Of a DNA stretch of 43,383 nt, positions 1-43,383 are shown in pieces. Below the pieces are notes generated by a model. That model was not told the origin of the DNA, did not search any database, and saw nothing but the letters and a program-made list of their open reading frames with translations. Made by a program: the position numbers and the translations under genes. The DNA is from Ruminococcus sp. (GTDB taxonomy: Bacteria > Bacillota > Clostridia > Oscillospirales > Ruminococcaceae), in assembly GCA_017471405.1 (NCBI GenBank), contig JAFUTK010000067.1:1-43383 (forward strand). The letters are read 5' to 3'. Numbering within the stretch: position 1 is the stretch's first letter; each line of letters begins with the position of its first letter.

Positions 1-4
1 CAAT

Positions 5-751
5 ATGAACAACAACGTAATAATCCTTGCCGGAGGGCAGGGCAAAAGAATGAAGTCCGACGGGCCCAAGGTGCTCTGTCAGGTGCAGGGCAGGGCTATG
101 CTGGACTGGGTCATCACCGCCTGCGAGAACGCCGGCATCGGCGACATCTGCGTTGTAAAAGGCCACAAGGCCGAAATGATAGACGACTTCCTCGCCGGGC
201 GGGACAGCCGCGCCGACATCAAGACCGTTCTCCAGTCGGAGAGACTGGGCACCGGTCACGCCGTTCAGATGGCAAAGGATTTCCTTGAAGCCCACCGGGG
301 CGGCAATACCCTTATCCTCTGCGGCGATGCGCCCTTTATCGACCCTCCCACCATCGAGGGAGCACTTAAACTCCACACCTCCGAGGGCAATTCGGTGACA
401 GTCGTTACCTCCGAGAAGGAGGACCCCACCGGCTACGGGCGCATTATCCGTACCGAAAACGGCATCTCGGGCATCGTTGAGCAGAAGGACTGCACCCCCG
501 AGCAGGCGCAGATCAAGGAAATAAATTCCGGCTGCTACTGGTTTGATACCTCCGACCTGCTGGACGTGCTCTTTGAGCTGACCCCCAACAACGCACAGGG
601 TGAGTATTACCTCACCGACTGCCTCGGGCTGCTCATCGGCAAAGGCAAGCGGGCGGACGCTTATATTTCGGAAAATCCCAACGTCTCCCTAGGCGCCAAC
701 GACCCCGCAGGGCTGGCATACCTTAACGAGCTGGCGGAGCAGATGGGCTGA
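5..751 (+). CDS. GlmU-like nucleotidyltransferase domain protein (stand-alone)
   Basis: Predicted sugar-1-phosphate nucleotidyltransferase of the GT-A fold, closest in style to the uridyltransferase half of GlmU, which makes UDP-GlcNAc for peptidoglycan precursors in the cytoplasm. Visible motifs are the nucleotide loop LAGGQGKRM (residues 8-16), PKVL just after it, LGTGHAVQMA near residue 80, and CGDAPFI near residue 105, where GlmU has its metal-binding Asp. The protein is 248 residues. Bifunctional GlmU is about 450-460, and there is no hexapeptide left-handed beta-helix here, so the acetyltransferase half is absent. The ATG lies four bases into the window, so its ribosome binding site is outside. 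It is followed after 37 bases by an unrelated membrane gene. UDP-GlcNAc synthesis is an inference; another sugar nucleotide is possible. Confidence 0.75.
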   Translation: MNNNVIILAGGQGKRMKSDGPKVLCQVQGRAMLDWVITACENAGIGDICVVKGHKAEMIDDFLAGRDSRADIKTVLQSERLGTGHAVQMAKDFLEAHRGGNTLILCGDAPFIDPPTIEGALKLHTSEGNSVTVVTSEKEDPTGYGRIIRTENGISGIVEQKDCTPEQAQIKEINSGCYWFDTSDLLDVLFELTPNNAQGEYYLTDCLGLLIGKGKRADAYISENPNVSLGANDPAGLAYLNELAEQMG

Positions 752-788
752 TAGAGGAGATACAAAAAAATAAAAGGGGTGAGCTGAT

Positions 789-1421
789 GTGAAGGCCACA
801 CAGGACGATTACCTTATCCTCCCGGACGGGGAGCTGCGTGATATCTACAAGCACGACAGGCGCGTTATTTGGTTTATCAGCCTGCCTATGTTCCCGCTTG
901 TCTATCTCATCGTGATAACCGTCATCGGAACGCTGACGCTGGATGCCGAAGAGGCTATTGTCGCGGTAGCCGGCATAGGCGCATTTGTCTGCTATAGCGC
1001 CATTTTCGCCGACAGCCTGGAGACCAACAAGAGGCTTAGAAACGGCGCCAATATCTTTCAGTTGGTGATGCTTGCCATCGGAGTGGTCTTTTTCATTATG
1101 GAGGGCAGACCCTTTGTGCCTTTCATACAGGCGGGATTTATTGTCGGAACAAATCTTGCAAACCGCATCGCCCGACCTTATATCGAGGATATCTCTGTTT
1201 TGAAGGCACACCCCCGCTATCCCTTTGATAATTGGCGCCGGGACGAGTCCTATACCAGCTCTCTTTATACAAACGGCACAAGCTACAGTGACCGGGCGGC
1301 AAAGCGTCTTGACAGCACTCTCAACGCCGGAAAGGTAAGGACCGTCGGCGGGGAGGAATTTTTGGAGGGCGAGCAGAAGAAGTTCGAGCTTCCCAAGCCC
1401 GACCCGGAGAAGAATTTGTAG
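789..1421 (+). CDS. Membrane protein of unknown function, paralog A (shortened by an in-frame TAG)
   Basis: I do not recognise the family. The 210-residue product starts at a GTG preceded by an AAGGGGTGAG ribosome binding site and opens with LPDGELRDIYKHDRR. About four hydrophobic segments follow (roughly residues 28-50, 57-78, 93-108 and 112-130), then a soluble tail containing VGGEEFLEGEQKKFELPKP. It ends ...DPEKNL at a TAG at 1419-1421. The neighbouring paralog at 1749 has CAG at the same place and continues about 100 residues. The reading frame here also stays open after the TAG and encodes a matching tail to 1718. The gene therefore looks like a longer protein cut by one C-to-T change, unless the TAG is read through. 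The two copies are a tandem duplication; their first codons are nearly identical in DNA. Confidence 0.7.
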   Translation: MKATQDDYLILPDGELRDIYKHDRRVIWFISLPMFPLVYLIVITVIGTLTLDAEEAIVAVAGIGAFVCYSAIFADSLETNKRLRNGANIFQLVMLAIGVVFFIMEGRPFVPFIQAGFIVGTNLANRIARPYIEDISVLKAHPRYPFDNWRRDESYTSSLYTNGTSYSDRAAKRLDSTLNAGKVRTVGGEEFLEGEQKKFELPKPDPEKNL

Positions 1422-1718
1422 CAGCGCACACAGGTCTGGCGGCAGCACTCCAAGTCCGATACCGGCTACACTATGGATAATCTGAAAAATATGTACTTCG
1501 ACGCCGTAGATGAGGGAGAACTCAGCGGCCGGGAGCTTGAGCGCGAGCTTATGAAGGCCACCGCCCCGAAGAAGGCTCCCGAGCCCACGCCGGAGGATTT
1601 CTTCCAGCAGTCTCCGGTGATATGGCGCAAGAACAAGGACGGCACCACCACCATCGAGCACCGCGCTCCGGGCAGCGCCCCGGCAGACGATACCTCCGGC
1701 AGGACCGTCTTGCCGTAA
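1422..1718 (+). pseudogene. Detached C-terminal tail of paralog A
   Basis: This stretch is in the same frame as the gene ending at 1421. It encodes a tail that lines up with the end of the next gene: QVWR, KSDTGYTMDNLKNMY, a Glu-rich part, PEDFFQ, then WRKNKDGTTTIEH and a Pro/Ala-rich end. An internal ATG (1473) has no ribosome binding site in front of it, so separate translation is unlikely. It is best read as the severed 3' part of the upstream gene, produced only if the TAG is suppressed. No frameshift is needed to join the parts. Confidence 0.65.
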
Positions 1719-1748
1719 TATTGAAAAAGGATAAAGGAGGTGCGGGCT

Positions 1749-2702
1749 GTGAAAGCCTTACAGGACGATTACCGTATCCTCCCGGACGAGGAGCTTCGGG
1801 ATATCTATAAGGGAGCCAAAAAGGCCCGGCGCTTTCTTTCGTACCCTATGCTCTTTTCGGGCGCGATAGTCATTATGAACGTCATAGATCTGCTTCTCTC
1901 GCTTCTCCACGACCTTCGGAATCCCACCGCTCCCGTGAGCGTGATAAAGACGGGCAATCTTTTTTCTCTGGTGGGGGCTGTGGCGGGCTTTGTGGGCACA
2001 AGCGCTGTTCTTACGGAGGATCTGAGCCTCAATTTCAAGCTCTTCGTCAGCTCTGTGACAGTGCAGATACTGGCGCTGAGCGCTTTGACATTTGCAGCTG
2101 ATGTTCAGGGAGTGGCGGTGCTGCTGCTCTCGGTAATGGTGATTCTGACTATCACTGCGAACCTGCTTGCACGTCCCGTTATTCAGCAGCTGGCAGAGCT
2201 TAAAAAACACCCCCGCTTTCCCTTTAACAATGCCCTTAAGGACGAGAACTACATTCACCGCGTCACCGCAGACGAGGCGGTCAGATACATCGAAAATACC
2301 ATCAATAAGGGAAAGGTGCAGACCATCGGCGGGGAGGAATTCTTTGAGGGAGAGGCCAAGGCATTCGAGAAGGCTAGGTTCGACCCGGAGAAGAATTTGC
2401 AGCAGCGTAAGCAGGTGTGGAGACCTCACGATAAGTCCGATACCAGCTATACGATGGATAACCTGAAAAATATGTACCTGGGTGACGCATCACAGAACGG
2501 TGAGCTGTCCTCGGGTGAGCTTGAAAAGCTGCTTTGGGCGGAAACCGCCCCCAAGAAACCAAAGGAGCCCCCACCGGAGGATTTCTTCCAGTCTGCGCCC
2601 ATAGTCTGGAGAAAAAATAAGGACGGCTCCACGACAATCGAGCACTGCGCTCCCGGCAGTACACCTGCGGGCGAGACCGAGAGCAGAGCAGTGCTGCCCT
2701 AG
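1749..2702 (+). CDS. Membrane protein of unknown function, paralog B (full length)
   Basis: Intact copy of the tandem pair, 317 residues from the GTG at 1749. That start is chosen because AAGGAGG (1734-1740) lies eight bases upstream and because it matches the start of paralog A; an in-frame GTG at 1740 overlaps the ribosome binding site. It has the same opening (LPDEELRDIYKGAKK), about four membrane segments between residues 25 and 145, the IGGEEFFEGEAKAFE motif, and a cytosolic-looking tail with TMDNLKNMY, PPEDFFQ and WRKNKDGSTTIEH. The function is unknown. The conserved TMDNLKNMY block next to a charged, proline-rich stretch suggests a partner-binding tail. It ends at a TAG immediately before the str cluster terminator/promoter region. 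Confidence 0.7.
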   Translation: MKALQDDYRILPDEELRDIYKGAKKARRFLSYPMLFSGAIVIMNVIDLLLSLLHDLRNPTAPVSVIKTGNLFSLVGAVAGFVGTSAVLTEDLSLNFKLFVSSVTVQILALSALTFAADVQGVAVLLLSVMVILTITANLLARPVIQQLAELKKHPRFPFNNALKDENYIHRVTADEAVRYIENTINKGKVQTIGGEEFFEGEAKAFEKARFDPEKNLQQRKQVWRPHDKSDTSYTMDNLKNMYLGDASQNGELSSGELEKLLWAETAPKKPKEPPPEDFFQSAPIVWRKNKDGSTTIEHCAPGSTPAGETESRAVLP

Positions 2703-2774
2703 CTGCTATTATATATAATAGTAATAATGCATAACTGCACAATATCCCAAACGGACAAACTTTGTAGGATTTTT

Positions 2775-2816
2775 TCGCCGCTGTCAGAAAAAAAGAACTT
2801 GACAGCGGCGATTTTT
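2775..2816 (+). terminator. Hairpin terminator overlapping the rpsL promoter
   Basis: Perfect 12-bp inverted repeat, TCGCCGCTGTCA (2775-2786) and TGACAGCGGCGA (2800-2811), with a 13-base A-rich loop and TTTTT directly after. It would end transcription from the paralog pair. Its right arm contains the -35 box of the next promoter. Confidence 0.75.
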
Positions 2817-2827
2817 CGTGATATAAT
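2799..2827 (+). promoter_or_regulatory. Consensus promoter of the rpsL-rpsG-fusA cluster
   Basis: TTGACA at 2799-2804 and TATAAT at 2822-2827 are separated by 17 bases, a perfect vegetative sigma-70-type (SigA) match. The start of transcription should fall near 2835, giving a leader of about 50 bases before rpsL. Confidence 0.9.
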
Positions 2828-2884
2828 TTAGTTTATGCTGACGAATTGCGCCAGTATGACATTTTTTACGAAAGGAGAGAGAAT

Positions 2885-3304
2885 ATGCCGACCTTTAACC
2901 AGTTAGTCAGAAAGGGAAGAGACGTTCTTGAGACCAAGTCGACCGCTCCTGCACTTCAGAAGGGCTACAATGCCAAGAAGAAGACAGCTATCGATCAGAG
3001 CTGCCCGCAGAAGAGAGGCGTTTGCACCGCTGTAAGAACCGCTACCCCCAAAAAGCCTAACTCCGCTATGAGAAAAATCGCAAGAGTTAAGCTGACAAAC
3101 GGTACCGAGGTAACCGCTTATATCCCCGGAATCGGTCACAACCTTCAGGAGCACTCTGTTGTTCTCATCAGAGGCGGAAGAGTTAAGGACCTCCCCGGTG
3201 TGCGTTACCACATCATCAGAGGTACTCTGGACGCTCAGGGTGTTGCCAAGAGAATGCAGGCAAGATCCAAGTACGGCGCAAAGAGACCGAAGGCAGGAAA
3301 GTAA
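2885..3304 (+). CDS. rpsL: Ribosomal protein S12
   Basis: Small-subunit protein S12 of the decoding centre. The 139-residue product starts [12 protein letters not shown] and contains the invariant [11 protein letters not shown] loop (where streptomycin-resistance changes map in other bacteria) and the [13 protein letters not shown] segment. The ATG at 2885 is chosen because AAAGGAGAGA lies just upstream and because S12 proteins begin here; in-frame codons upstream to 2846 are leader. The basic tail ([10 protein letters not shown]) is complete. It is the first gene of a str-type cluster with rpsG, fusA and tuf. Here the cluster has its own strong promoter and is not preceded by rpoC within the window. 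Confidence 0.97.
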
Positions 3305-3471
3305 GCCTGCAAAAGTTTAAGGAAATACTCATTGTCGCAAAACTGCGAAGACCACAGTTTTTTGCAGAGATTTATATATATGACCTCTGCATTGGAACTG
3401 ACGGGGCCGCAGCGTAAGGGCTGCGGAGCGAGTACCTGTGAATTCATTTATTTGTGAAGGAGGGAATCAAA

Positions 3472-3942
3472 GTGCCAAGAAGAGGTAAAGTTGCTAAGAG
3501 AGACGTACTTCTCGATCCTGTTTACAATTCCAAGCTTGTTACCAGACTTGTCAACAACATTATGCTGGACGGCAAGAAGGGTGTAGCTCAGAAGATCGTT
3601 TACGGAGCATTTGAGATCGTTGAGGAGAAGACCGGCCGTCCCGCACTTGAGGTTTTCGAGGAGGCTATGAACAACATCATGCCCGAGCTCGAGGTAAAGG
3701 CTCGCCGTGTCGGCGGTGCTACCTATCAGGTGCCTATGGAGGTAAGACCTGACAGACGTCAGACTCTCGGCCTGCGCTGGATCACCAAGTACTCTCGTGA
3801 GAGAAACGAGGCTACTATGAAGGAGAGACTCGCAGCTGAGATCCTTGACGCACTCAACGGACTGGGCGGTTCGTGCAAGAAGCGCGACGAAACTCATAAG
3901 ATGGCTGAGGCTAACAAGGCTTTCGCTCACTACAGATGGTAA
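3472..3942 (+). CDS. rpsG: Ribosomal protein S7
   Basis: Small-subunit head protein S7, which binds 16S rRNA and contacts the E-site tRNA. It has 156 residues from the GTG at 3472 ([16 protein letters not shown]), with AAGGAGG at 3457-3463. An in-frame GTG at 3454 overlaps that ribosome binding site and is rejected. The family signatures VGGATYQVP and the C-terminal FAHYRW are present. The 167-base gap after rpsL is unusually long for this pair and holds two small inverted repeats (GCAGAG/CTCTGC at 3364-3390, and CCGCAG/CTGCGG just after). These could shape autoregulation by S7, which is known in E. coli; that use here is only inferred. Confidence 0.97.
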
Positions 3943-3960
3943 TATAAACAGGAGGAAACA

Positions 3961-6066
3961 ATGGCAAGAGAAACAAAGCTCCAGGATTACCGTAATATCG
4001 GAATCATGGCTCATATCGATGCCGGAAAAACTACTACCACAGAACGTATCCTGTTTTATACCGGTGTCAACTATAAAATCGGTGAGACTCATGACGGTGC
4101 ATCCACAATGGACTGGATGGCTCAGGAGAAGGAGAGAGGCATCACTATCACATCTGCTGCCACTACCTGCTACTGGAAGCCTACCTATGATACTGCGTCT
4201 GACAGACATTACAGACTCAATATCATCGACACTCCGGGACACGTTGACTTCACCGTTGAGGTCGAGCGTTCTCTGAGAGTTCTCGACGGCTCTGTTACCG
4301 TTCTTTGTGCAAAGGGCGGCGTTGAGCCCCAGACCGAGACCGTTTGGAGACAGGCCGATAACTACAAGGTACCCCGTATGGTATACGTCAACAAGATGGA
4401 TATCATGGGTGCCGATTTCTACAACGTAATGAATATGCTTCATGAGAGACTTCAGTGCAACGCAGTTGCTATCCAGCTGCCTATCGGCTCTGAGGACGAT
4501 TTCAAGGGCCTTATAGACCTGCTCGAGATGAAGGCATATATCTACACCAATGACCTCGGAACTGATATCCAGGTAGAGGATATCCCTGCCGATATGCAGG
4601 AGAAGGCCGAGGAGTATCGCTCGATCCTGATCGACGCTGCTGCTGAACAGGACGAGGAGATCATGATGAAGTATCTCGACGGTGAGGAGCTCACCATCGA
4701 CGAGATCAAGATGTGCATCAGAAAGGGCACCATCGCTAACACAATGGTTCCTGTATGCTGCGGAACATCTTACAGAAACAAGGGAGTTCAGAAGCTGCTG
4801 GACGCTATCGTTGACTATATGCCCTCTCCTATCGACGTTCCCCATATCAAGGGTATCAACCCTGATACCGGTGAGGAGTGCGAGAGAGTTTCCGGCGACG
4901 ATCAGCCCTTCGCTGCTCTGGCATTCAAGATCGCTACCGACCCCTTCGTTGGTAAGCTCTGCTATTTCAGAGTTTATTCTGGCGTTCTGACTGCCGGCTC
5001 CACCGTTTACAACTCCACTAAGGATAAGGACGAGCGTATCGGACGTATCGTTCAGATGCACTCTAACGCAAGAAAGGATATCGATACCATCTATGCAGGT
5101 GATATCGGAGCTGCCATCGGTCTGAAGAATACCACCACAGGTGATACTCTCTGCGATGAGAAGGCTCCCGTTATCCTCGAGTCCATGGAGTTCCCCGAGC
5201 CCGTTATCCAGCTGGCTATCGAGCCCAAGACCAAGGCCGGTCAGGAGAAGATGGGTATTGCCCTCTCCAAGCTGGCTGAAGAGGATCCTACCTTCAGAAC
5301 CTATACCGATGAGGAAACAGGTCAGACCATTATCGCCGGAATGGGCGAGCTGCACTTGGAGATCATCGTTGACCGACTCCTCCGTGAGTTCAAGGTCGAG
5401 GCTAACGTAGGTGCTCCTCAGGTTTCCTACAAGGAGACTATCAGAGAGAAAGCCAATATGGACTACAAGTATGCCAAGCAGTCCGGTGGTAAGGGTCAGT
5501 ACGGTCACGTTAAGATCAATATTGAGCCCAATGAGTCCGGCAAGGGCTACGAGTTCATCAACAACGTTGTCGGCGGCGCTATCCCCAAGGAGTATATCCC
5601 CGCTGTTGACGCTGGTATCAAGGGCGCTATGGAGGCCGGAGTTCTCGCCGGCTATCAGGTAGTTGACGTTAAGGTAGAGCTGTACGACGGCTCCTATCAT
5701 GAGGTCGACTCCTCCGAAATGGCATTCAAGATCGCGGGCTCTATCGCGTTCAAGGAGGCTATGAAGAAGGCTAAGCCTGTTATCCTTGAGCCTATTATGA
5801 AGGTTTCCGTTATCGCTCCCGATGACTACCTCGGAACAGTTATCGGTGACCTCAACTCCAGACGTGGACAGATCCTAGGTCAGGAGCAGAGAACAGGTGC
5901 CGTTCAGGTAGACTGCCTTGTTCCTCTGTCCGAGATGTTTGGCTACTCCAATGACCTGCGTTCCAAGACACAGGGAAGAGGACAGTACTCTATGGAGCCT
6001 CACAGCTACATCGAAGTGCCTAAGTCGATATCCGAGAAGATCATCTCCACCAGAGCTAAGGACTGA
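3961..6066 (+). CDS. fusA: Translation elongation factor G
   Basis: Ribosomal translocase EF-G, a GTPase acting in the cytoplasm, 701 residues (normal for the family). The G domain shows [19 protein letters not shown] (G1), [21 protein letters not shown] (G3 and beyond) and NKMD (G4). Domains II-V follow, with [29 protein letters not shown] and the later [12 protein letters not shown] and [11 protein letters not shown] stretches. It starts 18 bases after rpsG with AGGAGG at 3950-3955, so it is co-translated with the ribosomal proteins. Codon choice is strongly biased (GTT, GCT, AAG, ATC), as expected for a very highly expressed gene. This bias also creates a long open frame on the opposite strand that is not a gene. 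Confidence 0.98.
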
Positions 6067-6093
6067 TTTTTATAAAAAAATTTGTCCAAACTA

Positions 6094-6122
6094 TTGCAAT
6101 ATCCGGATAGATGTGCTATAAT
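6094..6122 (+). promoter_or_regulatory. Promoter of tuf
   Basis: TTGCAA (6094-6099), 17 bases, TATAAT (6117-6122), preceded by TGTGC that forms an extended -10. It lies in the 114-base gap after fusA, so tuf can be transcribed independently of the str cluster. Confidence 0.8.
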
Positions 6123-6180
6123 ATTTTGTATAGTATGTTATTTTTGGAAACTATAATTTTTTATTGAGGAGGAAAATCCT

Positions 6181-7380
6181 ATGGCAAAGCAGAAGTTCGA
6201 AAGAACCAAACCCCACGTTAACATCGGTACCATCGGTCACGTTGACCACGGCAAGACCACTCTTACCGCTGCTATCACCAAGACCCTCGCTATGAAGGGC
6301 CAGGCTAAGTATGAGGCTTACGACATGATCGATAAGGCTCCTGAGGAGAGAGAGCGTGGAATCACAATCAACACCGCTCACGTTGAGTATGAGACCGATA
6401 AGCGTCACTATGCTCACGTTGACTGCCCGGGTCACGCTGACTACGTTAAGAACATGATCACCGGTGCTGCTCAGATGGACGGCGCTATCCTCGTAGTTGC
6501 TGCTTCCGACGGCCCTATGGCTCAGACCAGAGAGCACATCCTGCTGGCTCGTCAGGTTGGCGTTCCTGCAATCGTTGTATTCATGAACAAGGCTGACCAG
6601 GTTGACGACCCTGAGCTGCTCGAGCTCGTTGAGATGGATATCCGCGAGCTACTTGACAAGTACGAGTTCCCTGGCGATGATACTCCTATCATCAAGGGCT
6701 CCGCTCTTGCTGCTCTGAACGCTCCCGACGATCTGTCTGATCCCGCATATGCTCCTATCCTTGAGCTCATGGACGCTGTTGACGAGTATATCCCCACTCC
6801 TGACCGTAAGGCTGACCTGCCTTTCCTGATGCCTGTTGAGGACGTATTCACCATCACCGGCCGTGGTACTGTTGCTACCGGTAGAGTTGAGCGTGGTAAG
6901 CTGAACACTGGTGATGAAGTCGAGATCATCGGCCTCACCGAGGAGAGAGCTAAGACCGTTGTTACCGGTATCGAGATGTTCAGAAAGATCCTTGACTATG
7001 CTGAGGCAGGCGACAACATCGGCGCACTGCTCCGTGGTGTTCAGAGATCCGAGATCGAGAGAGGTCAGGTTCTTTGCAAGCCCGGCAGCATTCATCCCTA
7101 CACCAAGTTCTCTGGTCAGGTTTACGTTCTGAAGAAGGAAGAGGGCGGCCGTCATACTCCTTTCTTCAACAACTACAGACCTCAGTTCTATTTCAGAACC
7201 ACCGACGTTACCGGCGTTATCACTCTTCCTGCTGACAAGGAAATGTGCATGCCTGGCGACAACGTAGCAATGGACGTTGAGCTCATCACTCCTATCGCTA
7301 TTGAGGAAGGTCTCCGCTTCGCTATCCGTGAGGGCGGCAGAACCGTTGGTTCCGGCGTTGTTACCGCTGTTAGAGACTAA
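6181..7380 (+). CDS. tuf: Translation elongation factor Tu
   Basis: EF-Tu, the GTPase that delivers aminoacyl-tRNA to the ribosome. It has 399 residues. The motifs [16 protein letters not shown] (G1), [14 protein letters not shown] (G2 region), [23 protein letters not shown] (G3) and NKAD (G4, Ala where many have Cys) are all visible, followed by the two beta-barrel domains and the C-terminal [21 protein letters not shown] lies just before the ATG. It has its own promoter and a strong terminator at 7414-7443, so it forms a single-gene unit at the end of the str cluster. Codon use is strongly biased. Confidence 0.98.
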
Positions 7381-7413
7381 TTCTCTCGGCTGAACGCTAA
7401 CATCAGATAAGAC

Positions 7414-7443
7414 AAGCACCCCCGGGTAACCGGGGGTGCTTTT
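7414..7443 (+). terminator. Terminator of tuf
   Basis: AAGCACCCCCGG (7414-7425), loop GTAA, CCGGGGGTGCTT (7430-7441) and further T residues: a textbook 12-bp intrinsic terminator 34 bases after the tuf stop codon. Confidence 0.92.
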
Positions 7444-7456
7444 GTATTCTTTCCCC

Positions 7457-7485
7457 TTTACATTTCCCCTCAAATGTGGTATAAT
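7457..7485 (+). promoter_or_regulatory. Promoter of the AsnB-like gene
   Basis: TTTACA (7457-7462), 17 bases, TATAAT (7480-7485) with TGTGG in front of the -10 box. It begins 13 bases after the tuf terminator. Confidence 0.8.
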
Positions 7486-7524
7486 AACCTAGTCAGGACC
7501 ATATATTTTTTTGAGGTGACTGCT

Positions 7525-9060
7525 ATGATAGAAATAAAAGATTACCGCGGACATATCCGCAACCATGAGGCACTCTGCAAGGAGCTAGGGCTCCCTGCCG
7601 GGCTTTCCAGGCAGGAGCGGGAGAGGGCTATCCTTACCGCCGGCTATGAGCGCTGGGGACGGGATATCGCCGACCACCTTTACGGAATGTTTGCCTTTGC
7701 ACTTTACGACACCGAGGAGGATAAGCTCTTTTGCCTCCGGGACCACTTCGGCACCAAGCCCTTCTACTACTACCTCACCGAGGACGGCAGGCTGCTTTAC
7801 GGCACCAACATCTCCAAGATAATAGGTCAGCCGGGATTTAAAAAAGAGCTCAACGTTTCAATGCTCCAGATCTATATGAGCCTTACCTACGTTGCCGGCG
7901 AGGACACCTTCTTCAAGGGCGTCAAGAAGCTTATGCCCGGTCACTGGCTGGAATTCAAGGGCGGAGAGCTCACTCTTCATCGCTACTGGATCCCCACCTT
8001 CAAGCCGGACGAGAGCAAGTCATTAGATGAGTGGGCGGACGAGATACACTCCACTGTAGAGCAGATGATGCGCGAGGTCAAGACCCCCGACGAGACTGCC
8101 GAGAGCTTCCTCTCCGGAGGCGTTGACAGCTCCTATGTGTTCGCAATGTCCGACGCGGAGATGTCTGACAGCTGCGGCTATGAGGAGGAGCGCTTCGATG
8201 AATCCCCACTTGCCCGCAAGACCGCCGAGCTGCTGGGAAGGAAAAATTCCACCGCAATCATCACCCCCGAGCAGTATTTCTCCATCGTCCCCTACGTTAT
8301 GAAGAATATGGAGCAGCCGCTGGGCGACGCCTCGGCGATAGTGTTCTCCATTGGCTGCATCGAGACAGCCAAGCATACCAAGCTCTGCTACTCCGGCGAG
8401 GGCGCCGACGAATTCTTCGGCGGCTACAATATGTACCGCAACGCCGAGCGCTACGGCGAGAACCTCAAGACCTTCTATGTGGGCAACACCAACATTATGA
8501 AGGAGGAGGAAAAGCAGCGCCTTCTGAAGAGCTACGACCCAAAAGTCCTTCCCATAAACCTTGTCAAGTATATCTACGACGAGACCGAGGGGCTGGACCC
8601 TCTCACCAAGATGTCCGACGTGGATATTCAGATTTGGCTGGAGGGAGATATCTACTTAAACGTAGACAAGATGAGTGAGGCTGCGGGTCTGGAGATCCGT
8701 ATGCCCCTGACCGACCGCCGTGTGTTCGATATAGCCTCTCGTCTGCCCTCACGCTTCAAGGTGAACGAGGAGCAGAACAAGGTGGCCTTCCGAACAGCTG
8801 CCGCTAAGGTGCTGCCGGAGGAAATAGCCTTCCGCAAGAAGCTGGGCTTCATCGTTCCTATCCGCATCTGGCTGGCTGACGAGCGCTACAACGCCGATGT
8901 CCGCGCCAAGCTCACCGCAGACTGGGCAGGGGAGTTCTTTGACCTGGCAGTCGTCAAGGAGATATTTGACGATTATGTCGGCGGCAACTCCGACAACTGG
9001 CGCAAGATCTGGACCATCTACACCTTCCTCGTTTGGTATGAGGAGTATTTTCTGAAATAA
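7525..9060 (+). CDS. Asparagine synthetase-like protein lacking the Cys2 glutaminase nucleophile
   Basis: Related to AsnB, which makes asparagine from aspartate, ATP and glutamine nitrogen. The synthetase half is intact: the PP-loop SGGVDSSYVF near residue 198, CYSGEGADEFFGGYNMY near residue 290, and EIRMPLTDRRV near residue 400. The amidotransferase half is incomplete. From the ATG at 7525 the protein starts MIEIKDYRGHIRNHEAL rather than MCG, so the class II nucleophile Cys2 and the first strands are missing; recognisable AsnB sequence resumes at WGRDIADHLYGMFAFALYD. No in-frame MCG exists upstream to 7474. The start has GAGGTGA at 7513-7519. The protein is 511 residues. Inference: it uses free ammonia or amidates a different substrate. 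I recall similar Cys-less forms in other Clostridia, which argues against an error. Confidence 0.82.
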   Translation: MIEIKDYRGHIRNHEALCKELGLPAGLSRQERERAILTAGYERWGRDIADHLYGMFAFALYDTEEDKLFCLRDHFGTKPFYYYLTEDGRLLYGTNISKIIGQPGFKKELNVSMLQIYMSLTYVAGEDTFFKGVKKLMPGHWLEFKGGELTLHRYWIPTFKPDESKSLDEWADEIHSTVEQMMREVKTPDETAESFLSGGVDSSYVFAMSDAEMSDSCGYEEERFDESPLARKTAELLGRKNSTAIITPEQYFSIVPYVMKNMEQPLGDASAIVFSIGCIETAKHTKLCYSGEGADEFFGGYNMYRNAERYGENLKTFYVGNTNIMKEEEKQRLLKSYDPKVLPINLVKYIYDETEGLDPLTKMSDVDIQIWLEGDIYLNVDKMSEAAGLEIRMPLTDRRVFDIASRLPSRFKVNEEQNKVAFRTAAAKVLPEEIAFRKKLGFIVPIRIWLADERYNADVRAKLTADWAGEFFDLAVVKEIFDDYVGGNSDNWRKIWTIYTFLVWYEEYFLK

Positions 9061-9073
9061 GAGTTACACATAA

Positions 9074-9108
9074 AAAGAGGTCTCGCCCTTATGGGGAGAG
9101 ACCTCTTT
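9074..9108. terminator. Bidirectional terminator between asnB-like gene and nrdG
   Basis: AAAGAGGTCTC (9074-9084) and GAGACCTCTTT (9098-9108) form an 11-bp stem with A residues on the left and T residues on the right. It sits between two convergent genes and can serve both. Confidence 0.85.
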
Positions 9109-9119
9109 GTTTCATATTT

Positions 9120-9641
9120 TCACATCAGTGACAGCGTCTCGTCGTCCAGAGCAACGACTCTGCCCTCTGCAAGGGAGCGCTTGACGTCAATAAAGCGCTG
9201 GTTGCGGCTGCCTCGGAATTTCAGTTCAAGGCTCCGCTGCTCGAGGATAAATCTTCCGTCGATGAGGTAGTCGCACTCCCGGAGCAGCTCGAGATAGCCG
9301 TTGTCGTCATTGGCCTCGCGGATAAGCTCTTCATATTCAAAGCCGGTGTAGGCGATCACGTTGAGGCCGGCACTGTGTACCTTTCGGGCGAGGTCGGCCA
9401 TAGGCTTTGCCTGATAAAAGGGGTCGCCGCCGGAGAGGGTAACGCCGTCGAGAATGGGATTTTTGAGTATCTCTGTGAGGACGTCGTCTGTATCGGCCTC
9501 ACTGCCGCCGGACATATCCCAGGTCTGAGGGTTGTGGCAGCCCTTGCAGTGGTGCAGGCAGCCCTGCGTCCAGACGGTAAAGCGGAAGCCGGGACCGTCC
9601 ACGATGGATTCGGGTGTAAGCCCGGCACAACGGAATTTCAT
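9120..9641 (-). CDS. nrdG: Anaerobic ribonucleoside-triphosphate reductase activating protein
   Basis: Radical SAM activase that installs the glycyl radical on NrdD. It has 173 residues. It opens MKFRCAGLTPESIVDGPG and carries the cluster motif C-LHH-C-KG-C (residues 29-36, CxxxCxxC binding a 4Fe-4S cluster), then GCHNPQTWDM and SGGDPF. The family usually has 150-200 residues, so it is complete. AGAGGTG lies upstream of the ATG. Read right to left, the order is nrdD, a DUF554 gene, a 346-base hairpin-rich gap, then nrdG, so it is not tightly joined to nrdD. Odd point: the nearby NrdD lacks the Gly-Tyr-Leu motif that this enzyme should modify. Confidence 0.93.
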   Translation of the reverse strand: MKFRCAGLTPESIVDGPGFRFTVWTQGCLHHCKGCHNPQTWDMSGGSEADTDDVLTEILKNPILDGVTLSGGDPFYQAKPMADLARKVHSAGLNVIAYTGFEYEELIREANDDNGYLELLRECDYLIDGRFILEQRSLELKFRGSRNQRFIDVKRSLAEGRVVALDDETLSLM

Positions 9642-9987
9642 ATTTTAACACCTCTTTCGGTATACGGGTAAGCTTGGATAACGAACGCGAAGCGAGTTAA
9701 AAAGCGCGCGGTCAAGCCTCGCGCTAGAGGCTTGCGGGTCAAGGGCAGCGCCCTTGCGGAGCTCGAGGCAGAGCCTCGTTTGCGGCGTCAGCCGCAACTC
9801 GGCGCTGTGACAAGTGACCGAAAAGGCACCACCTTTTCCGACCAAACTAAGTCATTAAGAACATAGCAATTCGCAGTGCCGAAAATGAGCAGCTCTGCAC
9901 TCATAGGAAACAGTGAGCGAAGCGAACGTTTTCCGTCCCCCAGCACACAATACTCGGGGCGCCCGGTGTTAGCTTTCCCGCCTCAGT
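9642..9987. repeat. Hairpin-rich intergenic region with a chain of short palindromes
   Basis: No gene fits in this 346-base gap. The left 200 bases are a near-continuous row of small inverted repeats with loops of 3-6 bases: AAGCCTC/GAGGCTT (about 9712-9731), AAGGGC/GCCCTT (about 9740-9754), GAGGC/GCCTC (about 9762-9775), TTGCGGC-GTCA-GCCGCAA (9780-9797), then CTCGG and CGAAAAGG-N5-CCTTTTCCG (9819-9840). The last two plus the CTCGG linker repeat the architecture of the composite hairpins at 15.3, 22.9 and 31.5 kb. GGAAACAGTGAGCG/CGAACGTTTTCC follows near 9907-9937. No promoter is obvious. Confidence 0.6.
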
Positions 9988-10710
9988 TCAGAACCACGGC
10001 AGATAAGCCGCCCCTATGGCGAGAAACACCGCCGGCAGCATATTCGCTACCCTCAACAGCTTCCCCCATATAAGGTTCACGCCTACACAGAATATCAGCA
10101 CCGAGCCGATAAGCGAAAGGTACGCCGTCGCAGTGTCGGTCATTATCGGAGCCACAAAGTGCGCCAGCAGAGTTATCCCGCCCTCAAATAGGAAGATAGG
10201 TACAGCCGAAAACGCGCAGCCCTTTCCCAGCGACGAGCTCATTACCGCTACGATGATGAAGTCCAGTACCGACTTCACCGCCAGCACTGACCAGTCGCCG
10301 CGGATGCCGTCATTGATGGCTCCCACTATCGCCATCGCCCCTATGCAGACGGTTAGCGAGGCGGTCACAAAGGCGTTTACGAATCCCGCATCTCCGCTGT
10401 TGCCGGTCTTGCGCTTTAGCCATTCTCCGAAGCGCTCAAAGCCCTTTTCGATGCCTATAAGCTCCCCGATTATAGTTCCCAGCGCTATACACAGCACCAC
10501 CAGCATTGAGCGTCCGCTGGTTATTTTGCCGTCATCTATTGAGAGCATTCCCTCCATTGCGCCCGCAATGGCTATGAATAGCACACTCACTCCACAGGCC
10601 TTGGTCAGCGCCTCCTGCTGTTCGGATTTAAAGAGCTTTCCTGCGAACAGTCCTATAACACCTCCGCCGACTACGGCTGCGGTATTTATCAGCGTTCCCA
10701 AGCCTATCAT
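9988..10710 (-). CDS. DUF554 family integral membrane protein
   Basis: A 240-residue hydrophobic protein starting MIGLGTLINTAAVVGGGVIGLF, with about seven membrane segments and repeated glycine motifs. It is typical of the DUF554 (YdfK-like) family, whose transport or other role is not established. Supporting stretches are GKLFKSEQ near residue 25, IGELIGIEKGFERFGEWLKRK near residue 90, FVNAFVTASLTVCIGAMAIVG and the C-terminal LIWGKLLRVANMLPA. It lies between nrdD (72 bases upstream on the same strand) and nrdG. A hairpin in that 72-base gap may end nrdD transcription or reduce readthrough. No function in nucleotide reduction is implied by the sequence. Confidence 0.85.
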   Translation of the reverse strand: MIGLGTLINTAAVVGGGVIGLFAGKLFKSEQQEALTKACGVSVLFIAIAGAMEGMLSIDDGKITSGRSMLVVLCIALGTIIGELIGIEKGFERFGEWLKRKTGNSGDAGFVNAFVTASLTVCIGAMAIVGAINDGIRGDWSVLAVKSVLDFIIVAVMSSSLGKGCAFSAVPIFLFEGGITLLAHFVAPIMTDTATAYLSLIGSVLIFCVGVNLIWGKLLRVANMLPAVFLAIGAAYLPWF

Positions 10711-10730
10711 AGTATTTGCCGCCTTTCCGG

Positions 10731-10759
10731 AAAATAACAGGCGGAGAAACTCCGCCTGT
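10731..10759 (-). terminator. Hairpin after nrdD
   Basis: ACAGGCGGAG (10737-10746), loop AAA, CTCCGCCTGT (10750-10759). On the minus strand the stem is followed by TTATTTT. It lies 24 bases after the nrdD stop and before the DUF554 start, so it could be a weak terminator. Confidence 0.7.
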
Positions 10760-10782
10760 CGTTTACAGTTATTTCAGAGCCT

Positions 10783-13032
10783 TTAGCAGCTGCAGGTGAT
10801 GCGCCTGATGCGCTCGTGAACAGTCTTGCGGTGCTCTGCCTCGGTGCGTCCGCACAGCGGGCACTTGTCGCCGATGATGCCGGTGTAGCCGCAAACGGGG
10901 TCGCGGTCAACAGGGTGGTTGATGGCTCCGTAGCCGATACCCTGCTCCTTCATGCAGCGGATGATCTTCTCAAATGCCGAGATGTTCTGTGTGGGGTCGC
11001 CGTCCAGCTCGATGTAGGAAATGTGTCCCGCATTGGTGAGAGCGTGGTAGGGAGCCTCGATCTTGATCTTCTCAAAGGCATTGATGTTGTAGTAAACAGG
11101 AACGTGGAAGGAATTGGTGTAGTAATCTCTGTCGGTGACGCCGGCAATCTTGCCGTAGCGCTTTCTGTCCATACGGACAAATCTTCCGGAGAGGCCCTCT
11201 GCAGGGGTAGCCAGCAGCGAGAAGTTCAGGCCTGTGCGTTTGGTTTCCTCGTCGAGACGCTTTCTCATATGAGATACGATCTCGAGGCCCAGCTCTCTTG
11301 CCTCCTCACTCTCGCCGTGATGCTTGCCGGTCAGGGACTTGAGCGTCTCAGCCAGACCGATAAAGCCTACCGAGAGAGTACCATGCTTGAGCACCTCGCC
11401 TACCTCGTCATTGAGGTCAAGCTTGTCGGAGTCGATCCATACGCCCTGCCCCATCAGGAAGGGGTAGTTCTTTACCTTCTTGCTGGCCTGTATCCTGAAA
11501 CGGTGCATGAGCTGTGCGATGCACAGATCCATCATCTCGTCCAGACTGTCAAAGAAGGTGCCGATGTTGCCCTGAGCCTTGATAGCCAGTCTCGGCATAT
11601 TGATAGAGGTAAAGGAGAGGTTGCCTCTGCCGGTGACTATCTCGCGGCTGGGGTCATGAGCGTTTCCGATAACTCTGGTGCGGCAGCCCATATATGCGAT
11701 CTCGGTGTTGGGGTCGCCCTGCTTGTAATATTGCAGGTTGTAGGGAGCGTCAATGAAGGAGAAGTTGGGGAAGAGCCTCTTGGCGGAAACTCTGCACGCC
11801 AGCTTGAAGAGGTCGTAGTTGGGGTCGGTGGGGTTGTAGTTCACACCCTCCTTGACCTTGAAGATGTGTATGGGGAAGATAGGAGTCTCGCCGTTGCCGA
11901 GACCTGCCTCCTGTGCCAGCAGCACGTTCTTGATGACCATTCTGCCCTCAACGGAGGTATCGGTGCCGTAGTTGATGGAGGAGAAGGGAGTCTGCGCACC
12001 GGCGCGGGAGTTCATTGTGTTGAGGTTGTGGATAAGCGCCTCCATAGCCTGATAGGTGGCTCTGTCGGTCTCCTTGTAGGAGGTCTTGTAGGCGAATTTC
12101 TGTATCTTGTCAACGGTCTTGGCATCGGTAAAGGAAAGAAGAATCTCTGCCTCTGCTTCCTTATAGCCGTTGTCGTAGGAGAGGGTGACCTCAACGCCCT
12201 TTTCCTTTTCGATCTTCTCCATTATCTGCTTGGCGATCTCCTGAGAATCGGGAACATCAGCCATCAGAGCAAGAGCGCGGTGAATGTTGTCACGGTAGCG
12301 GTGCTTAAAGGTCTTTCTCACGCCTATTGCCATATCGTACTCGAACTTGGGCACCGACTGGCCGCCGTGCTGGTCGTTCTGGTTGGACTGGATAGCGATG
12401 CAGGCCAGAGCCGCATAGCTGGAGATATCGTTGGGAGTTCTCAGATAACCGTGACCGGTGGAGAAGCCCCTCTCAAAGAGCTTGGTGAGGTCTATCTGTG
12501 TGCAGGTGGTGGTGAGGGTGTAGAAGTCCAGGTCGTGAATGTGGATATCGCCCTCAGCGTGAGCCTTGGCGTGAACGGGGTCAAGGACGTACATCTCATA
12601 GAATTCCTTAGCACCTACGGAGCCGTACTTGAGCATGGTACCCATAGCGGTATCGCCGTCGATGTTGGCGTTCTCACGCTTTAGATCGCTGTCCTTGGCG
12701 GACTTGAAGGTCAGGTCCTCATATACCTTCATAAGGCGGGTGTTCATCTCTCTGGCGCGGGTTCTGGTGGAGCGGTAGAGAATGTAGGCCTTAGCGGTGG
12801 CGGCATGGCCCTCCTCGATGAGCACCTTCTCAACGCAGTCCTGTATCTGCTCAACGGTGGGAGCCTCCAGATTCTGCTGCATCAGCATATCTACGACCTT
12901 GCCTGCCAGCTCCAGAGCCTCGTCGTAGTTGCTGCCGCCGACAGTCTGTGCCGCCTTGTAGATAGCACCTGCGATCTTCTCTATATTAAAGGTCACGTTT
13001 CTTCCGTCGCGTTTCTTGATTTTGATGATCAT
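10783..13032 (-). CDS. nrdD: Anaerobic (class III) ribonucleoside-triphosphate reductase, C-terminal glycyl-radical motif absent
   Basis: Reduces ribonucleoside triphosphates to deoxy forms without oxygen. It has 749 residues: an ATP-cone at 1-95 (IKIKKRDGRNVTFNIEKIAGAI), then the ten-stranded barrel with HIHDLDFYTLTTTCTQIDL, SSYAALACIAIQSNQNDQHGG, TPFSSINYGTDTS and YTNSFHVPVYYNI. The zinc-site region has Cys714, Cys724 and Cys727 (DPVCGY...CPLCGR). The chain then runs HERIRRIT and stops as Cys-Ser-Cys. Canonical NrdD proteins continue RRIT-Gly-Tyr-Leu, with the radical on that Gly, plus about 20 residues. I read the other two frames beyond the stop and found no GYL remnant, so the end is replaced rather than frameshifted. 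The promoter and candidate NrdR boxes are at 13126-13190. GGAGG precedes the ATG. Confidence 0.93.
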   Translation of the reverse strand: MIIKIKKRDGRNVTFNIEKIAGAIYKAAQTVGGSNYDEALELAGKVVDMLMQQNLEAPTVEQIQDCVEKVLIEEGHAATAKAYILYRSTRTRAREMNTRLMKVYEDLTFKSAKDSDLKRENANIDGDTAMGTMLKYGSVGAKEFYEMYVLDPVHAKAHAEGDIHIHDLDFYTLTTTCTQIDLTKLFERGFSTGHGYLRTPNDISSYAALACIAIQSNQNDQHGGQSVPKFEYDMAIGVRKTFKHRYRDNIHRALALMADVPDSQEIAKQIMEKIEKEKGVEVTLSYDNGYKEAEAEILLSFTDAKTVDKIQKFAYKTSYKETDRATYQAMEALIHNLNTMNSRAGAQTPFSSINYGTDTSVEGRMVIKNVLLAQEAGLGNGETPIFPIHIFKVKEGVNYNPTDPNYDLFKLACRVSAKRLFPNFSFIDAPYNLQYYKQGDPNTEIAYMGCRTRVIGNAHDPSREIVTGRGNLSFTSINMPRLAIKAQGNIGTFFDSLDEMMDLCIAQLMHRFRIQASKKVKNYPFLMGQGVWIDSDKLDLNDEVGEVLKHGTLSVGFIGLAETLKSLTGKHHGESEEARELGLEIVSHMRKRLDEETKRTGLNFSLLATPAEGLSGRFVRMDRKRYGKIAGVTDRDYYTNSFHVPVYYNINAFEKIKIEAPYHALTNAGHISYIELDGDPTQNISAFEKIIRCMKEQGIGYGAINHPVDRDPVCGYTGIIGDKCPLCGRTEAEHRKTVHERIRRITCSC

Positions 13033-13125
13033 TTTCCTTTACCTCCGATATATATAAATGTAATGTCCATTATTTAGTCCCCGTTCCGACAGGTCTCCGG
13101 AGCAGGTGTTGCTCACCTGGGTCAG

Positions 13126-13190
13126 CCACAACATCTTGTGGTTTTGTCGTGAACATTTACAAGTATATAGTATTTTCAGCCCAATGTCAA
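13126..13190 (-). promoter_or_regulatory. nrdD promoter with two candidate NrdR boxes
   Basis: On the minus strand, TTGACA (13190-13185), 17 bases, TATACT (13167-13162). A dyad overlaps the -10 (ATACTATATACTTGTA, 13173-13158). A second, nearly perfect palindrome CCACAAGATGTTGTGG lies at 13141-13126. The shared TTGT half-sites are 31 bp apart, about three helical turns, as known for NrdR box pairs. A further hairpin (CAGGTG/CACCTG, 13103-13119) lies in the leader. NrdR control is inferred; box 1 matches only one half-site well. Confidence 0.65.
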
Positions 13191-13199
13191 GTGGATTTG

Positions 13200-13640
13200 T
13201 GACAAAAAATATATAACACTTTTGTACACCCTGCACAACCCTCTCCCCGAAAGGCCTTCCCGGCTGTTTTCGCTGGCAGAGCAAAAGTGAAGCTTGAAAG
13301 GCATTATACTTTACAGATAAAATCGGAGAAAGCACTATCAAGAGAACAGCTTGACAGCCCGTCGTTTAATGGTTTGGTCATTGTTTTGTTAAGTCTCTGA
13401 CGAACTTTAAAATTGATTTCACCCTATATTTGCGCAATTTGCGCTCACTTTTTTTGGACAGTAATTTTTCGCTCTCCGAAACCCGCCTATGTAAAGCTTC
13501 ACGCCTTGAACAGCAGATGGGCTATTCATTTTTGAATATAAAGCATATCTCGGATCATATGTCAAGATATGCCATATTTTGTTTCTCAGGATAACAATAT
13601 ATTGTGGTCGAAGGTCGTCTTTGAGCTGGCCGGACAGAGA
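13200..13640. other. AT-rich intergenic region with no recognisable gene
   Basis: About 440 bases between the nrdD promoter and the sugar transferase terminator. I see no supported coding frame. It contains an inverted repeat GCATATCT/AGATATGC (13543-13572). Inside this, on the minus strand, is TTGACA with a weak TTTATA 17 bases on, or TATATT 19 bases on, so a small transcript running towards nrdD is possible but unsupported. Confidence 0.35.
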
Positions 13641-13669
13641 AAAGCCCCTCCCACGTGGGAGGGGCTTGG
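13641..13669 (-). terminator. Terminator of the sugar transferase gene
   Basis: AAGCCCCTCCCAC/GTGGGAGGGGCTT (13642-13667) is a perfect 26-bp palindrome followed on the minus strand by TTTCTCT. It lies 16 bases after the stop codon at 13683. Confidence 0.8.
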
Positions 13670-13682
13670 TACAGCCGTAATA

Positions 13683-15086
13683 TTATTTCAGAATCTTGTC
13701 CAGCTCGTTGTCGTCCCGCTGGGGATGCTGCTCGCGGCGGGTCTCAACAGGCTCTTCTGCGACGCCCTCGGTAGCCTGAGGGGCAAAGATAGTCTTTATG
13801 GTCATCAGCATTATCTTGATGTCTAACAGTATAGACTGGTTCTCGATATACATCAGATCCAGCTTAAGCTTGTCATAGGGGGTGGTGTTGTACTTACCCA
13901 TCACCTGAGCGTAGCCGGTGAGCCCGGCCTTGACTTTCAGGCGGTATCTGAACTCGGGCATTGTCTCCTCATACTTTGCGGTGAACTCGGGGCGCTCCGG
14001 CCGGGGCCCCACGAAGGACATATCTCCCTTGAGAATATTCAGCAGCTGTGGAAGCTCATCGAAGCGTATAGCTCTGATGACCCTTCCCACCGGGGTAATG
14101 CGCTTGTCGTGCTTGCCGGCCAGCTGTGCGCCGTGGGATTCGGCGTCCACTACCATACTCCTGAACTTGTAGACCTCAAACTCTCTGCCGCCTATGGTAA
14201 GACGTTTCTGCTTGTAAAACACCGGTCCTCTGTCGTAGAGCTTTACTGCCAGCGCCACCAGCAGCATAAAGGGGGAGGCTATTATCAGTGCTATCAGCAC
14301 TAGAATAATATCAAAGCTACGCTTGATGAATCTCTGCTCGGCGGAAAGTCCCTCATTGCGGTTGAGCAGCAGGGGAGTGTCGAAGAGGTTGAAGTCCTCC
14401 GAGCCGCGAATAATTATATCCGATATCTTCGGGGTGATATAAACTCTGATAGAGCGGTCGAGGGCGAATTTCAGCAGCTTGTTGCGCAGCGGGCTGGGAA
14501 CATCTGAGATGATGACCGCCTCGTATCTCAGTATCTGCTCCTTGATGCGTTCAATGTCCTCGTCGCAGCTGACGGAGGCACAGATGTGGTATTTATCCTG
14601 CCGTATGCTCATTTTTCTGATAAGGCTGGTGGAGTTCTGGTTGCCGTAGACGATTATCATTCGCCTTGGAGGATAGATGTGCTTGAACAGCAGCGAGGCC
14701 GTCACGCTCCACGCCAGAGCGATGCCTATCTCGATAAATGTGAGCTTCACCATAGGCCAGGCGTCGAGACGTCCACGGCCAATAAGGCTTATCTGTACAA
14801 AGGTGATGACATTCGTGGTGAGTATTCCCAGCACCTGCGAGCCGAACAGAGCCGTCTTTCTCAGGTAGGTCACCTTGAAGCCGCTGACGCTTCTAGTGAC
14901 AGCTGTATATATAAAGACGTATATCATTATCAGCAGGATATTACCCTTCTGCCAGAAGGGGTCCCGCATCTCGCTGTTGTAGGCGGAATACCAGGTATTA
15001 GCAAACAGTACTGCAAAGGCCGAGATTATCACCAGTGAGATGATAAATATCAGCAGCCGCTTGAACTGCTCCTTGTTTTGTTTCAT
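13683..15086 (-). CDS. Polyprenyl-phosphate sugar phosphotransferase (exopolysaccharide initiating enzyme)
   Basis: Predicted WbaP/PssY-type enzyme that transfers a sugar-1-phosphate from a nucleotide sugar onto undecaprenyl phosphate at the inner face of the membrane, starting exopolysaccharide or capsule units. It has 467 residues: four N-terminal membrane segments (about 10-150), a nucleotide-binding-like middle (RRMIIVYGNQN near 160), then the catalytic domain from about 255. That domain shows KRSFDIILVLIALIIASP, GPVFYKQKRLTIGGREFEVYKFRSM, RFDELPQLLNILKGDMSFVGPRPE and KAGLTGYAQV, the family hallmarks. The Glu/Arg-rich C-terminus is unusual. It stands alone with its own promoter (15203-15175) and terminator; no other polysaccharide genes are nearby. 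The exact sugar cannot be told. Confidence 0.9.
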   Translation of the reverse strand: MKQNKEQFKRLLIFIISLVIISAFAVLFANTWYSAYNSEMRDPFWQKGNILLIMIYVFIYTAVTRSVSGFKVTYLRKTALFGSQVLGILTTNVITFVQISLIGRGRLDAWPMVKLTFIEIGIALAWSVTASLLFKHIYPPRRMIIVYGNQNSTSLIRKMSIRQDKYHICASVSCDEDIERIKEQILRYEAVIISDVPSPLRNKLLKFALDRSIRVYITPKISDIIIRGSEDFNLFDTPLLLNRNEGLSAEQRFIKRSFDIILVLIALIIASPFMLLVALAVKLYDRGPVFYKQKRLTIGGREFEVYKFRSMVVDAESHGAQLAGKHDKRITPVGRVIRAIRFDELPQLLNILKGDMSFVGPRPERPEFTAKYEETMPEFRYRLKVKAGLTGYAQVMGKYNTTPYDKLKLDLMYIENQSILLDIKIMLMTIKTIFAPQATEGVAEEPVETRREQHPQRDDNELDKILK

Positions 15087-15174
15087 ATTTTTCCTCCCTG
15101 TGGAGTGAGCCTGCCTTTCTTTTGGCTTTACGTTTTGTTTCGGCGGTCTGTTATTTCTTTGTGCCGTTTATGGA

Positions 15175-15203
15175 ATTATATCACACTTTAAAATTTTTAT
15201 CAA
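15175..15203 (-). promoter_or_regulatory. Promoter of the sugar transferase gene
   Basis: On the minus strand, TTGATA (15203-15198), 17 bases, TATAAT (15180-15175) with TGTGA in front of the -10. The leader is about 80 bases and ends in GGGAGGAAAA before the ATG. Confidence 0.8.
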
Positions 15204-15316
15204 GCCTTTTCCGGCAAGAGTGGAGGATTAAACGTATTTCCGCACTTTTTTGAGGAATTACTGTAAACATTTGCACAAAATAAATGAAGAAAAAGAGTCT
15301 GCCCTACAGTTTTCCC

Positions 15317-15432
15317 GCCGAAAATAAATACTCCCCCCGCAGGGGGAGTATTTATTTTCGGCAATTCACCGAGCTGCGCAGCGGCTCGGTGAAAAAACAG
15401 GAATATCCCTCTGCGTAAGGGGGATATTCCTG
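15317..15432. repeat. Composite hairpin element (copy 2, reverse orientation) plus a third hairpin
   Basis: Three hairpins in a row. The first is a perfect 21-bp stem (15317-15337 with 15342-15362; core CCGAAAATAAATACTCCCCC, loop CGCA). The second is TTCACCGAGC/GCTCGGTGAA (15365-15393). The third is CAGGAATATCCC/GGGATATTCCTG (15398-15432). Read on the minus strand, hairpins 2 and 1 give a GC hairpin ending CTCGG, GAATT, then CCGAAAAT...CTCCCCC, the same order as copies at 22.9 and 31.5 kb. It also lies where the flavodoxin gene would terminate. The gap 15087-15454 contains no gene. Confidence 0.7.
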
Positions 15433-15454
15433 CCTTAACTGATACGAATAAATA

Positions 15455-16165
15455 TCAATAGCCCTGATCCTTGAGCCAGCCATCGATGTCCTCCTGCGAG
15501 CCGCCCACGTCTGCGCCCCGGACAGAGTAGCCGTCTTTGACAGTCGCGTTCGGCTCCAGCTCCTTGAATTTGGAGACCGAATCCGCCAGTCCGCTGCCCT
15601 CGTGGGTGGTGACAGGGATAATGGTCTTGCCCGAGAAATCATACTCGTCAAAGAAGGTGTAGATGGGCATAGGCATAGTGTACCACCATATAGGATAAAC
15701 GATGAATACGGTATCGTAGCTGCTTATATCGACGGAGGTTGCAAGCTCCGGGTGGATGCCTGCGTTCTTCTCGGCCTTGGCGTCGTCGGCAAGGTCGTTA
15801 TATTCTGTTGGGTAGTCCCTGACGGTCTGAATAGAGAAGAGGTCGCCGCCCACATATGAGGCCACCACGTTTGCCATAGCCTCGGCGTTACCCATATCCT
15901 CGCCCCAGAAGCTGACCTTTGAGGCTGAGGTCACAGCGTCGTTCTCGCCATTCTCGGCGGCGGTGAAATAGGCCACCAGTATGCTCCCAGAAGGCTTGGT
16001 TGATTTTTCGGGAGAGGTTTCAGAGGTCTGCTCTGTCTGGGAGGCAGTTTTCACGCTGCCCACCTGCTTTGCAGTCTCGGCTGGCTTGGTGCCCCCATCG
16101 TTGCTGCCGCAGGCAGTGAGGGCAAGTATTGCTGCGGCAAGAACCGCTGTTAGAATTCGTTTCAT
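15455..16165 (-). CDS. Flavodoxin-domain lipoprotein
   Basis: Secreted, lipid-anchored FMN-binding flavodoxin, 236 residues from the ATG at 16165 (AAGGAGG upstream). An in-frame extension to 16210 is rejected because the lipoprotein signal starts at MKRILTAVLAAAILALTAC. The lipobox LTAC puts the lipidated Cys at residue 19, and a Thr/Ser/Lys linker runs to about residue 65. The flavodoxin fold starts at SILVAYFTAAENGEN (phosphate-binding loop region) and includes YDTVFIVYPIWWYTMPMPIYTFF, GKTIIPVTTHEGSG and a C-terminal helix. Such exported flavodoxins are common in anaerobic Firmicutes and probably carry electrons outside the membrane; the partner is unknown. It is divergent from the DUF1653 gene, with a candidate operator in between. 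Confidence 0.85.
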   Translation of the reverse strand: MKRILTAVLAAAILALTACGSNDGGTKPAETAKQVGSVKTASQTEQTSETSPEKSTKPSGSILVAYFTAAENGENDAVTSASKVSFWGEDMGNAEAMANVVASYVGGDLFSIQTVRDYPTEYNDLADDAKAEKNAGIHPELATSVDISSYDTVFIVYPIWWYTMPMPIYTFFDEYDFSGKTIIPVTTHEGSGLADSVSKFKELEPNATVKDGYSVRGADVGGSQEDIDGWLKDQGY

Positions 16166-16214
16166 ATAATTATCCTCCTTTAAGGGTCGGGGTTGGTTTT
16201 GTTCTTTCAATTAC

Positions 16215-16250
16215 AGTATAGCACACAATGCCACGTTTGTACAATACAAA
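16215..16250 (-). promoter_or_regulatory. Promoter of the flavodoxin lipoprotein with an overlapping inverted repeat
   Basis: On the minus strand, TTGTAC (16244-16239), 18 bases, TATACT (16220-16215) with TGTGC in front of the -10. The -35 lies inside TTTGTA-CAA-TACAAA (16236-16250), a 15-bp inverted repeat that could be the site of a dimeric regulator. Which regulator binds is unknown. Confidence 0.55.
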
Positions 16251-16293
16251 TCGCTGATAGCGCTATTACCGGGAATTATACTGTATGCTTCGG

Positions 16294-16322
16294 TTGACAC
16301 CCTCACAATTGTGTTGTATAAT
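16294..16322 (+). promoter_or_regulatory. Consensus promoter of the DUF1653 gene with a palindrome in the spacer
   Basis: TTGACA (16294-16299), 17 bases, TATAAT (16317-16322). The spacer contains the perfect palindrome CACAATTGTG (16304-16313), well placed for a repressor that would block polymerase. Confidence 0.85.
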
Positions 16323-16347
16323 ACATTCAGCAAAGGGGGAATATACT

Positions 16348-16569
16348 ATGACATACGAAGAGGCAAGGGCTAGCATACCCGCCGGGCGTTACCGCCACTA
16401 TAAGGGCAACGAATACGAGGTCATCGGCATTGCCAGACATTCCGAAACGCTGGAGCCCATGGTAGTCTACCGCGCCCTCTACGGCGAGGGCGGCATATGG
16501 GTGCGCCCCGCGCAGATGTGGAATGAGCCAGTCGGTGACGGACTTCGCTTCACCAAAATAAAAGACTGA
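16348..16569 (+). CDS. DUF1653 domain protein
   Basis: A small 73-residue soluble protein that is almost entirely a DUF1653 domain: AGRYRHYKGNEYEVIGIARH, then SETLEPMVVYRALYGEGG and IWVRPAQMW. The family is widespread in bacteria and has no assigned biochemical role; its compact beta-rich pattern resembles small ligand- or nucleic-acid-binding folds, but that is only an impression. The ATG at 16348 follows AAAGGGGGAA; in-frame codons upstream overlap the promoter. It has a consensus promoter and a shared terminator (16581-16620), so it is a single-gene unit. Confidence 0.88.
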   Translation: MTYEEARASIPAGRYRHYKGNEYEVIGIARHSETLEPMVVYRALYGEGGIWVRPAQMWNEPVGDGLRFTKIKD

Positions 16570-16580
16570 AATACATAAAA

Positions 16581-16620
16581 CCGGGTGCAGGCTTTAAAAG
16601 GTCTGCACCCGGAAGTTTTT
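16581..16620. terminator. Bidirectional terminator between DUF1653 gene and EAL gene
   Basis: CCGGGTGCAG (16581-16590) and CTGCACCCGG (16603-16612) with TTTTT after it on the plus strand and TTTTATG on the minus strand. The genes on either side converge. Confidence 0.88.
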
Positions 16621-18685
16621 ATTGCTCCTCGCCGTCGCTGCGGCCGGCTCTCATTCTCTGCTCATAGTCCTCGGCGGGCATAGGCTTGGCGAAGTAGTAG
16701 CCCTGTATCATATCGCAGCCCTGAGAGGCCAGGAACTCTACCTGCTCCTTCACCTCGACGCCCTCGGCAACGGTGCGCATATTCAGGCTCTTCGCAAGCT
16801 GTATCGCTTCCTTGACCACTATCTCGCCGCGGTCGGTGTCGGCGGCCTCGCCTCGGAAAAACTCCGCGTCCAGCTTCAGCACGTCAAGGGGCATATCCTT
16901 CAGCGAATTGAGGGAGGAATACCCTGAGCCGAAATCGTCCATCGAAACGGCAAAGCCGTACTGCTTCAGCTTGGAGATGGTGTCTATCATGGCTTTCTTG
17001 TCATCGAAGAACGCGCTCTCGGTCAGCTCTATTTCAATGAGCTCGTGAGGTGCGCCCTCCTTGTCCACAGACTTGCAGATCTGCTCTGCCAGGTCGCTTT
17101 CGATAAAGTGTGCCCTAGAAACGTTCACCGATACAGGAACGCATTTCTGCCCCTCGTCCAGCCACTTCTTCTGCGCCCTTGCAACGTGAGATATCATATA
17201 GTGGTCTATCTCGGTGATGAAGCCGTTCTTCTCAAATATGGGGATAAAGCGGTAGGGTGCCAGGAAGCCATATTCCGGGGACTGCCAGCGGATAAGTGCC
17301 TCGGCGCCGCGGAGCTCGTGGGTGCGGGGGTCGTATTTCGGCTGGTAGTAGACCAAGAATTCCTCGTTGTCCAGAGCCTTCTGCTGAAGCTCCTGAACGG
17401 TGTCCGCCCAGCGCTGCTCCTCCACCAGCTTGTCATCGTAGAAGGCATAGGCGGAGGTCTCCTTGCCCTCAAGGGAGGCGCTTGCTGCCCGGGCAAGGTT
17501 GTAGTCGGACTCAACGTCAACGTAGCGGCGGCGGGTGAGGAGGCCTGCCCCCTCCTGTGCGGGGATAAGCACAACTCCCGCGTGGTAGGAGAAGCTGTGC
17601 TCCCTTTCTATCTCAGAAAGTGAAGCGAGAAGTGCGGAAATTCGGGATTTAAGTGTATCCTCATCAGTATATTCCAGCATCAGGGAGAAGCTGTCCTCGG
17701 AGGAATGAGCCAGCAGCTCGCGCTTTCCCAGCTGAGAGGCAAGGCTTGAATATATCCTTCCCAGCACCGATTCCGCCTCGTCTACCGAATGGCAGATGCA
17801 GAAGCGCCTGTACGCCGTAAATACCAGGTCTACGAGGGCGAACTGTTTCCTGGCGTTGCCAAAACGGCGGAGCTTCTGCTCCGAGTGCAGCAGAAACCAC
17901 ATCCAGTTGTTGCCCTTGACCTTCATATCGGTGAAGAACAGCTTGGTGACCTTTCTGCGGTTGACCGCATTGGCAATTGTATGAATGGTCAGCACTATGA
18001 ACACTATAACCAGCAGCGCCAGCATTCCGATAACCAGTATAAGCGTCAGAGCGACATCGGTGCTGCGCATTGTCACGTTTGCTCTGAACACCAGCTCGCT
18101 GCCGTTATCCATCTCCACGGTCAGCCAGACGGGCAGCTGCAGCTGCTCGTTTCCGGAGTTGCTGCTTTTCAGTACCTTGAACATCTGCTTCGCCACAGCC
18201 AAAAGATTTATCTCAACGCTCTGATCCTCGTCGGGTCTGACAAGGTCAATTTCTGTGTCTCTATAGATCGTGGTGGTGACCTCTCCGGTATTATCCTCCT
18301 TGTCCGTGAAAATATTTGAGGAGGCTCCCAGCGAGAGGAGATAGTCGTAGCCCTTATCGGAGCAGGTCATATTTCCATTGGAATAGACAGTGTTGCCCTG
18401 GGCATCTCTGATGAAGTAGTTCATATTTGCCTTGTCAAAGAGCAGGTAGGGCTCTGTCTCGGTGGCAAGCTCCTGATTTATTCTGATAAGGTCGGACTTG
18501 CTGTCGTACTCGTGCTCGATGCCGGAATGGACGGCGAAAAGCACGAACAGCTCAACTATCCCCGCAATTGCCAGCACGCAGAGGCACAGCACGACAAAAT
18601 AAAAAAGTATCGAGAGCCACGTATGGTTTTTTCTTATCTTGAAATATTTTTTATGCTTCTTTATCCTATCCTTCTGTGAGGCCAT
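16619..18685 (-). CDS. Membrane EAL-domain cyclic-di-GMP phosphodiesterase with degenerate GGDEF
   Basis: Predicted to hydrolyse cyclic di-GMP. It has 688 residues: a short basic cytosolic start, a membrane segment (about 25-52), an extracytoplasmic sensor domain to about 205, a second segment (about 208-235), a diguanylate-cyclase-like region with SSEDSF where GGDEF is expected (so probably inactive or regulatory), and an EAL domain from about 428 to 675. The EAL residues needed for metal and substrate appear intact: GAEALIRW, SVNVSR, IELTES, MDDFGSGYSSL, KLDAEFF, AEGVE and IQGYYFAKPMP. It has its own promoter at 18753-18725. The signal sensed cannot be told. Cyclic di-GMP in such bacteria usually affects adhesion or polysaccharide; the sugar transferase nearby is suggestive only. 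Confidence 0.92.
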   Translation of the reverse strand: MASQKDRIKKHKKYFKIRKNHTWLSILFYFVVLCLCVLAIAGIVELFVLFAVHSGIEHEYDSKSDLIRINQELATETEPYLLFDKANMNYFIRDAQGNTVYSNGNMTCSDKGYDYLLSLGASSNIFTDKEDNTGEVTTTIYRDTEIDLVRPDEDQSVEINLLAVAKQMFKVLKSSNSGNEQLQLPVWLTVEMDNGSELVFRANVTMRSTDVALTLILVIGMLALLVIVFIVLTIHTIANAVNRRKVTKLFFTDMKVKGNNWMWFLLHSEQKLRRFGNARKQFALVDLVFTAYRRFCICHSVDEAESVLGRIYSSLASQLGKRELLAHSSEDSFSLMLEYTDEDTLKSRISALLASLSEIEREHSFSYHAGVVLIPAQEGAGLLTRRRYVDVESDYNLARAASASLEGKETSAYAFYDDKLVEEQRWADTVQELQQKALDNEEFLVYYQPKYDPRTHELRGAEALIRWQSPEYGFLAPYRFIPIFEKNGFITEIDHYMISHVARAQKKWLDEGQKCVPVSVNVSRAHFIESDLAEQICKSVDKEGAPHELIEIELTESAFFDDKKAMIDTISKLKQYGFAVSMDDFGSGYSSLNSLKDMPLDVLKLDAEFFRGEAADTDRGEIVVKEAIQLAKSLNMRTVAEGVEVKEQVEFLASQGCDMIQGYYFAKPMPAEDYEQRMRAGRSDGEEQ

Positions 18686-18724
18686 AGGTCTCCCCCCTGA
18701 ATGTAAAGGTCATATCTGATTTTT

Positions 18725-18753
18725 ATTATATAACATTTTCCGGCAGATTACAA
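18725..18753 (-). promoter_or_regulatory. Promoter of the EAL gene
   Basis: On the minus strand, TTGTAA (18753-18748), 17 bases, TATAAT (18730-18725), about 40 bases before the ATG. Confidence 0.72.
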
Positions 18754-18773
18754 GCCCTTTTTTGAGGCCTGCG

Positions 18774-18815
18774 AAAAAAGCCGTTCTCCCCGGGTTTGGT
18801 GGGAAGGACGGCTTT
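18774..18815 (-). terminator. Terminator of glpK
   Basis: On the minus strand, AAAGCCGT (18815-18808), a partly paired GC-rich centre, ACGGCTTT (18784-18777) and further T residues. It lies about 60 bases after the glpK stop. Confidence 0.85.
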
Positions 18816-18872
18816 GATGTTCTGTTGTTTACTTTGCGCAGCGCGCTCCGCGTTCGTTATTGCAGCTTGGCT

Positions 18873-20360
18873 TTACTGCTCCTGCGGCATAGCGCACTTC
18901 ACAGCCTTCTTCCAGCCTGCCAAATGGTCCTCCCTCTGCTTGGGTGTCATAACAGGGGAGAACTTCTCAAAGCTGCCGCCCAGTGACAGCAGCTCGTCCT
19001 TGCCTGACCAGAACCCGCAGGCAAGCCCTGCCAGAAATGCCGCACCGATAGCCGTAGACTCCACGTTCTCCGGTCTTGTTATGTCTATCCCCAGTATGTC
19101 CGACTGGAACTGCATCAGGAAGTTGTTGGAGCTGGCGCCGCCGTCTACTCTCACAGAGCCTAGCCGCCCTACGTCCTCCTCCATAGCGTGGAGCACGTCA
19201 GCTGTCTGATATGCTATGGCTTCCAGCACAGCCCGGACGATGTGAGCTCTGCCGGAGCCCCGGGTCAGCCCGGTGATGACACCCCTTGCCTCCGGCTGCC
19301 AGTAGGGTGCTCCCAGCCCCGTGAACGCCGGAACGATATACACTCCCTCGGTGCTCTCCACCGACATAGCCACCCTCTCGCTCTCTGCGGCGGAGGATAT
19401 GAGCCCCATCTCGTCCCGAAGCCACTTGACCGCTGCCCCGGCAATGAACACCGAGCCCTCCAAAGCGTAGGTAACTTCATTTCCTATTCCCCAGCCGATA
19501 GTGGTCAGAAGTCCGTGGGAGGACGCCGCGGGGATGTCTCCGGTGTTCATCAGCAGGAAGCCGCCGGTGCCGTAGGTGTTTTTGACGTCCCCCTTGGTGA
19601 AGCACTTCTGCCCGAAGAGCGCCGCTTGCTGGTCTCCGGCGCAGCCGGTTATGGGTATCTCCGAACCGAATATATCCGCATCGCAGATGCCTATCTCACC
19701 GCTTGACGGAACTACTTTGGGCAGTATCCTCTCCGGGATACCCAGGAGCCCAAGTATCTCCTTGTCCCATTCCATCCTATGAATATTGTAGAGCATAGTC
19801 CGGGAGGCGTTGGTCATATCGGTGGCGTGGGTCTTGCCGCCGGTGAGCTTCCAAATGAGCCAGCAGTCAACGGTGCCGAAGAGTATCTCCCCCCGCTCCG
19901 CACGCTCCCGCACTCCGGGGACGTTTTGCAGTATCCATTTTATCTTGGTGGCGGAGAAATAGGGGTCAATGAGCAGGCCGGTCTTGTCCCGGAAGAATTT
20001 TTCCAGCCCCTGCTGCTTGTAGCCCTCGCAGATGTCGGCGGTGCGGCGACACTGCCAAACTATGGCGTTGCAGACCGGCTCGCCGGTATTTTTATCCCAG
20101 AGGATAGTGGTCTCCCGCTGATTTGTGATGCCGATAGCGGCGATGTCGTCGGCGGAGGCTCCGCACTTTTCCAGCACGTTTCTTGCTGCCTCCAGCTGGG
20201 AGGAGAATATCTCATTCGCGTCGTGCTCCACCCAGCCGTTGCCGGGGTATATCTGTGTGTATTCTATCTGACTTACTCCCGCAGCTCTGCCGCTTTTCTC
20301 AAACAGCACTGCCCGGGAGGAGGTAGTCCCCTGATCCAGGGAGAGGATATATTTTTTCAT
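18873..20360 (-). CDS. glpK: Glycerol kinase
   Basis: Phosphorylates glycerol to glycerol-3-phosphate with ATP in the cytoplasm. It has 495 residues, normal for FGGY-family GlpK. It begins [20 protein letters not shown] (phosphate loop), then [43 protein letters not shown] and [14 protein letters not shown], and in the second half [36 protein letters not shown] and [30 protein letters not shown] precedes the ATG. It starts 14 bases after the end of radA and has its own terminator. No glycerol facilitator or glycerol-3-phosphate dehydrogenase is in the window, so uptake and further use must be encoded elsewhere. Confidence 0.96.
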
Positions 20361-20374
20361 AGCTGTGTTCCTCC

Positions 20375-21748
20375 TTATTTAACAGAATCAAAAGCCTGCC
20401 GCAGGCTCCTTGCCCCCACCAGCTTAATGGAAAACCGCTTCTGGTCTATCCCTTTAAGCGACTGGACGGGAAGTATGCACTTCTCAAAGCCCATACGCTC
20501 AGCCTCTCTGATGCGCTGCTCGGCGTAGCTTATGGCGCGGAGTTCTCCGCCCAATCCTATCTCCCCGAAGGCGATGGTCTTTTCATCGACGGCGATATCG
20601 TTCACCGCCGAGTAGAGCGCCAGCGCTATGGAAAGGTCGGCGGCGGGCTCGTCCAGCTTCATTCCCCCGACTACGTTGAGGTAAACGTCCAGCCCCCCGA
20701 AGAAGAACCCAAGGCGCTTTTCCAGCACCGCGATTATGAGATACAGCCGGTTGTAGTCAAAGCCGTCGGAGGTGCGGCGGGGTGCTGAAAAGCTGCTCTT
20801 TGAAACGAGCGCCTGCACCTCTGCCAGTATGGGGCGGCTGCCCTCCATAACGCAGGCAACGCAAATGCCGGAGACGTCGGTAGGTCTGCCGGAAAGCAGC
20901 AGGGCAGAGGGGTTCTCCACCTCCGCAAGGCCGCGGTCACGCATCTCGAACACGCCTATCTCATTGGTGGAGCCGAAGCGGTTCTTCACCGCCCGGAGTA
21001 TTCGGTAGGAGAGGTTGCGCTGTCCCTCAAAGTAGAGCACCGCATCAACGATGTGCTCCATTACCTTGGGTCCCGCAATGGCGCCGTCCTTGTTGACATG
21101 CCCGACTATGAAGAAGGGTATCTCCTCGCTTTTGGCGGTACGCATAAAGAGATTGGTGCACTCCCTAACCTGCGTTACCGAGCCGGAGGCGGAGGAAAGC
21201 CCCTGAATGCTCATTGTCTGTATCGAGTCGATTATGACTATTTCCGGCTTCTCCTTAACGATAACGTCGCAGATTGCCTCGCAGTCGTTCTCCGCCAGCA
21301 GGTAGAGGTTGTCTGAATCAACGCCCAGACGGGAGGCCCGCAGCTTTATCTGCCTTGCGGACTCCTCTCCCGAGACGTAGAGAATGGTGTGGTCCTCACC
21401 GAGAAACTGGCATATCTGCAATAGTATGGTGGATTTGCCGATGCCCGGCTCACCGCCCAGCAGCACCAGGCTGCCCTTGACTAGCCCTCCCCCGAGGACG
21501 CGGTCAAGCTCGTGGAGGCCGGTTTTGTAGCGTATCTCGTCGCGGCTGGCGTCCACCGAGCCGATGCCAACGATGGCGTCGGATAAGTCCCTAGCAGACC
21601 TTGCCCGCCCCTTGCCGGAGCTGACTGCCGCCGCGGGCGTGCCCTCCTCAAAGGTGTTCCACTCTCCGCAGTTCGGGCATTTGCCGTTCCACTTGGAGGA
21701 TTCGTAGCCGCACTGATTGCAGATGTATATGCTCTTTGGCTTTGCCAT
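20375..21748 (-). CDS. radA: DNA repair protein RadA
   Basis: RecA-like branch-migration helicase used in recombinational repair (also called Sms). It has 457 residues in the usual order: a C4 zinc finger ([21 protein letters not shown], residues 10-30), an ATPase core with Walker [11 protein letters not shown] (about 98) and Walker [11 protein letters not shown], the RadA-specific KNRFG motif ([17 protein letters not shown], about 255), and a Lon-like C-terminal domain with [29 protein letters not shown]. It is the middle gene of an apparent minus-strand unit (SUKH protein, radA, glpK) with gaps of 9 and 14 bases. The mixture of functions suggests co-transcription by position rather than a pathway. 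Confidence 0.96.
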
Positions 21749-21757
21749 ATCTTTTCC

Positions 21758-22792
21758 TCACTTGGTCTTGACTATGTATTTTTCGTCGTAGGGCAGCACT
21801 AAGGATTTAAGCCCTGCGCTGAACTCAGCACTGATTATGATACTGCCGCTGCTGACCTTCACCACATTGGTTATCATGCCGTTGCCGTATCTGGAATCCT
21901 TGATGAAGTCCCCGGCCTTGTATTCCGGCTTGGGAGGCAGGGGTATGAACACAGGCTCCGGCGCGGGAGCGGGTGCAGGTGTTGGAGCCGGTGCAGGAGC
22001 CGGTGCGGGTGTAGGTGCCGCAGCGGGCTTGGGCTTTTGCTCCTGCTTGGGCTTGGAAGGCTCCGGCGGGCGGGAAGAGCGCCGCTTGTATCCGATATCC
22101 GAGCTGTACTTTACGCTGTCGAAGGAGCCCCGGGAGATGATCTCTCCCATAATAATACGTCTGAAATGATCCTCCAGCCATTCGGAGAGGGTCAGGTCAT
22201 ACATAATAGGGGAGCCGTTGTGGGAGGGCATCATATTCCAGTCAAGGCAGCCTATCCTGCCGGCCTTTTTCCCCTTGAGCACGATGAAATAGTCATAGGT
22301 GCAGCCGGCAGTGCCTATCATCAGCAGCCCGCGGATAATGTCCGCATTGAGCGTGTCATATTTCTCGTCATAATCCGGGTCGCTGCTGTTTTCGTTGTCC
22401 AGCCTTTCCATTTCGGCTGTCTTTTCGAGGTATGCCGCAAGAGGGTCGTCAAGGTCGAACAGCGTAGGCCCTGGGGAGAGGATATCCTTAAGATACCCGC
22501 GGTTATACTCCTCCATCTTCTCCAGCGAGAACATACCGTAGTCCACGCCGGCGCCGCCGTTGCCTATTTCGGTAAAGAAACGGAAGTACTCCCGGGGGAG
22601 GGTAACGCCTGTGCGCAGCTCAAAATCCCGCACGTTCACAGCGGGGGCAGGCTCCGCAAAGGTGTAGCCGGTCTTGCCCGAGCCGAACACCCGGCGCTGG
22701 GGGTCGGCCTGACCCGCAAGGGCGGCAAGGGTCTTTATCCTCTCGGGGTAGGAGAGGGTGTTTAAATTGTTTGGGATAGCTATATCTGACAA
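21758..22792 (-). CDS. SMI1/KNR4 (SUKH) domain protein with Pro-Ala linker and small C-terminal beta domain
   Basis: A 344-residue soluble protein starting at a TTG (22792) behind GGAGATGATACC. Residues about 40-215 look like a SUKH/SMI1-KNR4 domain: FELRTGVTLPREYFRFFTEIGNGGAG near the start and IGTAGCTYDYFIVLKG, GRIGCLDWN and TLSEWLEDHF later. SUKH domains are often immunity proteins to polymorphic toxins but also occur as general binding domains. There follows a low-complexity linker of alternating Pro and Ala (about residues 255-285). A last domain (AGDFIKDSRYGNGMITNVVK...) resembles the small barrel at the end of UvrD/PcrA helicases. No toxin gene lies beside it, so a housekeeping or repair-linked role next to radA is as likely as immunity. 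Confidence 0.75.
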   Translation of the reverse strand: MSDIAIPNNLNTLSYPERIKTLAALAGQADPQRRVFGSGKTGYTFAEPAPAVNVRDFELRTGVTLPREYFRFFTEIGNGGAGVDYGMFSLEKMEEYNRGYLKDILSPGPTLFDLDDPLAAYLEKTAEMERLDNENSSDPDYDEKYDTLNADIIRGLLMIGTAGCTYDYFIVLKGKKAGRIGCLDWNMMPSHNGSPIMYDLTLSEWLEDHFRRIIMGEIISRGSFDSVKYSSDIGYKRRSSRPPEPSKPKQEQKPKPAAAPTPAPAPAPAPTPAPAPAPEPVFIPLPPKPEYKAGDFIKDSRYGNGMITNVVKVSSGSIIISAEFSAGLKSLVLPYDEKYIVKTK

Positions 22793-22833
22793 GGTATCAT
22801 CTCCAGTCCTTATTTACGGTGTATGCTCCTTTG

Positions 22834-22862
22834 ATTATAACATTTCCCGGGGCTTTAATCAA
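22834..22862 (-). promoter_or_regulatory. Promoter of the SUKH-radA-glpK unit
   Basis: On the minus strand, TTGATT (22862-22857), 17 bases, TATAAT (22839-22834), about 40 bases before the TTG start. Confidence 0.75.
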
Positions 22863-22905
22863 GAGGCTCCGGGAAAAAATTGCGGGCTGCACTTTGTTTT
22901 TTCTC

Positions 22906-22977
22906 GCCGCCTGCGGCGGCTCGGAGTTTACGGAAAATGGTATCTTCCCGCCGCTGGCGGGGAGATACCATTTTCCG
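22906..22977. repeat. Composite hairpin element (copy 3)
   Basis: Small hairpin GCCGCC-TGC-GGCGGC (22906-22920), then TCGGAGTTTA, then a 22-bp stem with a three-base loop. The left arm (22931-22952) starts CGGAAAATGGTATCTTCCC and the right arm (22956-22977) ends ATACCATTTTCCG; one G-T pair is the only imperfection. It sits between divergent promoters, so it is not placed as a terminator for either neighbour. Confidence 0.8.
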
Positions 22978-23017
22978 CTGAAATACAAAGCAGAAACAGG
23001 AAAAAATTGCGGTCTGC

Positions 23018-23046
23018 TTGCAGTGGGGAGGAAAGTGTGGTATAAT
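23018..23046 (+). promoter_or_regulatory. Promoter of the OB-fold gene
   Basis: TTGCAG (23018-23023), 17 bases, TATAAT (23041-23046) with TGTGG in front of the -10. The -35 is weak but the extended -10 is good. Confidence 0.65.
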
Positions 23047-23091
23047 GGCAGCATAAGCCTTATCACCTGCAAAATGAAAGGAAGTATAGCT

Positions 23092-23442
23092 ATGAAGGTC
23101 GAGATCAACGTATGCAACAGATTTTTTGTCAAGGGACGTGTAGCGCGGCTGAACGTCTACGGAAAGGGCAAGGCCTGCAATGTGGTGGTGGCAGCCACAA
23201 ACAAGGACGGCTCAAACGACGATTTCATCTATATCAAGTGCCTGGTGCCGGATATCTTTGATAAGCTGGACGTAGGTATGAAGGTGGAGGTCTACGGTCA
23301 TATAGGCTCCGCCAGCTATAAGGACAGCGAGGGAGAGACCCATTACAATAACAGCAACGACCTCATCGCCGACTGCATCCTCTTTGACGAAACAAAGAGG
23401 GAAACGATAAGGCGGGCTGTGAAGAGGGCATACGACAACTGA
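23092..23442 (+). CDS. Small OB-fold protein, SSB-like
   Basis: A 116-residue protein, MKVEINVCNRFFVKGRVARL..., with the strand pattern of a single-stranded-DNA-binding (SSB-type) OB fold: a first strand pair FFVKGRVARLNVYGKGKACN, a strand VVVAATNKDGSNDDFIYIKCL, then KLDVGMKVEVYGHIGSASY, KDSEGETHY and a final DLIADCILFDE, the positions where SSB has its L45 loop and last strands. It lacks the acidic C-terminal tip (DDDIPF type) that recruits partners in SSB; instead it ends with basic residues (RRAVKRAYDN). It may bind nucleic acid in a special role. The ATG at 23092 has AAAGGA upstream; the longer in-frame opening to 22819 runs through the repeat element and is rejected. Confidence 0.6.
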   Translation: MKVEINVCNRFFVKGRVARLNVYGKGKACNVVVAATNKDGSNDDFIYIKCLVPDIFDKLDVGMKVEVYGHIGSASYKDSEGETHYNNSNDLIADCILFDETKRETIRRAVKRAYDN

Positions 23443-23571
23443 CTTAAAAAAAAGTTTACAAAGTCAAAAATCGGCTTAAAGGTCGGATATTTAACGTAAA
23501 AATGCAGGATTGCAGACCGGAAGTTGCAAAATCGGTCTTTCGGCTCTTTAAAAGAAATGGTGCGATATCTC

Positions 23572-23600
23572 TTGACTTTAAGTGGAAAAAGTACTATAAT
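23572..23600 (+). promoter_or_regulatory. Promoter of serC
   Basis: TTGACT (23572-23577), 17 bases, TATAAT (23595-23600). The leader is about 30 bases, with GGAGG at 23626-23630. Confidence 0.85.
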
Positions 23601-23638
23601 AGTAGTGTTGATTTATTTTTATATTGGAGGTTTTCAAA

Positions 23639-24724
23639 ATGGGTAGAGTTTATAACTTCAGCGCAGGCCCCGCTGTACTTCCTGAGGAAGTGCTCAAAGA
23701 GGCTGCAGAGGAAATGCTCGATTACAAGGGCACCGGTATGTCGGTAATGGAAATGAGCCACCGTTCCAAGGCTTATGACCAGATCATCAAGGACGCAGAG
23801 AAGGATCTCCGCGAGCTGATGAACATTCCTGACAACTACAAGGTTATCTTCCTGCAGGGTGGTGCTTCCCTGGTATTCGCAGAGGTTCCTATGAATCTGA
23901 TGCGCAAGGGCAAGGCTGCTTACATCATCACCGGTCAGTGGGCTAAGAAGGCTGCCGCAGAGGCAGAGAAGTACGGCGAGGTAGTAAGAGTTGCTTCCTC
24001 CGCTGACAAGACCTTCTCCTATATTCCTGACTGCTCCGATCTGGACATTCCCGAGGATGTTGACTATGTTTACATCTGCGAGAACAATACCATCTACGGC
24101 ACCAAGTTCTGGACCCTGCCCAACACCAAGGGCCACGAGCTGGTAGCAGACGTATCCAGCTGCTTCCTGTCCGAGCCTGTTGACGTTTCCAAGTACGGCG
24201 TTATCTACGGCGGCGTTCAGAAGAACGTAGGACCCTCCGGCGTTCAGATCGTAATAGTCAGAGAGGACCTCATTGCTGACGGCCCTGCATTCAAGCAGAC
24301 TCCTACAATGTGCGACTGGAAGATCCAGGCTGACAATGACTCCCTCTACAACACTCCTCCCTGCTACGGCATCTACATCTGCGGCAAGGTGTTCAAGTGG
24401 ATCAAGAAGATGGGCGGTCTCGAGGGCATGAAGGCTCACAACGAGAAGAAGGCCAAGATCCTCTACGATTTCCTCGACGAGAGCAAGATGTTCAAGGGCA
24501 CAGTTGTCAAGGAGGACCGCTCCATTATGAACGTTCCCTTCGTAACCGGCAACGAGGAGCTTGACAAGAAGTTCGTAGCAGAGGCTAAGGCTGCCGGCTT
24601 TGAGAACCTCAAGGGTCACAGAACCGTCGGCGGTATGAGAGCTTCCATCTACAACGCTATGCCTATCGAGGGCGTTGAGAAGCTGGTAGAGTTCATGAAG
24701 AAGTTCGAGGCTGAGAATTCATAA
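23639..24724 (+). CDS. serC: Phosphoserine aminotransferase
   Basis: PLP enzyme that converts 3-phosphohydroxypyruvate and glutamate to phosphoserine and 2-oxoglutarate in serine synthesis. It has 361 residues, normal for SerC. It starts MGRVYNFSAGPAVLPEEVL, then GTGMSVMEMSHRSKAY, FLQGGASLVFAEVPMNL, DVSSCFLSEPVDVSKYGVIYGG, the likely PLP lysine in GGVQKNVGPSGV, and the C-terminal GFENLKGHRTVGGMRASIYNAMP that binds the phosphate. The ATG at 23639 is set by GGAGG eight bases upstream. It is followed by serA 81 bases on, with a terminator-like hairpin between, so SerA may be made at a different level from SerC. Confidence 0.96.
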   Translation: MGRVYNFSAGPAVLPEEVLKEAAEEMLDYKGTGMSVMEMSHRSKAYDQIIKDAEKDLRELMNIPDNYKVIFLQGGASLVFAEVPMNLMRKGKAAYIITGQWAKKAAAEAEKYGEVVRVASSADKTFSYIPDCSDLDIPEDVDYVYICENNTIYGTKFWTLPNTKGHELVADVSSCFLSEPVDVSKYGVIYGGVQKNVGPSGVQIVIVREDLIADGPAFKQTPTMCDWKIQADNDSLYNTPPCYGIYICGKVFKWIKKMGGLEGMKAHNEKKAKILYDFLDESKMFKGTVVKEDRSIMNVPFVTGNEELDKKFVAEAKAAGFENLKGHRTVGGMRASIYNAMPIEGVEKLVEFMKKFEAENS

Positions 24725-24742
24725 TCCAAAATTAGTAACACC

Positions 24743-24785
24743 GTGAGGGCTGCTGCATCGGGCAGCTTGCCCTCACTTATTTTTC
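24743..24785 (+). terminator. Terminator or attenuator between serC and serA
   Basis: GTGAGGGC (24743-24750) and GCTGC (24752-24756) pair with GCAGC (24762-24766) and GCCCTCAC (24769-24776), followed by TTATTTTT. I see no separate promoter between it and serA, so serA probably depends on readthrough. Confidence 0.75.
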
Positions 24786-24805
24786 AGGAAAGAGGTATGA
24801 TCACA

Positions 24806-25957
24806 ATGGCAGATATACTCACACTCAATAAAATCGCCGCTGTCGGCACTGACAGACTGGGTGCAGGCTACAATGTAACTGACACCTGCGACGCTCCCGA
24901 CGCTATTATGGTGCGTTCCGCAAAGATGCACGATATGGAATTCAAGGATAACCTCCTTGCCATCGCAAGAGCAGGCGCAGGCACCAACAATATCCCTGTT
25001 GACAAGTGCGCAGAGCAGGGCATCGTTGTTTTCAACACCCCCGGCGCAAACGCAAACGCAGTTAAGGAGCTGGCTGTTGCAGGCCTGCTGCTGGCTTCCA
25101 GAAAGATCCCCGAGGCTATCGAGTGGGCTAAGACCCTCAAGGGCAACGGCGCAGAGGTCGGCAAGATGGTAGAGAAAGGCAAGAGCAACTTCGCCGGCAT
25201 CGAGATCATGGGCAAGACCCTTGGACTTATCGGTCTGGGCGCTATCGGCGGAAAGCTTGCCAACATCGCTATCTCTCTGGGTATGGACGTTATCGGCTAC
25301 GACCCCTTCCTTTCGGTAAACGCAGCCCTCAACCTCAAGCCCCAGGTAAAGGTAACAAACAACATCAATGATGTATATGCAGCAGCTGATTTCCTTTCGC
25401 TGCACCTGCCCTACAATGCTGATACAAAGGACACCATCAACAAGGATACCCTTGCACTCTGCAAGGACGGTGTACGCATCCTGAACTTCGCAAGAGGCGA
25501 GCTGGTCAATGCTGAGGCTATCATCGAGGCTCTGGGCAGCGGCAAGGTAGCAAGATACGTTGTTGACTTCCCCGGCGACGAGGTGCTGGGCGTTGAGAAC
25601 GTTGTAGCTATCCCTCACCTGGGCGCTTCCACTGAGGAGTCCGAGGACAACTGCGCTGTTATGGCTGCCGATGAGCTTAAGGCTTACATCGAGCGCGGCG
25701 CTATCATCAACTCGGTGAACTTCCCCAATGCAGAGCTGGCTAAGACCGGTGATGCACTGGTTTGCGTACTGCACAAGAACGTTCCCGCTCTGATCTCCCA
25801 GATCACTACCGCTGTTGCCGACAAGGGCGCCAACATTGAGAATATGGTGAACAAGAGCAAGAAGGACTGGAGCTACACTATCCTCGACGTTACCGGCGCA
25901 GCCGATATCGACGCTATCAAGGCCATCGAGGGCGTTGTAAGAGTCCGCGTACTCTGA
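24806..25957 (+). CDS. serA: D-3-phosphoglycerate dehydrogenase
   Basis: NAD-dependent first enzyme of serine synthesis: 3-phosphoglycerate to 3-phosphohydroxypyruvate. It has 383 residues. Features are IARAGAGTNNIPVDKCAEQGIVVFNTPGANANAVKELAV, the nucleotide fold GKTLGLIGLGAIGGKLANIA, the catalytic Arg in LNFARGELV and the catalytic His in IPHLGASTEESEDNC. A single C-terminal ACT domain (about 305-383: VCVLHKNVPALISQITTAVADKGANIENM) probably gives serine feedback. ATG 24806 is chosen over 24797 because AAAGAGG (24789-24795) touches the earlier ATG but sits ten bases before the later one. It is linked to serC upstream and followed by a strong terminator. The phosphoserine phosphatase is not in the window. 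Confidence 0.95.
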   Translation: MADILTLNKIAAVGTDRLGAGYNVTDTCDAPDAIMVRSAKMHDMEFKDNLLAIARAGAGTNNIPVDKCAEQGIVVFNTPGANANAVKELAVAGLLLASRKIPEAIEWAKTLKGNGAEVGKMVEKGKSNFAGIEIMGKTLGLIGLGAIGGKLANIAISLGMDVIGYDPFLSVNAALNLKPQVKVTNNINDVYAAADFLSLHLPYNADTKDTINKDTLALCKDGVRILNFARGELVNAEAIIEALGSGKVARYVVDFPGDEVLGVENVVAIPHLGASTEESEDNCAVMAADELKAYIERGAIINSVNFPNAELAKTGDALVCVLHKNVPALISQITTAVADKGANIENMVNKSKKDWSYTILDVTGAADIDAIKAIEGVVRVRVL

Positions 25958-25973
25958 TATAGGTAACATAGGC

Positions 25974-26002
25974 AAGAGCCGCTGTTTTATGCGGCTCTTT
26001 TT
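25974..26002 (+). terminator. Terminator of serA
   Basis: AAGAGCCGC (25974-25982), loop, GCGGCTCTT (25991-25999) and TTT. It ends only a few bases before the ribosome binding site of the next gene. Confidence 0.9.
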
Positions 26003-26017
26003 GTTAGGAGGTATCCC

Positions 26018-26566
26018 ATGAACAGAATGGGTGCGCTGATAAACCTGCTGCTGGCGATAGGCATAGGCTTTATCATATGGAAGGCGCTGGACGAGCGCCT
26101 CGGAGTTATTGAGCGCATAGTCATACGCTTCAGGCTGCTGCGGCAGAAGCCTTGGGCAGTGATGGCGGTAATGCTCTTGTGCGTGGTGCCGCTGGGCTTC
26201 ATATTTATGATGCTCCGCCTGCCGGAGGTGGTGTACTACACCCTCTCGGGACTGATAATAATCTCCGCCCTGACCCTTTTTGAGGGGGCGAGGGAGTATG
26301 CGGGGGATGAGCCTTTGACCGAGCCCGCCGACACTCAGCCGGAGGAAGCCCCTGCCGAAGAGACCGCCCCGGAGGAGGAGACACCCTCCGAAGAAAAGCC
26401 TGAGGAGCCCTCGCCCGACGACGGTGAAGCCCCCGAAGAAGTCTCGGAGGAAGTTCCCGACGAAGAGCCTGAGGCTCCCGAAGAAGCAGAGCCCTCCGAT
26501 GACACCCCCGAAGAGGAATCCGCACTTGAAGATACTCCGGAAGCACCCGATGAAACAGAACAGTGA
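26018..26566 (+). CDS. Small membrane protein with long acidic Pro/Glu tail
   Basis: Not recognised. It has 182 residues from an ATG with TAGGAGG ten bases upstream. It has three hydrophobic segments (about 6-22, 47-65 and 70-88), with the basic stretch ERIVIRFRLLRQK between the first two. Residues about 95-182 are almost only Glu, Pro, Ala, Asp, Ser and Thr (EEAPAEETAPEEETPSEE and so on), an unstructured strongly negative tail. The tail is longer than the membrane part and is likely cytosolic if the positive loop is inside. It starts 16 bases after the serA terminator and has its own terminator; no promoter is clear, so it may rely on serA readthrough. Confidence 0.72.
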   Translation: MNRMGALINLLLAIGIGFIIWKALDERLGVIERIVIRFRLLRQKPWAVMAVMLLCVVPLGFIFMMLRLPEVVYYTLSGLIIISALTLFEGAREYAGDEPLTEPADTQPEEAPAEETAPEEETPSEEKPEEPSPDDGEAPEEVSEEVPDEEPEAPEEAEPSDDTPEEESALEDTPEAPDETEQ

Positions 26567-26572
26567 TACCTG

Positions 26573-26600
26573 CTCCCCCGCAGCCTGCGGGGGAGTTTTT
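26573..26600 (+). terminator. Terminator of the acidic-tail membrane protein gene
   Basis: CTCCCCCGC (26573-26581), loop AGCCT, GCGGGGGAG (26587-26595) and TTTTT. Confidence 0.9.
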
Positions 26601-26629
26601 ATTTCTATAATATTTTACACAAAATTTCA

Positions 26630-26666
26630 CACAATAATCATAAATATATTGTATAATATTATTGTG
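26630..26666 (+). promoter_or_regulatory. fucO upstream region: -10 box inside a wide inverted repeat
   Basis: TATAAT (26652-26657) without a good -35 (nearest TTCACA at 20 bases). CACAATAAT (26630-26638) and ATTATTGTG (26658-26666) form a 9-bp inverted repeat that brackets the -10. A poor -35 together with a dyad suggests a regulated promoter, possibly activator-dependent. The regulator is unknown. Confidence 0.5.
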
Positions 26667-26717
26667 CCCGGACAGCGGCGCTGCCGGGGATCATTTGTAT
26701 GAAAGGCGGAATGTGTT

Positions 26718-27866
26718 ATGGCAAACAGAATGATACTGAACGAGACCTCCTATTTCGGAGCAGGAGCTATCAGCGAGATAGTCACCGAGGCGAAGAAGAG
26801 AGCCTTCAAGAAGGCGCTGGTCGTTACCGACCCAGACCTGGTCAAGTTCGGAGTTACGGCTAACGTTACCAAGCTGCTGGACGAGGCCGGCATACCCTAT
26901 GAGGTGTTCTCGGATGTAAAGGCCAACCCCACAGTTAAGGTAGTAAAGGCAGGCATCGAGGCCTTCAAGGCAGCAGGCGCTGATTTCATCGTAGCTGTCG
27001 GCGGAGGCTCCTCTATGGATACCGCCAAGGCAATAGGCATTATCATCACCAATCCCGAGTACGCTGACGTTACCTCCCTCGAGGGCGTTGCCGATACCAA
27101 GAACCCCTGCGTGCCCATTATTGCGGTACCCACCACAGCCGGCACCGCCGCAGAGGTAACCATCAACTACGTTATCACCGATGAGGATAACAAGCGCAAG
27201 TTCGTCTGCGTTGACCCTCACGATATCCCCGTCGTTGCAGTCGTTGACTCCCAGATGATGTCCTCTATGCCAAAGGGGCTCACCGCTGCCACCGGTATGG
27301 ACGCTCTGACCCACGCTATCGAGGGCTACACCACCCTTGCCGCCTGGGAGCTTACCGATATGATGCACCTTAAGGCTATAGAGATAATCGCCCGCTCGCT
27401 GCGCAAGGCCGTTGCAAATGACCCTGAGGGCAGAGAGGATATGGCTCTCGGTCAGTACGTTGCCGGAATGGGCTTCTCCAACGTGGGACTGGGCGTAGTT
27501 CACGGTATGGCTCACCCGCTGGGAGCCTTTTATGACACCCCTCACGGCATAGCTAATGCAGTCCTGCTGCCCTATGTTATGACCTACAACGCCCCCTGCA
27601 CCGGTGAGAAGTTCAAGTATATCGCCGAGGCTATGGGTGTTGATACCGCTGGCATGAGCCAGGAGGAGTACAGAGCCGCAGCAGTAAATGCTGTAAAGCA
27701 GCTTTCCAAGGACATCGGCATCCCCGAGAAGCTCCACGAGATAGGCGTCAAGGAGGAGGACCTCCCCGCACTGGCACAGTCCGCCTTCGACGATGTCTGC
27801 ACCGGAGGCAACCCGCGTCCCTGCACCGTAGAATCCATTCTGGAGCTCTACAAGACCGCATTCTGA
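26718..27866 (+). CDS. fucO: Lactaldehyde reductase (1,2-propanediol oxidoreductase)
   Basis: Iron-dependent group III alcohol dehydrogenase that reduces L-lactaldehyde from fucose or rhamnose breakdown to 1,2-propanediol with NADH. It has 382 residues and is strikingly like E. coli FucO from the first residues (MANRMILNET) onward. Features are VGGGSSMDTAKAIGIIITNPE (NAD site), PTTAGTAAEVTINYVITDE, KRKFVCVDPHDIPVVAVVD, and metal ligands in GMDALTHAIEGY (Asp, His) and HGMAHPLGAFYDTPHG (His, His), ending DDVCTGGNPRPCT. It stands alone: no fucose isomerase, kinase or aldolase lies nearby, so it may serve general redox balance or a pathway encoded elsewhere. It has its own terminator. Confidence 0.92.
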   Translation: MANRMILNETSYFGAGAISEIVTEAKKRAFKKALVVTDPDLVKFGVTANVTKLLDEAGIPYEVFSDVKANPTVKVVKAGIEAFKAAGADFIVAVGGGSSMDTAKAIGIIITNPEYADVTSLEGVADTKNPCVPIIAVPTTAGTAAEVTINYVITDEDNKRKFVCVDPHDIPVVAVVDSQMMSSMPKGLTAATGMDALTHAIEGYTTLAAWELTDMMHLKAIEIIARSLRKAVANDPEGREDMALGQYVAGMGFSNVGLGVVHGMAHPLGAFYDTPHGIANAVLLPYVMTYNAPCTGEKFKYIAEAMGVDTAGMSQEEYRAAAVNAVKQLSKDIGIPEKLHEIGVKEEDLPALAQSAFDDVCTGGNPRPCTVESILELYKTAF

Positions 27867-27880
27867 TAATATCCACCTTA

Positions 27881-27912
27881 CCGCCGGAGAAACCATTCTC
27901 CGGCGGTTTTTT
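27881..27912 (+). terminator. Terminator of fucO
   Basis: CCGCCGGAGAA (27881-27891), loop ACCA, TTCTCCGGCGG (27896-27906) and TTTTTT: a strong intrinsic terminator. Confidence 0.95.
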
Positions 27913-27915
27913 GAC

Positions 27916-28158
27916 GTCGCGCCTCATCTTGTGCGGGCGTGTGACCCCTGTGCCGCGATCGGAGCTTGAACGTGATGTGATCTTAGGTGCTTGCATTCCA
28001 CAGGGCTATGATCGTTTCGATGCAACAGTAACAGCAAAGGTATAAACACTGCACCAAATGCACCTCCCCCCTATGGAATGCGAGCACCCACGGCCACAGT
28101 ACTGGCAGACCGCGGTCGCGGCACAAAGACTGTTCGCCCGTATAAGGTGAGGCGCGAC
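27916..28158. repeat. Large imperfect palindromic element (243 bp, non-coding)
   Basis: The ends are inverted: GTCGCGCCTCA (27916-27926) matches the reverse complement of 28148-28158, and similarity continues inward for about 45 bases (CTTnTnCGGGCG, then TGTGCCGCG). An inner pair around GGTGCTTGCATTCCA and its partner GGAATGCGAGCACC continues the pairing, so most of the element could fold as one long interrupted hairpin. It has no coding frame and sits between the fucO terminator and the next promoter. Bases 27931-27962 match 36135-36166 at 25 of 32 positions, so a related element occurs upstream of ilvB. Confidence 0.65.
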
Positions 28159-28171
28159 ATTAAAAAAAGGC

Positions 28172-28200
28172 TTGCATTATTTGCCGAACCGTGGTACAAT
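28172..28200 (+). promoter_or_regulatory. Promoter of the ExbB/ExbD-like cassette
   Basis: TTGCAT (28172-28177), 17 bases, TACAAT (28195-28200), with GTGG in front of the -10 box. Confidence 0.75.
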
Positions 28201-28260
28201 ATAGATGTATAGGCAGACGGCGGTTTGCCCTACTCTTCTGAAAGAAAGGGGAGGCTTGCG

Positions 28261-28767
28261 ATGAAGGGCTTCTTCGGAGTTATTTTCCAGAACCTTATCG
28301 GCTTTGATATGATAATCTTCCTGCTGGCGATAGTCGACGGGATATTCTACCATTTTACAAAAAGAGCAACGGACGAGCTCTACCGCAAAATGCACCTGAC
28401 GGTGTATGTCCCCGGAAGTCACCAGTCCCAGCAGGAGGCTCAACAGGCTCTGAGCGAGTTGCGTGAGGGCGAGGTAGTCCGGATGCGCAACCTTATGGGC
28501 AGGCTCTATTCCGTATTCGTAAACATCACCGGCATATTCCCGCTGCTGGGAATACTGGGTACCGTTTCCTCACTGCTTACTCTGGTGCAGGATATGTCCG
28601 ACGTGCAGGGCAGCTTCTACGGAGCCCTGACCTCCACCTTCTGGGGGCTGGTGTTCGCCATTGCCTTCAAGCTTATGGACGGCGTTATCAGCGCTAAGAT
28701 AGAGGATAACGAAAAGACCGTTGCCCTCTACCTTGAAAGAAACTCCTCAAGGGAGGAGCAGTACTGA
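28261..28767 (+). CDS. MotA/TolQ/ExbB-family proton channel protein
   Basis: Predicted inner subunit of an ion-driven motor complex. It has 168 residues from the ATG at 28261 (AAAGGGGAGG upstream), shorter than usual ExbB/TolQ (about 220-240). A first membrane segment (about 9-28) is followed by a cytosolic part (about 35-90). Then come two closely linked segments: GIFPLLGILGTVSSLL (the G-LGT motif of the family) and FYGALTSTFWGLVFAIAFKLMDG (the AL-T-GL pattern). Where ExbB has Glu before Ala-Leu there seems to be Gly, as alignment suggests. It is the first gene of a three-gene unit with two ExbD/TolR-like proteins. Energised outer-membrane work is not expected in a monoderm host, so the task is unknown. 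Confidence 0.8.
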   Translation: MKGFFGVIFQNLIGFDMIIFLLAIVDGIFYHFTKRATDELYRKMHLTVYVPGSHQSQQEAQQALSELREGEVVRMRNLMGRLYSVFVNITGIFPLLGILGTVSSLLTLVQDMSDVQGSFYGALTSTFWGLVFAIAFKLMDGVISAKIEDNEKTVALYLERNSSREEQY

Positions 28768-28800
28768 TTCTGAAATTATCGGCCGGAAGGAGGCGGTGAG

Positions 28801-29370
28801 ATGAACAAGAACAAGGGGCTCATCATCGAGCTGACCTCTCTGCTCGATGTTATACTCATTATGCTCTTCTGGGTGATGATGGTGTCCTCCGATAAGGCGG
28901 ACAAGGCCGAGCAAAAGGCAGAGCAGGACATCGCCGCTGCCAATACCCGCGCCGAGCAGCAGATAGAGGAGGCCAACCGCAATGCGGAGGAGGTCATCGC
29001 TCAGAAGGAAAAGGAGCTGGACGGCAAGCTGACCCAGTACAGAGAGACCATCGAGGGCTTTGCCGACGGCGAGATGCTTTCCATCTCCATTACATATGTG
29101 GACAGCAGAGAGATGCTCTCCTTTACCCGTTTCGGCGAGCAGCTCTCATCGGTGATGCTCACCAGCTACTCAAATATTGAGTACGAGATACGCAGGGTGC
29201 TGGATATGCTCCCCGCAAAGGACGGCGGGATAATTCTGGCGGCCTTCATCTACGACGGCAACACAGTCCTCTACCGGGACGTTGAAGCGGTGCGCAAGGC
29301 GCTGGAAACACTCAGCAAGGACTACGAGGGCATCTATTTTGCATACATAAATACCAGCGGAAGAAGCTGA
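28801..29370 (+). CDS. ExbD/TolR-like protein with coiled coil
   Basis: Likely partner of the channel protein. It has 189 residues. One N-terminal membrane segment, LTSLLDVILIMLFWVMMV (residues 11-28), carries an Asp at the position where ExbD and TolR bind the proton. A long charged helix, likely a coiled coil (about 32-82, rich in Ala, Glu, Gln, Lys), follows. The soluble C-terminal domain (about 88-189) contains ISITYVDSREMLSFTRFGE, KDGGIILAAFIYDGNTVLYRDVEAVRKALETL and YEGIYFAYINTS, reminiscent of the ExbD/TolR extracytoplasmic domain but extended. It begins 33 bases after the channel gene (GGAAGGAGG upstream). A distant MotB relationship is an alternative; no OmpA-like peptidoglycan-binding motif is seen. 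Confidence 0.7.
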   Translation: MNKNKGLIIELTSLLDVILIMLFWVMMVSSDKADKAEQKAEQDIAAANTRAEQQIEEANRNAEEVIAQKEKELDGKLTQYRETIEGFADGEMLSISITYVDSREMLSFTRFGEQLSSVMLTSYSNIEYEIRRVLDMLPAKDGGIILAAFIYDGNTVLYRDVEAVRKALETLSKDYEGIYFAYINTSGRS

Positions 29371-29400
29371 AAATAATATATCCGAAGGGAGTTAAATTCT

Positions 29401-29913
29401 ATGAGCGACAAGAACTATATCCACCCGGCACAGAAGCGTCAGGCGGAGCACGAGAAGCGCAAGGAGAAGAAAAAGAAGAAGAGGGGACTGCTCTGGTTCC
29501 TGCTGATACTGCTCCTGCTGGCCGCACTTATCGGCGGCATCGGCTTTGGCCAGGGCTGGTTTGACGGCGACGGCAAGGGCAAGGGCGACGGTGAAGCCTC
29601 CTCTGTGGAGAGCGCCTCCGACGCAAGCTCCAACGATGCCTCCGCCGACGATAGCTCCGAGGCCGAAAAGACTACCGTTACCGTAAAGGTATCCGGCAGC
29701 ACCTATATCTACAACGGCTCCGAGCGCACACTTGAGGACCTCAAGAGTGATTTGGGGCTTCTGGACAAGAACGCTGTAATCATCGAGGTAGTTGACGACA
29801 CCGCAGTTGCTAACGCCGTTACCTCGCTGCACGAGCTGCTGGATGACATCGGTTTGGCTTACACAGACACCACAGCTGCCCCTGCGGCAGACGATACCTC
29901 GTCAGAGGCTTGA
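29401..29913 (+). CDS. Membrane-anchored protein with ExbD-like C-terminal domain
   Basis: Third gene of the cassette, 170 residues. It has a very basic start (KRQAEHEKRKEKKKKKRG), one membrane segment (LLWFLLILLLLAALIGGIGF, about 30-49), a Gly/Asp/Ser-rich flexible linker (to about 92) and a small folded domain (about 93-160). That domain has TVTVKVSGSTYIYNGSERT, LEDLKSDLGLLDKNAVIIEVVDD and AVANAVTSLHELLDDIGLAYT. The order of a strand, a helix, a strand ending in Asp, then a helix and strand matches the ExbD/TolR periplasmic domain. It is 30 bases after the second gene with GAAGGGAG upstream. It may be a second stator-like partner or a substrate-contacting subunit; this is inference from fold pattern. 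Confidence 0.65.
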   Translation: MSDKNYIHPAQKRQAEHEKRKEKKKKKRGLLWFLLILLLLAALIGGIGFGQGWFDGDGKGKGDGEASSVESASDASSNDASADDSSEAEKTTVTVKVSGSTYIYNGSERTLEDLKSDLGLLDKNAVIIEVVDDTAVANAVTSLHELLDDIGLAYTDTTAAPAADDTSSEA

Positions 29914-29951
29914 CCCTGCGCTTAAGTGCAATGAGCTATTGCTTTCCGGCG

Positions 29952-29990
29952 CAAAAGGGTATCCCCGCCGCAGGCGGCGAGGACATTTTG
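29952..29990. repeat. Weak hairpin resembling the composite element (degenerate)
   Basis: CAAAAGGGTATCCCCGCC, then GCA, then GGCGGCGAGGACATTTTG. The GC tips pair and the AAAA/TTTT bases pair, but the middle does not. The sequence CGG...AAAAGGGTATC...CCC follows the consensus seen at 22.9 and 31.5 kb, so it may be a decayed copy. Confidence 0.4.
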
Positions 29991-30000
29991 AGCAGAGTTA

Positions 30001-30040
30001 AAAAAGCTATCCCGTCCCCAGCGGCGCGGGATAGCTTTCT
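30001..30040 (+). terminator. Terminator of the ExbB/ExbD-like cassette
   Basis: AAAGCTATCCCG (30003-30014) and CGGGATAGCTTT (30027-30038), flanked by A residues left and TCT right: a 12-bp stem about 90 bases after the last gene. Confidence 0.75.
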
Positions 30041-30072
30041 GCGCCCATAAATACCTGAAGGGAGGAAACAGT

Positions 30073-30927
30073 ATGAACGGATATGCCAAGGCTGCACTTA
30101 CAGCCCTGACCGTCACCACCGCCGGCTGGACGCTGGTTCAGAACCGTATGCTCTCGGTGCAGCGGCTGGAGGTGACGCTTAAAAACCTGCCCGCAGGCTT
30201 TGAGGGCAAGCGTATACTGCACCTCTCCGACCTTCATAAGAAGCGCTACGGCGAGGGCTTCAACAACCTGATAAACTCCTGCGCCTTTCTGGAGCCGGAC
30301 TATATCTTTTTCACCGGAGACCTGTTCAGCCGTACTGAAACTGATATGGAGCCCAAGCTGGTGCTGATGAAGCGGCTGATGAAGCTGGCGCCGGTCTATT
30401 ACGTCGTGGGAAATCACGAGACCGACCGTCCCGACCGCTCGCAGGTGCTGAATGAAGCGATGCTTAAGCTGGGCGTGCACGTTCTCATAAATAGCTCGGA
30501 GCAAATAACCCTCGGGGACGAGCATATTAACGTAATCGGGACGGCGCTGCCCCGGGAGCATTACCGTAACACCAAGGGCGGCTTCTCCGGCAGAATGGCC
30601 GTCACAAAGGAGCTGCTTGACCGCCTTGTAGGCAGACCTGAGGCGGGGAACGTGAACCTGCTGCTCTCCCACGACCCCCTGCCCTTTGAGGCTTACGCTG
30701 AGTGGGGCGCAGACCTGACCTTTTCGGGGCACGTTCACGGCGGAGTGGTAAGGCTGCCGTTTGTCGGCGGGCTGCTCTCACCTGAGCGGCGCTTCTTCCC
30801 CAAGTACACCAAGGGTCTCTACCGCATCGGGGAAGCTCAGATGGCAGTCTCCGCTGGGCTGGGTAAGTTCAGACTTAACAATCCCTCCCATGTTCTGCTG
30901 GTAACTTTGAGGACGGAGCAGAGCTGA
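30073..30927 (+). CDS. Membrane-associated metallophosphoesterase (YkuE-type)
   Basis: Calcineurin-like phosphoesterase of 284 residues with an N-terminal hydrophobic segment (about 5-22) that should hold it to the membrane. The five metal-binding blocks are all visible: LSDLHKK (D-x-H, about 53), FTGDLFSR (GD), VVGNHETD (GNHE), LLSHDPLPF (H) and FSGHVHGGVVRLP (GHxH). YkuE-like enzymes of this pattern act on lipid-linked or wall-related phosphate esters in some bacteria; the substrate here is unknown. The ATG is preceded by GGGAGGAAA. It follows the ExbB/ExbD-like cassette but is separated from it by a terminator, so shared regulation is uncertain. An ACGGT/ACCGT mini-hairpin comes right after the stop. 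Confidence 0.88.
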   Translation: MNGYAKAALTALTVTTAGWTLVQNRMLSVQRLEVTLKNLPAGFEGKRILHLSDLHKKRYGEGFNNLINSCAFLEPDYIFFTGDLFSRTETDMEPKLVLMKRLMKLAPVYYVVGNHETDRPDRSQVLNEAMLKLGVHVLINSSEQITLGDEHINVIGTALPREHYRNTKGGFSGRMAVTKELLDRLVGRPEAGNVNLLLSHDPLPFEAYAEWGADLTFSGHVHGGVVRLPFVGGLLSPERRFFPKYTKGLYRIGEAQMAVSAGLGKFRLNNPSHVLLVTLRTEQS

Positions 30928-31015
30928 CGGTAAGGCTCACCGTGACAATCCTCATCAACAAAGCGGGGCTGCTATCGTCAAAATGCACAAACTCAAAAAA
31001 ATATCAAAAAAAGGC

Positions 31016-31044
31016 TTGACAAATGCTTTGAAATAGCGTATAAT
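31016..31044 (+). promoter_or_regulatory. Consensus promoter of the tRNA cluster
   Basis: TTGACA (31016-31021), 17 bases, TATAAT (31039-31044), a perfect match, 27 bases before the first tRNA. Confidence 0.9.
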
Positions 31045-31070
31045 ATCTTATGTTGCGAAACACACAGCTC

Positions 31071-31146
31071 GGGAGCTTAGCTCAGCTGGGAGAGCGTCTG
31101 CCTTACAAGCAGAGGGTCATAGGTTCGAGCCCTATAGTTCCCACCA
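31071..31146 (+). tRNA. tRNA-Val (anticodon TAC)
   Basis: 76 bases with encoded CCA. The acceptor stem is GGGAGCT/AGTTCCC, the anticodon loop CTTACAA gives TAC, and the T loop is TTCGAGC. First of four clustered tRNAs sharing one promoter and one terminator. Confidence 0.95.
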
Positions 31147-31222
31147 AGTAGCGCTGGCGGCTAATGCCGCCTCCGCTAACTTTTTTCTGAAACGCGGCGA
31201 GATGCCGGTTTCGGATCTATGC

Positions 31223-31299
31223 GGCCGGGTAGTTCAGTTGGTTAGAACGCCAGCCTGTCACGCTGGAGGTCGTGGGTTCGAGCCCCATTCCGGTCGCCA
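31223..31299 (+). tRNA. tRNA-Asp (anticodon GTC)
   Basis: 77 bases with encoded CCA. The acceptor stem GGCCGGG/TCCGGTC includes two G-U pairs, the D stem is GTTC/GAAC, and the anticodon loop CTGTCAC gives GTC. The 76-base spacer after tRNA-Val holds GGCGGC-TAAT-GCCGCC (31156-31171). Confidence 0.94.
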
Positions 31300-31303
31300 A
31301 TAT

Positions 31304-31379
31304 GCTTCTGTAGCTCGGTCGGTCGAGCAGAGGACTGAAAATCCTCGTGTCGATGGTTCGATTCCGTCCGGAAGCACCA
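31304..31379 (+). tRNA. tRNA-Phe (anticodon GAA)
   Basis: 76 bases with encoded CCA. The acceptor stem is GCTTCTG/CGGAAGC with one G-U pair, the anticodon stem is GAGGA/TCCTC, and the loop CTGAAAA gives GAA. Four bases separate it from tRNA-Asp. Confidence 0.94.
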
Positions 31380-31385
31380 TTATAT

Positions 31386-31461
31386 GCGGATTTAGCTCAT
31401 CTGGTAGAGCGCCACCTTGCCAAGGTGGAGGTAGCGAGTTCGAGCCTCGTAATCCGCTCCA
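31386..31461 (+). tRNA. tRNA-Gly (anticodon GCC)
   Basis: 76 bases with encoded CCA. The acceptor stem is GCGGATT/AATCCGC, the anticodon stem is CCACC/GGTGG, and the loop TTGCCAA gives GCC. Confidence 0.95.
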
Positions 31462-31463
31462 GC

Positions 31464-31496
31464 AAGCCGCTGCACGATATGTGCGGCGGCTTTTTT
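31464..31496 (+). terminator. Terminator of the tRNA cluster
   Basis: AAGCCGC and TGCAC (31464-31475) pair with GTGC and GGCGGCTT (31481-31492), followed by TTTTTT. Confidence 0.9.
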
Positions 31497-31509
31497 GTGC
31501 CATAGCCTC

Positions 31510-31581
31510 GCCGCTTTCAGCGGCTCGGGAAGTTCGGAAAAAGGTATTCTCCCCCGTAGGGGGGGAGAATACCTTTTTTCG
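31510..31581. repeat. Composite hairpin element (copy 4)
   Basis: Small hairpin GCCGCT-TTC-AGCGGC (31510-31524), then TCGGGAAGTT, then a 21-bp stem. The left arm is CGGAAAAAGGTATTCTCCCCC-like (31535-31555), with a five-base loop, and the right arm (31561-31581) has one mismatch. It is the same order and linker style as copy 3 at 22906-22977. It lies beyond the tRNA terminator, before the ilvC terminator. Confidence 0.8.
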
Positions 31582-31625
31582 TCGAATATGCGGTCAGGGG
31601 GTGTTTATTCCGCTGAATAGCCGCA

Positions 31626-31660
31626 AGAAAAAACGCCGCACAGATTTCTGTGCGGCGTTT
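31626..31660 (-). terminator. Terminator of ilvC
   Basis: AAACGCCGCACAG/CTGTGCGGCGTTT (31631-31643, 31648-31660), followed on the minus strand by TTTCTTG. A 13-bp perfect stem 28 bases after the ilvC stop. Confidence 0.88.
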
Positions 31661-31688
31661 CCTATAATACAGTTTTATCGGAGGGTCA

Positions 31689-32910
<1,222 letters not shown>

Positions 32911-32914
32911 GTGA

Positions 32915-33412
32915 TTATTTCTTTGCCGTAATGCTCTCCGAGCCCTTCTGGATAGCGATGGTGCCTGTCCTTACCAGCTCGATGATGCCGTAGGGGGCGA
33001 CTATCTCGATGAAGCGCTCCAGCTTGTTGTAGCGGGCGCATATCTCGAGGGTAACGGTGGTGAGGGTGACGTCCACTATTTTAGCCTCGGTCATTTCGGC
33101 GATGGTCATAATCTCGCTGCGCTTGTCGGCAGGGCAGTTAAGCTTTACCATCATAAGCTCTCTGGCAAAGCACTCATCCTTCTGGAGAGTTCTTACCTTG
33201 ATGACCTCAATGAGCTTGTTCAGCTGCTTTTCGATCTGCTCGACGGTATGCTCGTCGCCGTCAGCGATGATGGTGATGCGGGATACCTCCGGGTCGTTGG
33301 TGGGGCCTACCGCAAGGCTCTCGATGTTGAAGCCGCGCCTTGAAAAAAGCCCGGTGATGCGGGAGAGCACGCCGCTGTGATTTTCCACGAGTACTGAAAT
33401 AGTGTGCTTCAT
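32915..33412 (-). CDS. ilvN: Acetolactate synthase small (regulatory) subunit
   Basis: Regulatory partner of IlvB that gives valine feedback. It has 165 residues, normal for the short IlvN/IlvH type. The N-terminal ACT domain is clear: MKHTISVLVENHSGVLSRITGLFSRRGFNIESLAVGPTNDPEVSRITII. The second domain carries RELMMVKLNC, TTVTLEICARYNKLERFIEIVAPYGIIELVRTGTIAI. It starts six bases after the end of a lipoprotein gene that separates it from ilvB, an unusual gene order; the two genes appear translationally coupled. Confidence 0.95.
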   Translation of the reverse strand: MKHTISVLVENHSGVLSRITGLFSRRGFNIESLAVGPTNDPEVSRITIIADGDEHTVEQIEKQLNKLIEVIKVRTLQKDECFARELMMVKLNCPADKRSEIMTIAEMTEAKIVDVTLTTVTLEICARYNKLERFIEIVAPYGIIELVRTGTIAIQKGSESITAKK

Positions 33413-33418
33413 ATTTAT

Positions 33419-34231
33419 TTATCCCTCCGTGAATTTGAATGTCTTCATTATCTCATCGGCCTCTTTGCTGACCTCGTCATAGAGCTCGGGGGTCGAGGAG
33501 AAGGAAACGATATACTGGTAGCCCTTGTGGAAGGTGTAGAACTGTCTTGCCCTTGCCTGCGCCTCTGGGAGGTCATAGGCGGTGTAGAGCTCCAAGAACT
33601 CGCCGTCGCCGTACTTGACAACTCCGCGGCTCTCGAGAGTGGCACCCTCAATGGAGCTGAACTGGGTCTCGAACTGAGCGGAGAGCAGCTCGGCAACGTC
33701 GTTGATGGTCAGGCTCTCGAACATAGCCTCATAGGTGGGCTTTACCACAGTCAGAGCGGGAGCGCCGTCGGTAAGGTCGCCGTCGTCATAGTAGAGGAAG
33801 ATGTCCATTCCCTCGAAGTCATCAGTGCTGACGCCCAGCTGGTCTTCAACTGCGCCGGCGACCTCCTCCGAGAGCGCATCGGCATTAGCGCCCACATCTA
33901 TCCACTTGTCGCTCACCTCAAGAGAGTAGCCTGTTCCCTTGATGATTGTGCCGCCGTCGAGGTGATAGTCGGGAGTATCGGCAGTGCTTTCGTCAGCCTT
34001 GGAGCTGTCGGGAGCCTTCTCATCTTCTGAGGAGGTGTCCTCCGGCTTGCTTTCCTCATCATCCTGCTTTCCCTCGCTGCTTGCATCATCTGCATCCGCA
34101 GCGGCGACGGTAGTTGTGGTGGTTGTGTCCTTATCCTCTGTGTCCTTTTCGCTGCTGGAATCCTTTTTGCCGCAGGCAGTCATGGATATGCACATAACAG
34201 CGCAGAGCAGAGCCAAAAGTTTTTTCTTCAT
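33419..34231 (-). CDS. Lipoprotein of unknown function inserted between ilvB and ilvN
   Basis: Secreted lipid-anchored protein, 270 residues from the ATG at 34231 (MKKKLLALLCAVMCISMTAC, lipobox MTAC, lipidated Cys20). A start at 34246 would add five residues. A long acidic Ser/Thr/Asp/Glu linker (about 25-95) precedes a folded domain with GTGYSLEVSDKWIDVG, FEGMDIFLYYDDGD, LTVVKPTYEAMFESL, RQFYTFHKGYQYIVSFSS and the C-terminal DEIMKTFKF. This pattern (GYSLEVSDKWID..., ending in a helix plus FKF) is like PsbP/DcrB-type lipoprotein domains. Its start lies 22 bases after the ilvB stop and its end six bases before ilvN, so it is embedded in the branched-chain amino-acid operon with no functional reason visible. 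Confidence 0.85.
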   Translation of the reverse strand: MKKKLLALLCAVMCISMTACGKKDSSSEKDTEDKDTTTTTTVAAADADDASSEGKQDDEESKPEDTSSEDEKAPDSSKADESTADTPDYHLDGGTIIKGTGYSLEVSDKWIDVGANADALSEEVAGAVEDQLGVSTDDFEGMDIFLYYDDGDLTDGAPALTVVKPTYEAMFESLTINDVAELLSAQFETQFSSIEGATLESRGVVKYGDGEFLELYTAYDLPEAQARARQFYTFHKGYQYIVSFSSTPELYDEVSKEADEIMKTFKFTEG

Positions 34232-34253
34232 TCTGCTTTCCCCCATAGTATTT

Positions 34254-35873
34254 TTACAGTGTCGCCGCATTTTCATCGACGATGACTTCCACAAGTGCGA
34301 TGCCGTCATAGTCCCGCAGCAGCTTTACAGCCTCGACTGCGGACTTCTCATCGGTGACGCGGCAGCTCTTTATGCCGTAGGCCTCCGCCAGCTTGATGAA
34401 GTCGGGAGAGCCGTCAAGGAATACCGCAGTCTCGCGGCCATCGTAGCCCTTGGTCTGGAGCTCTCTTACCATTCCCAAACGGTTGTTGGTCATCACGACC
34501 ACCTTTACCTTGACGTCGTGCTGAACGGCTGTTGCCAGCTCCATCATACACATTTGCAGCGAGCCGTCGCCGCAGACCGCCATAACGGTGCGGGAGGGGT
34601 CAGCCATTTTTGCGCCGATAGCCGCCGGCAGGGAATAGCCCATAGTGCCCATACCGCCAGAGGTCATGAACCTGCCGCCCTTGCCGATGTGGTAGCCGGT
34701 GGCAGTCCATATCTGATTTTGTCCTACGTCCGCCACAACGACGGTGTCATCAGGCATTGCCCGGGAGAGCCTGTCGATGAACCAGCGTGGATTTACCGTT
34801 CCCGCCTTAGCAGGCTCGAATACCCGCTCCTGACGGTAGGTGTTAAGCTCCGCTATCCACTCATCGTGCTGCTGGGGCTTGGCCTTTTCTATCATCTGCC
34901 GGAGGACGTATTTCGCGTCTCCTACCAGAGGGAGGTCTGCGCCGATGTTCTTGCCTATCTCGGCGGGGTCTATATCAATGTGAAGTATCTTTGTGGTCTT
35001 TTCCAGTGCCAGGGGAGTTCTTACGGCTCTGTCGCCCACTCTCGCTCCCACGAGGAACAGCACGTCGCACTCGTTGACGGCGGTGTTGGCGCTCTTGACG
35101 CCATGCATACCCAGCATACCGAAGAACAGCGGGTCATCGTCCGAAAATGCGGAAATGCCCATCATAGTGGTGATGACCGGGATATTCATTATGTGGGCCA
35201 GCTCATTTATCTCCTCCTGCGCGTTGGAGGCAAAAACTCCTCCTCCGATGCAGATAAGGGGCTTGCTGGCCTTTTCCAGCTCCGAGAGCACCCGCTTTAT
35301 CTGGAAGGCGTTGCCCTTGGTGGTGGGCTTGTAGCTTCGGATGTCCACCGACTTGGGGTAATCAAAATCTATCTCTGCCCGCTGGACGTCCATAGGAACG
35401 TCTATCAGCACAGGGCCGGGTCTGCCGGTGCCGGCGATATAGAACGCCTCCTTGAACACTCTGGGAATATCGGCGGCGTCCTTGACCAGGTAGCTGTGCT
35501 TAACAAAGGGCTCGGCGGCTCCTGTGATGTCCGCCTCCTGGAAAACGTCCGAGCCGATCTGGTCGGTGTTGACCTGGCCTGTGATGCAGATTATGGGTAT
35601 CGAATCGGCATATGCCGTAGCAATTGCAGTGATGAGGTTTACAGCGCCGGGGCCCGAGGTCGCGATACAGACTGCGGGCTTTCCGGAAATGCGGGCGTAG
35701 CCGCTGGCCTCATGCCCTCCGTTGGCTTCGTGCCGGACAAGGACGTGCCTTATCCCCGAGTCCATCAGGGAGTCATAAAACGGGCAAATAGCCGCCCCGG
35801 GATAGCCGTAGACGACCTTGATATTCTCCGCTTTAAGACATTCCACCATGGCTTGACTAGCCTTCATTTTCAT
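34254..35873 (-). CDS. ilvB: Acetolactate synthase large (catalytic) subunit
   Basis: ThDP- and FAD-dependent enzyme that condenses two pyruvates, or pyruvate and 2-oxobutyrate, in valine, leucine and isoleucine synthesis. It has 539 residues from ATG 35873; the ATG at 35879 is only two bases from GGAGG, so the later one is preferred. Features are VVYGYPGAAICPFYDSL, the catalytic-Glu region VRHEANGGHEASGYAR, TSGPGAVNLITAIATAY, the FAD domain with VGARVGDRAVR, and the ThDP motif GDGSLQMCMMELATAVQ...NN. It is slightly shorter than many IlvB proteins (about 560-570). It leads the operon ilvB-lipoprotein-ilvN-ilvC and has a promoter 40-70 bases upstream. No T-box or leader peptide is visible in the short leader. 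Confidence 0.94.
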   Translation of the reverse strand: MKMKASQAMVECLKAENIKVVYGYPGAAICPFYDSLMDSGIRHVLVRHEANGGHEASGYARISGKPAVCIATSGPGAVNLITAIATAYADSIPIICITGQVNTDQIGSDVFQEADITGAAEPFVKHSYLVKDAADIPRVFKEAFYIAGTGRPGPVLIDVPMDVQRAEIDFDYPKSVDIRSYKPTTKGNAFQIKRVLSELEKASKPLICIGGGVFASNAQEEINELAHIMNIPVITTMMGISAFSDDDPLFFGMLGMHGVKSANTAVNECDVLFLVGARVGDRAVRTPLALEKTTKILHIDIDPAEIGKNIGADLPLVGDAKYVLRQMIEKAKPQQHDEWIAELNTYRQERVFEPAKAGTVNPRWFIDRLSRAMPDDTVVVADVGQNQIWTATGYHIGKGGRFMTSGGMGTMGYSLPAAIGAKMADPSRTVMAVCGDGSLQMCMMELATAVQHDVKVKVVVMTNNRLGMVRELQTKGYDGRETAVFLDGSPDFIKLAEAYGIKSCRVTDEKSAVEAVKLLRDYDGIALVEVIVDENAATL

Positions 35874-35915
35874 ATCCATCGCCTCCGACTTCTGTTATTT
35901 TTCTGCTAATATACG

Positions 35916-35944
35916 ATTATATCACATTAAATCATTAAAATCAA
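35916..35944 (-). promoter_or_regulatory. Promoter of the ilv operon
   Basis: On the minus strand, TTGATT (35944-35939), 17 bases, TATAAT (35921-35916) with TGTGA in front of the -10. The leader is too short (about 35 bases) for an attenuator. Confidence 0.8.
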
Positions 35945-35958
35945 TAGTATTTTTATTA

Positions 35959-36190
35959 ATTTTGTGCACACGGTGCACCACCGAATTCGCGTTACGCTCC
36001 TTCGTCGCTTTCAAGAGTGCTGGCGACGTAAGGCGGTGCCCGCGTTTCCAATGTTAGTCAGTTTGATAAATTAGATTTTGTGCACACGGCGCACCACGGA
36101 AGCCGCGGGGCACTCCCGCCCCTCGCTTGGGTATGTGCAGGCGTGCGAAGTCCGTGCCGCGTTCGGACATTAGTCCGTAATTTGATTACT
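35959..36190. repeat. Two tandem copies of a 116-base non-coding repeat
   Basis: Copy 1 (35959-36074) and copy 2 (36075 to about 36190) both begin ATTTTGTGCACACGG (29 of the first 33 bases agree) and both end in GTGCC(C)GCGTT, a TTAGTC core and TTTGATA/TTTGATTA. The middles differ but can each fold as an imperfect hairpin (copy 1: GTCGC/GCGAC and TTAC/GTAA pairs; copy 2: CGGAC/GTCCG near its end). There is no coding frame. A 32-base piece of copy 2 (36135-36166) resembles part of the 27.9 kb element. The rest of the gap 35880-36256 contains only the ilvB promoter and AT-rich sequence. Confidence 0.7.
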
Positions 36191-36256
36191 ATTGTTTTTT
36201 AAAACGTTTATTGTTCCGTTTTTAACATATGAATATACCGGACGTGCAGCAAAGTG

Positions 36257-36766
36257 TTACTGTGTAACCAAGCTCTTGCTTTTGTTCATTCTTATCCTGC
36301 CCCTGACTGATACGGCAAACGATATGCCTCCTGAAAGCGTCAGAGGGATACAGCTGATCAATAATTTCAATAACTTGCTGTTATAACCGTTTTCCTCGGG
36401 AACATAGAAGGTGGACGGCGAGCTGGGATCTATAAACATCTCAACAAACTCGCCGACAGGGAACTGTTCATATTTCTGTTCGTGCTCGCTTATGCAGGAA
36501 TAGCTTGTTCCGCCGTACTCAAACTCATACATCGGATAATAGACCGTGTAATACGAGCGGCTTTTTTTGACCTTGCGCTCTTCCTCTTTATAGCTCACCA
36601 CCTGTGCCGACACCTTCTCGGTGCAGACGCTCTTTTGGTTGATATGACCGCCGATCAGAATCAGAAGGCTTATCAGAAGGACCAGCCCGGGCAGCAGCAG
36701 GCAAAGGCTGACAAAAAACGAAAATTTGTCACCCCATTTGAAATTTGTTATATGACTTTTGGACAT
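36257..36766 (-). CDS. DUF3592-type membrane protein
   Basis: A 169-residue protein with two membrane segments (about 15-40 and 133-152) enclosing an extracytoplasmic or cytoplasmic beta domain. The domain follows the DUF3592 pattern: a strand SAQVVSYKEEERKVKKSRSYYTVYYPMYEFEYGG, then TSYSC, then a turn VGEFVEMFIDPSSPSTFYVPEE, where the family has a V-I-YdP-N-P motif. The function of the family is not established. GGAGGT precedes the ATG. It is 58 bases downstream of the MFS gene on the same strand, and its codon use is more AT-rich than most genes in the window, which hints at a different history. Confidence 0.75.
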   Translation of the reverse strand: MSKSHITNFKWGDKFSFFVSLCLLLPGLVLLISLLILIGGHINQKSVCTEKVSAQVVSYKEEERKVKKSRSYYTVYYPMYEFEYGGTSYSCISEHEQKYEQFPVGEFVEMFIDPSSPSTFYVPEENGYNSKLLKLLISCIPLTLSGGISFAVSVRGRIRMNKSKSLVTQ

Positions 36767-36824
36767 AGCTTACCTCCGTATCAGTTTATATATGATCAGT
36801 ACGATCTGATTTGTCACGAGACCT

Positions 36825-37994
36825 TCAGGTAATATCCTTTGAACGTTTAACTGTGAATTTCAGCACATAGAGCATCACGCAGAACAGCACCGCCGATACC
36901 GGCAGCACGATAATAGCCTTCCCGTACCCGGCGTACTCCACAAGGCTGCCGAAAAAGGCGTTGAAGCCGATATCGAAGAAGGTGGCTATGCTCAGAATCA
37001 GTCCGGTGACCGAGCCCGCCTCAGAGGGGTCAAAATATTTTCCGATGAGCATTACCAGCATCGGGTAAAGTATGGAGAAGGCAATTCCGCTGGCTCCGAT
37101 TACCCACATTCCCTGTTTGCCGATGGCAATGCCGACAGTGTAGAGCGCCGCTCCGGCGGCTGACCATATCAGCAGGCTCTTGAATATCCCCAGCCTGTCT
37201 ATCAGCGGGGCAAATACCAGCCTGCCGACGGTTATCCCTCCGAAAAACAGCGAGAGGAAAAATGCGGAGCGGTCAACGGTAAAGCCCAGATGCTCACTGC
37301 CGTAGGAGGTCAGCCAGTTCATCAGTCCGTGCTCGGCTACGAAGTAGAACCCGCATATCAAAATGAGAAGTATGGCGGCGGGGTCCTTTATAACGGAGAG
37401 GACGCTGCTGCGCTTTTTCTCCGTTCTCTCGGGCTCCGGCAGCTTTAAGGCGAGCAGCAGAAGAATACACACTATCGCCAGCACAAGTAGTATCAGGTTG
37501 GCGGTATGCCAGCCCTTAAGGCTGTCGGCAAAGCGGCCTCCCACGTTCTGCGAGACGGTTATCCCGGCGCCCTGCAAAAAGTTGAATATGCTCACCATCA
37601 TTGCCGGCGAGGCGAAGAGCATCGGAGTGATGAGGTTCACTGTGGTTGAGATGAGGGTGGAGCCTCCCATGGATATCATCATCATTGCCAGCAGGATATA
37701 GTAATTCTCCGTCAGAACATAGGAGCAGAGCGCAGCTGACCATAGCAGCAGCACTCCGCAGAGAAAGCGCTTTTTCGGCAGCCTGTCCGAAAGCCTCCCT
37801 CCAATTGAGAGAAACAGCAGGTTGCCGATGTAGCTTATCATTATTATCCTTGATGCCTGAGGCTCTGTGAGGGAGAAGCTATCCCTCATCTGGGGGAGGA
37901 ACACTCCCCGCAAAGAATCCGAGGCAGCGGTTATGGCCATAACTATCCCGCAGAACAGCAGGGCGGTAAGCTTGGAATTATTCTGCTCCGTCAT
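36825..37994 (-). CDS. Major facilitator superfamily transporter
   Basis: A 389-residue secondary transporter with about twelve membrane segments. The first half has [54 protein letters not shown], which contains the family motif A ([12 protein letters not shown]) in the loop after segment 2. After the central loop ([15 protein letters not shown]) the second half includes [23 protein letters not shown], a repeat of the same motif. The pattern resembles sugar or fucose-permease-like MFS proteins, but the substrate cannot be assigned. Its ATG overlaps the ruvB stop by four bases (ATGA), so it is translated with the ruv operon; no functional link to recombination is apparent. Confidence 0.88.
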
Positions 37995-39031
37995 AGCATT
38001 GTCTGACCGTCCTTGAGTATGCCCAGATGCTTGTAGGCAAGCTGGGTGGCGCAGCGTCCCCTGGGAGTTCTTGCGATGAAGCCCAGCTGCATCAGATAGG
38101 GCTCGCAGACGTCCTCTAAAGTTACGGCCTCCTCGCCGATAGCGGAGGCGAGGGTCTCCAGTCCCACAGGACCGCCGCCGTAGCCCTTGATTATCATCTC
38201 CAGCATACGTCTGTCCAGTCTGTCAAGGCCCAGGTCGTCCACGTCCAGCTTGTCGAGGGCTATGTGGGCTATCTCTCTGGTGATGCGTCCGTCGCCCATT
38301 ATATCGGCAAAGTCGCGGACGCGCTTTAAAAATCTGTTGGCGATACGGGGAGTGCCTCTTGAACGGGAGGCCAGCTCCATAGCGCCGTCCTTATCGCAGG
38401 GGACGCCCAATATCACAGCCGAGCGCATAATTATCTCGCAGAGCTGCTGGGGAGAGTAGAGCTCTAATCTTTCGATGACGCCGAAGCGGTCCCGCAGCGG
38501 AGCGGAAAGCTGTCCCGAGCGGGTGGTAGCGCCTATGAGGGTGAACTTATTTAGCTCGATAGGTATGCTCCTTGCAGCGGGGCCCTTGCCCATAATAATG
38601 TCTATCTTATAGTCCTCCAAAGCGGGGTAGAGGATTTCCTCCACCTGTCTTGAAAGTCTGTGTATCTCGTCGATGAAGAGCACGTCGCCCTTTTCGAGGT
38701 TGGTAAGGATAGCGGCGAGGTCGCCGGGCTTTTCTATGGCGGGGCCAGAGGTGGTGCGGATATTCACGCCCATCTCGTGGGCGATGATAGTTGAAAGGGT
38801 GGTCTTGCCCAGTCCCGGAGGGCCGTACAGCAGGACGTGGTCGAGGCTGTCTCCGCGCTTCTTGGCGGCCTCGATATACACCTTCATATTTTCCTTGACC
38901 TTATCCTGCCCGATATACTCGTCCAGTGTTTTAGGCCGCAGGGATATCTCAAAGTCGTCGCCGTCGTCTGACTGTATGGGTGTTGGTGCGACGAAGCGGT
39001 TCTCAAAGTCAAAGTCACTTGATTCTATCAT
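37991..39031 (-). CDS. ruvB: Holliday junction branch migration ATPase RuvB
   Basis: Hexameric AAA+ motor that, with RuvA, drives branch migration of Holliday junctions. It has 346 residues (normal). Features are [30 protein letters not shown], Walker [10 protein letters not shown] (about 70), Walker [17 protein letters not shown] (about 120), sensor 1 LIGATTRSG, the sensor 2 region [18 protein letters not shown], and the winged-helix C-terminal domain ending [20 protein letters not shown]. Its stop overlaps the start of the MFS gene. Unusually, 54 bases upstream ends a transposase-like gene that separates it from ruvA. Confidence 0.97.
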
Positions 39032-39085
39032 TGCTTTTCTCCGTTACTCCTTTAGTATTACGAGCCATTCGTATTTCCTGTTTTC

Positions 39086-39601
39086 CTATATCTTCGGGCA
39101 GAGGCTGTCCCTCGTCCAGTCTTTGGCGTTAATCCTTATGTAGTCCCGAAGGCCCTTGGCTTCCTTATCGTCTCTGACTATCCTGTCAATGTATGTTCTC
39201 GCCCAGACTGTTACGCCCAAGTGCTTGGTCATTGCCTGCTTTAGCTGCTGGATAACTGTGGGGAGGGTGGTCTGGGCGGCTATTAGCCGCCCGGAAGCTG
39301 CCGTAACTCCGAAGCGTATCAGCATATGGACGTGGTTCGGGAGAATGGTGTACTCCTCCACCCTTATGCCGGCATAGTGGTGCTCTATCTCATCAATAAA
39401 GTGCTTTGCCGCCTCGCCGCACTCTGACAGTATCGGCTTTTCAAATTCCTCACCATTTTGGCGGCTAGTAGCCGCCAAAACGCTCCTCCAATCCCAGAGG
39501 ATGCAGGCACCCTTCCTCGTCACCATAGTCACGAAATAAAGCGCCGACGAACCATAGTCAAAGCCCCTGAGCCGTCTTGGCCTCTGCGTTTCGGGGTACA
39601 T
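39086..39601 (-). CDS. REP-associated tyrosine transposase (RAYT, TnpA_REP-like)
   Basis: Predicted Y1-type HUH endonuclease of the RAYT branch of IS200/IS605 transposases: single-copy, not flanked by its own ends, and in other bacteria linked to REP palindromes. It has 171 residues. Motifs are ALYFVTMVTRKG near the start, the HUH pair in LPNHVHMLI (His90, His92), QLKQAMTKHLG and VWARTYIDRIVRDDKE, and LRDYIRINAKDW at the end. Tyr137 and Tyr154 are the candidate nucleophiles. The ATG lies one base after the ruvA stop, with GAGG in the end of ruvA, so it is translated with the ruv operon. Two perfect palindromes lie inside the gene (39274-39292, 39456-39480). It probably acts on hairpin DNA, perhaps the dispersed repeats nearby. 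Confidence 0.85.
   Translation of the reverse strand: MYPETQRPRRLRGFDYGSSALYFVTMVTRKGACILWDWRSVLAATSRQNGEEFEKPILSECGEAAKHFIDEIEHHYAGIRVEEYTILPNHVHMLIRFGVTAASGRLIAAQTTLPTVIQQLKQAMTKHLGVTVWARTYIDRIVRDDKEAKGLRDYIRINAKDWTRDSLCPKI
39274..39292. repeat. Palindrome inside the RAYT gene (first)
   Basis: GGGCGGCTA, T, TAGCCGCCC: 9-bp arms with one central base. It encodes part of SGRLIAAQ in a variable region after the HUH motif. Confidence 0.85.
39456..39480. repeat. Palindrome inside the RAYT gene (second)
   Basis: TTTTGGCGGCTA, G, TAGCCGCCAAAA: a perfect 25-base palindrome with one central base. Its core GGCGGCTA-N-TAGCCGCC is identical to the palindrome 182 bases away. It encodes VLAATSRQN. Confidence 0.88.
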
Positions 39602-39602
39602 A

Positions 39603-40196
39603 TCAGAACCTCGCCAGCTGCTTCAAAGCACCCTTTATAAGCTCCTCTACGGAGAGGGACGGGTCAAGCTTGGAAACAGCCCCCGCAGCCTCCGCAGCGG
39701 AGTAGCCTAAAACCTCCAGCGCTGTAATGGCATCACTGACGCTGCCGCCGCTTATGGGAGCGGCAATAGCCTTCTGTCCCCGGACGGAGATGGTCTCTCC
39801 CGCTACCTTGTCCCTAAGCTCAAGACAGAGACGCTCGGCAGTCTTTTTGCCGATGCCCTTTACCTGTGTGAAGCTCTTGGAGTCGCCAGTGGCAATAGCC
39901 AAAGCAAACTGCTGCGGGCTCATAGCCGAAAGTATAGAGATAGCCGCCTTGGGTCCCACCCCGGAGACCGAGATGAGCAGCTTGAAGCTCCGTAGCTCCT
40001 CCTCGTCGGCAAAGCCGAAAAGGTCTACCCCGTCCTCGCGGACATTTAAGTAGGTCAAAAGCATTACCTCGTCCTTGCCCGCTATCTTTTGCAGGGTGGA
40101 AAGGCTGGTCCTGCATTCGTAGCCTACACCTGCGCACTCAACTACCGCCAGCTCAGCCTCTGTGTGTATCAGCTTTCCTCTTACTGAATATATCAT
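39603..40196 (-). CDS. ruvA: Holliday junction DNA helicase subunit RuvA
   Basis: Tetrameric junction-binding protein that loads RuvB. It has 197 residues (normal). Domain I is the OB fold MIYSVRGKLIHTEAELAVVECAGVGYECRTSLSTL. Domain II has the helix-hairpin-helix repeats, with LLISVSGVGPKAAISILSAM and FTQVKGIGKKTAERLCLELRDKV. The flexible linker and small domain III (SDAITALEVLGYSAAEAAGAVSKL) complete the protein. It lies 11 bases after ruvC and one base before the RAYT gene, so ruvC-ruvA-RAYT-ruvB-MFS is one transcription unit on the minus strand. Confidence 0.96.
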   Translation of the reverse strand: MIYSVRGKLIHTEAELAVVECAGVGYECRTSLSTLQKIAGKDEVMLLTYLNVREDGVDLFGFADEEELRSFKLLISVSGVGPKAAISILSAMSPQQFALAIATGDSKSFTQVKGIGKKTAERLCLELRDKVAGETISVRGQKAIAAPISGGSVSDAITALEVLGYSAAEAAGAVSKLDPSLSVEELIKGALKQLARF

Positions 40197-40207
40197 ATTA
40201 TCACCTG

Positions 40208-40708
40208 TTAGATTTGATTTGACTTTTCAAGCTCCCGCCTTCCCAGCGAGAGGCCGTGGGTTATAGCCAGCGCCACCGCGTCGGCAGTGTCGTCCGGCTT
40301 GATTATGGCTTTTAAGTGCAGCATATTCCGCACCATCTCCTGTATCTGATGCTTTTCCGCCCTGCCGTAGCCCACCAGCGCAGACTTCACCTGCAAGGGA
40401 GTGTATTCAAAGATCGGGATATCCTGCTGTATCGCCGGCAGCAGCGTCACACCTCTGGCCTGAGCTACGTCTATCGCTGTCTTTGCGTTGTCGTTGAAGA
40501 ACAGCTTTTCAATGCTCACCTCGTCCGGCGAGTATTTCTTTATTATGAGGGACATATCCTCGTTGATGACCTTCAGCCTCTTGTGAAAGGGCATATCGGC
40601 AGCAGTAGTCACCGCTCCGCAGTCGATGAGCGTGAATTTGCCGTGAGAGTGCTCAACTATCCCGTAGCCGACTATGGCATAGCCGGGGTCGATGCCCAGT
40701 ATCCTCAT
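40208..40708 (-). CDS. ruvC: Holliday junction resolvase RuvC
   Basis: Dimeric endonuclease that cuts Holliday junctions symmetrically. It has 166 residues (normal). The four acidic catalytic residues are visible: Asp in MRILGIDPGYAIVGYG (Asp7), Glu in SIEKLFFNDN (about 66), and the pair in KPDDTADAVALAITHG (about 139-142). Other family stretches are AQARGVTLLPAIQQDIPIFEYTPLQVKSALVGYGRAEKHQIQ. GGAGGG precedes the ATG. It is the first gene of the ruv operon, with its promoter at 40767-40739. Confidence 0.96.
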   Translation of the reverse strand: MRILGIDPGYAIVGYGIVEHSHGKFTLIDCGAVTTAADMPFHKRLKVINEDMSLIIKKYSPDEVSIEKLFFNDNAKTAIDVAQARGVTLLPAIQQDIPIFEYTPLQVKSALVGYGRAEKHQIQEMVRNMLHLKAIIKPDDTADAVALAITHGLSLGRRELEKSNQI

Positions 40709-40738
40709 GCTTTTCCCTCCGAAAATAAACTACCCTTA

Positions 40739-40767
40739 ATTATAACATATCTCCGCCGTTATTTCAA
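40739..40767 (-). promoter_or_regulatory. Promoter of the ruv operon
   Basis: On the minus strand, TTGAAA (40767-40762), 17 bases, TATAAT (40744-40739), about 30 bases before ruvC. No LexA-type operator is evident beside it. Confidence 0.78.
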
Positions 40768-40800
40768 GAGGCAAGAACAAACTTTCTACAAATATCGGTA

Positions 40801-40836
40801 AAATAAATACCCCCCGCATCAGCACGACGCGGAGGG
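40801..40836 (-). terminator. Terminator of the YfcE-PIN-SGNH unit
   Basis: On the minus strand, CCCTCCGC (40836-40829), loop, GCGGGGGG (40817-40810), then TATTTATTTT. It is 10 bases after the phosphoesterase stop. Confidence 0.78.
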
Positions 40837-40845
40837 CGTTTACCA

Positions 40846-41361
40846 TTATTCGAGAGAGCACAGCCGGAATTTGCCGTCCTCAAGGACTGCATAGCTCTGA
40901 GCGGAGCCGTTCTTCGGCAGAGCCACAGAGCCGCAGTTGACGTAGACAAAGCCCTCCTGCTCAGTTATCTCCGGAATGTGGAAATGTCCGTTCAGCAGGA
41001 ATGTCCCCGTCGGCATCGGGGGAGGGGTCTCCTTGTTGTAGACGTGCCCGTGGGTCGCAAAAAGGGAGCAGCCGTCGATGTAAAGCCAGGCGTAGTCCGC
41101 AAGTACCGGGAACTGAAGCATCATCTGGTCTACCTCGCAGTCGCAGTTGCCTCTAACGCAGAGTATCCGCTCCTTTACGGAGTTGAGCAGCCTTGCCACC
41201 TCCTTTGGGTCGTGACCCTCCGGCAGGGGATTGCGCGGGCCGTGGTAGAGCAGGTCGCCTAAAAGCAGCAGCCTCTCATAGCCGCCCGAATTGAATTCCT
41301 CCAGCAGCCGCCCGCACCAGTAGGCCGAGCCGTGAATGTCGGAGGCTATCATCAGCTTCAT
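40846..41361 (-). CDS. YfcE/MJ0936-type metallophosphoesterase
   Basis: Cytosolic calcineurin-like phosphodiesterase of 171 residues. Metal motifs are IASDIHGSA (D-x-H, residues 6-10), LLGDLLYHGPRNPLPEGHDP (GD), VRGNCDCEVD (GNCD where many have GNH), FATHGHVYNKETPPP (HGH) and LNGHFHIPEI (GHxH, Phe for the usual Thr). The C-terminus VNCGSVALPKNGSAQSYAVLEDGKF matches YfcE, which cleaves phosphodiester model substrates; the natural substrate is unknown. It starts one base after the PIN-like gene, which itself overlaps the SGNH gene, so the three are co-translated. Confidence 0.9.
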   Translation of the reverse strand: MKLMIASDIHGSAYWCGRLLEEFNSGGYERLLLLGDLLYHGPRNPLPEGHDPKEVARLLNSVKERILCVRGNCDCEVDQMMLQFPVLADYAWLYIDGCSLFATHGHVYNKETPPPMPTGTFLLNGHFHIPEITEQEGFVYVNCGSVALPKNGSAQSYAVLEDGKFRLCSLE

Positions 41362-41362
41362 C

Positions 41363-42556
41363 TTATACCTCCGCCGTTTCCTTTAATGCTGCCAGAGCGT
41401 TGTACTCCGACTTTATCAGCTTGTAAATCTCGCAGCCTCTGTCCTTCCGGTATTCCTTTACGATGGAGAGGTAGAGCTTCTGCTTGCTGTCGGTCTCGCC
41501 TATGAGACGCTCAACGCAGGCTATCTCCTCTTCGGAGCAGCTTGATGCCAGCAGCTTGTCAAGCTCGTGGCGCAGAGCACTGACTTTAGCCTTGGGCTTG
41601 CGGCGGGTGGGCTTTTTCTTAGCCTTTGCGGGCTTAGCCTCCTCGACGGGAGCGGGCTCCGGCTCCGGTACAGGCTCAGGTGCAGCCTCCGGCTCGGGAG
41701 CCTTTTCAGGCTCGGCGGAGACGGATATCTTCCCGTAGAGCGGGAGAGAATCTATGGGGTCGGAGGCCTTTGCGGGAGCCTCCGCAGTCAGCCCCTCTTT
41801 GAGCTTTAAATACTTGGGGCGCAGCACCTTGTAAAGGTCGGTGGCCTGTGCCTTGAATATCTTGGCCAAAGCGTTGTGGAAATCCTCCTTGTCCTCCGAT
41901 TCGGCCACACAGGAAACAACGGAGGCTATCTCCTCATCGGACAGGTCAAATTTGCCCAGCAGCGAGCTCTTTACTATCTCCTCTGTGGACTGGGGACGTC
42001 TGCCCCGCTTGCGAGGGGATTCCTTCTTGGTGATGACTACCTCCTCCGGCAGTACGGGCTCCGGCTGGGGAGCGGGCTCTGTTAATGTCACCTCCGGATC
42101 CTCGGCGGGAGCCTCGGCAGCAGGGAGCGTCTCAGGCTCCGCTGCGGGCAGGGGAGCGGCGGGCCTGTTAGCTGCAAAGGTCACAGCCGCGGCTATGGTC
42201 TGGGTGCGGAAAACGGTGCAGCTGTTCTTGTCTGCAAAGGACACGTTCCAGAAATCGTGGAGCTTGTCAAAGCCCTTGTCCCCGCTGATGATGAAGATGT
42301 GAGTGTAGCTGCCCTTCGCCAGCAGATAGCCCAGCAGGGTGGAGAGCTGGAAATCCAGCGCGTTCTTGCCACCGACCCTCACCTTAAGGTACTCAATGTC
42401 CGCCCGGGAGGTCATCACCTTGCAGTGCATCTCAAAGCTGATGGTGTCGCTGTTCTCGCTGTAGAAGATGATTACCTTGTCGTCCTCCCCCAGCTGCTCG
42501 ATGCCTACAAGTCCCTTGGATTTTACGTTCTCAAAGTCTATCAGATATGCTTTCAT
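41363..42556 (-). CDS. PIN/NYN-like nuclease-domain protein with two tandem C-terminal repeats
   Basis: A 397-residue protein. Residues 1-130 look like a PIN/NYN-type nuclease domain: YLIDFENVKSKGLVG (Asp7, Glu9), RVGGKNALDFQLSTLLGYLL and IFIISGDKGFDKL hold the acidic residues that bind metal in this fold. Pro/Ala/Glu-rich linkers (about 135-185 and 275-315) with a basic patch (KRGRRP, KKKPTRRKPK) alternate with two similar helical modules, about 195-250 and 325-385. Both contain LL...S.EEIA.V...I.E...K and end IYK/LYK, ..Y..L. A domain duplication is therefore likely. RNA cleavage is inferred from the fold; the modules may bind RNA or a partner. Its ATG overlaps the upstream SGNH stop (ATGA). 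Confidence 0.78.
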   Translation of the reverse strand: MKAYLIDFENVKSKGLVGIEQLGEDDKVIIFYSENSDTISFEMHCKVMTSRADIEYLKVRVGGKNALDFQLSTLLGYLLAKGSYTHIFIISGDKGFDKLHDFWNVSFADKNSCTVFRTQTIAAAVTFAANRPAAPLPAAEPETLPAAEAPAEDPEVTLTEPAPQPEPVLPEEVVITKKESPRKRGRRPQSTEEIVKSSLLGKFDLSDEEIASVVSCVAESEDKEDFHNALAKIFKAQATDLYKVLRPKYLKLKEGLTAEAPAKASDPIDSLPLYGKISVSAEPEKAPEPEAAPEPVPEPEPAPVEEAKPAKAKKKPTRRKPKAKVSALRHELDKLLASSCSEEEIACVERLIGETDSKQKLYLSIVKEYRKDRGCEIYKLIKSEYNALAALKETAEV

Positions 42557-43383
42557 TCATTTATGTCCTTTCCGTTGACCGCTGCGCGGTTCTTTCTGAT
42601 GATGATGACGGTGACCACAGCACCCACAGCCACGGCTGCCGCCGCTATGCCGACTATGAGCCATACGTTTGTACCGTCATTCTCTTTTTCCTCTGCGGCG
42701 GGAGCCTGCACCTCCACCGCTTTCAGATAATGATATTTTTTTGCGCGGATAGTCTTATCCAGCACCTCGGCGATGACCTTGTGGCCATCGGCGTTGGGGT
42801 GAATATCTATGAGCTCTATCCTTGTCAGCTCCTCGGCCTTGCCGTCAAAGTCGGGGGCAACGTCACATACGGTGTAGCCGCCGTCGGCGTCCCCGGCGTG
42901 GAGCTTGATGGCCTCGTCCAGCTTGGCTATCTTTTCCTGAGCTATTGAGGCTATGCCCGGCACCTTCTTGAAGCCTTGGAAGGGGTCGTAGAGAGTCTGG
43001 ATAATCAGCTCGCCCTTGGCTCTGCCCTTTATGTAGCCGGCTATGGCCTTGATGTTGCTGTCGAACACCGCCAGGTTTTCGTCTAGCTTGTCTTTCAGGT
43101 CGCCGAAGGAGGCGGCCATCTTGACGATGTCGGTAATGCCGATGTCGCCGCTGCCGATGCCCACTCCAATGTCCTTAAGGGTATCCCACAGAGCATCCAG
43201 CAGATCGTTTCCGCCTATGGAGATGACGATGCAGTCAAACCCCGCTATATCCGCATCGAACTTTCCGGAGTTGAGTGCGGAGAGCAGCTCGGTGGAGGTT
43301 TGTCCGTCCACCGCCACGTTTTTCAGGTTAAAGCCGCAGTCGGCGGGGAGCTCGGCTTCGTAGCGCTTCTTTAATATATTTGC
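42553..43383 (-). CDS. SGNH/GDSL hydrolase with C-terminal membrane anchor (5' end outside the window)
   Basis: The frame is open to the window edge, so the N-terminus, including the block I catalytic Ser (GDS), is missing. Visible are GQTSTELLSAL, the block III motif ISIGGNDLLDALWD with the oxyanion Asn, YDPFQGFKKVPGIAS, and block V IDIHPNADGHKVIAEVL with the catalytic Asp and His. This is an SGNH esterase/lipase fold, probably extracytoplasmic. It is followed by a linker and one membrane segment (VWLIVGIAAAAVAVGAVVTVIII) with a basic cytosolic tail RKNRAAVNG, so it is anchored by its C-terminus, with no LPxTG sorting motif. The substrate (polysaccharide acetyl groups or lipids) is unknown. 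It overlaps the PIN-like gene. Confidence 0.88.
   Translation of the reverse strand, partial: ANILKKRYEAELPADCGFNLKNVAVDGQTSTELLSALNSGKFDADIAGFDCIVISIGGNDLLDALWDTLKDIGVGIGSGDIGITDIVKMAASFGDLKDKLDENLAVFDSNIKAIAGYIKGRAKGELIIQTLYDPFQGFKKVPGIASIAQEKIAKLDEAIKLHAGDADGGYTVCDVAPDFDGKAEELTRIELIDIHPNADGHKVIAEVLDKTIRAKKYHYLKAVEVQAPAAEEKENDGTNVWLIVGIAAAAVAVGAVVTVIIIRKNRAAVNGKDINE

Follow-up and report, generated by a model that had tools for sequence, protein, structure and literature searches.

The window, a 43,383-nt stretch of DNA from Ruminococcus sp., contains between ruvA and ruvB a RAYT gene (Table 1) which we interpret as vertically kept and domesticated, the expected substrates of its product being REP hairpins that include two lying in frame within the gene itself. 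We put the probability of this reading at about 0.78. The RAYT would owe its place in the ruvA-ruvB junction to expression by read-through from the ruv operon and by translational coupling, not to cooperation with RuvAB. Its protein is predicted to fold, cut and rejoin REP hairpins on single-stranded DNA, the candidate substrates being a small family of mostly GTNT-footed hairpins with the core GGCGGCTANTAGCCGCC, which it may slowly copy or maintain. The in-frame pair, inverted and REPIN-like in most paired relatives, would be a protected self-copy of the enzyme's own REP, with the proposed consequence that protein and substrate evolve together.

Table 1. Features of the window discussed in the text, in order of position.
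Feature	Position	Strand	Remarks
Four successive tRNA genes	31071-31458	+	
ruvB	37991..39031	-	NF000868
In-frame continuation beyond the TAG of the window RAYT	39044..39085	-	resembles the C-terminus of relatives by eye; ends at the TAA position of five relatives
RAYT (Y1 HUH transposase) ORF, 171 aa	39086..39601	-	stop included; frame open
Y154 codon, presumed catalytic tyrosine	39140..39142	-	
WARTYIDRIVR, foot-contacting stretch	39173..39205	-	aligned to WQPRFWEHAIR of E. coli TnpAREP; Q95 to A, H101 to R
Site 2, REP-like in-ORF palindrome	39271..39295	-	11/12 arm pairs, 1-nt centre; fold z -3.0 (as single DNA strand)
NHVH (HUH motif) codons	39326..39337	-	between both palindromes
Site 1, REP-like in-ORF palindrome	39456..39480	-	12-bp perfect arms, 1-nt centre; DNA fold z -7.1 (as single DNA strand)
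ruvA	39603..40196	-	TIGR00084
GGCGAGG within ruvA, likely ribosome binding site of the RAYT	39609..39615	-	read from sequence; GAGG at 39609-39612
ruvC	40208..40708	-	NF000711

The RAYT identity proposed in an earlier sequence-only reading of the window was supported by profile searches. Pfam Y1_Tnp was matched at 26.6 bits (cut-off 23), and the nearest solved structure to a profile of 49 aligned RAYT sequences was 4er8, E. coli TnpArep (E 6e-9). The NCBIfam equivalog REP_Tyr_transpos (NF047646, REP-associated tyrosine transposase) gave a partial match of 41.4 bits, below its cut-off of 80. Residues N89, H90, H92 and Y154 were invariant across the 49 sequences, and with an HUH motif, a single Tyr and the Y1_Tnp profile the protein has the marks of a Y1 HUH transposase (TnpAY1). 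In its own assembly, which is 64% complete, it was the sole Y1_Tnp match, in agreement with the single copy claimed before, and it shows the RAYT combination of a single copy and a genomic REP family, the exact palindrome being confined to the RAYT-bearing genomes (6/16 of the genus). An IS200/IS605 insertion sequence, which would be bounded by transposon ends and present in multiple near-identical copies, is unlikely, as the incomplete assembly holds one copy and the palindromes lie within the ORF. Compared with its five full relatives the protein is short by about 14 residues: its TAG lies 42 nt ahead of the position of the TAA that these have in common, which in turn is 12 nt ahead of the ruvB ATG. 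Since the frame continues in a relative-like manner beyond this TAG, the early stop is read as either a nonsense mutation of recent date or a mistake in the assembly.

The order ruvC-ruvA-RAYT-ruvB-MFS, with the MFS gene after ruvB, was borne out by profile matches to the three ruv genes. The RAYT ATG (39601-39599) was confirmed to lie one base beyond the ruvA stop, with a likely ribosome binding site inside ruvA. Related genomes were then searched for this arrangement, in a genus set of 16 genomes that includes the window's own. This RAYT was found in six of them, the other five proteins being 68-77% identical to that of the window, and G002 has only a distant, different RAYT. Thirteen of the 16 have a true ruvB (82-100% identity), and six of these 13, representing six species, have the order ruvA-RAYT-ruvB. 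The other seven junctions comprise a scar in G003, four plain junctions, and unrelated ORFs in G008 and G011. The search gave no true ruvB for G005, G006 and G014, which puts their junctions outside this count. The inserted ORFs of G008 (L124) and G011 (L128) are one lipoprotein-like and one large membrane-protein-like ORF (labels by eye), and the ruvA-ruvB junction therefore seems open to extra genes. A peptide-pattern scan of a one-genome-per-species collection recovered five close orthologues (69-78%), every one beside ruvA and ruvB, after which identity of the next RAYT matches falls to 37% or less.

By eye, each of the six ruv-clade genes has an in-frame start no more than about 9 nt from the ruvA stop, although two would require TTG. 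The pN/pS ratios, obtained at saturated synonymous divergence, were 0.30 for RAYT, 0.11 for RuvA and 0.10 for RuvB; by this measure RAYT is constrained, but less than RuvA and RuvB. The sequence-only reading had allowed for a chance insertion if the gene were confined to one strain and had lost HUH or Tyr residues. The order was found in six species with these residues retained. The operon position is thus real and conserved but limited to one clade.

In G003 the ruvA-ruvB gap measures 62 nt, and a piece of it aligns with RAYT tails. None of 500 shuffles aligned as well as this tail remnant to the RAYT of G001, and likewise for G004; against the other four RAYTs 60 to 263 of 500 shuffles were as good, with no clear alignment. 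The head remnant is weak (at best 23/500 shuffles as good, vs G004), and the gap reads as a probable RAYT deletion scar, a claim carried by the tail remnant. In a RuvA+RuvB tree of 10 genomes, which left out G010 and G002, the six RAYT-bearing genomes and G003 fell together on one side of a branch with support 100/100. Because 6/7 inner branches of this tree are open, the loss in G003 is based on the scar and not on the tree.

Two palindromes that flank the HUH codons had been overlooked in the sequence-only reading. Within site 2 positions 39274-39292 form a perfect core. With up to two mismatches the 15-nt core gave two matches in the window, vs 0.20 expected. Both sites recur in the five ruv-clade relatives; in G012 both arms of site 1 are altered together, a paired change, and in G013 site 1 is imperfect. 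Among alignment columns with an invariant amino acid, a single codon is used across the six species in 7/10 palindrome columns vs 6/73 elsewhere (p 4e-5), and the palindromes are conserved at the codon level. The window pair is equally matched in both orientations (inverted score 14, direct score 14), and the inverted score exceeds the direct one and reaches at least 13 in 4/6 ruv RAYT genes. In G012, which carries the RAYT, the inverted score is 7 because site 1 belongs to another REP type. This GGCGGATANTATCCGCC subfamily makes up site 1 of the G012 gene and three other G012 copies (four places in all, one of them G012:C178:19311-19327), and site 2 of the same gene stays near the main REP type, which looks like a replacement of site 1. 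A whole RAYT moving as a unit between the palindromes was ruled out, as these enclose only part of the ORF.

The search for such pairs was extended to the wider RAYT family, starting from the best 80 of 131 confirmed loci, of which 60 were taken further. Twenty loci were dropped by hand: L014-L017, which seem to duplicate L008-L011, and 16 others, for the most part partial or weak. Subsequent removal of L013 (apparently L007), addition of seven genes and removal of nine near-duplicates left 57 non-redundant RAYT ORFs, six of the ruv clade and 51 others; 49 of the 57 were aligned. The 57 ORFs contain 55 perfect-arm palindromes vs 4.7 after synonymous shuffling, with at least one in 34/57 genes. 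An inverted repeat score of at least 13 was reached in 36/57 ORFs (5 ruv, 31/51 others) and a direct score of this size in 12; when each gene was shuffled synonymously eight times, the best inverted score was likewise 13 or more in 13/57 genes. Inverted exceeded direct in 40 of the 57 and fell below it in nine. The HUH codons lie between the paired sites in all 36 genes (36/36), at a site spacing of 104-214 nt. The usual layout is GTAG-hairpin, HUH codons, hairpin-CTAC, with GTAG at both feet in 29/31 non-ruv genes that have an inverted pair; L012, whose foot reads GTAA by eye, and L020, with GTAT at one site by eye, are the two that differ. A RAYT-like ORF from Shapirobacteria holds a 28-nt perfect palindrome that starts with GTAG and ends with CTAC (L070:4178-4205).

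Copies of the core were also found elsewhere in the genomes. The exact REP core GGCGGCTANTAGCCGCC occurs in 6/6 RAYT-bearing and 0/10 other genomes of the genus, a split expected once in 8008 label shufflings by hand calculation. Outside the RAYT each RAYT-bearing genome has one to three exact copies, and the 11 genus copies outside RAYT that we examined are each a single exact core. When up to two mismatches were allowed, the real pattern gave 61 matches in RAYT-bearing genomes vs 25 for a reversed control, and 8 vs 28 in the others, so that this looser search carries background. Among the two-mismatch variants, which are non-independent where inherited in common, compensated pairs made up 18/26 in RAYT-bearing genomes vs 2/6 in the others. 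One compensated copy, GGCGGATACTATCCGCC, is in G006, where no RAYT was found. The different RAYT of G002 (L012:696-1319, between tsaD and polA) has its own palindrome pair, with a GTAA foot by eye; this palindrome has five copies in G002 and is absent from the 15 further genus genomes searched. RAYT-REP pairing is thereby exact within the 16 genus genomes searched, several of the compared genomes being incomplete.

Outside the genus a strict rule of one RAYT and one REP fails. Palindromes of the GGGACGATG type were found in 8/18 genomes. Five of these are all the genomes in which the RAYT fetched has sites of this type, with 3 to 23 copies each; the other three are G020 (12 copies), G021 (28) and G026 (12), whose fetched RAYTs bear other palindromes. 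Perhaps these three have further RAYTs, or REPs are shared between genomes.

A spacer between genes that, from their proteins, we take to be rpsK and rpsD could be parsed in 10/16 genus genomes. It holds an exact REP in G000, G001, G009 and G013, a one-change form in G004, and no REP in G012 despite the RAYT of that genome. The spacers of G005, G006 and G011 are shorter and without REP. In G003, which has only the RAYT scar, the REP looks broken by eye. The pattern is consistent with a loss of REP symmetry once the RAYT is gone, on the basis of one loss, read by eye.

The foot of the ruv-clade REP copies examined is mostly GTNT, by eye, and GTAG is absent from both sites of the five ruv RAYT genes tabulated. 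Residues W94, Q95, E100, H101 and R104 are treated by Quentin et al. as the foot-contacting stretch of E. coli TnpAREP; the role of W94 is unclear, and some RAYTs of other subclasses have R in place of H101 (PMC6006769). Q95, D100 and R104 are among the contact residues retained in group 3 (PMC8266576). A95 and R101 are common to the six ruv RAYTs. Among non-ruv paired RAYTs the motif pattern matched 29/31, with Q95 in 28 and, in the remaining match, L012 of G002, H95 and R101. A simple residue-foot rule meets counter-examples in L044, with R101 and GTAG, and in L020, with Q95 and one GTAT. Coevolution of the foot change from GTAG to GTNT with the changes in foot-contact residues is suggestive, since two lineages at most are involved.

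We place the RAYT near TnpAY1 subclass 2.4 (Bertels group 4). In Quentin 2018 (PMC6006769) REPs inserted in frame within the gene are described as unique to this subclass, lie generally between HuH and Y, and are treated as peripheral. The ruv clade resembles the subclass in its NHVH (NH[IFV]H in the subclass), its partial Tyr motif, its in-frame REPs within the gene, an insert between HUH and Tyr, and double-foot REPs. It differs in having WA or FA for WQ (W-A in the window), in a mostly GTNT foot where the subclass has GT[AG]G, in two sites that flank HUH and are inverted in most paired relatives, and in its ruvA-ruvB location. The window protein has YIRINA for YIxNNP, and the P of this motif is present in 2/5 relatives.

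The strongest competing explanation, which we regard as a serious one although we would not bet on it, is that the palindromes in the ORF are REPs inserted without selective effect, which surface loops of the protein tolerate. It is the reading suggested for subclass 2.4 by Quentin et al. 2018 (PMC6006769). In-frame REPs do occur in other genes, here in G009, where a REP core lies in frame near the start of an ORF that is presumably mnmA-like (L110:1501-1517). Neutral inserts ought to drift, however, and both sites have kept their palindromic form, perfectly or almost so, at saturated dS and under codon constraint; the paired change at site 1 of G012 and the matching of arms within genes across distant RAYTs also argue against neutrality.

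A more ambitious form of our own reading, which we hold only tentatively and rate as rather doubtful, makes the gene both message and substrate. The in-frame REPs would be a selected master copy (REPIN) that maintains the genomic REPs, with the changes in foot-reading residues matched in both in-gene hairpins. If this were true, a living RAYT could not lose its substrate. The palindromes might instead be operators on the RAYT mRNA or DNA, through which the protein would bind its own hairpins and limit its own synthesis. Two hairpins at fixed gene positions, with an in-gene palindrome identical to genomic REPs, would suit such control; we consider it unlikely, as mid-ORF hairpins are unusual as operators and the genomic copies outside RAYT form a family wider than an operator.

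Returning to the location of the domesticated RAYT, 81 RAYT loci were scanned over up to about 4 kb per side. Matches to ruvA and ruvC were confined to five same-genus loci, with none within about 4 kb in the 75 more distant loci (L018-L092), and the sole ruvB match among the latter, in L028, is a RarA-like protein. In 28/49 of the more distant loci the RAYT start coincides with the end of a same-strand ORF, vs 6.7 in control windows. The neighbours with NCBIfam names, taken from nine hand-picked proteins of seven loci (one without a match at E 1e-20), include folD/dprA, a RarA-like ATPase, tsaD/polA, fmt, an rRNA methyltransferase and a ParB/Noc-like protein. RAYTs of this group thus tend to sit behind another gene, the ruv operon being one of many such places.

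The sequence-only reading had inferred a functional link of the gene to the Holliday-junction enzymes. As a partner of RuvAB/RuvC its product would cut hairpins, or cruciforms, from within an operon devoted to recombination. The order kept in six species, the tight gene spacing and the adjacency of some relatives to dprA, RarA-like, polA and ParB/Noc-like genes (hand-picked) speak for this link. It is opposed by the lack of ruvA and ruvC in the distant loci, by the non-repair neighbours folD, fmt, tsaD and rRNA methyltransferase, by G003, which keeps ruvAB with a mere RAYT scar, and by the unrelated ORFs at the junctions of G008 and G011. We consider the partnership improbable, and the case warns that an operon address is a poor guide to repair function. 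A chance origin of the palindromes, forced by the conserved encoded peptides SGRLIAAQ and LAAISR, was ruled out by synonymous shuffling (4.7 vs 55 palindromes) and by the codon-level constraint, and site 1 of G012 kept a 13-bp perfect palindrome while its peptide changed.

The domesticated RAYT can also be compared with other known systems, as described in the accessible parts of the papers cited. It shares the HUH/Tyr core and the alignable foot-contacting stretch with E. coli TnpAREP (4er8, group 2), whose REPs flank the gene, are long and bulged and have a GTAG foot, whereas the window RAYT has two in the gene; no description of in-gene REPs for E. coli TnpAREP was found in the accessible part of PMC6006769. 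REPINs are two inverted REPs that can pair and depend on a RAYT (PMC8049555, PMC3116915); the inverted pair seen here in most paired relatives resembles them but lies inside the RAYT ORF, its sites 104-214 nt apart, and the 11 genus copies examined elsewhere are single. Intragenic REPs are known, some within repair genes, and like these and the Rickettsia palindromic elements the present palindromes are read through in frame; the Rickettsia elements occupy assorted genes (PMC3733652), whereas here the palindromes stand at two set positions in the gene that encodes the enzyme.

The literature searched gave no inverted pair around HUH, no foot/residue correlation and no precedent for a broken-looking REP at a RAYT deletion, nor the order ruvA-RAYT-ruvB, with none of the matches listed joining RAYT, ruvA and ruvB. 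Part of this may already be known. A likely substrate carried by the enzyme's own gene appears unusual. Written in the coding sequence, and with a foot change beside changes in foot-contact residues, it provides test material. For the question of why domesticated single-copy RAYTs persist with REPs the clade offers a compact natural test, its sister species spanning presence, truncation, deletion scar and a broken-looking REP.

A search of the window with Rfam gave nothing at the ruv operon, and the only matches at gathering score were four tRNAs, whose genes follow one another on the opposite strand.
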